64,000 nt of DNA, from assembly GCA_002215675.1 (NCBI GenBank), contig NGFH01000001.1, forward strand, positions 248,001-312,000, read 5' to 3'. The translations under genes were made by a program, and so were the position numbers. This DNA comes from Bacteroidetes bacterium 2013_40CM_41_45 (GTDB taxonomy: Bacteria > Bacteroidota > Bacteroidia > AKYH767-A > 2013-40CM-41-45). A model generated the notes under the pieces. The model saw only the letters and a program-made list of their open reading frames with translations, did no database searches and was not told the origin of the DNA. Below, piece after piece: positions 1-64,000 of this stretch; position 1 is the first letter of the stretch; every line of letters begins with the position of its first letter.

Positions 1-432
1 TGACATGGAAAGAGATTCTGATAATAGTACGATGGTCCATCCCAATATATTCCACCAGGACATAAGCATATAAATGCAAATTATCAGTAAATATTTTAAG
101 GATATTTTTTCAACAAAAAGCAAAAGAGAGTTTACGAGAAAAAAAATACTGAATACATAAATTAACTTTTGTATTTGAATAATAATATCCGGATTACTAT
201 TGGCTACCTTATAAAATAACGGGACAGTAAAAGGGCGTGGAAAAAACCCCGGGCTTATATGCGGAGCATAAAGGTCTTTATCAAAGAACGATCTTTGAGA
301 TTGTTCTAAATAATCCCAGGGGTCAGAAAGCCAACTCCATGACGGAGGGTTCCACGGTATTAGTAAAATAAGAAAAAGAGTTATAGAGAAAAATAAGAAA
401 TTAACATTTAAAGAATAATCTTTTATCAACAT
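1..432 (-). CDS. Multi-pass membrane protein, N-terminal part (runs off window)
   Basis: An open frame starts at an ATG whose first base is 432 and stays open for 144 codons to the window edge, so only the N-terminus is present. The protein starts MLIKDYSLNVNFLFFS and has a hydrophobic segment at about residues 10-27. A polar stretch with SDPWDYLEQSQRSFF follows, then further hydrophobic segments from about residue 85 on. A first transmembrane helix followed by an acidic/aromatic loop is the layout of GT-C membrane glycosyltransferases and related polysaccharide proteins, but I cannot name a family. It lies 39 bp downstream of a broken GT2 glycosyltransferase tail on the same strand. The base composition is AT-rich like the genes up to about 4.9 kb. 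Confidence 0.75.
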   Translation of the reverse strand, partial: MLIKDYSLNVNFLFFSITLFLILLIPWNPPSWSWLSDPWDYLEQSQRSFFDKDLYAPHISPGFFPRPFTVPLFYKVANSNPDIIIQIQKLIYVFSIFFLVNSLLLFVEKISLKYLLIICIYMLMSWWNILGWTIVLLSESLSMS

Positions 433-471
433 ATAAAATGTTCCGGGGTTTAAATATAGTAAAAAGAAACA

Positions 472-597
472 TCAATTAAATCTAAATATTCCGTACTTAA
501 AAATCGTCCACAAAATTTTTAAACACTCTGATGTTCTGTTTTTTTACCCTCTCCCTCATTGCGAAGGAAATATTTTACAGCATTGATGAAACTTTCT
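472..597 (-). pseudogene. Frameshifted 3' remnant of a GT2 glycosyltransferase gene
   Basis: Read on the minus strand, this segment gives VKYFLRNEGEGKK in one frame and then RTSECLKILWTIFKYGI in the next, ending at TGA (472-474). The intact GT2 gene at 2533-3246 ends with VKYFPRREGEGKKLRTSDGL and then KILWTIFKYGIVRMN, so this is a diverged copy of its last 40 or so codons with a frameshift after the GKK. The DNA similarity fades near 597, and the catalytic N-terminal two thirds is missing. It precedes a membrane protein gene (1-432) just as the intact GT2 gene precedes the membrane protein gene at 719-2506, which suggests duplication of a two-gene module. The 120 bp between 598 and 718 shows no gene. 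Confidence 0.8.
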
Positions 598-718
598 CCT
601 AACTTTGTTTTTTAGCGGGCACTTAAGTAGACCGGATTATGAAAATGCAACAGTGGGCTTGCCGGAAAGAGAATTGAAATACGATTGAGAGAGTATCAAA
701 AATTAAAATAGGCTCATA

Positions 719-2506
719 TCAATCAGGTGAAACACCTTTGAATAAGGTAACTTTTAAATCCGAAATATTAATTAATCTTTTCTGCACATTCCAGAAGTAA
801 ATACATATATTTTTAGTTTCCTTCGGAACAATCTCAACATATTGCTTACGGTGTATAAAACCAACTTTACGAACATCCGACCTTGCCTTTTGTAAATCTA
901 AAGCATCATACGATAAGGAATTACCCTTTTCATCTTTTAATTCTGTAACTATCCAACACTTCAGAGGAAATCGGTCTGCCTGCACTTTAAATGTAACATC
1001 AAAACAAAACGGATAGTCAATAAATGTATCTGCCGGAGCAGTAATGATTGATAAATACTCTTCAGAACTATTATGGGTATCACCAGGGTAAATACCTGAC
1101 GGTTTCCATTCTATTAATTTTCTTCGCCGCATTAATGTAACCCCCGTCTGCCTTTCGCATAGCACCGTATCATATTCTATAGGTGAGATATGATCCCATT
1201 TATTAATAATTAAAAAGTCAGCTACGTTACTTGGTGCTATACTTCCTTGTGCGGTGTTAAGAACACCTCCATTATGAAAACCATAATAATTAAGCACATT
1301 TACCAGTATGGGGTTACCTGAAATAGTGGGCAGAGAGCCGGTTTGTGTTTGTGTCTGAATCAATTTTTTATAAAATGAATAAGGGGCAGATTCATTTATC
1401 CAAGCAGGAACAAAGCTGACATTAAGAGTTCGCACTAATTGCATTATAAATAAAAGTGAAATGAGAACAGGAAAAACTAAAAGTGCTTTGAAATTAACAG
1501 CGTCAATGGAAAAGAAAAATGGTATAAAAAATAAAATAAAAAAATGCAATGCAGTTCTGTTTTGAGGATAGTTTACTCCGTATTTGGTATGTAGCAACAC
1601 CGTGCCTATTATAGTGCCCCACAGAAGAAACTGGCTTAACAGGAGATAGATGTTGAGACGTTTGACAACCAGTGAATAAATGCTGGCCGCTATATAAGCG
1701 GTAAAAAGAATGATAAAGATTTTTGTTGCAAGTATGTATGAACCTGAAAATTCATTTATCAAATGTATAATCACAGACTGGATAAAATCGGAGCTTGCAC
1801 CATGGTAAAGATGTCCGCCATTTTTCAAGGCAATGCTGTATTCTATCGCATAAAATAACGGAATCAAAAAAAGAGAAATAATAAAAAAAACATCTACCGC
1901 GGTTCGTTTAAAATTCCTTGACTTATTAGCCCGCTTAATAAATAAAATTATGAAAATGCCTCCTAAAATAAGGACAAGAACCATCAAAGCTAAATTTGAC
2001 CACAGCGCAAGTGATATTAGAAAGAATCCGAGCAGTAAATTTTTTGACGCACCAGAACCGCTATAAGAAAATAAATTATAAATACCTCCCAGTAAAAAAG
2101 CCATTGACATTCCATAACCGCGGCTTAATGAAAAAAATTCGATAAAATATAAAGAGGCAACCATGGTAATAAACCAGCATATACCAACTAATTTTTTCTG
2201 AAACATATTCTGTATTTTCCAGGCATAGTATAGATATAGAATAAAGCATAGGACATTAGGTAATCGTAAAACAATCATTGACTCTCCAAACAATTTGAAG
2301 AATAAATGGCTGAATAGAGAATTTATTACATGGTTATTTGCATCCAAATGAGCATAGAATGGTTGAAAAGATCCGGTCTGGATGTATGCGAAAAACGTAT
2401 TTAACTCATCTCCATAAGGCGGCACGTAAATAGCCCTGAGCAAAACATAAATAAAAACTGCAATTGATATAATTAATGGCAGTCTTAGTCGGATGAAATC
2501 ATTCAT
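719..2506 (-). CDS. GT-C-type membrane glycosyltransferase-like protein
   Basis: 595 residues, with about ten hydrophobic segments in the first 375 residues and a soluble C-terminal part of about 220 residues. The first helix (about 10-26) is followed by an outside loop with PPYGDELNTFFAY. An acidic pair in the first loop is typical of GT-C enzymes (PMT/ArnT/GT39 type), which use a polyprenyl-phosphate sugar donor. This family placement is an inference from topology only. The C-terminal region could be a beta-sandwich facing the periplasm. It lies 26 bp downstream of a GT2 enzyme of the dolichyl-phosphate-sugar-synthase type, which could make the donor. The pair reads as an operon. Base composition is AT-rich compared with the genes after 5 kb. 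Confidence 0.7.
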   Translation of the reverse strand: MNDFIRLRLPLIISIAVFIYVLLRAIYVPPYGDELNTFFAYIQTGSFQPFYAHLDANNHVINSLFSHLFFKLFGESMIVLRLPNVLCFILYLYYAWKIQNMFQKKLVGICWFITMVASLYFIEFFSLSRGYGMSMAFLLGGIYNLFSYSGSGASKNLLLGFFLISLALWSNLALMVLVLILGGIFIILFIKRANKSRNFKRTAVDVFFIISLFLIPLFYAIEYSIALKNGGHLYHGASSDFIQSVIIHLINEFSGSYILATKIFIILFTAYIAASIYSLVVKRLNIYLLLSQFLLWGTIIGTVLLHTKYGVNYPQNRTALHFFILFFIPFFFSIDAVNFKALLVFPVLISLLFIMQLVRTLNVSFVPAWINESAPYSFYKKLIQTQTQTGSLPTISGNPILVNVLNYYGFHNGGVLNTAQGSIAPSNVADFLIINKWDHISPIEYDTVLCERQTGVTLMRRRKLIEWKPSGIYPGDTHNSSEEYLSIITAPADTFIDYPFCFDVTFKVQADRFPLKCWIVTELKDEKGNSLSYDALDLQKARSDVRKVGFIHRKQYVEIVPKETKNICIYFWNVQKRLINISDLKVTLFKGVSPD

Positions 2507-2532
2507 AAAACTGCATATTTTTATATAAATGT

Positions 2533-3246
2533 TTAGTTCATTCTCACTATCCCATACTTAAAAATCGTCCAGAGGATTTTCAAACCGTCTGATGTTCTAA
2601 GTTTTTTTCCTTCGCCTTCTCTGCGCGGAAAATATTTTACCGGCACTTCCGCAACGTTATTTCGCTTATCGCGCAGCGCCTTGATGATGAGCTCTGCCTC
2701 AAAACCAAAACGGTTTTCCTTGAGCCTGATTCTGTTGTATAGCGAGCGCGTGAAAAGTTTATAGCCACAGGCCATATCCGTGAGGCGAACGTTGATGAGA
2801 ACGGAAGTTAAAAAAGTGAAAAAACGGTTTACCATATACCTCCTGTACGAAGCAAGCGGCCGTACCAATCCATGCAGATAGCGCGAGCCGTTGACAAATT
2901 CAACATTAAGTTCGTGCATGGCATTCAGCATTGAAGGAATATCACTTGGAGAAAGCTCAAGGTCTGCATCCTGGATAAGAATCACATCGCCTGATGATTT
3001 TTCAATTCCTGTTTTTACCGCTCTGCCTTTACCCATATTTTTTTCGTGGTGCAGTAAAATAATTTCGGGATATTGAAGCCGGTATTGCTGAACATTTTTT
3101 AATGAAGCATCAGCAGAGCAATCATCTACTACAATGATTTCCTTGTCGTCTACAAATGAAGGAAGAGAAATTTTCCGAAGATGGTCCAGCACAGAAAGAA
3201 CTGTATCAGGTTCGTTATATAAGGGCACTATGATACTTAATTTCAT
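2533..3246 (-). CDS. GT2 family glycosyltransferase (dolichyl-phosphate glucosyl/mannosyltransferase type)
   Basis: 237 residues, a single GT-A domain. It opens with MKLSIIVPLYNEPDTV, the classical GT2 start, and shows the nucleotide-binding DDCSAD at about 41-46. DADLELSP at about 93-100 is the metal-binding D-x-D region, and MACGYKLF and RFGFEAELIIKAL follow in the C-terminal half. This spacing matches enzymes that transfer glucose or mannose from a nucleotide sugar to a polyprenyl phosphate (Alg5/DPM1-like). There is no C-terminal membrane anchor, so it would be cytosolic or peripheral. It is the first gene of a minus-strand pair with the membrane protein at 719-2506. A broken second copy of its 3' end lies at 472-597. 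Confidence 0.88.
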   Translation of the reverse strand: MKLSIIVPLYNEPDTVLSVLDHLRKISLPSFVDDKEIIVVDDCSADASLKNVQQYRLQYPEIILLHHEKNMGKGRAVKTGIEKSSGDVILIQDADLELSPSDIPSMLNAMHELNVEFVNGSRYLHGLVRPLASYRRYMVNRFFTFLTSVLINVRLTDMACGYKLFTRSLYNRIRLKENRFGFEAELIIKALRDKRNNVAEVPVKYFPRREGEGKKLRTSDGLKILWTIFKYGIVRMN

Positions 3247-3303
3247 CCGGGGCTAAAATAAAAATGCAATATAGAACTTTCCTTTATCAGAGAAAATTCT
3301 TTC

Positions 3304-3311
3304 TACCTTTG
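3304..3311 (+). promoter_or_regulatory. Putative Bacteroidota -7 promoter element
   Basis: TACCTTTG fits the TAnnTTTG -7 consensus. It lies 87 bp before the GTG start of the membrane protein at 3399 and in the gap between two divergent genes. No good -33 TTG is visible at the usual distance. Confidence 0.35.
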
Positions 3312-3398
3312 AAATAAATTCATGCCGGGTTTAATTTTAAAAGAATTAAAAGTCCGGGTAATTTCAATACCTGTCGTTTCTGAACCATTTCAATCGCT

Positions 3399-4898
3399 GT
3401 GAGCTTTAAAATTATTCCCGAGAAGGATAAGGTTCTTTTTTTGTCAGGAGTGATGCTGATTACATTATTTTCCTTTTACTTCTACGCACCTTGCTTTTTT
3501 GGTTTTTTTAATTCCGACCATGCTATTCACGTTCTTATGAGCCTGAACTTTACCTGGCCAAGGGATGTTTATTTCTGGGGACAGAACCGGCTGGGAAGCT
3601 TTATGCCAATGGTTTCTCATGCATTGATTAAATGTATTCCTGTCCATCCATTGTATGTTTGTTCGGTTGTACAGTATCTTCTTCTTGTCATACCTGCTTT
3701 TATAATATCAGGAATTTTAAAAAATGTATGGTTGAAACTTGCCATATTCGCTCTTATTTTAATTCCTGTAAACGAATATAATGCGCTTCTTTATCTGGGA
3801 CATCCTTATGCCTCCGGCTTATTTTGCGGGGTCATGTTTTTGGTTTTCAGCAACAGTTTTCTCTCTCAAATTCGTTCCACGGAGAATAATTTTAAAAAGA
3901 ATTTAAAGCTGTGGGGTTCTTTGGTTCTGGCACAACTATTTCTTTTTTTAAGTGTATGGATTTCTGAATTTAACGTGTTATTAATAATCATTCCCGGCAT
4001 TTTATTTTTTCAGAGTGCTAAACATTCCGTGCGGCACTTAGATAAAAAATTTATTTTCTTCTTGCTGGCTGAAGCTGTGGTTTTTTTAATTATTGCAATT
4101 AATACTTTCAGAGAATTTAAATCGCACGCTCCCGCAGATAATGTATACGACAAAATATTTATAACGGACACGAGCTCTATTGTTCAGCAATTTAATTTTT
4201 TATTGAGAAAAATTGCCGATACCTGGTTATTTCGCGATGGTAAAATCGTTGAGAATTTATTTTATTATCTCTTCCTGCTTTTTATTATTGCCCTGTTATT
4301 TATAAGAAAAACAAGAGAGGAACCCATTAATAAATGGATTACTCCTTTGGCTGTATTCGCTATTACAGGAATAATTTTTCTGTTCTTTTCGTTGTGGAAT
4401 TTACGCAGCGAGTACAGCCCGCGTTACCATATACCGGTTTATATTGCAGCAACAATATTTTTTGTTTTGCTTTTTGATTCAAAGTTCAATAAGAAAATTT
4501 CAGCCCTTTTTACAATTTCCCTTTTTGCCATATCTGTGATGTTTTGCTACTTGACCTTGATACGTCATGAAAGGCGTACGCCATTTGAGCGGTACGGTGA
4601 ATTTGCAAGCCTGCCAAGAGGAACCTTAATTGCAGGTTATTGGGAAACGTATGTCATCTGTTCTGTAGCATGTTATAACCTTCAGCCGTTACCCTTTCAG
4701 CAGCATATGGTAAGGAACTGGGGATGGCGTGATGCACTTTTGGCGGAAAAAAATTTTTATTTCATTGACACACCCGATTTCAGGGAATACAGTACCGGAA
4801 ACTTCATCAGACAGTTTGATACTGATTTTATTTTTACAGGGAAAATATATCATTGCAACAATATTTCTGTTTTGCTTTATTATAAAAAGGCTGATTAA
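3399..4898 (+). CDS. Multi-pass membrane protein, glycosyltransferase-like, unknown substrate
   Basis: 499 residues with about ten predicted transmembrane helices and short loops. The first helix (about 12-30) leads into FNSDHAIHVLM, an acidic loop like that of GT-C glycosyltransferases. A soluble tail of about 110 residues ends the protein. The start used is a GTG; the first in-frame ATG would be residue 18, inside the first helix. A 26-codon reading frame starting at ATG 3322 ends at a TGA that overlaps this GTG, which might allow coupling but is unproven. It is divergent from the GT2 gene and belongs to the same AT-rich cell-surface patch. I do not recognise a named family. Confidence 0.7.
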   Translation: MSFKIIPEKDKVLFLSGVMLITLFSFYFYAPCFFGFFNSDHAIHVLMSLNFTWPRDVYFWGQNRLGSFMPMVSHALIKCIPVHPLYVCSVVQYLLLVIPAFIISGILKNVWLKLAIFALILIPVNEYNALLYLGHPYASGLFCGVMFLVFSNSFLSQIRSTENNFKKNLKLWGSLVLAQLFLFLSVWISEFNVLLIIIPGILFFQSAKHSVRHLDKKFIFFLLAEAVVFLIIAINTFREFKSHAPADNVYDKIFITDTSSIVQQFNFLLRKIADTWLFRDGKIVENLFYYLFLLFIIALLFIRKTREEPINKWITPLAVFAITGIIFLFFSLWNLRSEYSPRYHIPVYIAATIFFVLLFDSKFNKKISALFTISLFAISVMFCYLTLIRHERRTPFERYGEFASLPRGTLIAGYWETYVICSVACYNLQPLPFQQHMVRNWGWRDALLAEKNFYFIDTPDFREYSTGNFIRQFDTDFIFTGKIYHCNNISVLLYYKKAD

Positions 4899-4972
4899 GG
4901 GCAACGAAAAAAATTCTGTATACAAATCAATAGTTGTTATTTTTTATCGCTACAAAACAAATCATCTTATAA

Positions 4973-7021
4973 ATGAAACTAAAAAACTATGTTCTTGGCA
5001 AATGGGTAGAAGGCGAAGGAAGCGGAACTCCTTTATTCAATGCTGTAACGGGTGAGCAAATTGCCGAGGCCACAACCCAGGGCATTGATTTTAAAGCAGC
5101 GCTTGAATATGGACGCAGCGTTGGCTCAACCAATCTCAGAAAAATGACATTCCATCAGCGCGCCCGCATGCTGAAAGCACTGGCACTGTACCTGAATGAA
5201 AAGAAAGATATTTTCTACCAGCTTTCGTATGCCACGGGAGCAACCAAATCTGATTCGTGGGTTGATATTGAAGGTGGCATTGGAAACCTTTTTGTGTATG
5301 CGAGTAAAGGCAGGCGCGAGCTTCCTGACGAGCCATTTTATGTTGACGGCAAGCCGGAAATGATTTCGAAGCAGGGAACATTTATCGGGCAACATATTTG
5401 TGTTCCTCTTGAAGGAATTGCCGTGCATATTAACGCGTTTAACTTTCCCTGCTGGGGAATGCTGGAAAAACTTGCTGTGAATTTTCTGGCCGGTGTACCA
5501 GCTATTGTAAAGCCGGCAACGGTTACATCATTCCTTACAGAACTGATGGTCCGCGAAATCATCGCTTCAAAAATTCTTCCTGAAGGAGCACTTCAATTAC
5601 TCTGTGGCAGCGTAGGGGATTTGCTGCAACATGTTACATGCCAGGATGTGGTAACATTTACCGGCTCCGCTGTAACCGGAAAAAAACTCAAGACGATGCC
5701 GTCCATTATCGATAATTCTGTTCGCTTTAATATGGAAGCCGATTCTCTTAACTGTTCAATTTTGGGAACAGATGCAAAACCTGATTCTGAAATTTTCAAA
5801 TTGTTTATCAAAGAAGTATCAAGGGAAATGACGCTCAAGTCAGGGCAGCGGTGCACCGCGATTCGAAGGGCAATTGTTCCAGAACATCTTGTGCAGCCGG
5901 TTATTGAAGCGTTATCCGCCCGCTTGAAAACAGCAACGCTGGGTAATCCACAAACTGAAGGTGTCCGCATGGGGCCGCTGGTAAGCAAAGAGCAGGTGAG
6001 TGATGTGAAAGCAAAAGTGAAAGAGCTGATGACAGGTTGCGAAGTTGCATATGGTGACCTGGAAAATTTTGAAGTAGTGGGAGCAGACAAAGAGCGCGGA
6101 GCATTTCTTGCTTCCATGCTTTTGTATTGTGGCAATCCGTTCAATAAAAAACAGCCGCATGAAATAGAAGCATTTGGCCCCGTCAGCACGGTGATGCCAT
6201 ATAAGACGCTTGCAGATGCTTGCCAGCTTGCAAAAATGGGGAAGGGCAGTTTGTGCGGTTCTGTTTTTACCAATGACGATAGCATCGCAACAGAAATTGT
6301 AATGGGAAGTGCAAGCATGCATGGACGGTTGATGCTTATTAATACTTCTTCGGCCGGTGAATCAACGGGGCACGGTTCCCCGCTTGCACACCTGGTGCAT
6401 GGTGGCCCGGGCAGGGCAGGAGGCGGCGAAGAGATGGGAGGCGTTCGCGGAATATTTCATTACATGCAACGCACCGCATTGCAGGGTTCTCCTACCACGC
6501 TCACTAAAATTACTAATGTGTATCAACCTAAAGCTGAACAAAAAATTGATAAGGTGCATCCGTTCAGAAAACATTTTGAAGAACTGCAAATAGGAGATAC
6601 ACTTATAACAGGCAAGCACACAGTTACGCTTAAAAACATTGAGGACTTTGCAGAACTAAGCGGAGATAAATTCTACGCTCACATGGATGAAAATTCTCTT
6701 GAAGGAACCATCTTTACAGAAAGGGTAGCGCATGGGTATTACATTCTTTCGCGCGCGGCCGGCTTATTTGTGGACCCGCCTAAAGGACCTGTGTTGCTGA
6801 ACTATGGTATTGAAGAATGCCGGTTTACAAAGCCGGTGTATCCCGGAGCGGAGATTGGCGTTCGATTTACCTGTAAAGAAAAAATTGACCAGGAAAAAAG
6901 AACTCCCGAAGATGTGGCGAAAGGAATTGTGAAATGGCTGGTAGATGTTTATGACCAAACCGGCGACACGGTAGCCATTGCCACTATTCTGACTATGGTG
7001 AAAAAGAAAAACCAGAGCTGA
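4973..7021 (+). CDS. paaZ: PaaZ-type bifunctional aldehyde dehydrogenase / enoyl-CoA hydratase
   Basis: 682 residues, the full length of PaaZ. Residues about 1-520 form an aldehyde dehydrogenase domain with the general base Glu255 (in FNMEADSLN) and the nucleophile Cys294 (in SGQRCTAIRR). Residues about 535-680 form a MaoC-like hot-dog domain with FAELSGDKFYAHMDE and ERVAHGYYILS. In the phenylacetyl-CoA pathway the MaoC part hydrolyses oxepin-CoA to the ring-opened aldehyde, and the dehydrogenase part oxidises that aldehyde with NADP+. No other paa gene is in the window, so this copy stands alone here. The gene starts at ATG 4973 and is convergent with the protease gene, with only 2 bp between them. 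Confidence 0.93.
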   Translation: MKLKNYVLGKWVEGEGSGTPLFNAVTGEQIAEATTQGIDFKAALEYGRSVGSTNLRKMTFHQRARMLKALALYLNEKKDIFYQLSYATGATKSDSWVDIEGGIGNLFVYASKGRRELPDEPFYVDGKPEMISKQGTFIGQHICVPLEGIAVHINAFNFPCWGMLEKLAVNFLAGVPAIVKPATVTSFLTELMVREIIASKILPEGALQLLCGSVGDLLQHVTCQDVVTFTGSAVTGKKLKTMPSIIDNSVRFNMEADSLNCSILGTDAKPDSEIFKLFIKEVSREMTLKSGQRCTAIRRAIVPEHLVQPVIEALSARLKTATLGNPQTEGVRMGPLVSKEQVSDVKAKVKELMTGCEVAYGDLENFEVVGADKERGAFLASMLLYCGNPFNKKQPHEIEAFGPVSTVMPYKTLADACQLAKMGKGSLCGSVFTNDDSIATEIVMGSASMHGRLMLINTSSAGESTGHGSPLAHLVHGGPGRAGGGEEMGGVRGIFHYMQRTALQGSPTTLTKITNVYQPKAEQKIDKVHPFRKHFEELQIGDTLITGKHTVTLKNIEDFAELSGDKFYAHMDENSLEGTIFTERVAHGYYILSRAAGLFVDPPKGPVLLNYGIEECRFTKPVYPGAEIGVRFTCKEKIDQEKRTPEDVAKGIVKWLVDVYDQTGDTVAIATILTMVKKKNQS

Positions 7022-7023
7022 AT

Positions 7024-9522
7024 TTAATCAGTCAAAATAATTTTTTTTACTACCGTATTATCCTTGTCAGAGAAATGGAGGAAATACACTCCTTTAGAAA
7101 GCGAGCTGAAATTTTTATTTATGGTACGTTCCTTCGCTGCATCCAGAATCTCTGAAAAAACTTTTTGTCCGTAGGAATTATATAAATTCAGGGTTACCTT
7201 TCCGCTTATAACATCATCAAAATCAATTTGAATATTTCCATCGGACGGATTGGGGAAAATATTCACGAAAGAATTTTCTAATGCCAACTCATTGATTCCT
7301 ACGTCAAGGATTCCATGCAGGATATTTATATTGTCTATGAAGAGGTTGTTGCCGTTTGCGCTTTTGTTTTCAAACTGGATTAAAACCTTTGACACTCCTG
7401 CAAGCGCGTCTATATTTATAGAATCAGTCCTCCATTCTGTTGCAGCAGGTAAGAAAAATGATGTAACCATACCACCGCCATTCGTAGCAAGTCCCGCACG
7501 TCCCTTATTGTATATTCTTGTCCAGGATAATCCGCAATCTATGGAATAGCTTATAACAAGCGAGTCGTTATTTGTTGTAGTTCTTCTTGCATACGCAAGG
7601 TCAAAATACAATCGTAACGGAGAAGTGCTGGATGAAAAATTCAAATAGGGAGTAGTCAGGAAATCGCTTTGCCCGTTTCCTGCTGTATATTGAAAGTTAT
7701 TGACATAAGCGCATCCCGGTGAGCCGCCATACGCTCCGGCAGAAAGATGCCGCTGCCATTGATACCCGGCATCAGGGTTGATACGGGTCCAGTTAGTAGG
7801 GGGGAAGGTGGCATTCTGAAAACTCTGGGCAATGGGAAGATTAAAAGTGGTAGGAGATATCATTGTGAATGATGCTATAGCCGTGTCGTTTCCGGTATTC
7901 AAATCAGTGGAGCTATTGGGTGATGAAGCATAAACCGTGTACGTATGGGCTCCCGTTGTTGGATTTATCACCGGCAGAGTAATGGTTGCCGTTGCATTTG
8001 TTGCAAGGTTTCCTGACCATGAAGATGTTGTTACAGGATTGCTATCGAGTTGCCAATTAATAGTAGCAGAAGTAAGCGCAGTTGTGCCGCGGTTGCGAAG
8101 CAATACAGATGGTGTAATGGAAGAAGGGCAAGAGGCTGAATTGCAAACAGGATTTTGAATGGCCAAAACTTCAGCATCGAGTGAAGGCAAGGCAACATTT
8201 GGGTCATATCCATCCAGCACAGTGGCACATGTATTATCCGGGTCCAGCCAGTCTCGCAGGCGCAGTGAAGGCATGGAGCCGTTATTCCATGAAGTAGCAA
8301 ACTTTCCATAGAAATCTATCTGCTGAGATGCGGGCAAACCGCAGGCAGAAGACCCGCCAAACAATTGCCCTATAATATGGTGGTTCGGGTCGTATATCGG
8401 AGAACCGGAAGAACCCGGTTCTGTTGTTCCTATGGTCCATGGCCCCACTTGCCAGGTATCTGCACCATTCCACTGAGTAGAAACGGTCGGGTTGGGTGCA
8501 AAAGATATTTTTTTGATGTCTGCGCTGGGATGATGGATGCCGACAACGCTGGGGACTGTTGTGTTTACATTGGACCATCCCGAATAATAGACATTAAAGT
8601 TTGCCGGAGGAACGCTATTTATACGAACGAGTGAAAAATCAGAAGCGGGATTCGCAGCAACTTGGATGGCTCCGGATACAGAATTGGAACTTGGAGAGGA
8701 GGCGGGATTACTGCATGTAGCCGATTGCCAGTTAAAGCGAAAGACCCATGTACCGAAGCCGCTGCTGCCGCAGTGATTGGCTGTAAGTACATATGGAGTT
8801 CCATCCTGCCTCACGTTATTAACAAGCGAAGCAGAGCAGAATCCGTTTCCTCCGCTCACAAGCATGCAAACACTTTTTATTTCATTCGCCCAAGGCACAC
8901 CGGAGGGGCAGGCAACATTTACCTGGCACGAACCGGCATTTCCGAAAGCTCTTGAAACATAATCTGCCACTCCGCGATATGCATGCGTTACACGGAACAA
9001 TTCAAATGTTCCTACATGTGAAACTTCTTGCGGTTCATAATACTCGATGATGACGGACTCGCTTATAACAAGTTCAGTTGCAAATTCTCCGTCTTGCTGG
9101 TTGTTGGCTCTGGTGAATGCTCCCAATACATCTGAGCCATCAGGGCTATACACAAACATTTTAGCTCCTGCAGGGAGGTCAAAATTTTTGAATGCAAGAT
9201 TTATAGATAAAGCTCCTGCCGAACGGATACCAAGAAGCCATAACCTTCCTCCACCGGGCATGGCAATTTCTCTACCTGAATTTTGTTGCGTCAGTGATAC
9301 TTCATGATTAAATCCAAAACGCCACCAGCCCTTTTGCTGGTCGTTGATGGCGTCCTCAGTCTGCATTTGCTGCAGGTTGAAAGATGGCATGTTAACATAT
9401 GTAACCTGTGTAACAAGATTATTTGTTACGCCTATAGGAGTTCCGCCTTCGTTAATCTGAGCTTGCAGGTTTAACGCAGCTGCAATTAGAACTAAAATAA
9501 AAACTGTAATTTTTTGTTTCAT
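7024..9522 (-). CDS. Secreted lysyl-endopeptidase-like serine protease with type IX sorting domain
   Basis: 832 residues. A signal peptide covers about 1-21 (hydrophobic run, then LNLQAQ). The protease region, about 195-440, has a chymotrypsin-like triad: His250 in LTANHCGS, Asp295 in ASDFSLVRI, and Ser372 in EPGSSGSPIYD. Its cysteine-rich surroundings resemble Achromobacter protease I / lysyl endopeptidase (family S1). A CARDB-like segment (about 455-555) and a jelly-roll-like segment (about 560-740) follow. The last 80 residues contain IFPNPSDGNIQIDF and end KKIILTD, a type A sorting domain for export by the type IX system, whose core genes are at 48-54 kb. It is probably attached to the cell surface or released. 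A GNNLFIDNINI motif precedes the sorting domain. Confidence 0.9.
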   Translation of the reverse strand: MKQKITVFILVLIAAALNLQAQINEGGTPIGVTNNLVTQVTYVNMPSFNLQQMQTEDAINDQQKGWWRFGFNHEVSLTQQNSGREIAMPGGGRLWLLGIRSAGALSINLAFKNFDLPAGAKMFVYSPDGSDVLGAFTRANNQQDGEFATELVISESVIIEYYEPQEVSHVGTFELFRVTHAYRGVADYVSRAFGNAGSCQVNVACPSGVPWANEIKSVCMLVSGGNGFCSASLVNNVRQDGTPYVLTANHCGSSGFGTWVFRFNWQSATCSNPASSPSSNSVSGAIQVAANPASDFSLVRINSVPPANFNVYYSGWSNVNTTVPSVVGIHHPSADIKKISFAPNPTVSTQWNGADTWQVGPWTIGTTEPGSSGSPIYDPNHHIIGQLFGGSSACGLPASQQIDFYGKFATSWNNGSMPSLRLRDWLDPDNTCATVLDGYDPNVALPSLDAEVLAIQNPVCNSASCPSSITPSVLLRNRGTTALTSATINWQLDSNPVTTSSWSGNLATNATATITLPVINPTTGAHTYTVYASSPNSSTDLNTGNDTAIASFTMISPTTFNLPIAQSFQNATFPPTNWTRINPDAGYQWQRHLSAGAYGGSPGCAYVNNFQYTAGNGQSDFLTTPYLNFSSSTSPLRLYFDLAYARRTTTNNDSLVISYSIDCGLSWTRIYNKGRAGLATNGGGMVTSFFLPAATEWRTDSINIDALAGVSKVLIQFENKSANGNNLFIDNINILHGILDVGINELALENSFVNIFPNPSDGNIQIDFDDVISGKVTLNLYNSYGQKVFSEILDAAKERTINKNFSSLSKGVYFLHFSDKDNTVVKKIILTD

Positions 9523-9569
9523 TATTAATCAGAGTTGTTGATTTGGGATAGACTATTATTTCTGTCCGT

Positions 9570-9577
9570 CAAAGTTA
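9570..9577 (-). promoter_or_regulatory. Putative -7 promoter element of the protease gene
   Basis: On the minus strand this reads TAACTTTG, matching TAnnTTTG, 47 bp before the protease ATG. No clear -33 element is seen. Confidence 0.4.
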
Positions 9578-9639
9578 ACAATTAACTTTTTTGGTAGATT
9601 GGATTTTGCCCCGAAAAATAATGAACAAAACCCTGCAAA

Positions 9640-10977
9640 CTATTGTATCTTGAACGTTTCAAGGAACTTTGTGGTGTAGTTTCCTTCCTTAAAGTTCTTG
9701 TCTTTCATTAGTTGCATGTGGAAAGGAATAGTGGTATGTACACCTTCAATTACAAACTCGCTTAGCGCACGCTCCATAGTGCTGATGGCTTCTTCACGTG
9801 TCTGGGCAATGGTAATTAATTTGGCAATCATAGAATCATAGTAAGGCGGAATTACATACCCCGCATAAATATGACTATCCACTCTTACACCATGGCCTCC
9901 CGGCACGTGAAGCGTTGTAATTTTTCCGGGCGAGGGGCGGAATCCATTGTAAGGGTCTTCCGCATTAATGCGGCACTCTATGGCATGGAGGTTCGGGAAA
10001 TAATTTTTTCCGGTGATAGAAATTCCTGCAGCTATTTTGATTTGTTCTTTCACCAGGTCGTAATTAATAACTTCTTCGGTAATGGGATGTTCCACCTGGA
10101 TTCTTGTATTCATTTCCATGAAATAAAAATTGCGGTGCTTATCAACTAAAAATTCGACCGTGCCAACGCCTTCATAGCTCACGGCCTGTGCCGCTTTAAT
10201 GGCAGCATCGCCCATTTTGTTGCGAAGCTCTTCGGTCATAAAGGGAGAGGGAGTTTCTTCCAAAAGCTTTTGATGCCTTCTCTGTATGGAGCAATCTCTT
10301 TCTGACAAGTGGCAGACTTTTCCGTACTGGTCACCCGCAATCTGGATTTCAATATGACGCGGCTCTTCAATATATTTTTCCATATATAAAGCGCCATTGC
10401 TGAAAGCCGCTTCGGCTTCTTTGGATGCAGATTCATAATGCGCTTCCATTTCTTCTTCTTTCCCAACAATTCGCATTCCCCTGCCGCCTCCGCCCGCGGT
10501 TGCTTTCAGAATTACAGGATATCCTATTTCTGCCGCAACTTTTTTTGCGTCATTAATATCCAGCAGCAGACCCATCGAACCTGGAATAGTGGGAACGCCT
10601 GCTTGCTTCATCGTGTTTTTGGCATTTGACTTATCGCCCATGCCATCAATCTGTTCGGGAGTAGCGCCAATAAATTTAATGCCATGCTCTTTACAGATGG
10701 CGCTGAACTTTGAATTCTCCGACAGGAAACCATAACCGGGATGAATGGAATCGGAGTTAGTAATTTCTGCCGCAGCAATAATGCTGGGAATATTCAGATA
10801 CGATTCACGGCTGGGCGGAGGGCCAATGCACACTGCTTCATCGGCAAAGCGCACATGCAGGCTATCGCGGTCGGCGGTAGAATAAACGGCAACCGTATTT
10901 ATGCCCATCTCCTTGCAGGTGCGAATAATTCGCAATGCAATTTCGCCCCTGTTAGCTATCAGAATTTTTTTGAACAC
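9640..10977 (-). CDS. accC: Acetyl-CoA carboxylase, biotin carboxylase subunit
   Basis: 445 residues, the normal AccC length. It starts [16 protein letters not shown] after a GTG start codon, and contains the ATP-grasp glycine loop [14 protein letters not shown] (about 158-171). It also has [14 protein letters not shown], the metal-binding [18 protein letters not shown] (about 286-303), and ECRINAEDP. It carboxylates the biotin on AccB using ATP and bicarbonate, the first step of fatty acid synthesis. It is the third gene of a minus-strand set with accB (11867-12349) and an exported unknown protein in between. The gap to that protein is 14 bp, so co-transcription is likely. Confidence 0.96.
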
Positions 10978-10991
10978 AGAGAAGTAAGTCG

Positions 10992-11828
10992 TCAGTAAAT
11001 AAGATAATTTTTATCGGCAAGATAACGGAACATCTTTTCACGTTCGCCCGGTGAATCATACATGATATTGAAATTTTTTCCTTCAGGAAAAGTTTTAATG
11101 CTCCATTCTTTTGGTGAAGCGATAGGTGCAGATGCTTCGGCAACTTTGTCGCCGGCCTCAGAATAAACAATAATCAGAATTTGCTTTTCAGAATACGAAG
11201 ACGAGGTTGTATCCTGCCTGAATTTCCCGATTACATTATTGTCGCGGACAATTTCATTTCCGTTTATAGTAACAGGCAATTTTGATTTAGGCAGCGGAGG
11301 GGGAGGAGGGTCTGCCGGAGCCGCAGGCGCATTGTTGATGTTTACTACAACCGGAGCATTACTGGAGGGAGGGGGTGGTTCAGAAGGGTATTGGCCATGA
11401 TATACCTGCATAAATCTTCGCTCTGCTTCAGGGTCAATGGCATTGTCTTTTATCAGGTTGTTATCTACAATTAATTTTGCAAAACCCTTACCAGTCCTGT
11501 GTTCCAATTCGGCTTTTCCCCCGGAAGAAATAAAATGTATTTCGTGATATTCCTCCATGGCTTGTACACCACCGTATGGGTTAGTCCGCCTGGAAGGCTC
11601 GCGGGTCAATGATTTAATAAAAATCAATTCAGTCCCCGAAAAATTGCAGATGCTGTAGTCATTCATAAGAAATCCTGCACTCTTTTTTTTCATCGACGCA
11701 TATGGGACGCCATTAACTTTAATGGTGTCATCATCATACGTCACCTTTGCTTTTTGTGCAAAGCTGAACTGAAAAAAAAGCAAGGAAATCACAAAGAAAA
11801 ATAGCCTTTTCAGAAGGATTTTTTTCAT
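10992..11828 (-). CDS. Exported protein of unknown function encoded inside the acc operon
   Basis: 278 residues. A signal peptide covers about 1-24 and ends SFAQKAK. The body has two folded-looking parts, about 26-145 and 190-278, joined by a proline-rich linker at about 150-190 that contains two runs of four to five prolines. The linker looks like a spacer that crosses the periplasm or separates two domains. I recognise no catalytic motif. It lies 38 bp after accB and 14 bp before accC on the same strand, although both neighbours are cytosolic enzymes. The insertion of an exported protein into this operon is unexplained. Confidence 0.8.
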
Positions 11829-11866
11829 CGCAGTCAGGTATTAAGTGTCAATTAATCAATAGCAAC

Positions 11867-12349
11867 TCAGGCAGGTTCAATCAGGAAAAGCGGTTGGTCA
11901 TATTCAACCGGTGATGCATTCTCCACAAGCACTTTTACAATTTTGCCCGAAACTTCAGATTCAATTTCATTAAAGAGCTTCATCGCCTCAATAATGCAAA
12001 GCACTTTTCCGGGAGCCACCTCATCGCCCGCAGAAGCAAATGCCGGCTTATCGGGAGAGGCGGAGCGGTAAAAAGTTCCAATCATGGGCGAACGAACGGT
12101 TATTAGTTTTGATTCATCAGATGCTGCGGGCTTAGCCGGCTGCGAAGCGGGTGCCGCGGCAGAAGGTGCAGCCTGCGGCGCTGGTGCTATCGGTGCACTT
12201 ACAATAACCGGGGCAGGGCTGCCTGAATGTCCGTTTGTTCTGACTGTTATTTTGAAATCCTTTAGGTCTAAACTTACTTCGCTCACCCCCGATTTTTTTA
12301 TCAGTTTAATGAGCGCTTCAATTTCCTTAAGGTTTATCTTCTGGTTCAT
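11867..12349 (-). CDS. accB: Biotin carboxyl carrier protein of acetyl-CoA carboxylase
   Basis: 160 residues from the ATG at 12349 ([13 protein letters not shown]). A TTG three codons upstream is open but less likely. The N-terminal helical part (about 1-45) is followed by an alanine/proline-rich flexible linker (about 50-85). The C-terminal biotinyl domain ends the protein, and the biotin is carried by Lys124 in [14 protein letters not shown]. The protein shuttles carboxyl groups between biotin carboxylase and the carboxyltransferase. It is the first gene of the minus-strand accB, exported protein, accC set, and a -7 promoter element lies 19 bp upstream. Confidence 0.95.
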
Positions 12350-12368
12350 TTCTTTCAAATAGGAAATT

Positions 12369-12376
12369 CAAAAGTA
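12369..12376 (-). promoter_or_regulatory. Putative -7 promoter element of accB
   Basis: Minus-strand TACTTTTG matches TAnnTTTG. It ends 19 bp before the accB ATG, a normal distance for a short leader. Confidence 0.45.
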
Positions 12377-12438
12377 TGGATTTTTTTGCATCTGGCGGTG
12401 AGCTTGTAAGCCCTAAAGTTGTAAACAGGATTAACAGT

Positions 12439-12467
12439 AAAAAAGCCGTCCTTTTGGACAGCTTTTG
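12439..12467 (-). terminator. Rho-independent terminator of the 12505-12936 gene
   Basis: On the minus strand, AAGCTGTCC and GGACGGCTT pair around an AAAA loop with one mismatch-like G-T position, and a run of T follows. It lies 38 bp past the stop of the small membrane protein gene and upstream of accB. Confidence 0.75.
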
Positions 12468-12504
12468 CTAAACTTCACTTTAAAATGTCCGCTCAATCTG
12501 GCAT

Positions 12505-12936
12505 TTAAGCCGTTGCTGCAGCAGGTTTATTTCCCATGCCGAGCATCCAGCCGATGACACCACCGATGATGGCACCCATCACGGCAGTAACAATTGCATC
12601 CACAAAAACCATGTCCATTTTGGTGTACATGTTAGTGCCGCCCCAGAAATATAAATCGTAGCTCAGCGCCATCAACAACGCAACCCAGAAGGCGGTTTTG
12701 GCACCTGTCATAAAATTATTGGCACCTGCTAAGTTGAGCACATAAGTGAAGAGAATAATTCCGGAAAGGTTTGCCAGAATCATCGCCCACCACATCATTT
12801 CTTCCATAGGTTTGTTGATACCCGCCATGGTGCCGGCTGCCATATAATCTTTAAGCAGTACCCCATAGACGAGAAACCCGAGTATAATGGAAACTACAAA
12901 TCCTACAAGGATTGCAAGTAGATTTTTTTTGTTCAT
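12505..12936 (-). CDS. Small four-helix membrane protein (DUF1761-like)
   Basis: 143 residues with four hydrophobic segments, at about 7-28, 48-68, 80-97 and 110-132. It ends in an alanine-rich tail. The residues WGG and WWAMI between helices and the helix spacing suggest the DUF1761-type integral membrane family, but the match is by eye. A related but longer protein is encoded at 20387-20929. It is monocistronic: a terminator follows it, and the gap upstream is 95 bp. Confidence 0.65.
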   Translation of the reverse strand: MNKKNLLAILVGFVVSIILGFLVYGVLLKDYMAAGTMAGINKPMEEMMWWAMILANLSGIILFTYVLNLAGANNFMTGAKTAFWVALLMALSYDLYFWGGTNMYTKMDMVFVDAIVTAVMGAIIGGVIGWMLGMGNKPAAATA

Positions 12937-13031
12937 GGTTTTAGGTTTTTAATGGTTTGAGGATTAAATATACGTTCTCCTCCTAAAAAAGCCTGCTCCT
13001 TTATCTAAGGTTTTCAACAGCAAGCAATCCT

Positions 13032-13664
13032 CTATTTTCTTCCAAAATCAGCAGGGTTTTCACCCCATGCATTGGTCTCCCATTTCAGTATTTTATTTGG
13101 ATACTGATGATTTTTGAGCCATTTCTCAGCTCTTTCAATCAATTCAAACAAAATTTTGTTTCCTTGAGTTTTCACCAGCCTGGTTTTGGCTTTTTTGTTC
13201 ATGACCCATACCAAAGCGGTGCGGCTGTCCGAGTAAATAGGAACAGTGAGATTATGTTTGGCGCAATAACTAAGAGCATGAACGACAGCCAAAAACTCAC
13301 CGATATTATTTGTACCTCCTTTATATGGCCCCTGGAGAAAAAGCACTTTTCGGGTTTTCAAATAGATACCTTTATATTCCATCACACCGGTTGTGGTATC
13401 GCAGGCGGCATCAACACAAATACTTTCCCAAACCGGGCTGCCGTATGACTTGCGTTGTATGTGCGGTGTTATGGATTCAGGTGAACTTCTGCCGATGTAG
13501 TTTTCGCTTGACTCCCCATAAGCATCTTCCGCCTCTTTCCTGGTTGAAAATGATTTATAAACAGCATCTTTATATCCGAGAATCTGAGCCCGGCACTCAT
13601 CCCAGGTATCATATACCCCCGGTTTTCTGCCCTTCCAAACAACGTAAAACTTTTGCTTTGCCAT
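13032..13664 (-). CDS. rnhA: Ribonuclease HI with N-terminal viroplasmin domain
   Basis: 210 residues. The N-terminal 50 residues (KFYVVWKGRKPGVYDTWDEC to FSTRKEAEDAY) are a caulimovirus-VI/viroplasmin domain that binds RNA:DNA hybrids. The rest is an RNase HI fold. Catalytic acids are seen in CVDAACD (about 81-87), in NNIGEFLAVVHAL, in YSDSRTALVW and near the end in NPADFG. The enzyme cuts RNA in RNA:DNA hybrids. The two-domain form resembles eukaryotic RNase H1 and is common in Bacteroidota. It stands alone, and a palindromic repeat separates it from the ABC exporter gene. Confidence 0.92.
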   Translation of the reverse strand: MAKQKFYVVWKGRKPGVYDTWDECRAQILGYKDAVYKSFSTRKEAEDAYGESSENYIGRSSPESITPHIQRKSYGSPVWESICVDAACDTTTGVMEYKGIYLKTRKVLFLQGPYKGGTNNIGEFLAVVHALSYCAKHNLTVPIYSDSRTALVWVMNKKAKTRLVKTQGNKILFELIERAEKWLKNHQYPNKILKWETNAWGENPADFGRK

Positions 13665-13730
13665 CCCTATGAATATTGTATTTAAAAATTATAAATGCCG
13701 TTACTATACATTTCAAGTTGCCTGTACTCA

Positions 13731-13794
13731 CCCTTTAATTCCCTAAAGGGAGCCCTGTGCGGAAGGAAGTCCCCTTTAGGGGATTTAGGGGTTA
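13731..13794. repeat. Compound palindromic repeat (CCCTAAAGGG type)
   Basis: Two hairpin-forming units, TTCCCTAAAGGGAG and CCCCTTTAGGGG, are separated by a 20-bp spacer with CCTGTGCGGAAGGAAGT. GATTTAGGGGTTA follows. It fills most of the gap between rnhA and the ABC exporter gene. It has the look of a small interspersed mobile repeat and is distinct from the GCCTCACCCC family. Confidence 0.65.
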
Positions 13795-13806
13795 TAGATG
13801 ACATTC

Positions 13807-15633
13807 TCAGATAAACGACTGCAAATCATAAAGCTTTTTGTAGGCGCTGCCGTTACTAAGCAGCGAAGCATGTGTTCCACGTTCAATAATTTCTCCTTTC
13901 TGCAGAACAATAATTTCATCGGAGTGCATAATAGTAGAAAGGCGGTGGGCGATAACAATGGAAGTTCTGTTTTCAATAAGCCGCAGCAGCGATTCCTGTA
14001 CCAGCCGCTCGCTTTCTGAATCAAGTGCAGAGGTCGCTTCGTCCAAAATAAGTATGGGAGGATTTTTGAGGATAGCTCTTGCAATGCTGAGTCGCTGCCG
14101 CTGCCCACCGCTCAGTTTGCTTCCCCGGTCGCCAATATTGGTATGATATTTTTCGGGCATTTCCATGATGAAGTTATGTGCATTGGCAGTTTGCGCTGCA
14201 TGAATCACGTCTTCTTCTTTTACATTTTCCAACCCGAAAGCAATGTTGTTGAATACGCTATCGTTAAAAAGAATACTTTCCTGCGATACCACCCCGAAAA
14301 GTTTTCTGAGGTCGTGCAGCTTCAGTTCGCGGATGTTGATTCCATCAATACGGATTTCACCTTCGCTGGGGTCATAATACCGCGGTAGCATATCGGCAAG
14401 CGTGGTTTTGCCCGAGCCGCTTTGTCCCACCAGGGCAACGGTTTTTCCTTTTTCAATCTTCAGATTAATTTTGCGCAGCACGTATCCCGTTTCGCCTTCC
14501 CGATATGCGAAAGAAACATTCCGGTATTCAATGCCGGAATTAAAAGTGCCTATGGTTTTTGGTGATGAAGGGTCTGTAATTGAAATATCTGCATCCAGAA
14601 CAGCATGGATTCGCTCTGCCGATGCAAGCCCTTTCTGAATATTATAAAAGGCAGTGGTGAACGCTTTTGCGGGAGGAATCAATTGAGAAAAAATGGCAAT
14701 GAAGCTGATGAAGACTGCCGGCTCAAGTGTGTTTTCTTTTAGTACCAGTTGTCCTCCGAAATACATAACTACTACCATGACAATGGTTCCGAGAAATTCG
14801 CTAAGCGGAGCGCTTAAATCATATTTGCGATAAATACGGTTTTGCAAACGGAAGTATTCCTGGTTTTGCTTCTGGAATTTGTCAGTAAGAAATCTCTCTG
14901 CCGTAAATGCCTTTATAATTCGAAGCCCTGAAATCGTTTCTTCAATCGTAGATAGCAGGTGTCCCATTCGTTGCCTGGCATCCAATGATGTTTTGCGCAG
15001 TGTTTTTGAAATGCGCCCGATAATCCATCCCGAAAGGGGAAGCAGCACCAGCACAAACAATGAAAGCTGCGGACTCATCACCACCATAGTAACAAGGAAA
15101 AGTATTACCGTAAGCGGTTCACGGAACATAAACTCCAGCGAATTCATTACCGACCATTCTACTTCGCTTACATCGTTGGTTACACGCGCAATAATGTCGC
15201 CCTTTCTCCTTTCCGTAAAATAGGAGAGGGGAAGCGCAAGAACTTTTCCAAAGAGCTGGTTACGTATATCGCGCACCACACCGTTGCGTATAGGCGCCAT
15301 ATAGTATAGTGCCATGTAGCGGAAAAAGTTCTTAATGAAAAACATAACCACAACCATGATGCAGATAAAGCTGAGCGCGCTAATTTTTCCGTGCTCCTCA
15401 ATCAATTTACTTATGTAGTAGTAAAAATTATTAATCAGAGTTTTTGCAGAAAGCGCCCATTGCATTAATTCATACTTCTGCGGATGCTGGTCGAATAGAA
15501 TGTTAAGGAAAGGAACTATCATGGTGAGCGATATGAGCGAAAAACTCACTGCCAGAAGATTGCTTAACACATGCAAAACGGCATACCCTTTGTAATGACG
15601 TATGTAACGGATAAGGCGGAAATAATTTTTCAT
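13807..15633 (-). CDS. MsbA-like ABC exporter (fused permease and ATPase)
   Basis: 608 residues from the ATG at 15633 (MKNYFRLIRYIRHYK). A start seven codons upstream would overlap nothing useful. The N-terminal 330 residues hold six transmembrane helices. The ATPase domain has Walker A GQSGSGKTT, signature LSGGQRQR, Walker B ILILDEATSALD and the switch histidine in VIAHRLST. This is a half-transporter that works as a homodimer. Members such as MsbA flip lipid A or export lipids and drugs. The substrate cannot be told from the sequence. It is divergent from rbfA, which starts 80 bp away. Confidence 0.93.
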   Translation of the reverse strand: MKNYFRLIRYIRHYKGYAVLHVLSNLLAVSFSLISLTMIVPFLNILFDQHPQKYELMQWALSAKTLINNFYYYISKLIEEHGKISALSFICIMVVVMFFIKNFFRYMALYYMAPIRNGVVRDIRNQLFGKVLALPLSYFTERRKGDIIARVTNDVSEVEWSVMNSLEFMFREPLTVILFLVTMVVMSPQLSLFVLVLLPLSGWIIGRISKTLRKTSLDARQRMGHLLSTIEETISGLRIIKAFTAERFLTDKFQKQNQEYFRLQNRIYRKYDLSAPLSEFLGTIVMVVVMYFGGQLVLKENTLEPAVFISFIAIFSQLIPPAKAFTTAFYNIQKGLASAERIHAVLDADISITDPSSPKTIGTFNSGIEYRNVSFAYREGETGYVLRKINLKIEKGKTVALVGQSGSGKTTLADMLPRYYDPSEGEIRIDGINIRELKLHDLRKLFGVVSQESILFNDSVFNNIAFGLENVKEEDVIHAAQTANAHNFIMEMPEKYHTNIGDRGSKLSGGQRQRLSIARAILKNPPILILDEATSALDSESERLVQESLLRLIENRTSIVIAHRLSTIMHSDEIIVLQKGEIIERGTHASLLSNGSAYKKLYDLQSFI

Positions 15634-15701
15634 TGCGGCAAACCGACAGGACAAAGATATTCCTGCGGCAACAAATCACAACTGCGCTTCTTTTTAAGCC
15701 C

Positions 15702-15709
15702 TATCTTTG
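15702..15709 (+). promoter_or_regulatory. -7 promoter element of rbfA, almost touching the ATG
   Basis: TATCTTTG matches TAnnTTTG and ends four bases before the rbfA ATG. Transcription would begin at or next to the start codon, so the mRNA may be leaderless. Confidence 0.5.
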
Positions 15710-15713
15710 CACC

Positions 15714-16061
15714 ATGGACTCCACCAAACAACTGAAAGTAGCCAAAATGATTCAGAAAGAGCTTGGCGAAATTTTTCAGCGTGAAGGTTACGCCCGGTCG
15801 TCCAAGGCGCTGCTTACCGTTACCCGCGTGCGCGCTACTCCTGACTTAGGTATAGCCATGGTTTTCCTTAGCATTTTTGGAGGTAGCGAGCCGAAAAAAC
15901 TTTTTGATTCTATTGTTGCAAAAGATTATGAAATCAGGAAAAAACTCGGAGAAAGAATCCGCCACCGGGTAAGGATTATTCCCGAACTTAAATTTTTCTT
16001 TGACGACTCGCAGGATTATGTTGAAAAGATTGAAAAGCTGCTCAGGGAAGCAAAAAAGTGA
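15714..16061 (+). CDS. rbfA: Ribosome-binding factor A
   Basis: 115 residues from ATG 15714 (MDSTKQLKVAKMIQKEL), the normal RbfA size. A longer open frame upstream is rejected because it would begin inside the promoter. The single KH-like domain contains the helix QLKVAKMIQKELGEIFQ, the segment VTRVRATPDLGIAMVFLSIF and the conserved end HRVRIIPELKFFFDDS. RbfA binds the 30S subunit near the 5' end of 16S rRNA and assists late maturation and cold adaptation. It heads a plus-strand series with a methyltransferase, a LolC/E-like permease and a TonB-domain protein, although an AT-rich inverted repeat separates it from the next gene. Confidence 0.94.
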   Translation: MDSTKQLKVAKMIQKELGEIFQREGYARSSKALLTVTRVRATPDLGIAMVFLSIFGGSEPKKLFDSIVAKDYEIRKKLGERIRHRVRIIPELKFFFDDSQDYVEKIEKLLREAKK

Positions 16062-16065
16062 AAAT

Positions 16066-16160
16066 CGTTATAGGTCATACGTTATAAGTTATTAGAAAGA
16101 ATTAATTCTAACTTTTTGTTGTCGTATAACATATAACATATAACAAATAACGTATAACAA
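16066..16160. repeat. AT-rich inverted repeat (GTTATACGTTAT family), copy 1
   Basis: The left arm CGTTATAGGTCATACGTTAT (16066-16085) and its extension to 16093 face a right arm at 16124-16160. The right arm is made of GTATAACATATAACA and AAATAACGTATAACA. The arms are imperfect inverted copies built from the unit GTTATAyGTTAT. A second copy lies between the tRNA-Ser genes at 62014-62080. The whole intergenic gap between rbfA and the methyltransferase is this repeat. Confidence 0.6.
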
Positions 16161-16166
16161 TTTTTC

Positions 16167-16985
16167 ATGCAATACGACCCGGTAAAGAAATCGCTTGGCA
16201 GTTTTTTTAACCGGAGTATTTTTCTCCGAAAAACTTTTTACCGCCTTCTTGATTTGCTGTTGCTGCGCGCATGGCACATACATAAGGAACTTCGCCTCAC
16301 CCCTAACCCCTCTCCAAAGGAGAGGGGAATTGCGCTCTCAATCCTTGATGCTGGTGCCGGTTTCGGGCAATATTCTTTTTGGATGCAAAACCATTTTAAG
16401 AATTGCGACATCCACGCTGTGGACGTTAAAGAAGAGCAAGTTGCCGATTGCAATTCTTTTTTCCAGAGAATCGGTGCAAATAATGTCAGGTTTGAAGTGG
16501 CTGACCTGACGGCTTTCAAAAGAGAAAACAATTTCGACCTTGTTCTTTGTGTTGATGTGATGGAACATATTGAACAGGATGTGCAAGTATTGAAAAATTT
16601 TTGCGCGTCACTTAAACCGGGTGGAATGCTTCTTATCTCTACTCCGTCTGATAAAGGAGGCTCTGATGTGCATGATGATTCATCCAAATCTTTTATTGAA
16701 GAGCATGTGCGCAACGGCTACAACGTGGATGAAATGAAAAACAAACTGAAAGAAGCTGGATTCACTAAATCAGAAATAAAATATTCCTATGGCGTGCCGG
16801 GAAAAATTTCATGGAAGCTGTCAATGAAGTATCCAATCCTTCTTGCAGGTGTTTCGAAAATATTTTTATTAATTCTTCCTTTCTATTACCTGATTGTTTA
16901 TCCGTTTGCATTCATTCTTAATTATGCAGATATTCATATAAATCATAAAGAAGGAACGGGATTAATTGTAAAGGCATGGAAATAA
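16167..16985 (+). CDS. Class I SAM-dependent methyltransferase with in-frame repeat insert
   Basis: 272 residues. Motif I is ILDAGAGFGQYS at about 54-65, and the later motifs are DIHAVDVKEEQ, FDLVLCVDVMEHIEQD and LKPGGMLLISTPS. Two hydrophobic stretches near the C-terminus (about 225-260) suggest membrane association, as in ubiquinone/lipid methyltransferase-like enzymes. The substrate is unknown. A GCCTCACCCC-family repeat (16293-16327) is read in frame as [11 protein letters not shown] just before motif I, where relatives would have a short loop. It lies 10 bp before the LolC/E-like gene, so the two are likely co-transcribed. Confidence 0.85.
   Translation: MQYDPVKKSLGSFFNRSIFLRKTFYRLLDLLLLRAWHIHKELRLTPNPSPKERGIALSILDAGAGFGQYSFWMQNHFKNCDIHAVDVKEEQVADCNSFFQRIGANNVRFEVADLTAFKRENNFDLVLCVDVMEHIEQDVQVLKNFCASLKPGGMLLISTPSDKGGSDVHDDSSKSFIEEHVRNGYNVDEMKNKLKEAGFTKSEIKYSYGVPGKISWKLSMKYPILLAGVSKIFLLILPFYYLIVYPFAFILNYADIHINHKEGTGLIVKAWK
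16293..16327 (+). repeat. GCCTCACCCC hairpin repeat, copy in methyltransferase gene
   Basis: CGCCTCACCCCTAA is followed by the perfect hairpin CCCCTCTCC-AAA-GGAGAGGGG. It lies inside the coding frame and encodes [12 protein letters not shown]. Confidence 0.9.
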
Positions 16986-16995
16986 TTATTCAGAA

Positions 16996-18234
16996 ATGAA
17001 TCTTGCTTTATTCATAAGCAGAAAATATTTTTTCTCGCGCAAATCACCGCGGGCGGTTAATATTATTTCGCTCATTTCTGTTATTGCTGTTACGCTGGGA
17101 ACATCGGCTCTCATTATTGTTCTGTCTGTCTTCAATGGATTTGAAACATTGGTACGTTCTCTTTACAATTCTTTCGACCCCGATATTAAAATCACTTCGG
17201 CAGCGGGAAAAACATTTAAGCAGGAAATCGTTCCTGTTGAGCAACTGAAAAAAATACAGGGGATTCAGTTTGTTGTGCCGGTCATCGAGGAAAATGCTTT
17301 GCTCCGCTACCAGGACAAGCAGAACATTGCGGTTATCAAAGGGGTTACTCCTGATTTTATAAAAATGTCGGGGCTCGATACCATGATTATTGAAGGCAAA
17401 ATGCTTTTGCAGAATGGCGATACAAATTTTGCTGTTGTCGGAAGCGGCATTGCCTATAACCTTAATCTAACAGTGGGCGATTTTAACGGGCAGCTTGATG
17501 TTTACGTTCCGCAAATAGAGATTAAACCATCGGTCAATCCTGAAGATGCGTTCAACCGCGGGTTTATTTTTCCGTCCGGAATATTTTCCATTCAGCAGGA
17601 CTTTGATACCAAATATATTCTTGTTCCGCTGCGCTTTGCAAAAGAGATGACGGGATACGATTCTGAAGTAACAGCACTTGAAATAGGTTTGAGCAACGGT
17701 GCCGATAAAGAAAAATGTCAATCAGAAATAAAAACATTGCTGGGAAACAATTTCCTGGTGCGCGACCGGTTTCAGCAGCATGAGCTTCTGTATAAAATAA
17801 TGAAGAGTGAGAAGTGGGCTGTATATCTTATCCTGACGCTTATTCTCATCATTGCTGTTTTTAACCTGGTGGGGTCACTAACTATGCTCATTATTTCAAA
17901 ACAAAAGGATATTGCTGTGCTGCAAAGCATGGGGGCGGATATTTCAGTAGTCAGAAAAATATTTCTTGCAGATGGATTGATGATAACATTGAGCGGAGCC
18001 GTTGCAGGTATTGTTATAGGCTATGCGGTCTGCTGGCTGCAGCTCCGCTACGGACTGATATCCCTGGGCAGTCCGGGTTCGTTTGTTATCAGTCAGTATC
18101 CTGTTGAAATGCAAACGCCCGATTTCGTTTATGTTTTTTTCACCGTCCTCGCCATCGGGCTGGCGGCGGCAATATATCCTTCAGCAAAAATTATCAGGAA
18201 GGAAAAACAAATCAAAGTGGCAGATGCCGGCTAA
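16996..18234 (+). CDS. LolC/LolE-like ABC transporter permease
   Basis: 412 residues with the FtsX/MacB/LolC layout. TM1 is at about 20-45, after FISRKYFFSRKSPRAVNIIS. A periplasmic domain of about 220 residues (45-275) follows, then three C-terminal helices (about 278-300, 325-350 and 370-392). The helix-1 segment SLISVIAVTLGTSALIIV and SVFNGFE are typical of LolC/E, which extract lipoproteins from the inner membrane for transport to the outer membrane. No ATPase partner (LolD) is adjacent. A permease of this kind near rbfA is, from memory, common in Bacteroidota. It ends 17 bp before the TonB-domain gene. Confidence 0.88.
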   Translation: MNLALFISRKYFFSRKSPRAVNIISLISVIAVTLGTSALIIVLSVFNGFETLVRSLYNSFDPDIKITSAAGKTFKQEIVPVEQLKKIQGIQFVVPVIEENALLRYQDKQNIAVIKGVTPDFIKMSGLDTMIIEGKMLLQNGDTNFAVVGSGIAYNLNLTVGDFNGQLDVYVPQIEIKPSVNPEDAFNRGFIFPSGIFSIQQDFDTKYILVPLRFAKEMTGYDSEVTALEIGLSNGADKEKCQSEIKTLLGNNFLVRDRFQQHELLYKIMKSEKWAVYLILTLILIIAVFNLVGSLTMLIISKQKDIAVLQSMGADISVVRKIFLADGLMITLSGAVAGIVIGYAVCWLQLRYGLISLGSPGSFVISQYPVEMQTPDFVYVFFTVLAIGLAAAIYPSAKIIRKEKQIKVADAG

Positions 18235-18251
18235 AAAATTATTTTTGACGC

Positions 18252-18818
18252 ATGAAAAAACTTCTCTTCACTTTAATTCTTTTTTCCGGGTTCGCTCTTT
18301 CTCTCTACGCGCAGGATGATGAAGTATGCGGAATGGATGCTGATGACGCATGGGGTGGTGATACGGCTGCTATGAATAAATTCCTGGCAACGTGTGGAAG
18401 AATTGATACGGTTAACCTGGACGAGCATAACAAACCGGTAAAAGCCAAGCCCCATCATCAAACTATAAAGATGGTGCTGAACTCCGGCAAAGTGCTGCAT
18501 TCTGACAGTGTCTTTTTTCTTACTGAAAAAATGCCGCAATTCCCGGGTGGCGATAACGGCTTATTCCAGTATCTGAGAAAATATGTGGTGTATCCCGCTT
18601 TGGCTCGCCAGCAAAAAATACAGGGACGTGTTTATATTGAATTTATTGTTGAGCGTGATGGCTCGGTGAGCCATGTAAAAATTACGCGCGGAATAGGGGG
18701 AGGATGTGACCAGGAAGCAGCCCGCGTGGTGGCGCAGATGCCTAAATGGACTTCGGGAAAAATGAATGATAGCCCGGTGCGTGTTCACTACACGCTGCCG
18801 GTAAAGTTTACGCTTTAG
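18252..18818 (+). CDS. Exported TonB C-terminal-domain protein
   Basis: 188 residues. A cleavable-looking signal peptide (about 1-21, ending LYAQDD) replaces the membrane anchor of a true TonB. Residues about 95-188 form a TonB C-terminal domain: PQFPGGDNGLFQYLRKYVVYP, then GRVYIEFIVERDGSV and VHYTLPVKF. In energy-transducing TonB this domain contacts outer-membrane receptors. Without an anchor or a proline-rich spacer it cannot transmit force in the usual way and may be a periplasmic binding module. It follows the permease by 17 bp, and its stop overlaps by 4 bp the stop of the convergent outer-membrane gene. Confidence 0.82.
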   Translation: MKKLLFTLILFSGFALSLYAQDDEVCGMDADDAWGGDTAAMNKFLATCGRIDTVNLDEHNKPVKAKPHHQTIKMVLNSGKVLHSDSVFFLTEKMPQFPGGDNGLFQYLRKYVVYPALARQQKIQGRVYIEFIVERDGSVSHVKITRGIGGGCDQEAARVVAQMPKWTSGKMNDSPVRVHYTLPVKFTL

Positions 18819-20212
18819 TTATACGCATCGCAGTGATTCTGCCTGGTGCGTTTTCCTTTGCGGATAAAGTCGTAGTCAGAAAGTTTAAGGCCGAAATAAA
18901 AATCTATTCCGGAAACTTCGTTGTTGCTTACGTACGGTCCCAGCTTATCCGTGCCGAGCACTAAAAAATGGTAACGTAAAGCAATGCCAATGCGGTTAAG
19001 ATAATAATCATATAAGCTATACGGCAGCGCTACTTCAAAGTAAGATGTTTCGTAGCGCGGAGTTATCGAAACAATATTAGGGAAATCAACGTGAGGAACA
19101 GGAGGATTAGCGCGTTGAACTACCGTGGCGTTTACATACCAGCGGGGAGCAAGGCATACATCTAACTGCGCGCTGGCTGCCATAGGAGTCATTAAGCTGA
19201 ACGAATTATCTATGCTGTTGGCACCGGTCATAAAATTATTCATTATAAATTGGTCCAGGCCATCCACACCTTTTGGGCTGATTGCATTGATGGTGTCAAG
19301 TTGCGCAGAAGAATTATTGAAAGTATATACGTGTGCATTCCTGTTAAAGAAAACCATTCCGGCATCAATCAAAGAAGCGCCAAGGCGGTAATCATATCGC
19401 TTGAGTGCAATGGTGCGCGCATCCTTAAAGTTACCGCGGTAGGGATTTGATACATACGTGAAGCCAATATTTACCGATGCGCCCTTTCCACGTATCTTCA
19501 TCGCTTCGCTTTGGTCTTTCGGAAGGTCAAAGGCAAGTTCGGCATCCATGTTATTAATGGTCATGGTAGAGTCGCCATTAATAGTGAGGTCAGTGCGGTT
19601 GTTATAGAAATATAATCCCTGGAATGCGCCTATAAGATTAAGCGTACCAGCAACAATAAGGTGATCGTTTCCTTTCTTAATCAATTTGCCATAACTCAAT
19701 CCTATTTCCGCCCATGTCATTCCCGCAATGCGGAATGGGTCAACAGTAATCGGAACTCCCGACAGGTCCGTATACTGTAATCCCTCATAAGCATATTTAG
19801 CAAGATTAGGAGTAAGGTTGCGTATGCTTATATCGCCACGCAATGCCAGGTGAATACCGAATGCCTGCTCTTGGGTTCTGTATATAAAAGAAGGCAGGCG
19901 CATGAAAGTATGCACATGCGCATTCTTTGGAGTGGAGGTATAGTCATCAAGCAATCCGCCATGTGGCAGGGGAGTAGTTCCTTCAGTAGATCCCATCATT
20001 TGGTCTTTTGGGTAGCGCACATAATTGTTTTCAAGAAAAATATCTCCCGAAATAATATTGGCTTCCCAATGATAAGGCATCAATAGCATGGCAGATGGGT
20101 TGAGCCCCATGCCCATGTTACCGGCAAAGTTGCTGTTTGCTATGCCAAGCATAACCTGCCCTTGTGCGGCAAAAGATGCTATAAGGATGTATATGAATAG
20201 AAGACGTTTCAT
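18815..20212 (-). CDS. Predicted outer-membrane beta-barrel protein (DUF5723-like)
   Basis: 465 residues. The signal peptide (about 1-18, ending AAQGQVM) is followed by GIANSNFAGNMGMGLNPSAM, an N-terminal pattern shared by Bacteroidota outer-membrane barrels of the DUF5723 and PorV type. Alternating hydrophobic strands run to about residue 445, and a basic tail KGKRTRQNHCDAYN ends the protein. The barrel would sit in the outer membrane; its function is unknown. It is a single gene, convergent with the TonB-domain gene, with a 175-bp gap to the next minus-strand gene. Confidence 0.8.
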   Translation of the reverse strand: MKRLLFIYILIASFAAQGQVMLGIANSNFAGNMGMGLNPSAMLLMPYHWEANIISGDIFLENNYVRYPKDQMMGSTEGTTPLPHGGLLDDYTSTPKNAHVHTFMRLPSFIYRTQEQAFGIHLALRGDISIRNLTPNLAKYAYEGLQYTDLSGVPITVDPFRIAGMTWAEIGLSYGKLIKKGNDHLIVAGTLNLIGAFQGLYFYNNRTDLTINGDSTMTINNMDAELAFDLPKDQSEAMKIRGKGASVNIGFTYVSNPYRGNFKDARTIALKRYDYRLGASLIDAGMVFFNRNAHVYTFNNSSAQLDTINAISPKGVDGLDQFIMNNFMTGANSIDNSFSLMTPMAASAQLDVCLAPRWYVNATVVQRANPPVPHVDFPNIVSITPRYETSYFEVALPYSLYDYYLNRIGIALRYHFLVLGTDKLGPYVSNNEVSGIDFYFGLKLSDYDFIRKGKRTRQNHCDAYN

Positions 20213-20336
20213 GCCGGTGTTTTTGTTCGGTCTAAAAAACGATTTCTGTATGCTGTTGTTAACGCAAAAAGGGCATAAATATTACAAAAACTCAAAAAAT
20301 TACACCCAAATGGGGTTCTGGCAGGTAATTTTCAAT

Positions 20337-20363
20337 AAAAAAAGCGGGGTTACGGCCCCGCCT
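20337..20363 (-). terminator. Rho-independent terminator of the 20387-20929 gene
   Basis: On the minus strand the stem GCGGGG/CCCCGC, with a six-base loop, is followed by seven T. It lies 24 bp past the stop codon. Confidence 0.8.
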
Positions 20364-20386
20364 TGTCAACACTTCTGACTAATTAA

Positions 20387-20929
20387 TTATTTCCTGCCCA
20401 GGTACCAGGCCAGCCAAAGGCCGTTAATTCCCCATCCAATAGCAGTATCAAGAATAAAATCGCGGGTATAATTCCAGCTATACCCCATCCAGTTCCAGCT
20501 CATAAGGTGTTCCCCGAAAATAAGAACGATAGCGAACATCATCACCATCCACCATCGCGAAAAGAAGGAGCCGCCCATGTTGTTTACCAGTAGCATGCAG
20601 GCTGCGAATACCATAATGAAGTTGAATATAATACCTGCTATGTGCATACCCGGGCCCATAGCCGGAATTTCTTTGAGATAAAATATTTGAGCACCGGATT
20701 TTCCCGCATTGGATTCATGAACTTTCATCGCCTCTTCTTTCGTTGGGGCCGATGGCATTCCATACGTTCCCGATTCGAGATTGTTATCGGCCAGCACTTT
20801 CAGGATGGCATCCTGTCCGGGAGTATACATATAGGTGTTGGCGTGAATGGGAAGCACTACCCACGCAAGGAAACTCCAGACAAACATAATAATGGCTCCT
20901 ACAAGAGAAGCGATAAACATTTTTTTCAT
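20387..20929 (-). CDS. Four-helix membrane protein of unknown function
   Basis: 180 residues. TM1 is at about 6-27. A soluble loop of about 65 residues (30-93) contains charged repeats such as SAPTKEEAMKVHES. Three more helices follow at about 97-117, 125-145 and 158-177. Tryptophans cluster near the helix ends (WNWMGYSWNY). The general layout resembles the shorter protein at 12505-12936, so the two may be distant paralogues. No enzymatic motif is visible. It is monocistronic, with a clear terminator. Confidence 0.7.
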   Translation of the reverse strand: MKKMFIASLVGAIIMFVWSFLAWVVLPIHANTYMYTPGQDAILKVLADNNLESGTYGMPSAPTKEEAMKVHESNAGKSGAQIFYLKEIPAMGPGMHIAGIIFNFIMVFAACMLLVNNMGGSFFSRWWMVMMFAIVLIFGEHLMSWNWMGYSWNYTRDFILDTAIGWGINGLWLAWYLGRK

Positions 20930-21022
20930 GACAAATGATTTTGGTTTATGATACTTTACGAGAGAACAGCGGAAAGGTTATTCACAGTCCACATGTGTTT
21001 TTCACCCGATGGGTGTTCATTT

Positions 21023-21056
21023 CGCCTCACCCCAACCCCTCTCCAAAGGAGAGGGG
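21023..21056 (+). repeat. GCCTCACCCC hairpin repeat, intergenic copy
   Basis: CGCCTCACCCCAA is followed by CCCCTCTCC-AAA-GGAGAGGGG. This is the only copy of the family in the window outside a gene. It lies 40 bp upstream of the promoter of the outer-membrane protein at 21110. Confidence 0.9.
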
Positions 21057-21096
21057 AGGAAAAAAACAGTGAATCAAGAAATGCTCATTTCATACC

Positions 21097-21104
21097 TATT
21101 TTTG
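21097..21104 (+). promoter_or_regulatory. -7 promoter element of the 21110 outer-membrane gene
   Basis: TATTTTTG matches TAnnTTTG and ends five bases before the ATG at 21110. This supports that start and suggests a very short or absent leader. Confidence 0.45.
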
Positions 21105-21109
21105 TACGA

Positions 21110-21715
21110 ATGAGAAAAAACCCGCTTTTCTTAATTATCTCAATTTTCATTTGTCCGGCTTTGTCGCAGGCGCAAAATTTTAAGGCGGGCGCTTTTGCGG
21201 GAATAAGTACCTCACAGGTTTCGGGCGATAATCTTGCCGGCTTCAACAAAGTAGGTCTTTATGCAGGCGGGTTTGTAAATACTGCCATGGGCGAAAAATG
21301 GAAAGTGCAGATGGAAATATCCTATATCGGAAAAGGCAGCCGCCCTACAGACATTGACCGCGAAGCAAACCCTTACCAAATCTATCCTACACTAAACTAT
21401 GCCGAAGTGCCCATTCTTTTTATCTACAAGGCAAAACTAAAAATCAATATCGAAGCCGGGCCGGCATTCGGGGTACTTGTGTATTCCCGCGAGGACGACA
21501 GCTTTGCAGAGCGGGAGATTGAGCGCCCGTATAACAGGACCGAATTCACTTTCATCGCAGGTATTGATTATTTTCTATCAGAAAAGCTGTCCATCAATTC
21601 GCGGTGGGATAATTCATTTCTCCCCATCCGCAAACATGAATCAGGGCAAACCTACGGGCTTAACCGCGGGCAATACAATACAGAGATTATATTTTCTCTG
21701 CGATACCACTTTTGA
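21110..21715 (+). CDS. Outer-membrane beta-barrel protein (PorT/OMP_b-brl_2-like)
   Basis: 201 residues from ATG 21110 (MRKNPLFLIISIFICPALSQ). This gives a proper signal peptide cut near SQAQN. A longer open frame from 20948 is rejected because it would read through a repeat element and add 54 non-signal residues. The mature part starts FKAGAFAGISTSQVSGDNLAG, the usual first strand of the Bacteroidota outer-membrane beta-barrel family PF13568. It ends with the aromatic SLRYHF, a typical barrel C-terminus for BAM recognition. Ligand and role are unknown. Confidence 0.82.
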   Translation: MRKNPLFLIISIFICPALSQAQNFKAGAFAGISTSQVSGDNLAGFNKVGLYAGGFVNTAMGEKWKVQMEISYIGKGSRPTDIDREANPYQIYPTLNYAEVPILFIYKAKLKINIEAGPAFGVLVYSREDDSFAEREIERPYNRTEFTFIAGIDYFLSEKLSINSRWDNSFLPIRKHESGQTYGLNRGQYNTEIIFSLRYHF

Positions 21716-21763
21716 AATTAAGAATGCAGAATTAAAAATGCAGAATTGAAAAACTTTTAGCCC

Positions 21764-21836
21764 TGTCATGCTGAACTTGTTTCAGCATCTCCACCATAGC
21801 ACTCACAAGGGGATGCTGACCTTCGTCAGCATGACA
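21764..21836. repeat. Palindromic repeat of the GTCATGCTGA...TCAGCAT type
   Basis: The left half reads TGTCATGCTGA then TTTCAGCATC. The right half, GATGCTGA then GTCAGCATGACA, is its inverted copy, with about 25 bp between the halves. It lies between two plus-strand outer-membrane genes. The same motif is a common interspersed repeat in Bacteroidota (from memory). Confidence 0.7.
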
Positions 21837-21909
21837 AGAAAAAACTAACATCGTCCGAAAGTTCTCCTTTTTTGTTCTTAATTTGTTCAATCCATTACGA
21901 TATGGAAGC

Positions 21910-22629
21910 ATGAAAAAAATCGTCTTGTATTATATTTTATTCCAGTCGGGCTTTATTTCTGCACAGCAGAACATTATTACTGTTGGTATTCAGTATAAAC
22001 CTGTATTCACTATTGACTTTTTAAATTCAGGAAACCAAACCGTTTCCCAGAACGGAGTAAACTTTTCTGTCGGGCTTCATTCGGGTTTTGCGGCCGGCAT
22101 GGTTATAAGGCGGGGTATCACTGACAGGTATTCTATAGAAGGAGGAATCAACTATGTGAGGCGCGTATACTCGGTGAATATATCGGAAGGAAATTTTTCA
22201 GGTGAATCAACGTTCGGAATCATTGGTTACGAAATTCCGCTGAGCGGATTGGTTTACATACAACTCAGCGAAAAATTTTATATGAATGCCTCGTTGGGTA
22301 TTGCCGCTGATATGTTTGCCTCTAATATAGCTACATCGGGCTATTATTTCCAGACCTATTCACTCAGGAAATCGGTCATCAATCCGGGAGTTATCGCCAA
22401 CATAGGGTGGGAATACCGCACAGAAAAATCGGGTTATTTTTATCTCGGCGCTTCATATCACAATCCGTTCTCTGCAATTTATTTGTCGCGGCTTGAATAC
22501 GATTACAACAACAAAGACGAAATAGTAGAAACTTCGCTTTTGGGAACTTACTTTACGCTAGACCTAAGATACTTTTTCCAAGAAGACCCGATAAAGAAAT
22601 ATAAAAATCCGGAACGGGATGAAGAATAA
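21910..22629 (+). CDS. Predicted outer-membrane beta-barrel protein
   Basis: 239 residues from ATG 21910 (MKKIVLYYILFQSGFISAQQ), which starts exactly with a signal peptide. An in-frame upstream start adds nine residues and spoils the signal. The mature sequence alternates polar and hydrophobic residues with GGINYVRRVYSVNI, YNASLGIAADMF-like strands and a LDLRYFF strand near the end, then a short charged tail (KKYKNPERDEE). This fits an eight-stranded outer-membrane barrel. The function is unknown. It is related in type but not clearly in sequence to the gene at 21110. Confidence 0.75.
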   Translation: MKKIVLYYILFQSGFISAQQNIITVGIQYKPVFTIDFLNSGNQTVSQNGVNFSVGLHSGFAAGMVIRRGITDRYSIEGGINYVRRVYSVNISEGNFSGESTFGIIGYEIPLSGLVYIQLSEKFYMNASLGIAADMFASNIATSGYYFQTYSLRKSVINPGVIANIGWEYRTEKSGYFYLGASYHNPFSAIYLSRLEYDYNNKDEIVETSLLGTYFTLDLRYFFQEDPIKKYKNPERDEE

Positions 22630-22642
22630 AACGACAGGAGAT

Positions 22643-22840
22643 CTAAAATAATTTTTTCAGCCGTTTCTTTTTGATTTTAGAAGCGGGAATTTCAATAGGG
22701 CCGTTCTTTTTTTCCGACCATACAATAATACCCACTCCCATTGCTTTATGATAATTTATGGCTTCAGCAATAGCGTATTTAGATGCTTCAACAATTTTTC
22801 TTCTGAGTATAGTCCTCTCTCTTCTCGTCAAAGATGACAT
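22643..22840 (-). CDS. Small basic protein of unknown function
   Basis: 65 residues, strongly basic at both ends (LTRRERTILRRKIVEASK and SKIKKKRLKKLF). It has a predicted helix at about 5-33 and a short beta-like segment GVGIIVWSEKKNGPIEIP. It starts 8 bp past the aspS stop on the same strand, so it is probably transcribed with aspS. The size, charge and helix-then-strand shape resemble small antitoxin-like or nucleic-acid-binding proteins, but no toxin gene is adjacent and no family is recognised. Confidence 0.6.
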   Translation of the reverse strand: MSSLTRRERTILRRKIVEASKYAIAEAINYHKAMGVGIIVWSEKKNGPIEIPASKIKKKRLKKLF

Positions 22841-22848
22841 GGTGGAAA

Positions 22849-24609
22849 TTATTTTTTCCTTAAATCGATTCTCAGCTCTTTCAATTGCTCTTCAGCAATA
22901 GAAGAGGGAGAATCAATCATTGTATCACGCCCTGCATTGTTCTTCGGGAATGCAATCACATCACGGATAGAATCTATTCCATAAAACATTGCGCTGAGCC
23001 GGTCGAATCCAAAAGCAATGCCTCCATGGGGAGGGGCTCCATATTCAAAAGCATTCATCAAAAACCCGAACTGGTTTTGCGCCTCTTCTTTTGTGAAGCC
23101 AAGAATTCCAAACATCCGGGACTGAAGCTCTTTGTTGTGAATACGGATAGACCCGCCGCCCATTTCCACTCCGTTAATCACCATATCATACGCATTAGCG
23201 CGCACTGAGCCGGGAGATGTTTCCAGTTTGTCAATGTCGTCTGCATGCGGTGACGTGAATGGATGATGCATTGCAAACCAGCGTTTCACTTCTGCATTCC
23301 ATTCCAGCAAAGGGAAATCAATAACCCAGAGAACGTTGTAAATATCTTTTTTTCTCAGACCGAGACGCTCTCCCATTTCAAGACGAAGCGCACCAGCGGC
23401 CTTCAGTGTTTTATTTTTTTCTCCTGCAAGAATCAGTAACAAATCATTTGGACTTCCTCCGCAATGCACAAACCATTTTTTTATTTCGTCACCAGAATAA
23501 AATTTATCTACCGACGATTTAATGTTTCCATCAGAATTCCATTTTGCGTACACCAATCCGCCTGCACCTATTTGAGGGCGCTTAACCCAATCGGTTAATT
23601 CATCCAATTGTTTTCGAGTGTATTCGGCACATCCTTTCGCACAAATTGCGACAACCAATCCAGCATCTTCAAAAACTTTAAATCCTTTTCCTTTAGTCAG
23701 CGTATTCAATTCAATCAACTTCATTTCAAACCTTGTATCGGGTTTATCCGTCCCGTAATTTTTCATTGCATCAGCATAATTCATTCTGGGCACTTCTCCA
23801 ATGTCAATTCCTTTTACCGCTTTAAAAAGATGGCGAACCATTCCTTCGAATGTCTGAAGCACATCTTCTCTTTCCACAAAACTCATCTCGCAGTCAATCT
23901 GTGTAAACTCGGGCTGGCGGTCAGCGCGCAGGTCCTCATCGCGGAAACAACGTACGATTTGATAGTACCTGTCCATTCCTCCCACCATTAAAATCTGTTT
24001 GAATGTTTGCGGTGACTGCGGCAGCGCATAAAATTCTCCGGGATTCATCCTGGAGGGCACAATAAAATCCCGGGCGCCTTCCGGGGTTGATTTAATGAGC
24101 ACCGGGGTTTCTATTTCAGCAAATCCCTGTGCATTCAGATAGTTTCTTGTTTCCGTTGCAAGCCGGGCCCGCAGAAGCAATGCTTCTTTCACCGGATTTC
24201 TACGGATGTCAAGATAGCGGTACTTCATCCGCAGCTCCTCACCGCCATCGGTTTCGTCCTCAATAGTAAAGGGAGGAGTGCTTGCTGCGTTTAATATTTT
24301 TAATTCACTTGTAATAATCTCTACGTCCCCTGTTTTCAGTTTTGGGTTTTTGCTTTGTCTTTCAGTTACTTTTCCTCTTGCCTGTATCACATTTTCTCTC
24401 GAAAGTTTTCTTGCCGTTTCACAAAGTGCAGCATTGGATTCCATGTTAAATACCAGCTGCGTAATTCCGTACCTGTCGCGCAGGTCTACAAAAGTCATTC
24501 CTCCCAAATCACGCGAGCGCTGCACCCATCCGCAAAGCGTAACTTCTTTGCCGGTATCCTTTATGGTAAGCTCACCGCATGTATGCGTCCGTAATTTCGT
24601 CTGAAGCAT
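22849..24609 (-). CDS. aspS: Aspartyl-tRNA synthetase
   Basis: 586 residues from ATG 24609 ([14 protein letters not shown]), the normal bacterial length. An open frame 13 codons longer has no support, because a promoter element lies between. The N-terminal OB fold (about 1-105, [15 protein letters not shown]) is followed by class II motif 2 (about [18 protein letters not shown]), a GAD insertion domain, and motif 3 ([13 protein letters not shown]). It attaches aspartate to tRNA-Asp. The bacterial D-type architecture is clear. A 65-residue unknown gene follows 8 bp downstream. Confidence 0.96.
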
Positions 24610-24614
24610 GACGG

Positions 24615-24622
24615 CAAATGTA
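24615..24622 (-). promoter_or_regulatory. -7 promoter element of aspS, almost touching the ATG
   Basis: Minus-strand TACATTTG matches TAnnTTTG and ends five bases before the aspS ATG, the same arrangement as at rbfA. A leaderless or near-leaderless transcript is implied. Confidence 0.45.
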
Positions 24623-24735
24623 AAAGAAAAGCCAACGTTTGACTCCATAATCAGAGAGGTAACTGGAATTTACCTGCTGCAAGCATATTCAGGAAACAAA
24701 ACGTATTCCCGGAAAATTATAATAGGATAACTCGA

Positions 24736-25137
24736 TTATTTTTCGGAAAGATATTTCTTCCACGGCTTCCAGTAAAATTCATTCCAGCCGCCTTTCAGCG
24801 AAGCAGCCTGGTTGTCGGGAAGGTTTGCATGAGTCATGGCAAGCACAGCATCATTTTTATTTTGTTCAAACGATAGAATGAAAGTGGAATCCATATCACT
24901 TTTTTTCCAATCAGCTGCCCGCCATGACTGCACGATGAGTTTATCTTTAACGAGTTGAAGATTTTTTCCCCAGCAATATCCGCCATGCGCAGAAAACTTT
25001 GCTCCTTCTTTTGCTGAAATTTTTGAAGGATTATTTCCTGTCAGCTTTGTATGCTGGCGCGAGTCGAGAAACATGCTGTAAAGCTCTGACGCTTTTGAAT
25101 TTTTGAAAACAATTTTTTGAGTGATGGTTTTTGACAT
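24736..25137 (-). CDS. SRPBCC / AHSA1-like domain protein
   Basis: 133 residues forming a single START-like (SRPBCC) fold. It opens TITQKIVFKNSKASELYSMF, has HTKLTG and GAKFSAHGGYCWG in the middle, and ends with the long C-terminal helix GGWNEFYWKPWKKYL. These are the marks of the Activator of Hsp90 ATPase-1-like family. Most bacterial members bind small hydrophobic ligands, and none can be named here. It lies 11 bp upstream-to-downstream of the 2TM protein gene and 30 bp from the dioxygenase gene, so the three may form an operon. Confidence 0.85.
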   Translation of the reverse strand: MSKTITQKIVFKNSKASELYSMFLDSRQHTKLTGNNPSKISAKEGAKFSAHGGYCWGKNLQLVKDKLIVQSWRAADWKKSDMDSTFILSFEQNKNDAVLAMTHANLPDNQAASLKGGWNEFYWKPWKKYLSEK

Positions 25138-25148
25138 TTCGATTTTAT

Positions 25149-25439
25149 TTAAGACGGCTTATTCTGCTGCTGCCGTTTCAGTTTTTCATATTCACGTTCA
25201 ACCATATCGCCCTTTGAAGAGTGATATACGTCAACATAATTGAACGCGATACCAATTCCCCAGCCAAGTGTGGGCCAAATGGGCCAGGCTGTAATCCAGT
25301 TCATATTTTCGCGATTACCTATTGTAACATACCAGATTGCCCACAAGAAAGCATTGATGATGATGTAAGTGTACAAATGCTTTTTAAATTCGGCGCGCTT
25401 CTTAGCGATGCGCCACAGGTTTTCGTCTTTTTCTTCCAT
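25149..25439 (-). CDS. 2TM domain protein
   Basis: 96 residues of the 2TM family (PF13239 type). A basic N-terminal helix (ENLWRIAKKRAEFKKHLYTY) is followed by two hydrophobic segments (about 23-42 and 50-68) with WPTLGWGIGIAFNYVDVY, and a charged C-terminal helix (MVEREYEKLKRQQQ). In some proteins this module is fused to LytTR or histidine-kinase domains, but here it stands alone. It lies between the dioxygenase and SRPBCC genes on the same strand. Confidence 0.88.
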   Translation of the reverse strand: MEEKDENLWRIAKKRAEFKKHLYTYIIINAFLWAIWYVTIGNRENMNWITAWPIWPTLGWGIGIAFNYVDVYHSSKGDMVEREYEKLKRQQQNKPS

Positions 25440-25469
25440 GATTTTATTGTATTAGATGTTGAGCATAAT

Positions 25470-26444
25470 TTAATTTTTTCCCCAGCTCTCAAGTTCTTCC
25501 TTGCTCCACAGCTCAGGGTAAAAAACTCTTCTCTGCATTCGCGGAGGAAGATATTTCTGCCAGTTGGTTCCGCCTGTTGCAGGCACATCGCCCGCTTCCT
25601 GCTGCAGGTAACGTGCGGCCGATTTGTAATGCACCAGCGGCCAGCGCACGTTCACATTCAAATCAAATTCTTTGAGATGTTGTTTTAATTCGGGTTTATT
25701 TTTCTCTGCCTCGCTTAGCGCAGAATATTTAGCCCATAAATTTTTTGTGCGATAATCTTTTGCGAGCTGAATTAACTTTTCAGAATATTTTTTTTCAAAC
25801 TGTTTCAGCGTAAGTGTTTTTTTTCCTGAAGCAAGCTCGGTTGCGCCTTGCTTCCAGTAAATAAATTCATACATTTCTTCAGCAGGAGAATTTTTTCCGA
25901 AACGCCCCCGCTCATTTTTATCAACAAGATTTATAAAATCCGTTGCGCAGATTTCAATCATGCGGTACTGCGCACTCTGGAATCCGCTTGCAGGCAGCAG
26001 GGCCATGCGGAACCGCAGGAACTGGTCGCGTTCCATCCCGTTAATCATAATTTCAAACGACTTGGTAAGGGCTTCAAAATAACTGTTGATGCGCCTGAGC
26101 CGTTCAACAAAAAAATTCACTTCTAATTTTTCTTTCCAGCTATGGTCTTCACCACTGGGCAAAACATTTCTGCCGTTGTTGGCAATTTGTTCCATCTCAT
26201 GTAGTGCGAGCTTAAAATAAAGCTCCGTCACCTGGTGGTACATGATGAAAATCATTTCATCCGGAAAATCGGTGCGAGGATTCTGAAGCGTAAGCAGCTT
26301 GTCGACATTGATATAATCCCAGTACGTGAGATAATTGGAAAAGAGCAAACCATCAAGATAGGATGTCATATCCTGTCCCATGACAGCATACTTTTCTTTA
26401 AGCCGCTCAAGGCGTTTCAGAATTTCGGGAGTAAGCTCCATCAT
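25470..26444 (-). CDS. kynA: Tryptophan 2,3-dioxygenase
   Basis: 324 residues from ATG 26444 (MMELTPEILKRLERL). An upstream in-frame start adds 22 residues of weak sequence. The all-helical haem dioxygenase fold is shown by SNYLTYWDYINVDKLLTLQNP, MIFIMYHQVTELYFKLALHE and FQSAQYRMIE. Near the C-terminus, WPLVHYKSAARYLQ holds the likely proximal haem histidine, followed by PATGGTNWQKYLPP and FYPELW. The enzyme opens the indole ring of L-tryptophan to N-formylkynurenine, the first step of the kynurenine route. No other kynurenine gene is in the window. Confidence 0.9.
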   Translation of the reverse strand: MMELTPEILKRLERLKEKYAVMGQDMTSYLDGLLFSNYLTYWDYINVDKLLTLQNPRTDFPDEMIFIMYHQVTELYFKLALHEMEQIANNGRNVLPSGEDHSWKEKLEVNFFVERLRRINSYFEALTKSFEIMINGMERDQFLRFRMALLPASGFQSAQYRMIEICATDFINLVDKNERGRFGKNSPAEEMYEFIYWKQGATELASGKKTLTLKQFEKKYSEKLIQLAKDYRTKNLWAKYSALSEAEKNKPELKQHLKEFDLNVNVRWPLVHYKSAARYLQQEAGDVPATGGTNWQKYLPPRMQRRVFYPELWSKEELESWGKN

Positions 26445-26530
26445 CAAAATTTTGTTATTGCAAAGTAAAGAAAGTTTAGCGCTTAGGAGTGAAAGAAAAT
26501 TAGAAGACAACCCGTGTTAGTTCTAACCAT

Positions 26531-26680
26531 CTCCCGTCCTGCTTTCGGGTCGTCCCGAGTATTCGGGACTCCCCTCAATCAGGTCTATTCCCTTCGGTTC
26601 GGAGTTCTCTCCACCATTCAGTAACGCAAAATGTTTTGATACATTTGTCAGGACGAACCCCGAATACTCCGGACTGACTG
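26531..26680. repeat. Cluster of CCCGAGTATTCGGG-type palindromes
   Basis: A perfect 18-bp palindrome GTCCCGAGTATTCGGGAC (26552-26569) is followed by degenerate related pieces (CTTCGGTTCGGAG, then ACCCCGAATACTCCGG near 26659). It occupies the gap between the dioxygenase and the plus-strand membrane protein. A related set lies at 28041-28089. Confidence 0.55.
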
Positions 26681-26701
26681 CACAGAAAAACTACCTTGAA
26701 C

Positions 26702-26708
26702 AAAGGAG
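26702..26708 (+). promoter_or_regulatory. Strong Shine-Dalgarno site deciding the 26715 start
   Basis: AAAGGAG lies six bases before the ATG at 26715. Such strong sites are rare among the genes of this window, and it favours ATG 26715 over the in-frame TTG at 26709. Confidence 0.65.
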
Positions 26709-26714
26709 TTGCGA

Positions 26715-27836
26715 ATGATAAAAAAGCTTACCCGTAATATAAATTCTTTTCTGATTGCCCTTGAAAGTAAAGCCGGTTTGTTATCCGCCAGCTTGCTTCT
26801 TGGAGTGATGATGTTGTTGCTGGCAATGATTTATGTTCAGCCGTCTTTTGATGTGGATGTGAAGTATCATGGAAGTTACTTCTCAGAACTTTCAGAACAT
26901 CCTTTTCGCTTTTCTGAAAACAACCCGTTGCAATATCGAATTCTTGCGCCCTTTATAGGATACATTACATTTCTGAGAGGCGATCTATTTTTTATTCTCC
27001 CGCTTCTGTTTGATGTCTTTCTTTTAGCAGCAGTTTACTATCACTATAGGAAAATAAATTATGAAGTAACGGATGCATTTATTATGACAGCGTTCATTTG
27101 TTTCTCAGGAACAATTTTAATTCCCCTTATAGCCCCCGCATATATTGACAGCATAACTTACTTCTTTTTATTCCTCGCATTTGCCAAAGCAGCCAGGATA
27201 AAAAGCTCAGCATTCTTTTTTTGCCTGGCACTAATGAATTACGAAACAAGCCTGGTTCTTCTTCCCGCATTGTATTTACATGCATGGAATACTCACAAAA
27301 CAGAAAAATTAATTGTGATAAAATTATTTTTCATTTTCCTCATGGCTTGTTTGCCTTATATAGGTTACCGTTACTATGTTTCCAATCATGCAGACATATT
27401 ATTTTCATTCGGTTTTTATTTCTCCCATGTAAATATTGGTTTTGTTATTAAGGATACTCTTACCAGTTTCCCGATAGGTGCTTTCTATTCATTCCGGCTT
27501 CTTTGGTTTTTTCCTGTCTATGCGCTGTTTAAATTGTGGCGGCAAAAGGAAAACCAACTTACATATGTTATCCTGTTCATTATTGTATTCACGTCAGCAC
27601 AATTATTCATCGCGTTCGATTGTACACGTCTTTTTTGCCTTGCTTTTCCGGCAATACTTCTATCGGCAGAGTACTTGAAAAAAATTTGGGGAACGGAGTA
27701 CTTCAGAAGTTTCTCCATGAAGCTTTTACTGTTTAACTTTCTTGTAATACCTTACCTTATAGGGGATAACTCATTTAATATTATGCCATCTGTATTTTAC
27801 AATTTAGCGCTAAAGACAATTTTTCATTTTTTATGA
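26715..27836 (+). CDS. Multi-pass membrane protein of unknown function
   Basis: 373 residues with about nine hydrophobic segments. The first helix (about 25-45) is followed by a polar loop with SFDVDVKYHGSYFSEL and NPLQYRILAPFIGY, a pattern seen in GT-C-like and Bacteroidota-specific membrane proteins of surface polysaccharide synthesis. It is AT-rich like the 1-4900 genes but stands alone between two palindromic-repeat zones, which hints at a separately acquired gene. No catalytic motif is certain. A good Shine-Dalgarno site supports the start. Confidence 0.7.
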   Translation: MIKKLTRNINSFLIALESKAGLLSASLLLGVMMLLLAMIYVQPSFDVDVKYHGSYFSELSEHPFRFSENNPLQYRILAPFIGYITFLRGDLFFILPLLFDVFLLAAVYYHYRKINYEVTDAFIMTAFICFSGTILIPLIAPAYIDSITYFFLFLAFAKAARIKSSAFFFCLALMNYETSLVLLPALYLHAWNTHKTEKLIVIKLFFIFLMACLPYIGYRYYVSNHADILFSFGFYFSHVNIGFVIKDTLTSFPIGAFYSFRLLWFFPVYALFKLWRQKENQLTYVILFIIVFTSAQLFIAFDCTRLFCLAFPAILLSAEYLKKIWGTEYFRSFSMKLLLFNFLVIPYLIGDNSFNIMPSVFYNLALKTIFHFL

Positions 27837-27908
27837 TTTCCACGCTTCGCAAGATTTGTAACCAGTATCGTTCAAAACATGCAGATGATTTCAAAATAAT
27901 TGAAGCGT

Positions 27909-27960
27909 ACCGCTCCTACGGAGTCATGGCTAAAATAAATTTTAGCCCTGGAAGAGCGGT
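27909..27960. repeat. Nested inverted repeat (ACCGCTCC ... AGAGCGGT)
   Basis: The outer arms ACCGCTC and GAGCGGT enclose an inner hairpin GGCTAAAAT-AA-ATTTTAGCC. It lies in the 3' gap between two convergent genes, so it might also serve as a terminator on either strand. Confidence 0.55.
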
Positions 27961-28040
27961 TTATTGGTAGAAACTGATTTGTAATCCTTCGGAACAACGG
28001 TCGTGAGCATTCCAACCGCTGACGGCTAAACCCGATGGAA

Positions 28041-28089
28041 CCCCGAATTATCGGGGTGACAGCGGGACGGGTGCCCCGAGTACTCGGGG
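28041..28089. repeat. Paired palindromes CCCCGAATTATCGGGG and CCCCGAGTACTCGGGG
   Basis: Two 16-bp palindromes lie 17 bp apart, the second perfect. They belong to the same sequence type as the 26531-26680 cluster, so two copies flank the membrane protein gene at 26715-27836. Confidence 0.65.
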
Positions 28090-28133
28090 GGTGAGAATTA
28101 CAGAAGATTGTTTCCAAAAAAATTATTCCTGCG

Positions 28134-28952
28134 CTATTTCACAATAGCCGGCTCATTGGCCAGGCCGGAAAAATCTACCAAATCCATTTTGATAGAGCCA
28201 ACCAATATGTCCGTTTGTGCGCGCACCGGAATTTTATTTTTATCATCGCTCACCCATACGGTCATATCTTCCTTCTCTTTGAAAATACGTCCTTCCTGAA
28301 GCAGCGGACGGAATTTGAGGCACCGGATTTTCCCTTTCTTGGTGCTGATGATTTCGCGGCCCAGAAATTTTATGTTCATATCGAATACTTCGTTGTCAAT
28401 GAACGCCTGGATAGGAAAAATTTGTCCCTCGGTGACGTTTGAAAAATCAAATGTGCGGGCGTAGTACGCCGCTGAAACCATGTCTTGTATATTTTCGGGC
28501 ACAGTAAATATTCCTTTCGTGGGCGGCTTATAATTGCGGATGGCATCGGCTGTCGCTGTTTTCTTAAATGGGTCAAATACCACATCTTCTTTTATGGTAT
28601 ATCCGCCCTCATCAATACGCCTTATGAACATCCAGGGCACCACGGCACCGCGGTCGATATAACTTTCGTAGCGGTCATTGACTTCAAAAAACCAATTGAA
28701 CATACCTACTGATTTTCCCGTGCCTACGATATGCCATGTAGGACGGCTGGCGAAATACTGGTTATCTGATTTCACTTCAAGCTGTGCTTCACCGGCACTC
28801 AGCAATCCATAGTGCACGCGGTATTTAAGAATCTCTCCTTCCTTGAAGGCGTCATTTTTAATGGAGCGCAGGGTTGAATCCTGAACTGCACCATCATTCT
28901 GCGCGGAAACAGTCCTGAAAAAAAACAAAATAAGGGCAAGATAATTTTTCAT
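28134..28952 (-). CDS. DUF3108 family exported protein
   Basis: 272 residues. A signal peptide covers about 1-17 (ending TVSAQND). The body matches the DUF3108 layout: AFKEGEILKYRVHYGLLSAGEAQLEV-like opening strands (about 35-60), TWHIVGTGKSVGMFNWFF, then YESYIDRGAVVPWMFIRR and KEKEDMTVWVSDD near the end. The family has a beta-rich, lipocalin-like appearance and acts in the cell envelope, with no established reaction. It is a lone minus-strand gene, 97 bp downstream of scpB. Confidence 0.85.
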   Translation of the reverse strand: MKNYLALILFFFRTVSAQNDGAVQDSTLRSIKNDAFKEGEILKYRVHYGLLSAGEAQLEVKSDNQYFASRPTWHIVGTGKSVGMFNWFFEVNDRYESYIDRGAVVPWMFIRRIDEGGYTIKEDVVFDPFKKTATADAIRNYKPPTKGIFTVPENIQDMVSAAYYARTFDFSNVTEGQIFPIQAFIDNEVFDMNIKFLGREIISTKKGKIRCLKFRPLLQEGRIFKEKEDMTVWVSDDKNKIPVRAQTDILVGSIKMDLVDFSGLANEPAIVK

Positions 28953-29049
28953 ACCGCTTACGTATCAATTCTCATTCCAATGGGTACGAATAGCAAAATA
29001 CTACGAATTTATGTATGAAGGGAAAATCTAAGCCCTAAATTCTAAACTT

Positions 29050-29610
29050 TTACTCCACGGGCTGCCCGATTTCGTTTTGCTCAATATGAATGTCTTTGAG
29101 CTGCGGAAGGTCTTTTACAGAACTGATTCCGAAATAATCCATAAACGATTTGCTGGTTACGTAAATCAGCGGGCGACCCGGACTATCACTCTTTCCTTTA
29201 ATTTCAATGAGCTCTTTTTCCAGCAATTTCTGAATAGTGTAATCGCAGTTCACTCCGCGAATTTGCTCCACTTCTGTTTTAGTAACAGGCTGCTTATACG
29301 CAACAATGGCAAGCGTTTCCAGTGCCGAAGCGGACAAACGTTTCTGTGATTTATGCTGAATTAATGCGCTCACGATGTCGAAGAAATTTTTCTTGGTGAG
29401 AAATTGGTATCCTTCGGCAATCTCGGTTAGTTCAAAAGAAAATTCTTCAGAAGAATATTTTTCCTTCAGCTCAGAAATAACGGTGAGAATTTCTTCATCG
29501 CTTATCTCCCAGTCAAAAGTATTTTTAAGGGAAACGGAAATTTCTTTCAGCGTGATGCTTTCTTCGGAAGCGAAGATGAGGGCTTCGATGTTTTGCTTGA
29601 GTAAGTTCAT
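29050..29610 (-). CDS. scpB: Segregation and condensation protein B
   Basis: 186 residues, the usual ScpB length. Two winged-helix domains are visible. The first covers about 1-85 (LLKQNIEALIFASEESITLKEI). The second covers about 88-165, with RLSASALETLAIVAYKQPVTK, EVEQIRGVNCDYTIQKLLEK and GRPLIYVTSKSFMDYFG. ScpB dimers bind ScpA and Smc to form the bacterial condensin that organises chromosomes. No scpA or smc is nearby. A C-terminal tail rich in acidic residues ends the protein. The upstream gap to leuS is 105 bp. Confidence 0.95.
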   Translation of the reverse strand: MNLLKQNIEALIFASEESITLKEISVSLKNTFDWEISDEEILTVISELKEKYSSEEFSFELTEIAEGYQFLTKKNFFDIVSALIQHKSQKRLSASALETLAIVAYKQPVTKTEVEQIRGVNCDYTIQKLLEKELIEIKGKSDSPGRPLIYVTSKSFMDYFGISSVKDLPQLKDIHIEQNEIGQPVE

Positions 29611-29715
29611 CTTATGACAAAGTTTAGAATTGAATATTCAGTAATGAGTTGGAGTAAAAATAGAACGTAGATTAGGAGGATTTATTATAGTGAGGGCGGA
29701 TAATATTAACAGCAG

Positions 29716-32700
29716 CTATACAACAACATTCACGATTCTGCCCGGCACTACAATCACTTTTTTGGGCTGATTTCCATGGAGGAATTTTTTTGTTTCCTCT
29801 GATAATATGACCTGCTTTTCCACTTCTTCTTTTGTAAGCGATAACGGAAGTTCAATATTGAATTTGGTTTTACCATTGAACGAAACCGGGTAAGCAAACG
29901 TATCGTCTGCGGCAAGCTGCCTGTCGTATTTTGGCCAGCGGGCAAAGGTGACACTCTCGGTATACCCGAGTTTTTGCCAAAGTTCTTCTGCAATGTGCGG
30001 CGCAAACGGAGAAATCAAAATCACCAACGGCTCAAGGATTTCTTTTTTGGCAGATTTTAAATCCGTCAGCTCGTTAACGCAAATCATAAACGTACTTACG
30101 CATGTGTTGAATGAATATCGCTCAATGTCTTCGGTAATTTTCTTTATGGTCTTGTGAAGAATTTTCAGCTCAGCTTTACCGGCTGTATTCCCCTCTCCTT
30201 CAGGAGAGGGGTTAGGGGTGAGGTCAAACAACCTCCAAAGTTTTTTCAGAAAATTGAAAACACCCGTAATCCCGTTGGTATTCCACGGTTTGCTTTGCTC
30301 CAGTGGACCGAGAAACATTTCATACATACGGAAACAATCGGCTCCGTATTTATCGCACATCTCATCGGGGTTGACAACATTAAGCTTTGACTTGGACATT
30401 TTTTCGACTTCTTCTCCACAGATATATAGCCCATTTTCTAGGAGAAAATCAGTGTTTGAAAAATTAGAATCTTCTCTGCTTATCCTATCTATATCCAAAA
30501 TGCTTCCATTCACAAATTTTATATCCACATTAGTCCATAAAACAAAAAGTGAATCAGTGACTATATGTTTTGAAAGAATAGATTCACCAAATTGTTTCAC
30601 AAGCATTTCTCTTAAATCATTCGGTGAATATGAGTTATTCAAAACTCTTTTTGCAATATTATATGACAAGTAGAGTTTTGGATATTTTTCGGTATTCTCA
30701 ATTCCCCTATTAAGAAAATCTTTACCAGAGCGAAAAAACAATCTATAGACAAGTCGCGATTCCCCTTGAATCATCCCCTGGTTAATCAGTTTCTGCGCTG
30801 GCTCGGTAAAGGGAATACAACCGATGTCGTACAAAAACTTTGTCCAGAAACGGAAGTACATCAAATGTCCCGTTGCGTGTTCGCTTCCGCCAATGTATAA
30901 GTCAACTTGCTTCCAGTAGTTCACCGCTTCCTTTGAGACAAATTCTTTGTCGTTTTGCGGGTCCATGTAGCGCAGGTAATACCAACTACTTCCCGCCCAG
31001 CCGGGCATGGTAGTTTTTTCGTACTCGTATTTCCCCTTGTATTTCCATGTTGAAGAAGCGCGCGCCAGGGGTGGCTCGCCCGTTTCAGTAGGAAGAAATT
31101 TATCAACCTCGGGAAGAATTACAGGCAAATCTTTTTCATCTACCGCTTTGGGAATTCCGTTCCCACCTGACTTCGCTGAAGCTTCGTCAGGCACGTAATA
31201 AATCGGAATCGGTTCGCCCCAGTAGCGCTGGCGTCCGAAAATTGCATCGCGCATGCGGTAATTCACTTGCCCTTTTCCCAACCCGCGCTTTTCAATTTCC
31301 GAAATGATTTTTTTTATAGCGTCTTTCACATCAAGCCCGTTAATGAAATCGGAGTTGATGCATTTGCCATCGTAGGTGTCAAAACATTCCGCCTCATCCC
31401 CCTGCCCCTTCTCCAAAGGAGAAGGGGAGTTCGGTTCAATCACTTTTTTAATGGGCAGTCCAAAATGTTTTGCAAAAGCAAAGTCGCGCGTGTCGTGTGC
31501 AGGGACGCCCATCACTGCACCCGTGCCATATCCCGCAAGAACATATTCTCCAGTCCAGATAGGAATTTTTTCTTCCGTGAATGGATGAATAGCATAGGCG
31601 CCTGTGAATTGCCCCGTAACTTTTTTTACATCTGTTTGCCGCTCGCGTTCGGTGCGGTTCTTTGCATAATGAACGTATTCATCAACTGCCTTTTTGTATT
31701 CAGGCGTTGTAATTTTTTCCACCAGTTCATGTTCAGGTGCAAGTGTGAGAAACGTAGCTCCGAATACCGTATCGGGGCGGGTGGTGAAGACTTCGATAGC
31801 CTCACCCCCTCTTTCCCCCTCTCCAAAAGAGAGGGGGAGGTCGAGCGCTTTCTTAATTTCATCGCAAACCCAATCAGCTTTGGTAATAACTTCATCGTTT
31901 GTGAACCGGATTAAACGGTAACCGGCTTTTGCAAGTATGGCAGTTCGTGTTTCATCATATTCTTTTTGTTCCGAATGAATTTCGCCATCAACTTCAATGA
32001 TTAATTTTTTTTCCAGGCAGACAAAATCAGCTATGAATTGTCCGATGGCATGTTGCCTGCGGATTTTATAACCCAGTTTACTATCGCGAACCCTCTCCCA
32101 TAAAATCGCTTCTGCCTCGGTGGAAGTTTTTCTATTCTCTCTTGAGAATTCTTTTAGCTCTGCCCAAATTAGTTTGTCAGCGGTTTCGTAGCCAGAGTTT
32201 TTTCCAGCCGCAGTTCCCCTCTCCTTCGGAGAGGGGTTAGGGGTGAGGCGAAAAGTTAAACTGCTTCCTTCACTTCTTCCAATCCAATTTCTCTGTGCCT
32301 CTTTAATTGATTCACTCCAGTCAATGGTATCCAAATCTTTAAGCAATCGCTCCGCATAAGCAGTGATTCGCAAGCTCCACTGCGGCATAAGTTTTCTTTC
32401 CACAGGATAGCCGCCTCTCTCACTCACGCCATCTTTCACCTCATCATTGGCGAGGACAGTTCCCAGAGCGGGACACCAGTTTACCCACGCCTCGCTTAGG
32501 TATGCTAGACGATAATTCATCAGCACGTTTGATTTTTCTTTTTCGTTCATTATATCCCATGAACCTGCTCCCCTCTCCTTTGGAGAGGGGTTGGGGGTGA
32601 GGCGCTCACTTTTAAATTTCTCAATCAAAGTGTCTATCGATTCTGCTTTATCTGTCTCAGGGTTATACCATGAATTAAAAAGCTTCAGGAAAATCCATTG

Positions 32701-33105
32701 TGTCCATTTGTAGAATTTTGGGTCCGAAGTTTTTACTTGCCTGTCCCAGTCAAAAGAGAAACCTATTTTGTCGAGCTGTTCACGGTAGCGCTTTATGTTT
32801 TGTTCAGTCGTAACGGCCGGGTGCTGCCCAGTCTGAATAGCATACTGCTCGGCAGGCAGCCCGAATGAATCATACCCCATGGGGTGAAGCACGTTGAATT
32901 CGTGCAATCTTTTATAGCGCGCAACAATATCACTTGCGATATAACCCAGCGGATGACCTACATGCAATCCCGTTCCACTCGGATATGGAAACATATCCAA
33001 TACATAATACTTGGGCTTAGAAGAATGGGTTTCTGTGTGAAACGTCTTGTTCTTTGCCCAGTATTGCTGCCACTTTTTCTCTATGTCTTTAAAATTATAC
33101 TCCAT
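29716..33105 (-). CDS. leuS: Leucyl-tRNA synthetase carrying repeat inserts and an internal DUF559 nuclease domain
   Basis: 1129 residues from ATG 33105 ([16 protein letters not shown]), well over the usual 920-1000 of Bacteroidota. The catalytic HIGH motif is HVGH (48-51) and KMSKS is at 902-906. The editing domain has TTRPDT and [10 protein letters not shown] with the conserved aspartate. Five short hairpin repeats are translated in frame, at about residues 168, 286, 424, 560 and 961. Those at 286 and 424 are inverted to each other and enclose a complete DUF559-type domain (about 305-422: [38 protein letters not shown]), placed just before the editing domain. A further AT-rich stretch of about 50 residues precedes KMSKS. 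All synthetase motifs look intact, so the enzyme is probably functional. Confidence 0.93.
30190..30223 (-). repeat. GCCTCACCCC hairpin repeat, leuS copy 5 (C-terminal region)
   Basis: Minus-strand CCTCACCCCTAA is followed by CCCCTCTCC-TGAA-GGAGAGGGG. It is read in frame as [11 protein letters not shown], after the catalytic core and before the anticodon-binding domain. Confidence 0.88.
31391..31427 (+). repeat. GCCTCACCCC hairpin repeat, leuS copy 4 (editing domain)
   Basis: GCCTCATCCCCCTG is followed by CCCCTTCTCC-AAA-GGAGAAGGGG. Compared with other copies each arm has one extra base, and the two extra bases pair with each other, so the stem is kept. Read in frame on the minus strand as [13 protein letters not shown]. 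Confidence 0.88.
31800..31840 (+). repeat. Right-end repeat of the DUF559 element
   Basis: CCTCACCCCCTCTTT is followed by CCCCCTCTC-CAAAA-GAGAGGGGG and AGG. An extra C in one arm is matched by an extra G in the other. Read on the minus strand as [13 protein letters not shown]. Confidence 0.88.
32216..32250 (-). repeat. Left-end repeat of the DUF559 element
   Basis: On the minus strand CGCCTCACCCCTAA is followed by CCCCTCTCC-GAA-GGAGAGGGG. Read in frame as [12 protein letters not shown] at residues 286-297 of LeuRS. Confidence 0.9.
32570..32604 (-). repeat. GCCTCACCCC hairpin repeat, leuS copy 1
   Basis: Minus-strand CGCCTCACCCCCAA is followed by CCCCTCTCC-AAA-GGAGAGGGG. Read in frame as [12 protein letters not shown] at about residue 168, in a loop before [18 protein letters not shown] of the synthetase. 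Confidence 0.9.
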
Positions 33106-33216
33106 TTGCTTTCGGGGGACGAATTTATGAAAAGGAACCCTCCCTTGTGGATACAACTTCACGGGTTGGGGGCAGGTGTGCGGTTCTCTTAATTACTTTC
33201 GCGGCGTTCGTATAAG

Positions 33217-34092
33217 ATGACTTTGGAAAGTAAACCTTCACGCCCCCATTTCAGGACCTCGCATGTCTCATCGGTAATCAGCGTTTCGCTGGTGCTTTTC
33301 CTTATGGGATTGCTGGGCATTTTTGTCTTTGAAGGGAAAAAAGTCTCGAACTATGTAAAAGAAAATATTCAGCTTACCGTGTTTATGACTGAAAATGTTT
33401 CGGAGCCCGAAGTGGAAATTATAACGCGCCTCCTTAAAAATTCCCCGTTCGTGAAGAGCGCTGAATTTATTTCTGCCGATGAAGCAGCAAAGCGGCTCCA
33501 AAAAGATTTAGGAGAGGATTTTATCGACTTTATCGGCTATAATCCGTTGAGCGCTTCCATTGATGTGAAGATGAAATCGGAATATGCCAATGAAGACAGC
33601 CTGGCAAAATTTGAAAAAATTATTTCAGAAAATAAAACCGTAAAGGAAGTGGTTTACCAGAAGCCGCTGCTCGAAACCGTAAACAAGAATATACGGTCGG
33701 TGAGCTTGCTCATTTTTGCTTTCAGCTGCCTGCTTCTTTTGATTTCGATAGCGCTCATCAATAATACCGTCCGGTTAATGGTTTATTCCGACCGGTTTCT
33801 TATCCGCAGTATGCAGTTGGTAGGCGCAACAAGAGGGTTTATCATGAGGCCCTTCCTTTTAAAAGGATTTTACCAGGGATTTTGGGCCGCAATCATTGCA
33901 TGTCTTATGCTGGGCGGGATGCTTTATTTCGGATATGCCAAGGTAGAGGGATTATCTGAAACCATTGATAAATCTCTTTTTTACTACCTTTTCCCCTCTG
34001 TGATTATCTGCGGAATTTTGTTCACTATGCTGTCAACCTTATTTTCTGTACGCAGGTTTTTACGGCTCAAATCAGAACTTATTTATCTTTGA
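33217..34092 (+). CDS. ftsX: Cell division protein FtsX
   Basis: 291 residues with the FtsX layout. A cytosolic N-terminus (SKPSRPHFRTSHVSSVIS) leads into TM1 (about 20-40). A periplasmic domain (about 45-160) follows, with NIQLTVFMTENVSE and a PLSASIDVK segment. Three C-terminal helices end the protein (about 168-190, 217-242 and 255-280) and include SMQLVGATRGFIMRPFL. FtsX pairs with the ATPase FtsE to control peptidoglycan hydrolases at the division site. FtsE is not adjacent. It is followed at 6 bp by a DUF3098 gene and then uppP and truB, a gene order often seen in Bacteroidota (from memory). It is divergent from leuS. Confidence 0.92.
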   Translation: MTLESKPSRPHFRTSHVSSVISVSLVLFLMGLLGIFVFEGKKVSNYVKENIQLTVFMTENVSEPEVEIITRLLKNSPFVKSAEFISADEAAKRLQKDLGEDFIDFIGYNPLSASIDVKMKSEYANEDSLAKFEKIISENKTVKEVVYQKPLLETVNKNIRSVSLLIFAFSCLLLLISIALINNTVRLMVYSDRFLIRSMQLVGATRGFIMRPFLLKGFYQGFWAAIIACLMLGGMLYFGYAKVEGLSETIDKSLFYYLFPSVIICGILFTMLSTLFSVRRFLRLKSELIYL

Positions 34093-34098
34093 AAAATT

Positions 34099-34350
34099 AT
34101 GGCAGTTAAAAAAGACAATAAACCCACCGTAGATTTTGCTTTCGGGAAAGAAAATTACATCCTGATGATTGCAGGCATACTGGTAATCATTTTTGGATTT
34201 ATCCTTATGAGCGGAGGCGGTTCCACTAACCCTAATGTTTTTAATCCTGATATTTTCAGTGCCAGGAGAATTACTGTTGCTCCTTTAGTTGTTATGCTCG
34301 GATTTATTATTGAGATAGCGGCTGTTCTGAAAAAGACAAAAGAGGATTAA
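34099..34350 (+). CDS. DUF3098 family small membrane protein
   Basis: 83 residues with two transmembrane helices (about 22-41 and 58-75) joined by a short loop, FNPDIFSARRITVAP. The pattern FAFGKENYILMIAGILVIIF with GGGSTNPNVFN is that of DUF3098 proteins, which are found beside ftsX in Bacteroidota. The placement 6 bp after ftsX suggests a partner role in the division/cell-wall complex, but no function is established. Confidence 0.9.
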   Translation: MAVKKDNKPTVDFAFGKENYILMIAGILVIIFGFILMSGGGSTNPNVFNPDIFSARRITVAPLVVMLGFIIEIAAVLKKTKED

Positions 34351-34447
34351 CAGATTAATTGAGTCTATAAAGTTAATTAGGTCGAATATGTTATCCTGAT
34401 TATCTATTTCTCTTAATACACTTAATTAACTCATTCAACTTTCTTCA

Positions 34448-35254
34448 ATGTCAATATTGCAATCGATTATTCTGGCAATCATCGAGGGGCTTACAGAATT
34501 TCTTCCTGTATCTTCCACCGGTCACCTCATCATTGCCTCTTCGCTGATGGGTATTGCAGACGCACCGTTTACCAAAGCATTCACTATTGCTATTCAGTTT
34601 GGCGCCATTCTTTCGGTGGTGGTTTTATATTTCAAAAGATTTTTTGATTTAAAAGACATAAAGAAATTTTATTTCCGGTTGTTCGTGGCGTTTCTGCCTG
34701 CAATGATTCTGGGGTTCATTCTGAAAAAATTTATTGACCAAATGCTCTCTAACGTCCTCGTAGTTGCGGCAGCGCTTCTCATCGGTGGAATTATTTTTCT
34801 TTTTGTTGACCGTTGGTTCAGGAAAGTGGAAAAGGAAGGCGATTCATTTCCCAATAACAAACAGGCGCTCATTACCGGTATGTTCCAGGTTATAGCAATG
34901 ATTTTTCCCGGCACTTCGCGTGCAGCGGCAACCATTATTGGAGGCCTTGCTGCTGGTCTTAACAAAAGAGCGGCTGCGGAGTTTTCATTTTTTCTTGCCG
35001 TACCAACTATGTTTGCTGCTACCTGCAAGGAGCTTTACGATTTTTATAAAGCCGGAAATATTTTTTCAGCCAATGATTACGGGGTTTTAATTGCAGGAAA
35101 TGTTCTTGCTTTCATCGTGGCTATGTTTGCGATAAAATTTTTTATCGGTTACTTGGTAAAACATGGTTTTAAGGTGTTCGGGTATTACAGGATTACTATT
35201 GGCGGAATTATTTTGCTTCTGCATTTTTTGGGAATTGAGTTAACAATGCTATGA
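34448..35254 (+). CDS. uppP: Undecaprenyl-diphosphate phosphatase
   Basis: 268 residues with about eight helices. The two signature motifs are [17 protein letters not shown] (about 11-27) and the phosphatase-site region [19 protein letters not shown] (about 155-173). The enzyme removes a phosphate from undecaprenyl diphosphate to recycle the lipid carrier for peptidoglycan and surface polysaccharides; it is also known as BacA. Its stop overlaps the truB start by four bases (ATGA), so translation of the two is probably coupled. Confidence 0.95.
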
Positions 35255-35988
35255 TAGAAGCGAATTTAAATTCAGAAAATAATATTTTTCTCATCAACAA
35301 ACCGTTGGGCTGGACTTCATTTGATGCGGTAAAAAAAATACGAAATATTTTATTGAAGCGCTTTTCACCCCTCTCCTTTGGAGAGGGGATGGGGGTGAGG
35401 CGACTGAAGGTGGGGCATGCAGGAACGCTGGACCCTCTTGCATCGGGATTACTGGTTATCTGTACCGGTAAAATGACCAAAAGAATTTCCGAGATTCAAT
35501 TGCTGGAAAAGGAATACACCGGCGCTTTTGTCCTGGGTGCTACCACTCCATCCTATGACAGGGAGACGGAAATTAATGCAACATCAGACTTCTCTCATGT
35601 TACCACAACAATGCTTTACGATGCTATAAAGCAATTCACGGGAAAAATTTTGCAGGCAGCTCCGCTTCATTCTGCGAAAAAAATTGAAGGGAAACGTGCC
35701 TATGACTTTGCGCGCAAAGGAAAAGATATAGAACTAAAACCGGTAGAAGTTTTCATTCATTCCTTTGAGATTACAGGAATCAACTTGCCTGAAGTTTCTT
35801 TCAAAGTGGTGTGCAGCAAGGGAACTTATATACGCTCGTTGGCCAATGATTTTGGAAGAACGCTTGGATGCGGTGCTTACCTTGCATCATTGAGCCGCAC
35901 ACGAATCGGCAATTATCTCCTTGCCGATGCCGTAACTCCTGAAGAGTTTTCTGAAAAGCAAGTCTCAATAAACTTACTTCCGGCTTAA
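35251..35988 (+). CDS. truB: tRNA pseudouridine-55 synthase with in-frame repeat insert
   Basis: 245 residues. The catalytic aspartate is Asp61 in [15 protein letters not shown]. Other TruB marks are [54 protein letters not shown] and [15 protein letters not shown]. It makes pseudouridine 55 in the T-loop of tRNAs. A GCCTCACCCC-family repeat (35368-35402) is translated as [13 protein letters not shown] at about residues 39-51, between the first helix and the catalytic loop, where relatives have a short connector. The reading frame is kept and every core motif is present. It is coupled to uppP by a four-base overlap, and its stop overlaps the convergent hydrolase gene by four bases. Confidence 0.93.
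35368..35402 (-). repeat. GCCTCACCCC hairpin repeat, copy in truB
   Basis: CCCCTCTCC-TTT-GGAGAGGGG is followed by ATGGGGGTGAGGCG. It is inverted relative to the methyltransferase copy, so it is read as SFGEG instead of NPSPKERG. Confidence 0.9.
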
Positions 35989-37118
35989 AAATTCTTTGCT
36001 GCTTCTTTAATAATTTCCATCCACGGCTGTCTGCCTTTGCCGTTTCCCAGGCGAATAATGATTAAGTTTTTTGCAGGGTTTACATAAATGTATTGTCCTA
36101 AATGGCCTATTGCTGCGAAGTCGCAATCGGTTTCACTCGGAATCCACCATTGGCGGTTGTAAAACCAAACTCCTCCCGCTTCTTTATCGGGTTGAGTGCA
36201 TTGCGTTACCCATTCAGCGGGAACAATTTGTTTGCCGTTCCAGTTTCCTTCCTGCAGATATAATCTTCCGAACCGCGCATAGTCGCGTGCCACTGCATTG
36301 ATGCAGCAAAATGCTTTTTCAATTCCGTTATTTTTTCTGTCTGTGCTCCATGTTGCATCGTATTCCATTCCAAGCGGTTGCCAGATTTTTTTCTCGAGGT
36401 ATGCGGAGAGAGTCATACCTGTGGCTCGCTCAAGTATTAAGCCCAGCAGTTGTGTGTTGACGCTTTTATACTCAAATTTTTTTCCCGGCTCCGAATACAT
36501 TTTTATTTTAGACAATTGTTTCCTTAAGCTTCTTCCGTAGTACATGGCTGCGGCTCCGCTGAAAGGGCTGTAATAGGATTCCGAAAATTTTACTCCCGAA
36601 TTCATTTGCAGCAAGTGATGGATAGTGACCTTATCCCAAAAATATTTTCCTTTGAGCTCCGGGACGTACGTTGTAACAAAATCATTTTCACTTTTAATAA
36701 AACCTTCGCTGATGGCAATGCCGGTAAGAGCTGACACATACGATTTAGACATAGAAAATGAAGCCACCGGTGAAGCCGCGTTGTATTTCCCGAAATAATT
36801 TTCATACAAAATTGTATCGCTACGGATGACGAGAAACGCTACAGTAGGTGTTGACTGAATCAAAGACAACAGTGTTACCTTGTTCTTTTTCCGGTCTGTT
36901 ACATACATATTTTCAATCGCTGAATTTTTCTGTGTTTTTGCGAATTGAAAAGTGTTAAGTGAATCGCGGTGAACAGGGCGGGAAGGAAAAATTTTGTAAT
37001 CGGTTATGTTCGCAAAGTTGTAGTAGAAAAAACGCCCTACACGGCACGAGCCGGTAAGTAAAATCAATACAAACAATGCAGGTATAACCCTGCGGCCACT
37101 CTTAATATTCATCATCAT
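35985..37118 (-). CDS. Serine hydrolase of the class C beta-lactamase / NylB-like family
   Basis: 377 residues. The N-terminus has a signal or anchor with ILLTGSCRVG, so it may be a lipoprotein cut before that cysteine (about residue 25). The catalytic S-x-x-K is in ASFSMSKSYVSAL (about 120-132). The tyrosine region is FEYKSVNTQLLG, similar to 6-aminohexanoate-dimer hydrolase (NylB). The C-terminal part ends with NLIIIRLGNGKG. Such enzymes act on amides or esters in the periplasm, and the substrate is unknown. It ends 3 bp before the lipoprotein gene's 3' end on the same strand, so it is downstream of that gene in an operon. Confidence 0.85.
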   Translation of the reverse strand: MMMNIKSGRRVIPALFVLILLTGSCRVGRFFYYNFANITDYKIFPSRPVHRDSLNTFQFAKTQKNSAIENMYVTDRKKNKVTLLSLIQSTPTVAFLVIRSDTILYENYFGKYNAASPVASFSMSKSYVSALTGIAISEGFIKSENDFVTTYVPELKGKYFWDKVTIHHLLQMNSGVKFSESYYSPFSGAAAMYYGRSLRKQLSKIKMYSEPGKKFEYKSVNTQLLGLILERATGMTLSAYLEKKIWQPLGMEYDATWSTDRKNNGIEKAFCCINAVARDYARFGRLYLQEGNWNGKQIVPAEWVTQCTQPDKEAGGVWFYNRQWWIPSETDCDFAAIGHLGQYIYVNPAKNLIIIRLGNGKGRQPWMEIIKEAAKNF

Positions 37119-37121
37119 ATT

Positions 37122-38771
37122 TTATTTCGATTCAGGCGAAATGCTCCATTCCATTTCTACATACCAGTTAGCCCGCACATTTATTTTTTGTGAATTATAT
37201 ATTACTTTTTCAGGTTGCTCTTTTCTCAAATAGTTTCCGGTATCCCATTTTCTGTTGCCGTTTTTATCCGTAATAAGTCTTAGATGATACATAGCAGGCG
37301 TCAGATATTCGTAATTCACTGCCCGGCTTTTATTTAAATAATTCTGACGAACGATGTTTCCATGCTCATCCAATAAATGCAGAATCCTGTTAACATTTGT
37401 TTCAGTGCTATCCTGAAAATTAACATCAAGCTTCATGGTTCCATATTCATTGAGCAACCGCGTTTGAAAAGTAAATTCGAGTGTATCATTTTTCAAGCCG
37501 AAAACATCTGTGAAAACGCCCGGTGAAATTTTGAGTTTGTACGTAGTATTCTCTTTCCATTGAGCAGCAATAATCAGATGTCTTTTCAAACCATCCGTAA
37601 ATTTCATGGAGGAGTTTACCCTCTTTGTAGAATCTTCTGTTAAGATGATTTGGGTTGAATCCCATGACGTAATGGGATGCGAGAATACAATCCGTATGCT
37701 GTCATTCGAATCAAATTTTCCCGCCTGGTTTACTTGCGCTGAAAGCCGAAATGCACTTCCTGCTTTTCCACCCGGCGAGTCTTTTTCAGGTATCTTCATT
37801 TTTGCAGGAGTAATCAGCGGAAAAATAACCGTATCTCCGGAAGGCAACGCCGGTGAAATGATTTTGAGAGACAATGAATCGGCAGTAATATTTTTGTACC
37901 AAACCAAAATAGTATCTCTATCCGCAGAATATTCTTCCACAAAAATTTCAGGGTTGCCGGAAAGTAATGCGTACTGCAAGGAGTCAATAGGTCGCTGAAA
38001 AACAAAAATCACCCTGCCTGGTTCCATTGCATTTGCCCGTATCAAACGTTGTGGTAATGTCTCGGTAAATAAACGCAGCTTCACCGAATCGGTTCCTGAG
38101 GGAATCAGGCTGTCTGCAAAGGCAATACTTTCGTCCTTGCTGTCGAACAGGTAATTGTTATTGGTTTCTTTGAGAGCAAAAATTTTATAATCGCCTTTCG
38201 AAATATTTTTTATTAAGAAGCTGCCGTTTTCTTTTGTCTTTGAAAAATAAGATGGCTTATCAAGATATGGCAGTGAATCATTTTGTCCGTCATACAACAT
38301 TACAAGCACGCCTTTTTCGGGTTCCATTGTAAATGCGTTTACCACCCTGCCGCTGATATGTTCTGTGTCAACTGCCGCTCCGGTGGAAAAAACATACTGG
38401 AAATTTTCAAGCGCATTATTTTCGGCAATGTCCTTAATAGCACTGCCAAAATTGAATGTGTATGTCTTGTTTTGCTTCAGCGTATCGTCAAAGTGAATGA
38501 GCAAGGTTTTATTTTTTACTTTGATATCCGGCATCTCAGACAGAGGAGGTGAAATAACCAGTTGTTCATTGAGTTTATCTAATTGAATGTACTCATCAAA
38601 TGTTATCGCAATGTCTTTTGAATGGAAATGGGTGGAAAATGAATCAGGAACTTGTCTTACCACCGCAGGCGGAATAGTGTCTTTAGCTCCGCCTGTGGGC
38701 GCAACCTGGGTGGCGCAGGAAAAGAACATGAATACAACAGGAGCAAGAAAAAGGAACCACGCTTTGTTCAT
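37122..38771 (-). CDS. Lipoprotein with N-terminal Ig-like (Big_5) domain
   Basis: 549 residues. The lipobox is FFSCATQ (cysteine at about 19). Residues about 30-130 form a bacterial Ig-like domain (TIPPAVVRQVPDSF, ITFDEYIQLDKLNEQLVISP, LKQNKTYTFNFGSAIKD). A repeated beta-sandwich-like content follows, including a carboxypeptidase-regulatory-like segment (about 135-210: GRVVNAFTMEPEKGVLVML). Another Ig-like part is at about 335-450, with IRIVFSHPITSW and WKENTTYKLKISPG. The protein would be outer-membrane or surface attached. Its start overlaps by four bases the 3' end of the msrC gene, so the two are co-transcribed, followed by the serine hydrolase. Confidence 0.85.
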   Translation of the reverse strand: MNKAWFLFLAPVVFMFFSCATQVAPTGGAKDTIPPAVVRQVPDSFSTHFHSKDIAITFDEYIQLDKLNEQLVISPPLSEMPDIKVKNKTLLIHFDDTLKQNKTYTFNFGSAIKDIAENNALENFQYVFSTGAAVDTEHISGRVVNAFTMEPEKGVLVMLYDGQNDSLPYLDKPSYFSKTKENGSFLIKNISKGDYKIFALKETNNNYLFDSKDESIAFADSLIPSGTDSVKLRLFTETLPQRLIRANAMEPGRVIFVFQRPIDSLQYALLSGNPEIFVEEYSADRDTILVWYKNITADSLSLKIISPALPSGDTVIFPLITPAKMKIPEKDSPGGKAGSAFRLSAQVNQAGKFDSNDSIRIVFSHPITSWDSTQIILTEDSTKRVNSSMKFTDGLKRHLIIAAQWKENTTYKLKISPGVFTDVFGLKNDTLEFTFQTRLLNEYGTMKLDVNFQDSTETNVNRILHLLDEHGNIVRQNYLNKSRAVNYEYLTPAMYHLRLITDKNGNRKWDTGNYLRKEQPEKVIYNSQKINVRANWYVEMEWSISPESK

Positions 38772-39250
38772 CCGGGAAGTGATTCAATAATCAACGCAAT
38801 TTCCTGAAAAAAATTTCTGTCAGTCTCGCCAAAATCGGCAAGAGAACGGCTGTCTGTATCCAGCACCATAAAAACTTTTCCATTCTTAAAAACCGGAATG
38901 GTAATTTCAGATTTCGATTCGGTGCTGCAGGCAATGTGCCCGGGAAATTCATCCACGTTTTTTACAATGATGGTTTCCGCGCGTTGCCAGCAAGCTCCGC
39001 AAACACCCTTTCCGAAACCAATGCGTGTGCACGCAACCGGACCCTGGAATGGACCCAAAACAAGCTCATTCCCTTTTACAAAATAACATCCCACCCAGAG
39101 AAAATCCATACCCTCCTTTATTGCCCCAATAATATTAGCAAGGTTGGCAATCAAATCATTTTCTCCCTCCACCAGCGCGCGGATTTGAGGGAGAAGCGAG
39201 GCGTATTTTTCCTCACGGGTTGTGCCTTCTACAAGAATGGATTCTGACAT
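38768..39250 (-). CDS. msrC: Free methionine-(R)-sulfoxide reductase (GAF domain)
   Basis: 160 residues forming a single GAF domain. The three conserved cysteines of fRMsr are in place: Cys74 (VACTRIGFG), Cys84 (GKGVCGAC) and Cys108 (GHIACSTESKSEI). There is one extra, Cys87. The segment QGPVACTRIGFGKGVCG and the ending VLDTDSRSLADF match the E. coli enzyme with an offset of ten residues. It reduces free, not protein-bound, methionine-(R)-sulfoxide. It is the first gene of a minus-strand set with the Ig-like lipoprotein (4-bp overlap) and the serine hydrolase. Confidence 0.93.
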   Translation of the reverse strand: MSESILVEGTTREEKYASLLPQIRALVEGENDLIANLANIIGAIKEGMDFLWVGCYFVKGNELVLGPFQGPVACTRIGFGKGVCGACWQRAETIIVKNVDEFPGHIACSTESKSEITIPVFKNGKVFMVLDTDSRSLADFGETDRNFFQEIALIIESLPG

Positions 39251-39290
39251 GATGCAAAAGTCTATAATTTTTAAACGCGCAAATAAAACA

Positions 39291-39986
39291 TTACATCACG
39301 CAGGCGATGGTTGCAACACTTATTTTTACTTCGCCCGATTCAGCCAGGCAGCGCGCACATGATTCAAGTGTGGAACCGGTGGTAACCACATCATCAACCA
39401 GCAGAAAATGCTTCTCGCTTACCTTTTTTCCGTTAAGCCGAAACACATTTTCAACATTTTCGAAACGGGCATAGCGGCTTTTTTTTGTTTGGGTTGAAGT
39501 GGCGACCGCCCGTTCCATATATTCAGTATAAAACGGTATGCCCATAGCTTTTGATAATCCTTCCGCTATCAGGTTGCTCTGGTTGTATCCGCGGGCTTTT
39601 ATTTTCTTGCGGTGAAGCGGTACAGGAATAATTGCTTCGCACCCGGCAAACAATGATGACTGCCTAAGCTGGCTGCCATAAAGTTCTCCGAGGAAAATTC
39701 CGATTGCAGTATTGCCCGCGTACTTTAAGGAGTGAAGGATATGCTGCATCCCTTCGCCTTTATCAAAAAAGACAAATGATGCAGCCGATTCAACACCCAC
39801 TTTTCCCCAGAATTTCCTGATAACAGGATTGTCGTCCTGCAGATGAAAATTAGTTTTGGGCATGCGCCATAAGCAGGTAGAACAAATATGTTTTTCCCCG
39901 CCATTAAGCGCCCTTGAGCATGCAGCGCACAAGTCGGGATAAAAAAGGTTGAAAAAATCACGGCTATACCTCGAAATGCGTATCAT
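39291..39986 (-). CDS. comF: ComF family phosphoribosyltransferase-like protein
   Basis: 231 residues. The N-terminus has a zinc-finger-like set CAACSRALNGGEKHIC and CLW (about 20-40). The C-terminal part is a type I phosphoribosyltransferase fold with the binding loop FLLVDDVVTTGSTLESC (about 195-211) and IPVPLHRKKIKARGYNQSN. ComF takes part in DNA uptake in transformable bacteria, but the homologue GntX and many others have no proven role. It is a lone minus-strand gene, divergent from the DUF1844-like gene. Confidence 0.9.
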   Translation of the reverse strand: MIRISRYSRDFFNLFYPDLCAACSRALNGGEKHICSTCLWRMPKTNFHLQDDNPVIRKFWGKVGVESAASFVFFDKGEGMQHILHSLKYAGNTAIGIFLGELYGSQLRQSSLFAGCEAIIPVPLHRKKIKARGYNQSNLIAEGLSKAMGIPFYTEYMERAVATSTQTKKSRYARFENVENVFRLNGKKVSEKHFLLVDDVVTTGSTLESCARCLAESGEVKISVATIACVM

Positions 39987-40050
39987 TATCAGCAGCTTAT
40001 TGCAACAACAAAGTAAAGGTTTCTTTTTTAAGTGAAACTTTATCGCAAAA

Positions 40051-40078
40051 TTGCTTGATTAAAAAAATTCTATATTTG
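40051..40078 (+). promoter_or_regulatory. Bacteroidota promoter (-33 TTG and -7 TATATTTG)
   Basis: TTG at 40051-40053 and TATATTTG at 40071-40078 are 17 bp apart, within the accepted spacing. It lies 22 bp before the ATG of the DUF1844-like gene and is the best-formed promoter in the window. Confidence 0.65.
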
Positions 40079-40100
40079 CTTGTTTCCTAATGACGACTGA

Positions 40101-40376
40101 ATGCAGGACAATAACAATCCGTTTCTGAATCTTATTTATGCACTGCATTTCAGCGCTATGCAAGGTATGGGCAAAATAAAAAACCCGCTCACCGATAAGA
40201 TAGAACGCAACCTGCAACACGCTAAAGAATCTATTGACATGCTGCTGTTATTGAGAGATAAAACCAAAGGGAATCTTTCAGCAGAAGAAGATGCTATCCT
40301 TGCCGGCATCATCAGCGAGGTTCAGTTGAATTATGTTGACGAATCACAAAAAGATAAAAACGTAACTATCAATTAA
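40101..40376 (+). CDS. DUF1844-like small helical protein
   Basis: 91 residues, all-helical. The pattern NPFLNLIYALHFSAMQGMGK, IKNPLTDKIERNLQHAKESI and DMLLLLRDKTKGNLSAEEDA is that of the DUF1844 family, which has two amphipathic helices. The function is unknown. Its stop is 7 bp before the ATG of the coiled-coil membrane protein, so the two genes are probably translated from one mRNA, driven by the promoter at 40051-40078. Confidence 0.85.
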   Translation: MQDNNNPFLNLIYALHFSAMQGMGKIKNPLTDKIERNLQHAKESIDMLLLLRDKTKGNLSAEEDAILAGIISEVQLNYVDESQKDKNVTIN

Positions 40377-40383
40377 ATTGCCT

Positions 40384-41316
40384 ATGGAAAATAACGACCC
40401 GAAAGGTTCAGAGACCCAGGAGCAGGGTCCTCGCAAAAGCATTGTCATCATTGTGATTTCGATTCTGCTCGGAACGAACGGACTTTTGCTTTGGCAGTTT
40501 TTTGAAAAGAAAGCCAGTTTGGATGCGGCCAACCAAACCGTGATTACCACTACTGCAGAGAAGGACCAGATACAAATGGAGCTTAACCAGGTGAAGGGCG
40601 AGTTTGAAAAGGTGAAAGCGGAAAACCTTAACCTGCGCGACCAGCTTACCGTGAAGGACGAAGAAATAAAAGCCAAGGTTGCCGAGATTCAGAAACTTAT
40701 TGCCATGGGCGGCCCTGCGCAAATTGCTAAAGCCAAAGCGGAAATCAACAACCTTCGGGGATTGAATCAAATGTACGTTGGGCAAATAGATTCTCTCCGG
40801 AAGCAGAATACCCAGCTTGCATCAGAAAATTCGAGCCTCTCAAGCAACCTGCAGAGCCAGCGCTCGCAGAATGAAAATCTGTCGAAAGAAAATATGAAGC
40901 TGACGGGCAAAATTGCAGCGGGCTCTGTGCTTAAAGCATCAGCAATTGTTAGTGAAGGGCTGCGTTACCGCTCGAGCGGAAAGGAAATAATTACCAATAA
41001 AGCAAAAAATGTACAGAAACTCCGTGTGCGTTTTGTATTGGTGGAAAATAAAGTGATTGACAACGGACCTCTGAATATTTATATACGCATGTTAGGCCCC
41101 GATGGCGCGGTAATGTCTGCAGATAACGAATCATTTATGGCAGACGGCAAATCTATGGTTTACACAGTAAAGGAGACTATCAACTATGAAAATAAAGATG
41201 CAACGGTTGAAGTAGAATGGAGTAAAGGAAGCGCTTTTCTTAAAGGGCATTATATTATGGAGATTTATCAGCAAGGCGGAGCGCTTATAGGAACTTCGTT
41301 TATTGAGCTTAAGTAA
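40384..41316 (+). CDS. Membrane-anchored coiled-coil protein
   Basis: 310 residues from ATG 40384 (MENNDPKGSETQEQG). A TTG two codons upstream is open but unlikely. A single N-terminal helix (about 22-41, IVIIVISILLGTNGLLLWQF) anchors it in the inner membrane. Residues about 45-180 form a long coiled coil rich in Lys, Glu, Gln and Asn with clear leucine spacing. The last 120 residues are beta-rich (EGLRYRSSGKEIITNKA, KLRVRFVLVENKVID) and would be periplasmic. I do not know the family. It is co-transcribed with the DUF1844-like gene and convergent with the giant outer-membrane gene. Confidence 0.8.
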   Translation: MENNDPKGSETQEQGPRKSIVIIVISILLGTNGLLLWQFFEKKASLDAANQTVITTTAEKDQIQMELNQVKGEFEKVKAENLNLRDQLTVKDEEIKAKVAEIQKLIAMGGPAQIAKAKAEINNLRGLNQMYVGQIDSLRKQNTQLASENSSLSSNLQSQRSQNENLSKENMKLTGKIAAGSVLKASAIVSEGLRYRSSGKEIITNKAKNVQKLRVRFVLVENKVIDNGPLNIYIRMLGPDGAVMSADNESFMADGKSMVYTVKETINYENKDATVEVEWSKGSAFLKGHYIMEIYQQGGALIGTSFIELK

Positions 41317-41326
41317 TCTTTACATC

Positions 41327-44300
41327 TTAAAAATACGCTCTCAGCTGCATCCCACCGGTGTGGATGGTTTTTACCGTTTCTGATTTTCTTCCCTCGTAAT
41401 TCAAAGTAAGCTGCATAAAAGCGCTGATGTTTCTCTGCAGAGATAATCCCCAGGTAACATTTTCTCCGGGATGCAGCCCCTCCAACATTTCATAAGCAAG
41501 CGAAGTGTTGTCATGCGCATTATATTTTACAGAAATATAATCTATGTTGGCAGAAAGAATTCCCGCTGACAGAGAATTGTATTTTATTTCAACCCCCGAT
41601 TTTATTTTATCTGCTTTCTCACCCAGTGTTCCTGCACGGTTTTCTATGGTAGAGGGCCGGATACCGACTGAAATCCTGAAGACAGAACCCGGCTGAAATG
41701 CAAGACGGGGCTCGTAAGCGAACGATTTCAAATCATAATCCTGCGATGAAAAAAATTCGGAGTTGCTGGTTTTCTGCGTCTCTTCAACCATTACAGTAAG
41801 CAAAAACGATCGGCTCATATTCCACCGCGCATTGGCGGTTTTAGAAACCAGCACTTTATAATCTAACCCGTTACTTAAAAAAGTCTTGGTAGAATTCTGC
41901 TGCCACGTCAGGTCAAAACCATAGACACTGTTATTACGGTTAAAATAAAATGTGTTGCGCAGCAGCGATGTAAGCGAAACAAGCGAAGTATCTTCAATAG
42001 AAGTACGGAAAGGGTTGAGCGATTCTGTAAATGATTCGTTCATGGTTTTGCGTTCCACACGCCCTTGCGTTTGATTGGAAAGGCGTGTGAGAAAATTTGT
42101 TTTGCCTTCAGCAGATTTTATAAAGGATTCAGGAGCGATAGACAGCACTTCGTTAAGCTGGTTGGAACGCACCGTTACGTAATCATTAGTAGGCAAAAAG
42201 ATTCTTACATATTTTGCATCCGATGCGAATGCGGCCACTTCAAATTCATTCAGCTCTTTAACTCCGTTGCCGTTGTAATCGTTCCAAATATAAATCCCTT
42301 GTCCTGCGGGCACTTCAAGATATATGTATTGCTTTTTCTGTTCCTTGCCCGTTCCTATTTCATAATAGGTATTTGAAGTCAGCCCTCCTTTCAGCAAGGT
42401 CATCCTGTACTGAACTCTTCCAAGAAACGACTGCTGCGGTTGCTGGAAGGATAGCGTAGAATCTGTAACGCGCAACTCCCTGTAGTTTCCGCCAAACGAC
42501 AAAAGATGATTTTGATTTGCTGTCAGTTCAAGGGTTGCGCCCGCATTGTCAGCCACGGTTGATGGTGTAAGAGAGCCGGTACGGACAAGCCAATCATTTC
42601 GTCTTGAAACATCTGTGCGGAAATTATACTTGTTTGTATCGGACAGGGCAAGATAAAACTGCAACTGCTGGTATTGAAAGCTTCCGGCATTCAATGAATC
42701 GGGAGAAACAAAAAAACGATTGCGTTCGCCTTCTTCTATCGTTCCAAGCGTTATCTTTCCTAATGTCCGCGACAAATCAGTATGATGCCGAATGTATTCT
42801 GTGCCTGCAGAATCTTGTTTGGAGGTAAGGTAGCTGGCAGTATTTACGAGACGGAATTTTTTGACGGATACATTAGACGATAAAACATGGTTGAATGCAG
42901 AATAGGGTTGGCCTCTTTGAAAATATTTTGATTGGTATGTAATGTTCCCTATTGACAAGCGGCTTAGCTGCAGCTGAACCGTTCCAATTTGCTCCGTTTC
43001 GGGATGAACGTTCACCAGGTTCCAGTCGCGTTCAAATTCAACAGCGCGGTACCGCTCAATCGGTGTAAAATATTTACTTACATTTTCGTAGCCCAATGTA
43101 GAAGAAAGCTTCCATCCGTTTTGAGCAGTATCAAGACTCAGGATTTTGTTATAGATAGCGCGCAGCGCATACCCGTCATCATTAGCTTTATCTTTTGATG
43201 AGAGAAGATTAATATCATTTTTTGTGTAAGCAGCTTCTGTGGTGAGCGTGCTGGTTTCAGAAAATTTTACATCTGCTCCAAGGGTCATCATCTGCTGTTT
43301 CTTTGGAGAGATTAACAGCGCTATAGGCTCATAGTTTCCCTGGCGCTGGCAGTTTACAGGAGGAACCCACCTGTAGACTTTTCCGTTGGCAGCAGAAATA
43401 TCCGGAACATAATCTCCTTGTCCCTGGGGCACTGAAGAAAAGCTCAATTGCCAATGTGCCGTATCGGAAGTAGAATAGACGTAGTAGTGGTATGGTTGCC
43501 CGATGCAATTCACGGTATCCACCTTGGCATACATGATCTGGTTAGGATTAAAGGCGATACTGTCAGCTGTAGAATAAGATGCCAGTTGAAGACTATCTCC
43601 TGCAAGGTTGAGTGTTTGCTTTCGCGCCGAGTCAAGAGTTTGCTGAAGCGGTTGGTTTTTGCTGTCCTGTTCAGAATAAAAATTAAATTTCAGTTTTACT
43701 TTTTCCCGCTCGTATTCATTGTTGAAGAAAAGCAGCGTGCGCAGGAAATACTTATCCGAATATTCAAACTCGGCAACAATGCGCGAATCCTTGCTGATGA
43801 GGTGGCGGGGCGTAAACGTAATTTGCGCTGTGTTGTAATCAATCACATAATCGTACTGTTGCCCGCGCGTGAGCTGTACCCCGTCAAGAAAAATTCTTTC
43901 AGTTCCCGAGAGCACTATAACAAATAGTTCATTATTGTTTCCCTGAAGGCGGTACGGCCCCTGGTTGCCTTCAATACCGGGAATGATATTGCGTGCCACT
44001 TTTCCTTTGGCGACAGAAAAACTTGCCATGGTCCGCATGGTATCATTGCGTGCCGCGTGCCGATTGCTCGTATTGAAGATGGTGGAGAATGAAGCTCCCT
44101 GAACCCTTTTGTAAAAGCTCATAAAGTAGCTACTGGGCCTTTTCAGGTCGTAGTCGCCTGCGGTAAGCTTGCTTCGTTCATTGAAGAGCTGGATATATAC
44201 TTTGTCAAAGTCCTGCAATTGCTGGGTGTTGCCTTCGGGTTGAAAAGGAATATTTTCATCCGTTATGGCTGCCAGTATGTTAATGTTGTCGTTCACTTTG

Positions 44301-44812
44301 CCCGATAGCTGCAGGTTTAAGCTGGAGTTAACTACCACATCCTGGTTGTTGCCAAAGCTGATGCCGCGCGAAATGCTGCCGCTTTTATTAAGCCCCTCGA
44401 AATGGAACGGGTCATATTTTTCTCCAGAAGAACCGGAACTGAAAGGATTGTAGAGGTAGGGTGTTTCCGCAGAAATTATAGAGGTGTCCTTGTGCTTAAA
44501 AACCTGGTTGAAGCGGAGATAAAATACACGGTAAACAGCACGCAGGGTATCTTCTTCCAGGATAACCCGCTCTGCCTGGTTTTTGTTTCTCACCAAAAGC
44601 CCGTTGATATAATCAACCTTGTAAAAAAAATCATCTACCGTTAAGCCGGTTTTGGTAAACAGCTTTACCGAGCCCGGAACAATGCTAAGGGAGTCAAGGA
44701 AAATGGTATCGCGGACGGTGGAGAAATATTTTGAGCGCAGCGAGCTGAACGGCTGGGTAAACCCCTCGTTAGCAAGCAAAACGACAAGCAATAGAAAAAC
44801 AAACCGTTTCAA
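41327..44812 (-). CDS. Very large outer-membrane beta-barrel protein of unknown function
   Basis: 1161 residues from a TTG at 44812, which gives the clean signal peptide LKRFVFLLLVVLLANEGFTQ. The open frame reaches another TTG at 44836, and no ATG exists near either. The N-terminal domain (about 25-215) contains FEGLNKSGSISRGISFGNNQ and LSGKVNDNINILAAITDENI. It is followed by a conserved-looking LQGNNNELFVIVLSGTERIF, then FLDGVQLTRGQQYDYVIDY and FTPRHLISKDSRIVAEFEYS. The rest (about 380-1160) is a series of amphipathic strands ending in LRAYF, fitting a barrel of more than 30 strands. An EF-hand-like NDYNGNGVKELNEFE is also present. I do not recognise a named family; it is not SprA by length. 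Confidence 0.75.
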   Translation of the reverse strand: MKRFVFLLLVVLLANEGFTQPFSSLRSKYFSTVRDTIFLDSLSIVPGSVKLFTKTGLTVDDFFYKVDYINGLLVRNKNQAERVILEEDTLRAVYRVFYLRFNQVFKHKDTSIISAETPYLYNPFSSGSSGEKYDPFHFEGLNKSGSISRGISFGNNQDVVVNSSLNLQLSGKVNDNINILAAITDENIPFQPEGNTQQLQDFDKVYIQLFNERSKLTAGDYDLKRPSSYFMSFYKRVQGASFSTIFNTSNRHAARNDTMRTMASFSVAKGKVARNIIPGIEGNQGPYRLQGNNNELFVIVLSGTERIFLDGVQLTRGQQYDYVIDYNTAQITFTPRHLISKDSRIVAEFEYSDKYFLRTLLFFNNEYEREKVKLKFNFYSEQDSKNQPLQQTLDSARKQTLNLAGDSLQLASYSTADSIAFNPNQIMYAKVDTVNCIGQPYHYYVYSTSDTAHWQLSFSSVPQGQGDYVPDISAANGKVYRWVPPVNCQRQGNYEPIALLISPKKQQMMTLGADVKFSETSTLTTEAAYTKNDINLLSSKDKANDDGYALRAIYNKILSLDTAQNGWKLSSTLGYENVSKYFTPIERYRAVEFERDWNLVNVHPETEQIGTVQLQLSRLSIGNITYQSKYFQRGQPYSAFNHVLSSNVSVKKFRLVNTASYLTSKQDSAGTEYIRHHTDLSRTLGKITLGTIEEGERNRFFVSPDSLNAGSFQYQQLQFYLALSDTNKYNFRTDVSRRNDWLVRTGSLTPSTVADNAGATLELTANQNHLLSFGGNYRELRVTDSTLSFQQPQQSFLGRVQYRMTLLKGGLTSNTYYEIGTGKEQKKQYIYLEVPAGQGIYIWNDYNGNGVKELNEFEVAAFASDAKYVRIFLPTNDYVTVRSNQLNEVLSIAPESFIKSAEGKTNFLTRLSNQTQGRVERKTMNESFTESLNPFRTSIEDTSLVSLTSLLRNTFYFNRNNSVYGFDLTWQQNSTKTFLSNGLDYKVLVSKTANARWNMSRSFLLTVMVEETQKTSNSEFFSSQDYDLKSFAYEPRLAFQPGSVFRISVGIRPSTIENRAGTLGEKADKIKSGVEIKYNSLSAGILSANIDYISVKYNAHDNTSLAYEMLEGLHPGENVTWGLSLQRNISAFMQLTLNYEGRKSETVKTIHTGGMQLRAYF

Positions 44813-45039
44813 GCAGTAAAATTTGTTCCAAAACAAAAGTATGGTAATTACACCTACAGCTTAACGGAGATTAAGAGGGTTTATGATAAGGGACTTGAGG
44901 TGATTTTGACAGGTTCGTATCAAGGGCAGCGGGTTAGATTAATCATTCGTTCGTCAATAAAAATGAACCCTTCGTCTAATAACTTTTTGTTCTTTTCCGG
45001 AAAATATACTTTAGCGTTCCCTTTAAAAACCTCACTAAT

Positions 45040-47478
45040 ATGAAACATCAGGTTATTTGTGTTTTGCTCTCAGTTTTGTTTTCACCGGTGGTAATAGCAC
45101 AAGTATCAAGCGGAACAATTTCAGGGAAAATTACAGATGGAAATAATGAGCCGTTAACAGGCGCCATCGTTGCACTAAGAAATGCAAAAGACTCATCGCT
45201 GGCGAAAGCAAGTGTAGCTGATGCTGCGGGAAAATATGTTCTTGACAACATTAAAGCCGGAAATTATTTTCTGAAAGCAAGCCTGCTTGGATTTACTCCT
45301 TTTACCGGCGACGTGTTTTCATACGAAGGCAGTAAGGCAAAAGAGCTCCCGGAAATTAAATTGACGGCATCATCCGTAACATTGAAGGAAGCGGAAGTGA
45401 GCGCTATAAAACCGTTGGTGGAAGTGAAGTCAGACAAAGTTGTTTTCAATGTGGAGAACAGCATCAACTCAACAGGCAGCACTGCTTATGAACTACTGCA
45501 GAAAGCGCCGGGCGTAATGGTTGACAACAACGACAATATTTTGCTTAAAGGCAGGGGAGGAGTAATGGTGCAGATAGACGGAAGGCCTTCACGTTTTACT
45601 GAAACGGAATTAGCCGATTATCTCAAAAGCATTCAGAGCACAGACGTGGAAGCTATTGAGCTTATTTCTAATCCCTCATCAAAATACGATGCAGAAGGAA
45701 CGGCGGGAATCATTAACATTAAGCTGAAGAAAAATAAAAACTTTGGAACCAATGGCTCGCTCACCGCGGGTTATGCCTATGGTAAGTATTCAAAATACAA
45801 CACGGCTTTTTCACTGAACAACCGGTCAAAAAAATTTAATGTTTACAGCAACTACAGCAACAACTGGGGCACGCGGGGCAACGAGTTCTATCTGTACCGG
45901 GAGCAGAATCCTTATGTTTTTGACCAGTCAGCCATTACAAAACGCAGCGGGCTAAGCCATAATTACAAAGCAGGAGTTGATTACACGGTGAATAAAAAAC
46001 ATGCGCTGGGGCTGATGGTTAATGGTAACTATGCCGATATAACAGGTGAAAGTACAAACCGCAATACCATCGCAAATTTTTATACTCCCCTTACCGCTGA
46101 CAGCATTCTTAAATCGGACCAAACGTTTAATAATATCAGGAATAATTTCAACCTCAATCTTAACCATCATTTTATCGACACGCTCGGACACGAGCTTACC
46201 ACCGATTTTGATTTCGGTCATTTCGATGGCAGGCGCGACAGCAATATTCCAAACATATATACTATGCCCGATGCGGAGACACCTCTTTCGTCAAGTAACT
46301 TTCATTCGGTCACTCATACCATTATAAATATTTTTACGCTGAAGTCAGATTATTCTGCGAACTTCCTGAAAGGCAAGCTGGGCGTAGGTTTTAAGACATC
46401 GTTTGTGAAAACCGATAATGTATTTGATTTCTATAATATCCTTTTGAGTATAGAAACGATTGATGACACGCGCAGCAATCATTTTGTGTACGATGAAAAC
46501 ATGAATGCGCTGTATCTTAATTACCAGCACACCATTAAAAAATTCGATTTCCAGGCAGGCGTGCGCATGGAAAATACAAAGAGTGAAGGCGACCTGACCA
46601 GCGTTGTAAATGCAGGCGATAAAAATGTTAAACGCAATTACACGGATTTTTTCCCAAGCGGGGGCGTAACGTACAATGCAAATAAAAATAACTCGTTTGG
46701 GTTGGTTTACAGCGCACGTATTGACCGTCCCAATTACCAGGAGCTGAATCCTTTCGAGTATAAGCTTGACGAACTGAGCTACCGCAAGGGTAATCCGTTC
46801 TTAAATCCCCAGTACTCTGATAAGCTCGAGTTGTCTCATACATATAAATATGCAACCACTACCAGTATAAGCTACAGTAACACCAGGGACTTTTTTGCTG
46901 AGATTACCGATACCATTTCGGGAGGAAAAAGTTATATCTCAACGCGCAACCTTGCCACGGAGAAGGTGACCAGCCTGGATATAAGCACATCACAGCAGCC
47001 GGCAAAGTGGTACAGCATTTATTGCAACCTGTCACTCTACAACCAGGCATACGATGCCGATTTCGGCAAGGGCAAAACTATCAACACGTCCTTCCTTATA
47101 TTTAATATGTATGCGCAAAACACATTTAAGCTGCCCAAAGGATTTACGTTTGAAATTTCAGGATGGTATAACACAGGAGGCATCTGGGGCGGCTCTTATA
47201 AGACGGCGGCACAGGGCTCGCTCGATTTAGGTTTGCAGAAAAAATTATTCAGTGACCAGGCAACGCTTAAACTCGCCTGGACGGATATTTTAAACACAGC
47301 ACCCTGGAGTGCATACAATACTTATGCAGGCATTGTGAGCCATGGCAACGGTAACTGGGAAAGCCGGCAGTTTCGCGTTTCACTGACCTGGCGCTTTGGT
47401 AATCGGCAAATGAAAAATATCCGCCAGCGAAGCACAGGAAGCGAATCGGAACAAAAGAGAATAGGAGAGGGAGAATAA
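45040..47478 (+). CDS. TonB-dependent receptor-like outer-membrane protein
   Basis: 812 residues. Signal peptide about 1-20 (ending VVIAQVSS). Residues about 22-105 form a CarboxypepD_reg-like domain (GTISGKITDGNNEPLTGAIV). The plug domain covers about 115-230, with AYELLQKAPGVMVDNNDNI and VEAIELISNPSSKYDAEGTAG. The remaining 580 residues form the C-terminal barrel (outer membrane beta-barrel family, PF14905 type), ending SLTWRFGNRQM plus a basic tail. Members import large nutrients with TonB energy, or have lost that role. No SusD partner is adjacent. The 200-bp gap upstream, between it and the divergent giant outer-membrane gene, shows no gene. Confidence 0.9.
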   Translation: MKHQVICVLLSVLFSPVVIAQVSSGTISGKITDGNNEPLTGAIVALRNAKDSSLAKASVADAAGKYVLDNIKAGNYFLKASLLGFTPFTGDVFSYEGSKAKELPEIKLTASSVTLKEAEVSAIKPLVEVKSDKVVFNVENSINSTGSTAYELLQKAPGVMVDNNDNILLKGRGGVMVQIDGRPSRFTETELADYLKSIQSTDVEAIELISNPSSKYDAEGTAGIINIKLKKNKNFGTNGSLTAGYAYGKYSKYNTAFSLNNRSKKFNVYSNYSNNWGTRGNEFYLYREQNPYVFDQSAITKRSGLSHNYKAGVDYTVNKKHALGLMVNGNYADITGESTNRNTIANFYTPLTADSILKSDQTFNNIRNNFNLNLNHHFIDTLGHELTTDFDFGHFDGRRDSNIPNIYTMPDAETPLSSSNFHSVTHTIINIFTLKSDYSANFLKGKLGVGFKTSFVKTDNVFDFYNILLSIETIDDTRSNHFVYDENMNALYLNYQHTIKKFDFQAGVRMENTKSEGDLTSVVNAGDKNVKRNYTDFFPSGGVTYNANKNNSFGLVYSARIDRPNYQELNPFEYKLDELSYRKGNPFLNPQYSDKLELSHTYKYATTTSISYSNTRDFFAEITDTISGGKSYISTRNLATEKVTSLDISTSQQPAKWYSIYCNLSLYNQAYDADFGKGKTINTSFLIFNMYAQNTFKLPKGFTFEISGWYNTGGIWGGSYKTAAQGSLDLGLQKKLFSDQATLKLAWTDILNTAPWSAYNTYAGIVSHGNGNWESRQFRVSLTWRFGNRQMKNIRQRSTGSESEQKRIGEGE

Positions 47479-47502
47479 CTATGTACTAACGCTTCCTCAA
47501 AA

Positions 47503-48219
47503 ATGAAAACTTTAGGTTTGATAGGTGGTTTGAGCTGGCATTCGACAACGGTTTATTACAAGATTATTAATGAACTCGTAAACCAGCGGCTTGGCTCTTC
47601 TTATTCTTCAAAGCTTCTTCTTTTTTCTATCAACATGGAAGAATTCAGATTACTGGTGAGCAATGAGGATTGGCCGGGAGTTGAAAATATGATGTCAGGG
47701 ATTGCCATGTCGCTTGAAAATGCCGGAGCTGGCTGCATAGCGATATGTTCCAATACGCCTCATATTGCTGCCGATGCGGTTAGGAAAAAAATAAAAATAC
47801 CGCTGCTGCATATTGCCGAAGAGACAGGCAGAGAGATTGCGGGGCGGAATGTCAGAAAGGTTGGATTGCTGGGAACAAAGTTTACTATGGAAAAATCTTT
47901 TTTTAAAGACCGGCTTTTACAAGTGGGAGTGGAATCGATTATACCCGGCAGCGATGACAGGGCTTATATTCATGCTGCTATTTTGAATGAATTGACAGGA
48001 GGAATTTTTAAAGAGGAAACAAAGAATAGATTCCTCAGCATCATTGATAAATTAAAGGAGCAGGGAGCCCAGGGTGTCGTATTGGGCTGTACAGAATTTT
48101 CATTGCTTATCAATCCGTCAGATTGCAGTCTTCCGGTTTTTGACACAACGCTCATTCATGCAAAGGCGTTGGTGGATTTTGCATTGACCGCAGAGACAGC
48201 GGCAGTATCACATCCCTAA
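47503..48219 (+). CDS. Aspartate/glutamate racemase family protein
   Basis: 238 residues with the two-domain Asp/Glu racemase fold. The catalytic cysteines are both present: Cys82 in IAICSNTPHIAADAV and Cys196 in VVLGCTEFSLLI. The N-terminus KTLGLIGGLSWHST carries the usual substrate-binding glycine loop. The family interconverts L- and D-aspartate or other small acids using two cysteines as acid and base, and the substrate cannot be told here. It follows the TonB-receptor gene by 24 bp, and a bidirectional terminator comes after it. Confidence 0.9.
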   Translation: MKTLGLIGGLSWHSTTVYYKIINELVNQRLGSSYSSKLLLFSINMEEFRLLVSNEDWPGVENMMSGIAMSLENAGAGCIAICSNTPHIAADAVRKKIKIPLLHIAEETGREIAGRNVRKVGLLGTKFTMEKSFFKDRLLQVGVESIIPGSDDRAYIHAAILNELTGGIFKEETKNRFLSIIDKLKEQGAQGVVLGCTEFSLLINPSDCSLPVFDTTLIHAKALVDFALTAETAAVSHP

Positions 48220-48223
48220 AACA

Positions 48224-48253
48224 AAAAGACCCGTCCATTGGACAGGTCTTTTG
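48224..48253. terminator. Bidirectional terminator between racemase and gldN
   Basis: AAAGACCCGTCC and GGACAGGTCTTTT pair around an ATT loop with one mismatch, flanked by A on one side and T on the other. It serves both the plus-strand racemase gene and the minus-strand gldN. Confidence 0.8.
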
Positions 48254-48276
48254 CTTGTTGAGTTATTACTGCGGGA

Positions 48277-49125
48277 TTAATATTCCCACATATCGTGTTC
48301 AAAGTTTATTATCATATCTTTTATGCGGTCCGATTCCTGGAGCGCTTTAACACCTTGCGCATACTCGCTGATTCGCCTGTCATATACGTTTGACTCTTTC
48401 ATGATGTAGCTGTTGAACAGGCGTTTATGAAAAACATCATCGAATGACCTGCGCTCGGCATCGTTCTCCCGGTTAAATACTTCAGCTTGAGAAAGCAACC
48501 TGCGCGCTTCAGGGAAATATACCCAGAACAGCGGCTTGGTTTCTCCACCTTCGCGAATGTTTCCTTTATCATCAGTTGCATATACAATAGGAGCAAAGCC
48601 AATGATTCGCACCTCCATCACAGAACGCTGCTTGTCGAAGAACCAATCTTCTTTAAGACGGTATTGTATAACCTTTTCCGGTGCAAACTCTCTCTTGATA
48701 ATGGTATCCCTGATATTATAAGGAGGGTCTGGTTCGGTATAAGTGGTAGAATCAGTACCGGCACCACCTGCTCTCTCAATTTCTGCAATGGTGCGGGGAG
48801 CGGTAAATTCATCGTTGTCATATGCGGTAAGAGAACCTTCTTTAACGGCATTCCAGACAACATCCATTAAGCTTTTCCTGTCCCGGGTATCGGTTTTGGG
48901 ATAGCCCAACGGCAAATTTATTTTTTCTCTAAGGTCAATAACGCGCCATATTCTCTTTGACCACATAACGTCTGCCTCGCGAACATAAGGATAAGCCATA
49001 TAGGTCTTGGTGGGCATGTGTTCCTTGACATAAATACCATCGAGAACGTTTACATTCATTTCCTGGGCATACGATGCCGCTGTAAACGCCATTATTGCTG
49101 CAAGAAGAATTATTTTTTTGTTCAT
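48277..49125 (-). CDS. gldN: Type IX secretion / gliding protein GldN (PorN)
   Basis: 282 residues. Signal peptide about 1-20 (MAFTAASYAQEMNVNVLDGIY). The GldN/PorN family shows as DVMWSKRIWRVIDLREKINLP, a double acidic/aromatic stretch. It also shows LMDVVWNAVKEGSLTAYDNDEF, VIQYRLKEDWFFDKQRSVME and FWVYFPEARRLLSQAEVFN. GldN is periplasmic and, with GldK, forms rings around the translocon. It is the last gene of the minus-strand gldK-L-M-N series and has a strong Shine-Dalgarno site (GGAGGT). Confidence 0.95.
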   Translation of the reverse strand: MNKKIILLAAIMAFTAASYAQEMNVNVLDGIYVKEHMPTKTYMAYPYVREADVMWSKRIWRVIDLREKINLPLGYPKTDTRDRKSLMDVVWNAVKEGSLTAYDNDEFTAPRTIAEIERAGGAGTDSTTYTEPDPPYNIRDTIIKREFAPEKVIQYRLKEDWFFDKQRSVMEVRIIGFAPIVYATDDKGNIREGGETKPLFWVYFPEARRLLSQAEVFNRENDAERRSFDDVFHKRLFNSYIMKESNVYDRRISEYAQGVKALQESDRIKDMIINFEHDMWEY

Positions 49126-49130
49126 GATTT

Positions 49131-49136
49131 ACCTCC
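49131..49136 (-). promoter_or_regulatory. Strong Shine-Dalgarno site of gldN
   Basis: Minus-strand GGAGGT ends five bases before the gldN ATG. Such a complete site is unusual among the genes in this window. Confidence 0.6.
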
Positions 49137-49159
49137 GTATCTTTTTTAAACCTGTTTGA

Positions 49160-50797
49160 TTAATTCAAAACAAAACCAATAGCTGAAAGAGTTGGCTTGC
49201 TTCCGTCAGGCATGCTCCCTTTAATGTATTCAAAGTAAACCTTGTCTCCCACTTTTCCTGCACGGATAGCGTCCTGCATCTTCTGTGTAAGGCGATTGTC
49301 GGTTGCATCCAACTCGATGGGGTCTTTACCGCGCGGATACATAGACATTCTGAATCCATTTATTTTTGGAAATAATTCAAAGTCAAAATTTTCCATTACA
49401 GGAATGATAGCACTTTGGGCAGCGAGCGTTGCCTTTGAGATGGGGCCGCCTTTGCTGCCTGCAATCATGGCAATAGGAGCGGGCAATCTCTTAACACGGT
49501 AATTGGCTTTTCCCATTACCTGCATCTTGCCACCAAAGTCAGCATTAACGGTAAAGATGGCTTCACCCTGAGTAGTAGCAGTAGCAATGTAATGGCCTTC
49601 CCCTGCCTTAGCATTCGGTTTTAATGAAACTCCTCCTCCATTGACAACGGGTTTTACATTTTTATTGGCAACACCCGGAACTGAAATAGACATTGGATTA
49701 TCTACACCGATATAAAGTACATTCATTTTATCAGCAGAAACAACACCGGCAGGTTTTGCTGCTATGTATGTCGTATTGAATGAGTAATAGTCATAAGAAT
49801 TATCTGGTTTTTTAACACGAATAACTCCGCCCCATTTCTGCTCACCTTCTGAGGAAGGATGTGTTGTATATTTTGCAAAACCGCTGGCATCTACGTCCAA
49901 CGGCTTTGGGGGAGCATTACTCATAACTTTAGCAGAAGAATCGTATTTAGCTCCTACAAAAACATCAGGAGCAAGTGTGGACGATGATGCCGAAAGAAAA
50001 ACATCGGCTTTATATTCCTGGCCTATTAATACATAATTTGATTCTGCAATTACCCTGGGAGCCAACACATCAAGCTTAATAATATTTGCATCAATGGATG
50101 CCAGTATATGGTCGATAACCTGGGATTCAGCATTCTTAACATCACCCTGGAATTTGGTAAGCAACGCAACGGTTGCCACTACAGGATTGTGATAAAACTT
50201 GTGCATTTCCCACGTGCGCTTTCCGTCTTCAACAATTTTAGAGTCGGGGTCTTGTGTGTCCAATGCTTTGTCAAGTCGTGCCTGGAAGTCTGCTTTTGCA
50301 TTAGGGTCATCAATGAATTTAATTAAAGTCGCTTTTAAGTCGTTCATTTTCTTTTTCAACTCCGTTGCCTTAAAACCAACGCCATCGTTTTTATCCCCAC
50401 ACATTATATACGTAGGTATGTCGTAGTTATCCTTTTTACCCATCTCTCTCAATTCAGGAACCGGTTCACCTTTGTCAAGACCTTCCACTTTAGAAACCAG
50501 CTCTGTTTTGAGGTCTTCTATATATATGGTCACATCGCCTGCATTCTTTTTTATTTCCTGCGCGCTCCTGTACGCTTTACCGTACTTAATAGAATCGTTT
50601 TTTAAAGCCACATCAAATTTATCATAAGTGATTTTGTTTTTTTTGTCAACATTATCGCGTGAAACGACTAAACTTTCGTTTACAGTAACAAACGCATTGA
50701 TGATTTCTTTACTTACGTTCAGCGCAAGCAATGCTGTTAACACGAGGTACATCATGTTAATCATTTTCTGCCTGGGGCTCAATTTTCCCTGTGCCAT
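49160..50797 (-). CDS. gldM: Type IX secretion motor protein GldM (PorM)
   Basis: 545 residues. The N-terminus LSPRQKMINMMYLVLTALLA contains the single transmembrane helix (about 12-33). This is followed by the long helical D1 domain (about 40-220) and then beta-rich periplasmic domains D2-D4 (about 225-545), including AESNYVLIGQEYKADVFLSA, then FTVNADFGGKMQVMGKA, then YPRGKDPIELDATDNRLTQK. GldM crosses the periplasm and, with GldL, forms the proton-powered motor. It lies 34 bp upstream of gldN and 65 bp downstream of gldL. Confidence 0.96.
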   Translation of the reverse strand: MAQGKLSPRQKMINMMYLVLTALLALNVSKEIINAFVTVNESLVVSRDNVDKKNKITYDKFDVALKNDSIKYGKAYRSAQEIKKNAGDVTIYIEDLKTELVSKVEGLDKGEPVPELREMGKKDNYDIPTYIMCGDKNDGVGFKATELKKKMNDLKATLIKFIDDPNAKADFQARLDKALDTQDPDSKIVEDGKRTWEMHKFYHNPVVATVALLTKFQGDVKNAESQVIDHILASIDANIIKLDVLAPRVIAESNYVLIGQEYKADVFLSASSSTLAPDVFVGAKYDSSAKVMSNAPPKPLDVDASGFAKYTTHPSSEGEQKWGGVIRVKKPDNSYDYYSFNTTYIAAKPAGVVSADKMNVLYIGVDNPMSISVPGVANKNVKPVVNGGGVSLKPNAKAGEGHYIATATTQGEAIFTVNADFGGKMQVMGKANYRVKRLPAPIAMIAGSKGGPISKATLAAQSAIIPVMENFDFELFPKINGFRMSMYPRGKDPIELDATDNRLTQKMQDAIRAGKVGDKVYFEYIKGSMPDGSKPTLSAIGFVLN

Positions 50798-50862
50798 ACT
50801 ATTAAATCAGATATAAATATTGTGTGACTAAATTAATAACGTAACCAACCGGAAGAATAGTA

Positions 50863-51663
50863 TCAGCGGTTAAAATTCATGGCAGAAAGCATGTTGCCGT
50901 AAATGGTATTAAGTGCCGATAAGTTCTTGGCAAGTGCTGCAACTTCATCCTTATACTTCTTGGTATCGTTCAATGAATCGTGAAGGTTTTCCATCAGTTC
51001 ATTAATTCCCTCGTAGAATTTGGAAGTTGCTTTCAGATTTGCATTGGAATCCTGCAGTTGAAGTTCATAAACGGCATTCAATGCAGCAAGATTTTTTCCT
51101 ACAGCGGAAACCTGGTCATTGTATACTTTAATGTCTTCCGATGACATGGCGATTTTTTCAGCTGCTTCAGCTGCCCTGCCATATGATTTTGCCATATTAC
51201 TCACAGAATCGCTTGCGCCCTGCACGTTTTTTACATACTCATTGGTTGCAACCGATGCATCGGTAAGATCAGAAAGCTTAACTGCATTCTCACTCAGGTT
51301 GCGCATTCCGTTTCCTAAGCTCATGATAAGGTCTGTTCCTATTTTTCCGTCCTCAAGAATTTTATCGAGCGCCATTGCAATGGGGTCTTTGGCGCGTTTT
51401 TTCTTGTCAGCATCATCATCATGCATTCCTGCAAGCTCAGGATAAACCAATGACCAGTCCACTTCTTCATGAGGAGGTTCAAAACCTGAGAAAAAGAAAA
51501 TGACCGCTTCGGTACCTAATCCTATTACAAGAAAAACGCCTGATAAAGGCCAGTGTTGAATTTTGAATAGAGCTCCGACAATAACCAGAGATGCACCCCA
51601 ACCATAAAGGCGCCCCATAAAGGTTTTGTATAACTTACCCCGTACAAATGTTTCGAGACCCAT
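50863..51663 (-). CDS. gldL: Type IX secretion motor protein GldL (PorL)
   Basis: 266 residues. Two N-terminal helices (about 17-34 and 38-56), separated by FKIQHWPLSG, sit in the inner membrane; the loop VIGLGTEAVIFFFSGFEPP ends in the conserved glutamate region. The rest is a cytosolic helical coiled-coil tail with LAALNAVYELQLQDSNANL repeats ending at LSALNTIYGNMLSAMNFNR. GldL pentamers surround the GldM dimer in the motor. It lies between gldK and gldM. Confidence 0.96.
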   Translation of the reverse strand: MGLETFVRGKLYKTFMGRLYGWGASLVIVGALFKIQHWPLSGVFLVIGLGTEAVIFFFSGFEPPHEEVDWSLVYPELAGMHDDDADKKKRAKDPIAMALDKILEDGKIGTDLIMSLGNGMRNLSENAVKLSDLTDASVATNEYVKNVQGASDSVSNMAKSYGRAAEAAEKIAMSSEDIKVYNDQVSAVGKNLAALNAVYELQLQDSNANLKATSKFYEGINELMENLHDSLNDTKKYKDEVAALAKNLSALNTIYGNMLSAMNFNR

Positions 51664-51765
51664 AATTATTTAAGTTTAAAATTGATTAGTGTTTTATTTA
51701 ATGATTAATTTTTTTTCAGATGTGCAAAGCAAAGAATAATTTTCAAACAGAAAACCTTTGCTTGT

Positions 51766-53043
51766 TTAATAGTCGGCTTTATCTCTTCCGAGGAAACTCA
51801 TCACGCACCTGAAGCCGATATAACATTTTGAAGTATCCTGGTATTCGTATGAACGGGTACCATTCTGCAAATGCCACATCACATCTTTCCACGAGCCGCC
51901 ACGAATTACTTTACGTTTCATGGATGGAGGGTCAGAATCTTTTGCATTGTATGTATAGTCGGTGCTGACATCGTGCGTGAAGTTATAGGCCGATTCATCA
52001 AAAGCATTACTGGTCCATTCGGCAACATTTCCCGCCATGTTATAAAGCCCGTAATCGTTAGGCCAGTAAGCAGTTATTTTTACTGTATATGTTCCGCCAT
52101 CGTCCATGTAGTTACCGCGCATCGGTTTAAAGTTAGCAAGGAAACATCCACGGCTGTTGCGGATATACGGACCGCCCCAGGGATAGGGTGAAAGGGCCAA
52201 TCCTCCGCGTGCTGCATATTCCCATTCTGCTTCTGTGGGCAAGCGGAAGGGCTGTGTAAATGCATCTCCCACTCCCTGGTGATATGTATCGAATAATTGT
52301 GTTCTCCAGATACAAAAGGCAGTGGCCTGTTTCCAATTCACACCTACAACCGGATAGTCGTCATAAGCAGGATGCCAGAAATATGCCTGGGTCATCGGGT
52401 CGTGATAAGAATACGTGTAGTCATGTATCCACGAAAGCGTATCGGGATAAACATTAATAACATCTTTTTTAATGAACACCGAACGGTCTGTCTTACCTTG
52501 TTCTCTATTAGCTCTTTGAGCAGCTTCTTTCAAATCAATCCAGTAGTATTCAAAATTTAGTTTACGGGTATCAATTTCTTTTCTCTTGTAAAACCTTTCA
52601 CTCTCGGGCAAAAATAATTCTGCAAGGGCTTCATCGTTTTCTTCTTTGTCCCAACGGATTTTTGCTCTCCAGTTGATGGCCTCGTTGTATTCTCCTTCGT
52701 TCAGAATATGTTCTCCGCCCAGCAACCGATGCGCCAGCGAGTCGCGTACCCAGAATACAAACTGACGGTATTCGTTATTGGATATCTCCGTGTTGTCCAT
52801 GTAAAAAGCAGGAACGGTAACGGTTTTGCTTTGAGATACCATAGCATATGGAACGTCCTGGTCGCTTGGTCCCATGTTGTAACTACCTGCCGGAATATAT
52901 ACCATTCCAAACGGGTCTGCCTGGTACCACTTAGGACGATTCTTCACTCCGACCAATTGACCATTATTGCCGCCACCGCATCCGCTTACGATTAAATAAG
53001 CAAAAGCGACTAAAAGCAATCTTTTCAGTTGACGCTTTATCAT
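51766..53043 (-). CDS. gldK: Type IX secretion / gliding lipoprotein GldK (PorK)
   Basis: 425 residues. The lipobox is LIVSGCGGG (cysteine at about 22). The body is a formylglycine-generating-enzyme-like domain: PFGMVYIPAGSYNMGPSDQD, FYMDNTEISNNEYRQF, PVVGVNWKQATAFCIWRT, FRLPTEAEWEYAARGG, NVAEWTSNAF and VIRGGSWKDV. GldK is an outer-membrane lipoprotein that forms the ring with GldN; its catalytic copper-site cysteines are not used. It begins the gldKLMN series, with 102 bp to gldL. Confidence 0.96.
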   Translation of the reverse strand: MIKRQLKRLLLVAFAYLIVSGCGGGNNGQLVGVKNRPKWYQADPFGMVYIPAGSYNMGPSDQDVPYAMVSQSKTVTVPAFYMDNTEISNNEYRQFVFWVRDSLAHRLLGGEHILNEGEYNEAINWRAKIRWDKEENDEALAELFLPESERFYKRKEIDTRKLNFEYYWIDLKEAAQRANREQGKTDRSVFIKKDVINVYPDTLSWIHDYTYSYHDPMTQAYFWHPAYDDYPVVGVNWKQATAFCIWRTQLFDTYHQGVGDAFTQPFRLPTEAEWEYAARGGLALSPYPWGGPYIRNSRGCFLANFKPMRGNYMDDGGTYTVKITAYWPNDYGLYNMAGNVAEWTSNAFDESAYNFTHDVSTDYTYNAKDSDPPSMKRKVIRGGSWKDVMWHLQNGTRSYEYQDTSKCYIGFRCVMSFLGRDKADY

Positions 53044-53186
53044 GGTTGTTTTGTTTGACTTTGGTTTACTTTCTTTTACTAACTTTTACTAACGATACTT
53101 GCTGATAATTATTATTTTGAATTTCAGTTTCCTGAACTACATTTCTACAAAAATATGATTTGTTTTAAATAAGTAGCAACCCTTTC

Positions 53187-54107
53187 CTACAAAAATCTTA
53201 CATTTTTATGGAATTGTCTTTCAACGCTTGGTTTTACCCTTAAGCAATAATTTATCATGATTTCGTGTGTACCGCTGCTATATGTCTTTATATCTGTCAA
53301 CGTCATATCGTATGAATAACCCACTTTTAGATTCGGAGTTACTTCTAAACCTGCCATGGCAACCAACGCATCCTGCGGAACAAAACGGTACGAAAAACCA
53401 AGCCAGAACTTATTCTGCAGCAGCACATTGGCATTAAGGTCAATTTGAGTTGAAGTTCCTTCTGACTTTGCAAACAGCGAAGGTTTCAAAGTGATGTCGG
53501 GTGTTAATTCTGCATCATACCCGGCCATAAAGTAGTAATGCCTTGCCAGTTTTGTGGTCACATTATCCGTCTTGATTTCTCCCTCTGTAAGATGCAGAGA
53601 TGATATACCTGCATAAAGTTTATCGCTGTAATAATACGCTCCGAAACCAAAATCAATAGCGCCTCCGCTTACGGCCCCCAAAGGAATGCTTTGGTCACCT
53701 CCGTCATTGAAAATAAATTTAGAACCGTCAATAGATTTTTGCATGTATCCTACGTCAAGTCCTAAGTTAAGATATCCTGAGCCAAGGTATAATTTATGCG
53801 CGTATGCAAGGCGCGCCATCAAATTCTTTTCAAACCCTAACTGGTCAGAAGCAATGGTAAGTCCCAATCCCCCTAGAAGCTTTGGTACGGGTGTTTCAGC
53901 CATAAGCAGAAATGTTTTTGGAGCACCGTCAAAACCCGTCCATTGATTCCTGTACAATAAAGTTCCGCAAATAGCATCGTATGCCCCGGCATGAGCGGGA
54001 TTTACGGCCAGCTTGGTGAACATATTCTGACTGAACTGAGGGTCCTGCTGAGCCCACGCAGAAACAGACAAAAACAGTACGACAGCTAAAGAGTAATATT
54101 TTTTCAT
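53187..54107 (-). CDS. PorP/SprF family type IX secretion outer-membrane protein
   Basis: 306 residues. Signal peptide about 1-19 (ending AWAQQD). The family start QQDPQFSQNMFTKLAVNPAHAGAYDAI is the hallmark of PorP/SprF, followed by LLYRNQWTGFDGAPKTF and barrel strands up to GTHEIMINYCLRVK. PorP/SprF proteins anchor specific exported proteins or assist the translocon at the outer membrane. It lies directly upstream of gldK, so the whole set reads PorP/SprF, gldK, gldL, gldM, gldN. Confidence 0.93.
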   Translation of the reverse strand: MKKYYSLAVVLFLSVSAWAQQDPQFSQNMFTKLAVNPAHAGAYDAICGTLLYRNQWTGFDGAPKTFLLMAETPVPKLLGGLGLTIASDQLGFEKNLMARLAYAHKLYLGSGYLNLGLDVGYMQKSIDGSKFIFNDGGDQSIPLGAVSGGAIDFGFGAYYYSDKLYAGISSLHLTEGEIKTDNVTTKLARHYYFMAGYDAELTPDITLKPSLFAKSEGTSTQIDLNANVLLQNKFWLGFSYRFVPQDALVAMAGLEVTPNLKVGYSYDMTLTDIKTYSSGTHEIMINYCLRVKPSVERQFHKNVRFL

Positions 54108-54267
54108 TTACACTAAGCGTTTAAGAAATAGTTATACTTAAATGCTTTAATAATGTTTTAGGTCAACGGCCTCTTTAAGGGGGTAAAATAAATAAGATTA
54201 TTGATGAAAAGCAAAAATATTTGTGCGGGGAATCTTCATAATCCCTTGCTTTAATCAAAAAAAATCC

Positions 54268-55437
54268 TTATGCGCTTAATTTCTGAAATGCGCGCCACCA
54301 TCTTTCAGGAATTTCCTGACTGCTGGCTTTAACATAATCACCGTAAGAACAGGGAACAATATGATGGCGATGATACCTTATTTTAGAATCGGCAAAGGGA
54401 ACTTCCATCCACCAGCGCTCGCTGTGGTTGCTTTTGTAGAAAATAATCTCATGTCCGGAATTCTCAACCGCAATTTTGTAGGTAAGAAATTCCTTTTTGT
54501 TTTTCCACGGATAATCTTTTTTGCGTGAATAAAATCCGTCAATCAGATACCATAGCATCTGTGCCACCAGGTGCGATGTCTGGTTATTGCTGTCGAGCAC
54601 CGGGTTAAGCTCGTAAAAGCCGGCCGTCGAAAGTTTATCACTCATTCCTGCATAGCGCGCAACGCGGCAAACTTCTTCGCCATAAAACCCATTGGGTGTT
54701 GCATTGCCATTTGCCGGTGCATCGGACTGGCGCACCGAAGAAACATCAAAGCTGAAAATATCCGCATTGCGCACCACCGGCTCGGTTTCTTCAATATTGG
54801 CCTGAACTTCGCCCAGGCGGTACACATCGAAGAAAAGTCTTTTCATCAGCTCCACCGATTCATATCCTGTAAAGTACGATTGGTAACCCAGGTTGCTGAA
54901 GTTGAATAGATAATTCGGCTCGTGAAGTATTATTTTTCCAAGGTATGAATTAGAATTTATTTTGTCTTCCGTCCGCCCTAAATCAAAATTGCAGTCAACG
55001 GCTGCGATATTAACCGTTTGCTGAAGATTTACATAAGCCATGTATTGCCCGTATGTCAAATCATGGCTGCCGCCAATGATAATGGGCATAATATCGTTTT
55101 TGATCAAATCGGAAATCACCGTTGCAAGTGCGGCATACGTGTCGTTCAGCTCCAATCCCGATTTCAGGTTGCCCAGGTCTGCGATGCGATAGGAATGGTT
55201 CCACTTTTTGAGTGCATAAAATTTTTCTCTCACCGGCGCGGCTGCCTCGCTGCAACCGGAGTTATTCACCGCTCCGCGGTTTTCGCTTACTCCTACTAGG
55301 GCAATATCAATTCCGTTCAATACAGGGAACTCATGGTTTGCCATGTAAAATTTCACGGCACTGCCAATGCACGATTTATCCTTAGAAAATTTTTCTTCAG
55401 GATAATCAAGCGGTTCAAAGTAGGCAGCGATTTCCAT
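54268..55437 (-). CDS. Arginase-fold protein with altered metal site
   Basis: 389 residues of the arginase/formimidoylglutamase/agmatinase superfamily. The first metal motif GGSHD is intact. The second, normally D-x-H-x-D, is DCNFD, with asparagine for histidine. The third, normally S-x-D-x-D-x-x-D, is SFDVSSVR, missing the second aspartate. Two of the usual manganese ligands are therefore replaced. A C-terminal extension (about 300-389) with ERWWMEVPF and IPERWWRAFQKLSA is added. It starts 3 bp past the topA stop, so it is an operon partner of topA, and the gldK set lies just beyond. The changed ligands suggest a non-catalytic or altered role. Confidence 0.85.
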   Translation of the reverse strand: MEIAAYFEPLDYPEEKFSKDKSCIGSAVKFYMANHEFPVLNGIDIALVGVSENRGAVNNSGCSEAAAPVREKFYALKKWNHSYRIADLGNLKSGLELNDTYAALATVISDLIKNDIMPIIIGGSHDLTYGQYMAYVNLQQTVNIAAVDCNFDLGRTEDKINSNSYLGKIILHEPNYLFNFSNLGYQSYFTGYESVELMKRLFFDVYRLGEVQANIEETEPVVRNADIFSFDVSSVRQSDAPANGNATPNGFYGEEVCRVARYAGMSDKLSTAGFYELNPVLDSNNQTSHLVAQMLWYLIDGFYSRKKDYPWKNKKEFLTYKIAVENSGHEIIFYKSNHSERWWMEVPFADSKIRYHRHHIVPCSYGDYVKASSQEIPERWWRAFQKLSA

Positions 55438-55440
55438 TTT

Positions 55441-57765
55441 TTATTTTTTGGTCTTACCGCGTTTGGCCCAGGCAGCTTTCCTTTGAGACCCTGATGAGTT
55501 CTTCTCCAGCTCAAAAATATCATCCAGCGTCAACTTTTCAGGGACAAGGTTTTTCGGGATGCGTATATTTTTTCCTTTAAACGAAACGAAAGGCCCCCAT
55601 CTTCCTTTTAAAACTTTTATTTCAGGTTCCTCCTTAAATTCTTTAATGATTCTTTCGGCAACGGCTTTTTGTTTTTCAAGCATTAGCTCTATGGCGCGTT
55701 CCTTATTAATAGTATACGGGTCGTCTTCTTTTTTAAGGGAAGCATATAATTTTCCGTGCTTCACATAAGGGCCAAAACGCCCTATGCTCACTGTCAAATC
55801 CTCCCCGTTGAATTCACCCAGGTTGCGGGGAAGTTTGAATAGCTCCAGCGCTTCTTCAAAAGTAATACTTTCCAGGAGTTGCCCGGTGCGAAGCTTGGCA
55901 TAGCGCGGCTTTTCTGTTTCTTCTGTGGTGCCAATCTGAGCCATGGGCCCGAACCTGCCTACACGCACCAGCAAAGTCATTCCGCTTGCCGGGTCTTCAC
56001 CGAGAATTCTTTCTCCCGACGCACGCTCCGATTCCTTCAAAGTGGTTTCTACTGTTTTGTGAAACGGCTTGTAGAAATTTTTTATCATCTTGTGCCATTC
56101 CATTTTTCCTTCCGCAATCACATCAAACTCTTCTTCTACCGTTGCGGTGAACTGGAAGTCCATAATCAGCGGAAAGTTTGTCAGCAGAAAATCATTCACC
56201 ACCATGCCTATATCTGTCGGAAATAATTTATTTTTTTCAGTGCCTGTTGTTTCGGTCTTCGTTTGCTCGTTGATTTTATTATTCTTAAGAGTGATAACAA
56301 AATAATTTCTTTCCTTCCCCATTCGTTCTTCTTTAATTACATATCCTCTTTTCTGCACAGTGGAAATAGTGGGCGCGTATGTGGATGGCCTGCCGATGCC
56401 GAGTTCCTCCAGTTTTTTTACAAGGGATGCTTCGGTGTACCTCGCCGGAGGATATGTGAACCGCTGCATAGCAGTTGCTTCCGACAAAATTAAATTATCT
56501 CCTTCCTTCATGGGAGGCAGCAGCATAGATTCATCTTCATAATTTTCATCGTCCGAACCTTCGAAATATACTCTCAAAAATCCATCAAACAAAATTACTT
56601 CTCCTTTACCGATAAAGTTCAATTCCGATTTATCGCTTGAAACTGTTACCGTTGTTTTTTCAAGAACCGCATCACTCATCTGCGAAGCAACGGTCCGCTT
56701 ACGAATCAAATCATACAAGCGCTGGTCGCGGGAGTCTCCTTCAATTTCCTCGGCAAACATATCGGTAGGGCGAATCGCCTCGTGCGCTTCCTGTGCCGAT
56801 GCCTGCTTGGTTTTGTACTGGTGAGGCTCGGAATATTTCTCTCCGTAATTTTTTAGAATAACATTTTTGGCCATGTTGATGGCTTCCTGCGAAAGACTCA
56901 CCGAATCGGTACGCATATATGTAATGTGTCCGGCCTCATAAAGTTTCTGAGCTATCACCATGGTTTGTGTAACACCGTAACCGAGCTTGCGGCTTGCTTC
57001 CTGCTGCAATGTTGACGTAGTGAATGGAGCAGCAGGTGAACGCTTGCCCGGTTTCACTTCCAGGTTACTTACAGAAAAATTTGCGCCTATGCAGCTCTGC
57101 AAAAATTTTTCTGCTTCTTCTTTGGTGTCGAAACGTTTTGAGAGTTCGGCGCTAAAAGATTTTTCTCCTCCAGAAAATATTCCCGTAACCCTGTAAAATG
57201 TTTTTATGTCGAAAGCAATAATTTCGCGCTCGCGCTCCACAATTAAACGCACCGCTACGGACTGCACCCGCCCTGCCGACAGTTGGGGTTTTACTTTTTT
57301 CCAAAGCACGGGAGATAATTCAAAACCAACTAAGCGGTCAAGTACACGCCTTGCCTGCTGCGCATCCACAAGGTGCTTATCAATGTCGCGGGGATTTTCT
57401 ATCGCTTCCAGAATAGCTCTCTTGGTGATTTCGTGAAACACGATGCGCTTTGTATTTGCTTTTTTCAGCTTCAATGTTTCGCTCAGGTGCCATGAAATGG
57501 CTTCTCCTTCGCGGTCCTCGTCAGTAGCCAGCCAAACAGTTTTTGCTTTTGCAGAATATTTTTTCAGCTCCGCGATTACTTTCTTTTTATCCTCGCTCAC
57601 GACATACACCGGCTCAAAATTATTTTTCAGGTCAATACCCATGTCTGCCTTCGCCAGGTCGCGCACGTGCCCGTATGATGACTTAACGGTAAAATCCTTC
57701 CCAAGAAATTTTTCTATGGTCTTAGCTTTTGCGGGGGATTCAACGATGACGAGATTTTTTGACAT
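55441..57765 (-). CDS. topA: DNA topoisomerase I
   Basis: 774 residues. The Toprim domain (about 1-115: KNLVIVESPAKAKTIEKFLG) carries the acidic DEDREGEAISWH. The catalytic tyrosine is Tyr283 in GHITYMRTDSVSLSQE. The C-terminal repeats (about 590-770) lack the cysteine pairs of zinc-ribbon versions and instead read as Topo_C repeats (RFGPYVKHGKLYASLKK, KGRWGPFVSFKGKNIRIP). It relaxes negative supercoils. The arginase-fold gene follows 3 bp downstream, and a TAnnTTTG element lies 34 bp upstream. Confidence 0.96.
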   Translation of the reverse strand: MSKNLVIVESPAKAKTIEKFLGKDFTVKSSYGHVRDLAKADMGIDLKNNFEPVYVVSEDKKKVIAELKKYSAKAKTVWLATDEDREGEAISWHLSETLKLKKANTKRIVFHEITKRAILEAIENPRDIDKHLVDAQQARRVLDRLVGFELSPVLWKKVKPQLSAGRVQSVAVRLIVEREREIIAFDIKTFYRVTGIFSGGEKSFSAELSKRFDTKEEAEKFLQSCIGANFSVSNLEVKPGKRSPAAPFTTSTLQQEASRKLGYGVTQTMVIAQKLYEAGHITYMRTDSVSLSQEAINMAKNVILKNYGEKYSEPHQYKTKQASAQEAHEAIRPTDMFAEEIEGDSRDQRLYDLIRKRTVASQMSDAVLEKTTVTVSSDKSELNFIGKGEVILFDGFLRVYFEGSDDENYEDESMLLPPMKEGDNLILSEATAMQRFTYPPARYTEASLVKKLEELGIGRPSTYAPTISTVQKRGYVIKEERMGKERNYFVITLKNNKINEQTKTETTGTEKNKLFPTDIGMVVNDFLLTNFPLIMDFQFTATVEEEFDVIAEGKMEWHKMIKNFYKPFHKTVETTLKESERASGERILGEDPASGMTLLVRVGRFGPMAQIGTTEETEKPRYAKLRTGQLLESITFEEALELFKLPRNLGEFNGEDLTVSIGRFGPYVKHGKLYASLKKEDDPYTINKERAIELMLEKQKAVAERIIKEFKEEPEIKVLKGRWGPFVSFKGKNIRIPKNLVPEKLTLDDIFELEKNSSGSQRKAAWAKRGKTKK

Positions 57766-57799
57766 GAAAGTAGTGTCTGGAAAATATTTTTTGGGAGTG

Positions 57800-57807
57800 C
57801 AAATATA
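57800..57807 (-). promoter_or_regulatory. -7 promoter element of topA
   Basis: Minus-strand TATATTTG, followed by C, matches TAnnTTTG and ends 34 bp before the topA ATG. Confidence 0.5.
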
Positions 57808-57937
57808 CCAGCGTAAAATAAACCCGCATAATTAATAAGGTTGCATGCACTTAAAAATTTTGTCTAATCAGTTAGTATTCACTCGAATCAGCAGCGATAA
57901 TGTGTGCGCTTTTTCCTTTCCATTTTCTGATTTAAAA

Positions 57938-57945
57938 TACTTTTG
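57938..57945 (+). promoter_or_regulatory. -7 promoter element of the TMTC-like gene
   Basis: TACTTTTG ends six bases before the ATG at 57952, in the shared context TTTAAAATACTTTTG that recurs before the M1 peptidase gene. Confidence 0.5.
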
Positions 57946-57951
57946 TTCAAA

Positions 57952-59889
57952 ATGAGTCAACAAAAACTTACACGAAGAGAAAAGGAACAACTGTCAAGGC
58001 AAGCGGCAGTTGTACGCAAAGAGAAGGAATCAGGTTCTTCCGGCAACCTGAAGTTATCTCTCGCTTTGATTGTTGCTGTTTGCGGGTTTCTGCTTTACAT
58101 ACAGACCATAAGTTATGATTACGCGCTAGACGACCAGGCCGCTATTGCAGAAAACCGCTTTGTGCATAAAGGAATCGGGGGAATCGGAACATTGTTCGCT
58201 ACATCTTACTGGGATGGATTCAAGGCGGGTGGTGCACAGCAATATCGTCCACTGTCACTGGTAACTTTTGCAATTGAATGGGAATTTTTTCCCGGCAACC
58301 CGGCTGCAGGGCATTTTATGAATGTGTTCTTTTATGCACTTACAGGTTTTATTTTGTTCCGGCTGCTCTGCAAACTTTTCAAAAATAACCTGGTGATTCC
58401 TTTTGTAGCCGTGCTTCTTTTCATGGCTCACCCTGTGCACACTGAAGCAGTTGCCAATATTAAAAGCCGTGATGAAATACTTTGCATGTTGTTCTCAATA
58501 CTTAGCATGTGCTGGCTGCTTGATTTTGCCGGTGCAAATAAATTTTCAAAATTACTGTTAGCAGTTTTTGCGTTCTTTCTTGCCGTCTTGTCTAAGGAAA
58601 ATGCAGTTACAATGATTGCAGTTGTTCCGCTCATGTTATATGTTTTCAGAGATATTAATCTGGAAAAAGTTTTGATGGCCACAGGTGCATTCGCGCTTAC
58701 CGCGTTTATTTATCTACTCATCAAAGTTTCCATTCAACACGGAGCGCTGGTACCAAAAGCAAGTGATCTGACCAATAATATTCTTGCCCAGGCACCGGAT
58801 TACCTGACCAAAATGGCTACTGCATTTTATGTTTTAGGAAAATATATTTTACTGCTCATTTTTCCGACTCATCTTTCCATGGATTATTCTTTCGGTGAAA
58901 TCCGCCTGATGAAGATAACAGACGTGTCGGTGCTTATTCCTATTGTCTTTTTAATTGCAATGGCTGTTTATGCCATTTTAAAAATCAAAAAGAAAGACCC
59001 GGTTGCCTTCGGCATTTTATATTTTCTCCTTACGATTTCTTTGGTCTCTAACCTTGTGATTGTAATCGGTACAATCATGGGCGACCGTCTTCTTTACATG
59101 CCTTCACTTGGGTTCACGATTGTAATTGCCGTACTCATAGTTCGCCTTTTTAAGGATAATACGCCGGATAAAAAATATTCTTCTGTCTTTGATTTTTTCA
59201 AAGCACATTCAAAAGTGATTTTAGTTTCGGGAGCTTTGTTTCTTATATATGGATTCAAAACCGTTAGCAGGAACCTGGTTTGGAAAAATAATCTTGCGCT
59301 TACAACATCTGCAATTCAAGACGCGCCTAACAGCGCCTATGCGCATTATCTATATGCGAATGAACTTGTGAAAAATGCAGCAGCGTATCCGTCCACGGAT
59401 TCAGTCAAGCTTAATTCTGCTTACGAAAAAGTGCTTGCTGAATATTTAAGGGCCGTAGAAATTTATCCAACGTATGCTGAATTTTACAGCGAAGCGGCTG
59501 CGACATATCGTAAGAAGAAAAATATAACTGAAGCACTGAAGTATTATGACCGTGCATTGAAATATGACCCGCACTTGCCTCAAGCATATAACGGAAAAGG
59601 TGTCATCTATTTCAATGCAGGCAAATATAGCGATGCAAAGACACTTTTTCTTGAGGCATTGAAGTATAACCCGAACGATGGAACTGCAATTGGAAATGTA
59701 GGAAGCTGTTATCTTGCTTTAGGAGATAATGACAACGCCATCTCATATTTGCTTAAGGCGCTTGAATATAATCCGAATAATCCTGCAACAATGAATAACC
59801 TGGGCATTGCTTATGAAAATAAGGGTGACAGAGTTCAGGCAAATTCGTGGTATGCAAAGGCAGACCAGGTTTCTAAAAATTCCCGTTGA
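57952..59889 (+). CDS. TMTC-like membrane protein with C-terminal TPR repeats
   Basis: 645 residues from ATG 57952 (MSQQKLTRREKEQLSRQ); a TTG three codons upstream overlaps the promoter. About eleven transmembrane helices fill residues 35-445. The first outside loop has YDYALDDQAAIAENRFVHKG, and a later one has FMAHPVHTEAVANIKSRDE, as in TMTC/O-mannosyltransferase-like (DUF1736) proteins. The last 190 residues are TPR repeats (about 520-640: AEFYSEAAATYRKKKNITEA). It may transfer a sugar from a lipid carrier, but the acceptor is unknown. The following gene has a similar promoter and starts 69 bp downstream. Confidence 0.85.
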   Translation: MSQQKLTRREKEQLSRQAAVVRKEKESGSSGNLKLSLALIVAVCGFLLYIQTISYDYALDDQAAIAENRFVHKGIGGIGTLFATSYWDGFKAGGAQQYRPLSLVTFAIEWEFFPGNPAAGHFMNVFFYALTGFILFRLLCKLFKNNLVIPFVAVLLFMAHPVHTEAVANIKSRDEILCMLFSILSMCWLLDFAGANKFSKLLLAVFAFFLAVLSKENAVTMIAVVPLMLYVFRDINLEKVLMATGAFALTAFIYLLIKVSIQHGALVPKASDLTNNILAQAPDYLTKMATAFYVLGKYILLLIFPTHLSMDYSFGEIRLMKITDVSVLIPIVFLIAMAVYAILKIKKKDPVAFGILYFLLTISLVSNLVIVIGTIMGDRLLYMPSLGFTIVIAVLIVRLFKDNTPDKKYSSVFDFFKAHSKVILVSGALFLIYGFKTVSRNLVWKNNLALTTSAIQDAPNSAYAHYLYANELVKNAAAYPSTDSVKLNSAYEKVLAEYLRAVEIYPTYAEFYSEAAATYRKKKNITEALKYYDRALKYDPHLPQAYNGKGVIYFNAGKYSDAKTLFLEALKYNPNDGTAIGNVGSCYLALGDNDNAISYLLKALEYNPNNPATMNNLGIAYENKGDRVQANSWYAKADQVSKNSR

Positions 59890-59925
59890 ATAAACACCAT
59901 TCATTTTTAAATATCCGATTTAAAA

Positions 59926-59933
59926 TACTTTTG
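59926..59933 (+). promoter_or_regulatory. -7 promoter element of the M1 peptidase gene
   Basis: TACTTTTG ends 25 bp before the ATG at 59959. The surrounding GATTTAAAATACTTTTG is identical to that at the TMTC-like gene. Confidence 0.5.
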
Positions 59934-59958
59934 CTTTCCTGTTTTTATTTTTGTTTTT

Positions 59959-61848
59959 ATGAATGGAAAATTTTTTGCAGCAAGTATTGTGTTCATCACA
60001 ACATTATATTCATGCACATCTCCCAACCCCCAACTCCTAACTCCTGACTCTATGAAAGACCCGCACTCATTTTCTAATCCAGATGATGCCGTTGTAAAAC
60101 ATCTGACACTGAACCTTACGGTTGACTTTGAAAAAAAAATTCTTTCGGGCACGGCAATGCTCGATGTTGAGATGAAAAATAATGTCAAGCAAATTATTCT
60201 CGACACCCGCGATTTGAATATTGAAAAAGTAATTCTGGCTGACGGCAGCAAAGCAAAATTCTCGCTGGGCGATGAAGTAAAATACACGGGACGCTCATTA
60301 ACGATTGAAATTCCTTCGGTTGAAAAAGTGAAACCTGCCTCGACCTTACAACCATCTGCAATTACAATTCATTATTCTACAAAACCTGATGCTGCTGCTT
60401 TGCAATGGCTTGAACCATCGCAGACCGCAAGCAAAAAACTTCCATTTCTTTTCACCCAGTCGCAAGCGATATTAGCGCGTACATGGGTTCCCATTCAGGA
60501 TAGCCCGGGAATCCGTTTCACATATTCTGCAATCGTGAAAGTACCCAAAGGAATGCTCGCAGTGATGAGCGCTGAAAACCCTACAGAGATTTCACCGGAT
60601 GGTGAGTATAATTTTGAAATGGACCAACCCGTACCGGCATACCTGCTTGCATTATCGGTGGGAAATATTTCTTTCAAGTCAACAGGCGGCCGAACCGGTG
60701 TTTATGCCGAACCCGAAGTGATTGATAAAGCCGTGCATGAATTTGCCGACATGGAAAAAATGGTGAACGCTGCCGAAGACCTCTATGGCCCATACCGCTG
60801 GCACAGGTATGATTTGATTGTGCTTCCTCCGAGCTTTCCCTTTGGCGGAATGGAAAATCCGCGTCTCACGTTTGCAACACCAACCGTTATTGCGGGCGAC
60901 CGTTCGCTCACAAGCCTGGTTGCGCATGAACTTGCGCATTCGTGGAGCGGCAACCTGGTGACCAACGCAACATGGAATGATTTCTGGATTAACGAAGGGT
61001 TCACCGTTTATTTCGAAAACCGCATCATGGAAAAAGTTTACGGAAAAGATTTTGCCGAGATGAATGCCGCACTCGGATTGGAAGGATTAAAAGAAACCAT
61101 TAAGGACCTTGGTGACACCAGCGCTGACACCCATTTAAAGCTGAACCTTGCAGGGCGCGACCCGGATGACGGAGTAACCGATGTGGCCTATATAAAAGGA
61201 TGTTTCTTTCTGCGACTGCTTGAAGAAACAGTTGGGCGCGAAAAGCTGGATGACTGGATGAGAAAATATTTTGATACACATGCTTTCAAATCCATGAACA
61301 CCGAGGAGCTGGTTAAAATTATCAGCAGTGATTTGCTCAATAACGACAGCACGCTCATCAGCAAAGTAAATATGAATGCCTGGATTTACGGCCCGGGATT
61401 GCCGGCAAATTGTCCGCAGGTTAAATCAGAAAGGTTTGAAAAAGTAGATGCGGAATTGAAGAAATGGAATGGAGGCGCAAAAGCGTCATCACTGGAAACA
61501 AAACATTTTTCTACGCAAGAGTGGCTTCGTTTTCTGCAGGGCTTGCCCGAAAAAATTTCCCCGGAACGAATGAAAGAGATGGACGATGCTTTCGGATTTA
61601 CCGAATCTAATAACTCCGAAATTTTGTGCGAATGGTTTCAGCACTGCATACGAAACAACTATTTGCAGGCAAATCCATACATAGAAACATATCTCATTAA
61701 TATCGGCAGAAGAAAACTCGTAAAACCGCTTTACCAGGCTCTGGCTGCCACTCCGCAGGGAAAAGAATTTGCGAAAAATGTTTATACAAAGGCCCGCCCC
61801 AATTATCATGCAGTCACCTATCACACCATTGATGAGATTCTGAAATAA
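59959..61848 (+). CDS. M1 family metallopeptidase (leukotriene A4 hydrolase-like) lipoprotein
   Basis: 629 residues. The lipobox LYSCTSPN puts the lipidated cysteine at about 19. The N-terminal beta domain (about 35-225) is followed by the thermolysin-like catalytic domain. The exopeptidase motif is GGMENP (296-301). Zinc is bound by H-E-x-x-H at 323-327 (HELAHSW) and Glu346 in NEGF. A C-terminal helical domain (about 480-629) resembles LTA4 hydrolase. It would remove N-terminal residues from peptides in the periplasm or at the outer membrane. A short 7-bp tandem repeat forms the linker after the lipobox. Confidence 0.93.
   Translation: MNGKFFAASIVFITTLYSCTSPNPQLLTPDSMKDPHSFSNPDDAVVKHLTLNLTVDFEKKILSGTAMLDVEMKNNVKQIILDTRDLNIEKVILADGSKAKFSLGDEVKYTGRSLTIEIPSVEKVKPASTLQPSAITIHYSTKPDAAALQWLEPSQTASKKLPFLFTQSQAILARTWVPIQDSPGIRFTYSAIVKVPKGMLAVMSAENPTEISPDGEYNFEMDQPVPAYLLALSVGNISFKSTGGRTGVYAEPEVIDKAVHEFADMEKMVNAAEDLYGPYRWHRYDLIVLPPSFPFGGMENPRLTFATPTVIAGDRSLTSLVAHELAHSWSGNLVTNATWNDFWINEGFTVYFENRIMEKVYGKDFAEMNAALGLEGLKETIKDLGDTSADTHLKLNLAGRDPDDGVTDVAYIKGCFFLRLLEETVGREKLDDWMRKYFDTHAFKSMNTEELVKIISSDLLNNDSTLISKVNMNAWIYGPGLPANCPQVKSERFEKVDAELKKWNGGAKASSLETKHFSTQEWLRFLQGLPEKISPERMKEMDDAFGFTESNNSEILCEWFQHCIRNNYLQANPYIETYLINIGRRKLVKPLYQALAATPQGKEFAKNVYTKARPNYHAVTYHTIDEILK
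60020..60047 (+). repeat. Four tandem 7-bp units in the M1 peptidase linker
   Basis: CTCCCAA, CCCCCAA, CTCCTAA and CTCCTGA follow each other directly. They encode SPNPQLLTP between the lipidated cysteine and the folded domain. The unit length is not a multiple of three, so gain or loss of a unit would shift the frame. Confidence 0.7.
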
Positions 61849-61892
61849 GTTTGAGGTTGACGATATCATTGCCTCTATTTTAGAGGTAATTC

Positions 61893-61900
61893 TATCTTTG
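61893..61900 (+). promoter_or_regulatory. -7 promoter element upstream of tRNA-Ser(GGA)
   Basis: TATCTTTG, followed by C, matches TAnnTTTG, with TTG at 61869-61871, 21 bp upstream. It ends 19 bp before the tRNA gene. Confidence 0.5.
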
Positions 61901-61919
61901 CTTCCCTTTTTAAAAAAAC

Positions 61920-62006
61920 GGAGAGATGTCCGAGTGGTTTAAGGAGCAAGCCTGGAAAGTTTGTGTGCGGGCAACCGTACCGTGGGTTCGAATCCCACTC
62001 TCTCCG
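61920..62006 (+). tRNA. tRNA-Ser (anticodon GGA)
   Basis: Acceptor GGAGAGA pairs with TCTCTCC. The anticodon stem CAAGC/GTTTG holds the loop CTGGAAA with anticodon GGA, which reads UCC and UCU. The long variable arm (TGTGCGGGCAACCGTACC) is typical of serine tRNA, and the T arm is GTGGG-TTCGAAT-CCCAC. CCA is not encoded. Confidence 0.97.
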
Positions 62007-62013
62007 CAAATAG

Positions 62014-62080
62014 AGTTATGCGTTATTAGTTATATGTTATAAGACCGCTTTTACCGTATAACTAATAACATATAACCGTT
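62014..62080. repeat. AT-rich inverted repeat (GTTATACGTTAT family), copy 2
   Basis: The left arm GTTATGCGTTATTAGTTATA and the right arm (ending TAATAACATATAACCG) form a long imperfect hairpin around AGACCGCTTTTACC. It sits between the two tRNA-Ser genes and resembles the repeat at 16066-16160. Confidence 0.65.
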
Positions 62081-62094
62081 AACTTTTCTTAACC

Positions 62095-62181
62095 GGAGAG
62101 ATGCCAGAGCGGTTGAATGGGACGGTCTCGAAAACCGTTTTACCCGTAAGGGTAACGTGGGTTCGAATCCCACTCTCTCCG
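62095..62181 (+). tRNA. tRNA-Ser (anticodon CGA)
   Basis: Acceptor GGAGAGA/TCTCTCC. The anticodon stem ACGGT/ACCGT holds the loop CTCGAAA with anticodon CGA, which reads UCG. The long variable arm is TTTACCCGTAAGGGTAAC. The acceptor and T arms are identical to those of the tRNA-Ser(GGA) 90 bp upstream. CCA is not encoded. Confidence 0.97.
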
Positions 62182-62194
62182 CAACATTAGAAAT

Positions 62195-62225
62195 AAAAAG
62201 CTCCTTCGCGCAATGCGAAAGAGCC
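62195..62225 (-). terminator. Rho-independent terminator of the HU gene
   Basis: On the minus strand GGCTCTTTCGC pairs with GCGAAGGAGC around ATTG, and TTTTT follows. It lies 22 bp past the HU stop. Confidence 0.8.
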
Positions 62226-62246
62226 CCGTAAAAGAAAGCGAAAAAA

Positions 62247-62519
62247 TTATTTTACCTTCTTTGCCAGTTCTGTGCCGGCACGGAATTTTGCAACTTTCTT
62301 TGCAGGAATTTTAATTTCGGTTCCCGTCTGCGGGTTGCGGCCGGTGCGGGCAGCGCGCTTTGTAACTGTAAATGTTCCGAATCCAACCAATGCAACACGC
62401 TCGCCTTTCTTGAGCGCCTTGGTGGTTGAATTAATGAACGCATCCAATGCGCGGGATGCTGCTGCCTTGGTCAGCTTTGACTCGCTGGCGATGGCATTAA
62501 TTAAATCTGCTTTGTTCAT
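62247..62519 (-). CDS. hup: DNA-binding protein HU
   Basis: 90 residues, the exact HU size. The N-terminal helices are [20 protein letters not shown], and the dimer core contains [14 protein letters not shown]. The DNA-gripping arm carries the conserved proline in [18 protein letters not shown], and the end is [16 protein letters not shown] bends and compacts DNA. It is monocistronic, with its own promoter and terminator. Confidence 0.97.
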
Positions 62520-62561
62520 GATAAAGAGTTTAAGAGGTTAGTAAAAAATTTTTTACGCGTT

Positions 62562-62593
62562 GAAAGATATCTATTCTCGAATACCCCTACAAA
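62562..62593 (-). promoter_or_regulatory. Putative promoter of the HU gene
   Basis: On the minus strand TTTG (62590-62593) and TATCTTTC (62562-62569) are 20 bp apart. The -7 element differs from TAnnTTTG only in its last base. It lies 42 bp before the HU ATG. Confidence 0.45.
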
Positions 62594-62684
62594 TATCGTC
62601 ATTATTGAATTATCAACATATACCTATCCTGTTTGTTGAAAACTCTGCTCTGAATTCACGTGCAAAAACATCGGCAATACCCGC

Positions 62685-64000
62685 CTAATAGTCCAGGAGT
62701 TCCTTCATGATTTTTGCAACCTTGTCCGGATTGGGAAGCATGGTTGCCTCAAGAGTAGAGTTGAGTGGGATGGCGGGAAGATTTTCTGAACCGATGATAC
62801 GCACAGGCGCGTCAAGGAATTCAAAACATTTTTCAGAAATCATTCCGGCAAGCGATTGCGCAAACGAATTCGGCACCGGTTCTTCGGTAACCACGAGACA
62901 CCGTGAATATTTTTTTACAGATGCAAAAATTGATTTTTCATCCAGCGGAACTAATGTTCTTAAATCCACAATTTCAATCCTGCCGGGGAAATTTTTTGCT
63001 GCGTTTTTAGCCCAGTAAACTCCCATGCCGTACGTGATGACGGTTAGCGAGGACGCATTTTTTTCCTCGCCACCTTGCTGAACAATCCTTGCTTTACCAA
63101 AAGGAAGAATATAATTTTCATCGGGTTCAATGGTTTTTGCATCTTCTGTTCCTTTCAGCTTGCTCCAATACAAGCCCTTATGCTCAAAAATAACAACGGG
63201 GTTAGGGTCATAGTATGCGGCTTTTAATAATCCTTTCAGGTCAGCGCCTGTGGAGGGATAGGCGACTTTAAGCCCGCGGATGTTGCACACCACACTCTCA
63301 ACACTGGATGAATGATACGGTCCACCGCTGCCATAAGCGCCAATAGGAACGCGGAGAATCATGCCCACAGGCCATTTGCCATTGGTGAGATAACACGAAC
63401 GTGCGACTTCTGTGAACAATTGATTCAGCCCCGGCCAGATGTAATCGGCAAACTGAACTTCCACAATCGGCTTTAAACCAACTGCGCTCATGCCGACCGT
63501 GCTTCCGACAATAAACGCTTCCTGGATGGGAGTATTAAATACCCGGTCATCACCAAATTTTTCTGCGAGAGTAGCTGCTTCGCGAAATACTCCGCCCAAT
63601 CTTCTGCCCACATCCTGACCATACAACAAACATTCTTTATGCCTGGTCATTAATTCCTGTACGGCAAAAAGCGCGCAATCGACCATAACTTTTTTCTCCC
63701 GGTTCTTGGGCTCACGCTCCCCTTTTTCTTCCGTAACGGGCGTGGGAGCAAAGTCATGCATGAACAAATCTTGCGGGCGCGGGTCCTCCGCTTTCAGCGC
63801 CTTAGCATAATCATCTTCAACAATTTTTTTTGATTTGGTTTCAATGGAATTTAATTCATTCTCTTCAAAATTATTTTCAAGCAGGTATTTTTTCAGTTTG
63901 GGAAACGGGTCGCGTTTAGAATGTTCTTTCAAATCATCGCGGTACCATTCTTTACGTACTCCTGACGTATGATGATTGAGCAAAGGGACTTTTGCGTGAA
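62685..64000 (-). CDS. 2-oxoacid dehydrogenase E1, fused alpha/beta type, 3' part (runs off window)
   Basis: 438 codons are visible and the frame stays open to the window edge, reading HAKVPLLNHHTSG at the start. The first 85 or so residues look like the C-terminal tail of an E1 alpha subunit (HHTSGVRKEWYRDD, DPFPKLKKYLLENNF). They are joined without a stop to a complete E1 beta subunit: TRHKECLLYGQDVGRRLGGV, FNTPIQEAFIVGSTVGMSA, PVGMILRVPIGAYGSGG and IVDLRTLVPLDEKSI. The gene is therefore a fused alpha-beta E1 of a pyruvate or branched-chain type complex that uses thiamine diphosphate. A TTG at 63983 could be taken as a start but lies inside the alpha part. Confidence 0.88.
   Translation of the reverse strand, partial: HAKVPLLNHHTSGVRKEWYRDDLKEHSKRDPFPKLKKYLLENNFEENELNSIETKSKKIVEDDYAKALKAEDPRPQDLFMHDFAPTPVTEEKGEREPKNREKKVMVDCALFAVQELMTRHKECLLYGQDVGRRLGGVFREAATLAEKFGDDRVFNTPIQEAFIVGSTVGMSAVGLKPIVEVQFADYIWPGLNQLFTEVARSCYLTNGKWPVGMILRVPIGAYGSGGPYHSSSVESVVCNIRGLKVAYPSTGADLKGLLKAAYYDPNPVVIFEHKGLYWSKLKGTEDAKTIEPDENYILPFGKARIVQQGGEEKNASSLTVITYGMGVYWAKNAAKNFPGRIEIVDLRTLVPLDEKSIFASVKKYSRCLVVTEEPVPNSFAQSLAGMISEKCFEFLDAPVRIIGSENLPAIPLNSTLEATMLPNPDKVAKIMKELLDY

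Follow-up and report, generated by a model that had tools for sequence, protein, structure and literature searches.

Enzymes of the arginase (ureohydrolase) family carry six canonical ligand positions in three motifs, a His, DxHxD and DxD. In arginase, the motif-1 His, the first and last Asp of motif 2 and the first Asp of motif 3 bind metal A. The ligands of metal B are the first Asp of motif 2, the His of that motif and both Asp residues of motif 3. The arginase body forms a trimer or hexamer in the relatives. The formiminoglutamase of Trypanosoma cruzi binds two Mn2+ and, judging from the title wording "N114H variant", presumably has Asn as its native first ligand. A eukaryotic case, the arginase-like protein of Trypanosoma brucei, was reportedly described by Hai in 2015, and it is not known to have an extra C-terminal domain. 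In bacteria, MetCb is the metal-free subunit of the Ni2+ metformin hydrolase MetCaCb, whose authors refer also to mammalian agmatinases, a fusobacterial domain and a protein of T. brucei (PMC11271267).

The gene described here lies in a stretch of 64,000 nucleotides from Bacteroidetes bacterium 2013_40CM_41_45 (the window, meaning that whole stretch). The best family match of its product is to enzymes whose metal site the product lacks, and the gene raises the question of what job is done between topA and an operon for type IX secretion (T9SS). The protein and its orthologues are labelled ARG, and the class referred to throughout is Bacteroidia, as taken from named relatives.

Fold and metal site of the window protein

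ARG is encoded on the minus strand at 54268..55437, from an ATG at 55437 to a stop codon ending at 54268, which gives 389 amino acids with the stop included in the coordinates, exactly as originally placed. The Pfam family PF00491 matches residues 44-298 with 83.4 bits (E 2.5e-23, cut-off 22), and no second Pfam family was found at E 0.001. The top NCBIfam model by score is formimidoylglutamase TIGR01227; the 97.8 bits obtained are far under its equivalog cut-off of 229.15, and ARG is thus not a HutG by this model. The AlphaFold2 model, made with an alignment of 32 sequences, has a mean pLDDT of 93.0 and a pTM of 0.92, and residues 19-306 superpose on the T. cruzi formiminoglutamase 4myn with Z 35.5 and an rmsd of 2.0 over 270 residues. 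With a score above the curated cut-off and the same fold, ARG belongs to the arginase/ureohydrolase family, and going by the model it is an arginase-fold protein. It is probably cytosolic, as by eye the N-terminus has no signal-like hydrophobic stretch, and presumably oligomeric.

The six ligand positions read HDNDDS in the window protein. In GGSHD (55060..55074, minus strand, residues 122-126) the metal-A ligand H125 is kept. The second motif is DCNFD in place of DxHxD (54982..54996, minus strand, residues 148-152), with D148 and D152 kept and the metal-B His changed to N150, and the third is SFDVS in place of SxDxD (54739..54753, minus strand, residues 229-233), with D231 kept and the metal-B Asp changed to S233. 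Both altered motifs are present as the original prediction described them, and its count of two lacking ligands is exact, with both of them unique to metal B. As N150 and S233 replace the ligands used by metal B only, ARG is without exactly the two metal-B-specific ligands, and the six-ligand set of binuclear ureohydrolases is absent. The metal-A set (H125, D148, D152, D231) is complete, and because all of its ligands are kept, it does not follow that ARG binds no metal.

Positions 150 and 233, matched by column, are His and Asp in all six canonical family members compared, including two encoded in the same genome as ARG. Besides ARG, that genome has two arginase-family proteins, at G000:C1:331022-331810 (L001) and G000:C6:155952-156860 (L002). 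In both, the residues altered in ARG are still His and Asp, which means that the genome also has ordinary ureohydrolases.

The metal site across orthologues

The set of 194 orthologues comprises the window protein and 193 of 197 examined loci, namely those with a profile match reaching the C-terminal domain; the four loci left out are canonical-type relatives from outside the class. These sequences are not independent, since several belong to the same genus and at least one genome is present twice via two collections, and 80 of them are the best matches listed in one scan of named genomes, so that environmental genomes and Sphingobacteriaceae-like ones are over-represented. The ARG family is monophyletic with respect to the six canonical members (support 0.76) in a tree of 79 sequences.

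Not one of the 194 orthologues has both H150 and D233, with the His kept in 20 and the Asp in 7. The metal-B pair is therefore missing family-wide, and N150/S233 is no chance change of a single sequence; the view of a conserved divergent member in which the usual binuclear site cannot form, already taken in the original prediction, is borne out. With gaps treated as lost, the full set of six ligands is found in 0/194, four are kept in 42, three in 126 and two or fewer in 26, and Asn at the first position with the other five ligands complete was seen in 0/194. Position 125 is Q in 137 orthologues, H in 27 and N in 15. A metal-A-like set (H/Q/N plus the three Asp) is present in 163/194, the window protein included, and a strictly complete metal-A set in the window protein and 25 others.

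By family (n = 63), the metal-A-like set is found in all sampled members of 46, in some members of 2 and in none of 15. The 31 orthologues without it include 10 that have only Asn at 152 (a residue also seen in one of the six canonical members), 20 with other or further changes, and the fragment L089, which is half readable. When these 31 were realigned with full ORFs in a second alignment, gaps in L146 and L086 were filled and none of the sequences turned metal-A-like; the ligand calls of L085 were altered, and the alignment of this sequence is unsure. Three families (f71, f78 and f97) differ only by Asn at 152, and in 12/63 families every sampled member has a clear change (15 if Asn152 is taken as a loss). 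In the five full-length members of f4 the six ligand positions read NSISND.

The main rival explanation starts from this half of the site. ARG could be an active enzyme that uses one metal at site A, with another group replacing metal B, and its substrate would be neither arginine nor formimidoylglutamate. Besides the frequency of [H/Q/N]-D-D-D, such an enzyme is suggested by the Lys or Arg found at the lost His in 79/194 orthologues (70 of the 163 metal-A-like ones), and by the retention of Glu in 140/194 at E276, which we take to be arginase's guanidinium-contacting Glu. However, position 150 shows 14 residue types among the 163, unlike a catalytic residue, and the 12 families that lost the metal-A-like set are still matched by the profile reaching the C-terminal domain, where W342 is invariant among the letters present. 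We consider a one-metal enzyme doubtful.

It could also be supposed that ARG forms a hetero-oligomer with one of the cell's canonical ureohydrolases and is its inactive subunit, in the way that MetCb accompanies MetCa. The metformin hydrolase provides the precedent (PMC11271267). The window's genome has its two canonical relatives, and in most of the 62 ARG-bearing genomes PF00491 has more than one match. However, beyond ARG nothing matches PF00491 at E 1e-5 in at least 3/62 (G099 and G330, with ARG itself only, and G178, with none), and possibly 5/62, as G467 and G495 have one weak match each whose place is unlisted. Because this search shows no ureohydrolase in these genomes that could serve as partner, a pairing of this kind seems very improbable, and there is also no second ureohydrolase cluster among the recurrent ARG neighbours listed.

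Family-specific residues and the C-terminal domain

In the alignment, conservation has moved to family-specific residues and to the C-terminal domain. The motif E219-P220-x-x-R223 (54769..54783, minus strand) is near-invariant in the ARG family, with E219 and R223 each kept in 193/194 orthologues, and W296 (54550..54552, minus strand) is invariant in 194/194, with Trp in 0/6 canonical members. Among the letters present in the 194 orthologues, W296, G250 and W342 do not vary, and R70, C363, G264, R223, E219, Q186, G89 and F333 reach at least 99%. All six canonical relatives lack W296, R223, F203, R207, C257 and P220, and one of the six has Glu at 219. Such a pattern is that of a protein which selection maintains for a function different from two-metal hydrolysis.

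The class-specific C-terminal domain (54271..54519, minus strand) covers approximately residues 307-389, circa 80 residues, and is predicted to have four strands and two helices (pLDDT 85.5 when modelled alone). It contains the invariant W342 and the signature F-x-K-S...RWW...PC..DY..A...P.RW, which is recognisable in most of the aligned families without the metal site, although f4 and a single member of f6 show a weaker form of it. A profile of the domain finds 57/59 class genomes, with one copy each, and 0/179 genomes from the rest of the phylum. Against PDB sequences the best E was 0.26, Foldseek gave a best E of 2.2, and VIA-align reached a best Z of 3.7 over 610 chains. The window's C-terminal domain has no Pfam match, and 34 members gave scattered weak matches only (best E 0.0021). 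Such poor structural matches do not prove that the domain is a new fold. A link to integrase arm-type DNA-binding domains (Z 3.3-3.5) was below noise and was discarded. The domain is mildly basic, with a median net charge of +1.

Gene order and spacing

The minus strand of the window carries, in this order, topA (DNA topoisomerase I, 55441..57765), ARG, porP (PorP/SprF family protein, 53187..54107), gldK/porK (51766..53043), gldL/porL (50863..51663), gldM/porM (49160..50797) and gldN/porN (48277..49125), so that the claimed topA and type IX neighbours are indeed there. Between the stop codon of topA and the start of ARG there are 3 bp, and the gap between ARG and porP is 160 bp (54108..54267, minus strand).

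Neighbours were surveyed in 62 families at a total of 113 loci. In this survey L078 and L124 lacked an anchor, but L124 is linked in the locus-by-locus view, which agrees with the survey overall. TopA lies upstream of ARG on the same strand in 30/62 families (53 loci). PorP is near ARG in 30/62 families (32 loci, 29 same-strand) and a GldK-like gene in 30/62 (49 loci, 45 same-strand), while GldL, GldM and GldN follow downstream on the same strand in 27/62 families (44/113 loci each). ARG is thus encoded with core T9SS genes, and the gld linkage in other Bacteroidota, as stated in the original prediction, is real. On the other strand, an upstream block in 18 families contains MiaB, a sigma-54-type regulator and LptE (products named by inspection). 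The topA-ARG-T9SS arrangement looks ancestral in the class.

At the loci surveyed, many families have no gld gene found near ARG, and in many (e.g., f2, f3 and f9) ARG is near neither topA nor gld; f2 would correspond to Sphingobacteriaceae, and f5 to Flavobacteriaceae. Some loci of f4, f67, f73 and f87 have topA as a neighbour with no gld found, where for f87 only 2.8 kb is covered downstream. In f4 (L080-L084, L089), glycosyltransferase and polysaccharide-export-type genes come after ARG in place of gld, and in L082-L084 topA and ARG are separated by 1.9-3.6 kb. In three of the five f6 genomes (L085, L086, L088), the neighbours of ARG are an OmpA-like gene and murF, the latter convergent; beyond murF there are GldK/GldJ-like and porU-like genes, and in two of the three a PorP gene (names by inspection). 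At the f91 locus (L121), GldK-like and PorP-like matches are 6-7 kb from ARG on the opposite strand.

From the topA stop to the start of ARG the distance does not exceed 30 bp in 27/54 loci, and the gap from ARG to porP/gldK is at least 57 bp in 43/43, with a median of 142; these values are approximate, as start codons were set by rule, and the 54 include three f4 loci with inserted genes. Spacing ties ARG to topA, not to porP/gldK. In the window's ARG-porP gap, TATTTTTG (54212-54219) matches TAnnTTTG, which we take to be the Bacteroidota -7 promoter element. This element was found in 12/43 ARG-to-T9SS gaps (5.6 +/- 2.1 in mononucleotide shuffles), in 3/43 regions upstream of ARG (1.0 +/- 1.1 shuffled) and in 4/43 ends of the ARG coding sequence (7.3 +/- 2.6 shuffled), and its enrichment in the gap gives mild support for a promoter there.

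The tight spacing, 3 bp in the window, would suit a co-expressed TopA partner that serves topoisomerase I or DNA supercoiling, and this is also favoured by topA adjoining ARG in 30/62 families, including some loci with no gld found. However, in many families, f2, f3 and f9 among them, ARG is not close to topA or to gld, the charge of the C-terminal domain is only mildly basic, and its fold links to DNA-binding domains are not above noise. We find a role as TopA partner improbable.

Distribution in relation to type IX secretion

The full ARG profile matches 371/396 class genomes. Together with the absence of the C-terminal domain outside the class, this makes it likely that ARG is important in the basic cell physiology of the class. 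GldM (TIGR03517) is found in 387/396 class genomes, 384 of them above cut-off. Counted per genome among the 396, ARG and GldM occur together in 369, ARG alone in 2, GldM alone in 18 and neither in 7. In these counts, the absence of ARG from G573, G585, G598, G611 and G624 was deduced by elimination, and G366 was scored as positive on a weak match (1.4e-20), which could represent a canonical relative or just a fragment.

The 18 genomes with GldM alone belong to f12 (six), f11 (four), f95 (four) and f103, f108, f69 and f110 (one each); the absence of ARG is uncertain in one of them, G518, whose contig starts within porP. In G310, porP-gldKLMN has other genes upstream. In G190 and G531 (f11), G373 (f95), G451 (f103) and G598 (f12), porP-gldKLMN stands with no topA or ARG match in approximately 3.6-7.1 kb upstream. 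These five genomes have no ARG, yet GldM, GldK and SprA are present. In the opposite direction, G470 (f2, 99% complete) has none of SprA, GldM and GldK above cut-off and keeps ARG. It belongs to one f2 genus (g2) with T9SS decay, from G627 with GldM, GldK and SprA, through G002 with GldM and GldK and no SprA, to G470 with none of the three at the cut-offs used. The second GldM-negative genome with ARG, G340, is 95% complete with ARG circa 0.5 kb from a contig end, and was not relied on. Two places for GldM are listed in each of G571 (f70) and G420 (f80), and only one of the two adjoins ARG.

Seven of the nine GldM-negative genomes are also without ARG. Five of the seven are f12, a family whose GldM-positive members also lack ARG, and so these double absences are not independent co-losses. 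As for the other two, G342 has SprA, so that a gap in the assembly may explain why no GldM was found there, and G482 is a genome of 1.2 Mb. Class-wide co-occurrence was considered as proof of a T9SS role and rejected, as both genes are ancestral and exceptions run in both directions.

These data bear on the role that the original prediction put forward, in which ARG would be a cytosolic accessory or assembly factor of type IX secretion or of the gliding motor. The same-strand gldLMN downstream, the 369 genomes with both genes, the f91 locus, and the murF/GldK-GldJ-like/porU-like neighbourhood that three f6 genomes keep though the gldLMN linkage is lost, are all consistent with it. However, the gap before porP/gldK is never short, many families have no gld gene found near ARG, and the conserved order reaches non-T9SS genes upstream. 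The presence of ARG also does not track the system, as is seen from the GldM-positive genomes without ARG (18/387), the GldM-negative ones that keep it (2/9) and G470 in particular, and the shared occurrence is confounded by the ancestral state of both genes. With spacing that favours topA, a role with the secretion system is not established, and we regard it as unlikely.

Proposed function

ARG is probably derived from an old enzyme that has taken on a different function. Our best reading is that it is a class-specific non-catalytic (or one-metal) ureohydrolase relative that acts as a cytosolic adaptor or ligand-binding protein. To hypothesize, an ancestral ureohydrolase of the formiminoglutamase type may have been recruited early in Bacteroidia, where it would have acquired the C-terminal domain of approximately 80 residues and shed the metal-B half of its site. 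With that half lost, the usual two-metal mechanism would be gone. The present ARG would be a soluble cytosolic binding protein, in which the C-terminal module, borne by the arginase body, provides the surface for a partner. The old pocket would hold at most one metal, often with Arg or Lys where the metal-B His once stood, and could be a sensor for a guanidino-type ligand or merely structural. By position, candidate partners are TopA, with its tight spacing, and the inner-membrane T9SS motor.

We give a probability of about 0.5 to the reading in which the two-metal mechanism is lost and ARG binds a partner in the cytosol through the C-terminal domain and the newly conserved residues, while the pocket is a one-ion or guanidino-ligand site or a fossil. 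The explanations by a T9SS accessory role and by a TopA partner concern the partner, and can overlap with this one. Several points count against the binding-protein reading. The metal-A-like set in 163/194 is more than simple decay would leave, and the Glu at E276, the Asn152 of one canonical member and the two Mn2+ of the T. cruzi enzyme are counted on the same side. The term non-catalytic is accordingly to be read as a deduction from sequence, as a one-metal site could exist in those 163 orthologues, the window protein among them, and the role as adaptor or sensor is likewise our interpretation. A bolder form, with a rebuilt one-ion or Arg/Lys ligand-sensing pocket and a new-fold C-terminal domain in a near-universal cytosolic regulator or adaptor of the class that connects DNA topology, by way of TopA, or the state of the cell with the type IX motor encoded beside it, seems to us rather improbable.

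Comparison with known systems

In the open-licence literature searched, no description of ARG was found. The passages of PMC7440613 and PMC7881675 that name T9SS and gliding genes do not have ARG among them, and the word "arginase" is absent from the main text of both. PorP, GldK, GldL, GldM and GldN are neighbours of ARG in 27-30/62 families; unlike ARG, these core T9SS proteins belong to other Pfam families, and the match in presence and absence is not strict.

Formimidoylglutamase (HutG; T. cruzi 4mxr/4myn, B. subtilis 3m1r) shares its fold with ARG residues 19-306 at Z 34-35. Unlike HutG, ARG has both metal-B-only ligands altered and an added C-terminal domain. MetCb of the metformin hydrolase is, like ARG, an arginase-family protein that lost metal ligands (PMC11271267). 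MetCb pairs there with an active partner from its own gene cluster (PMC11271267), whereas no such partner recurs near ARG. Pseudo-arginases are already known, with MetCb being one example (PMC11271267). ARG differs in that it has been retained across a class despite deep divergence, in having the C-terminal domain, and in lying between topA and the T9SS operon.
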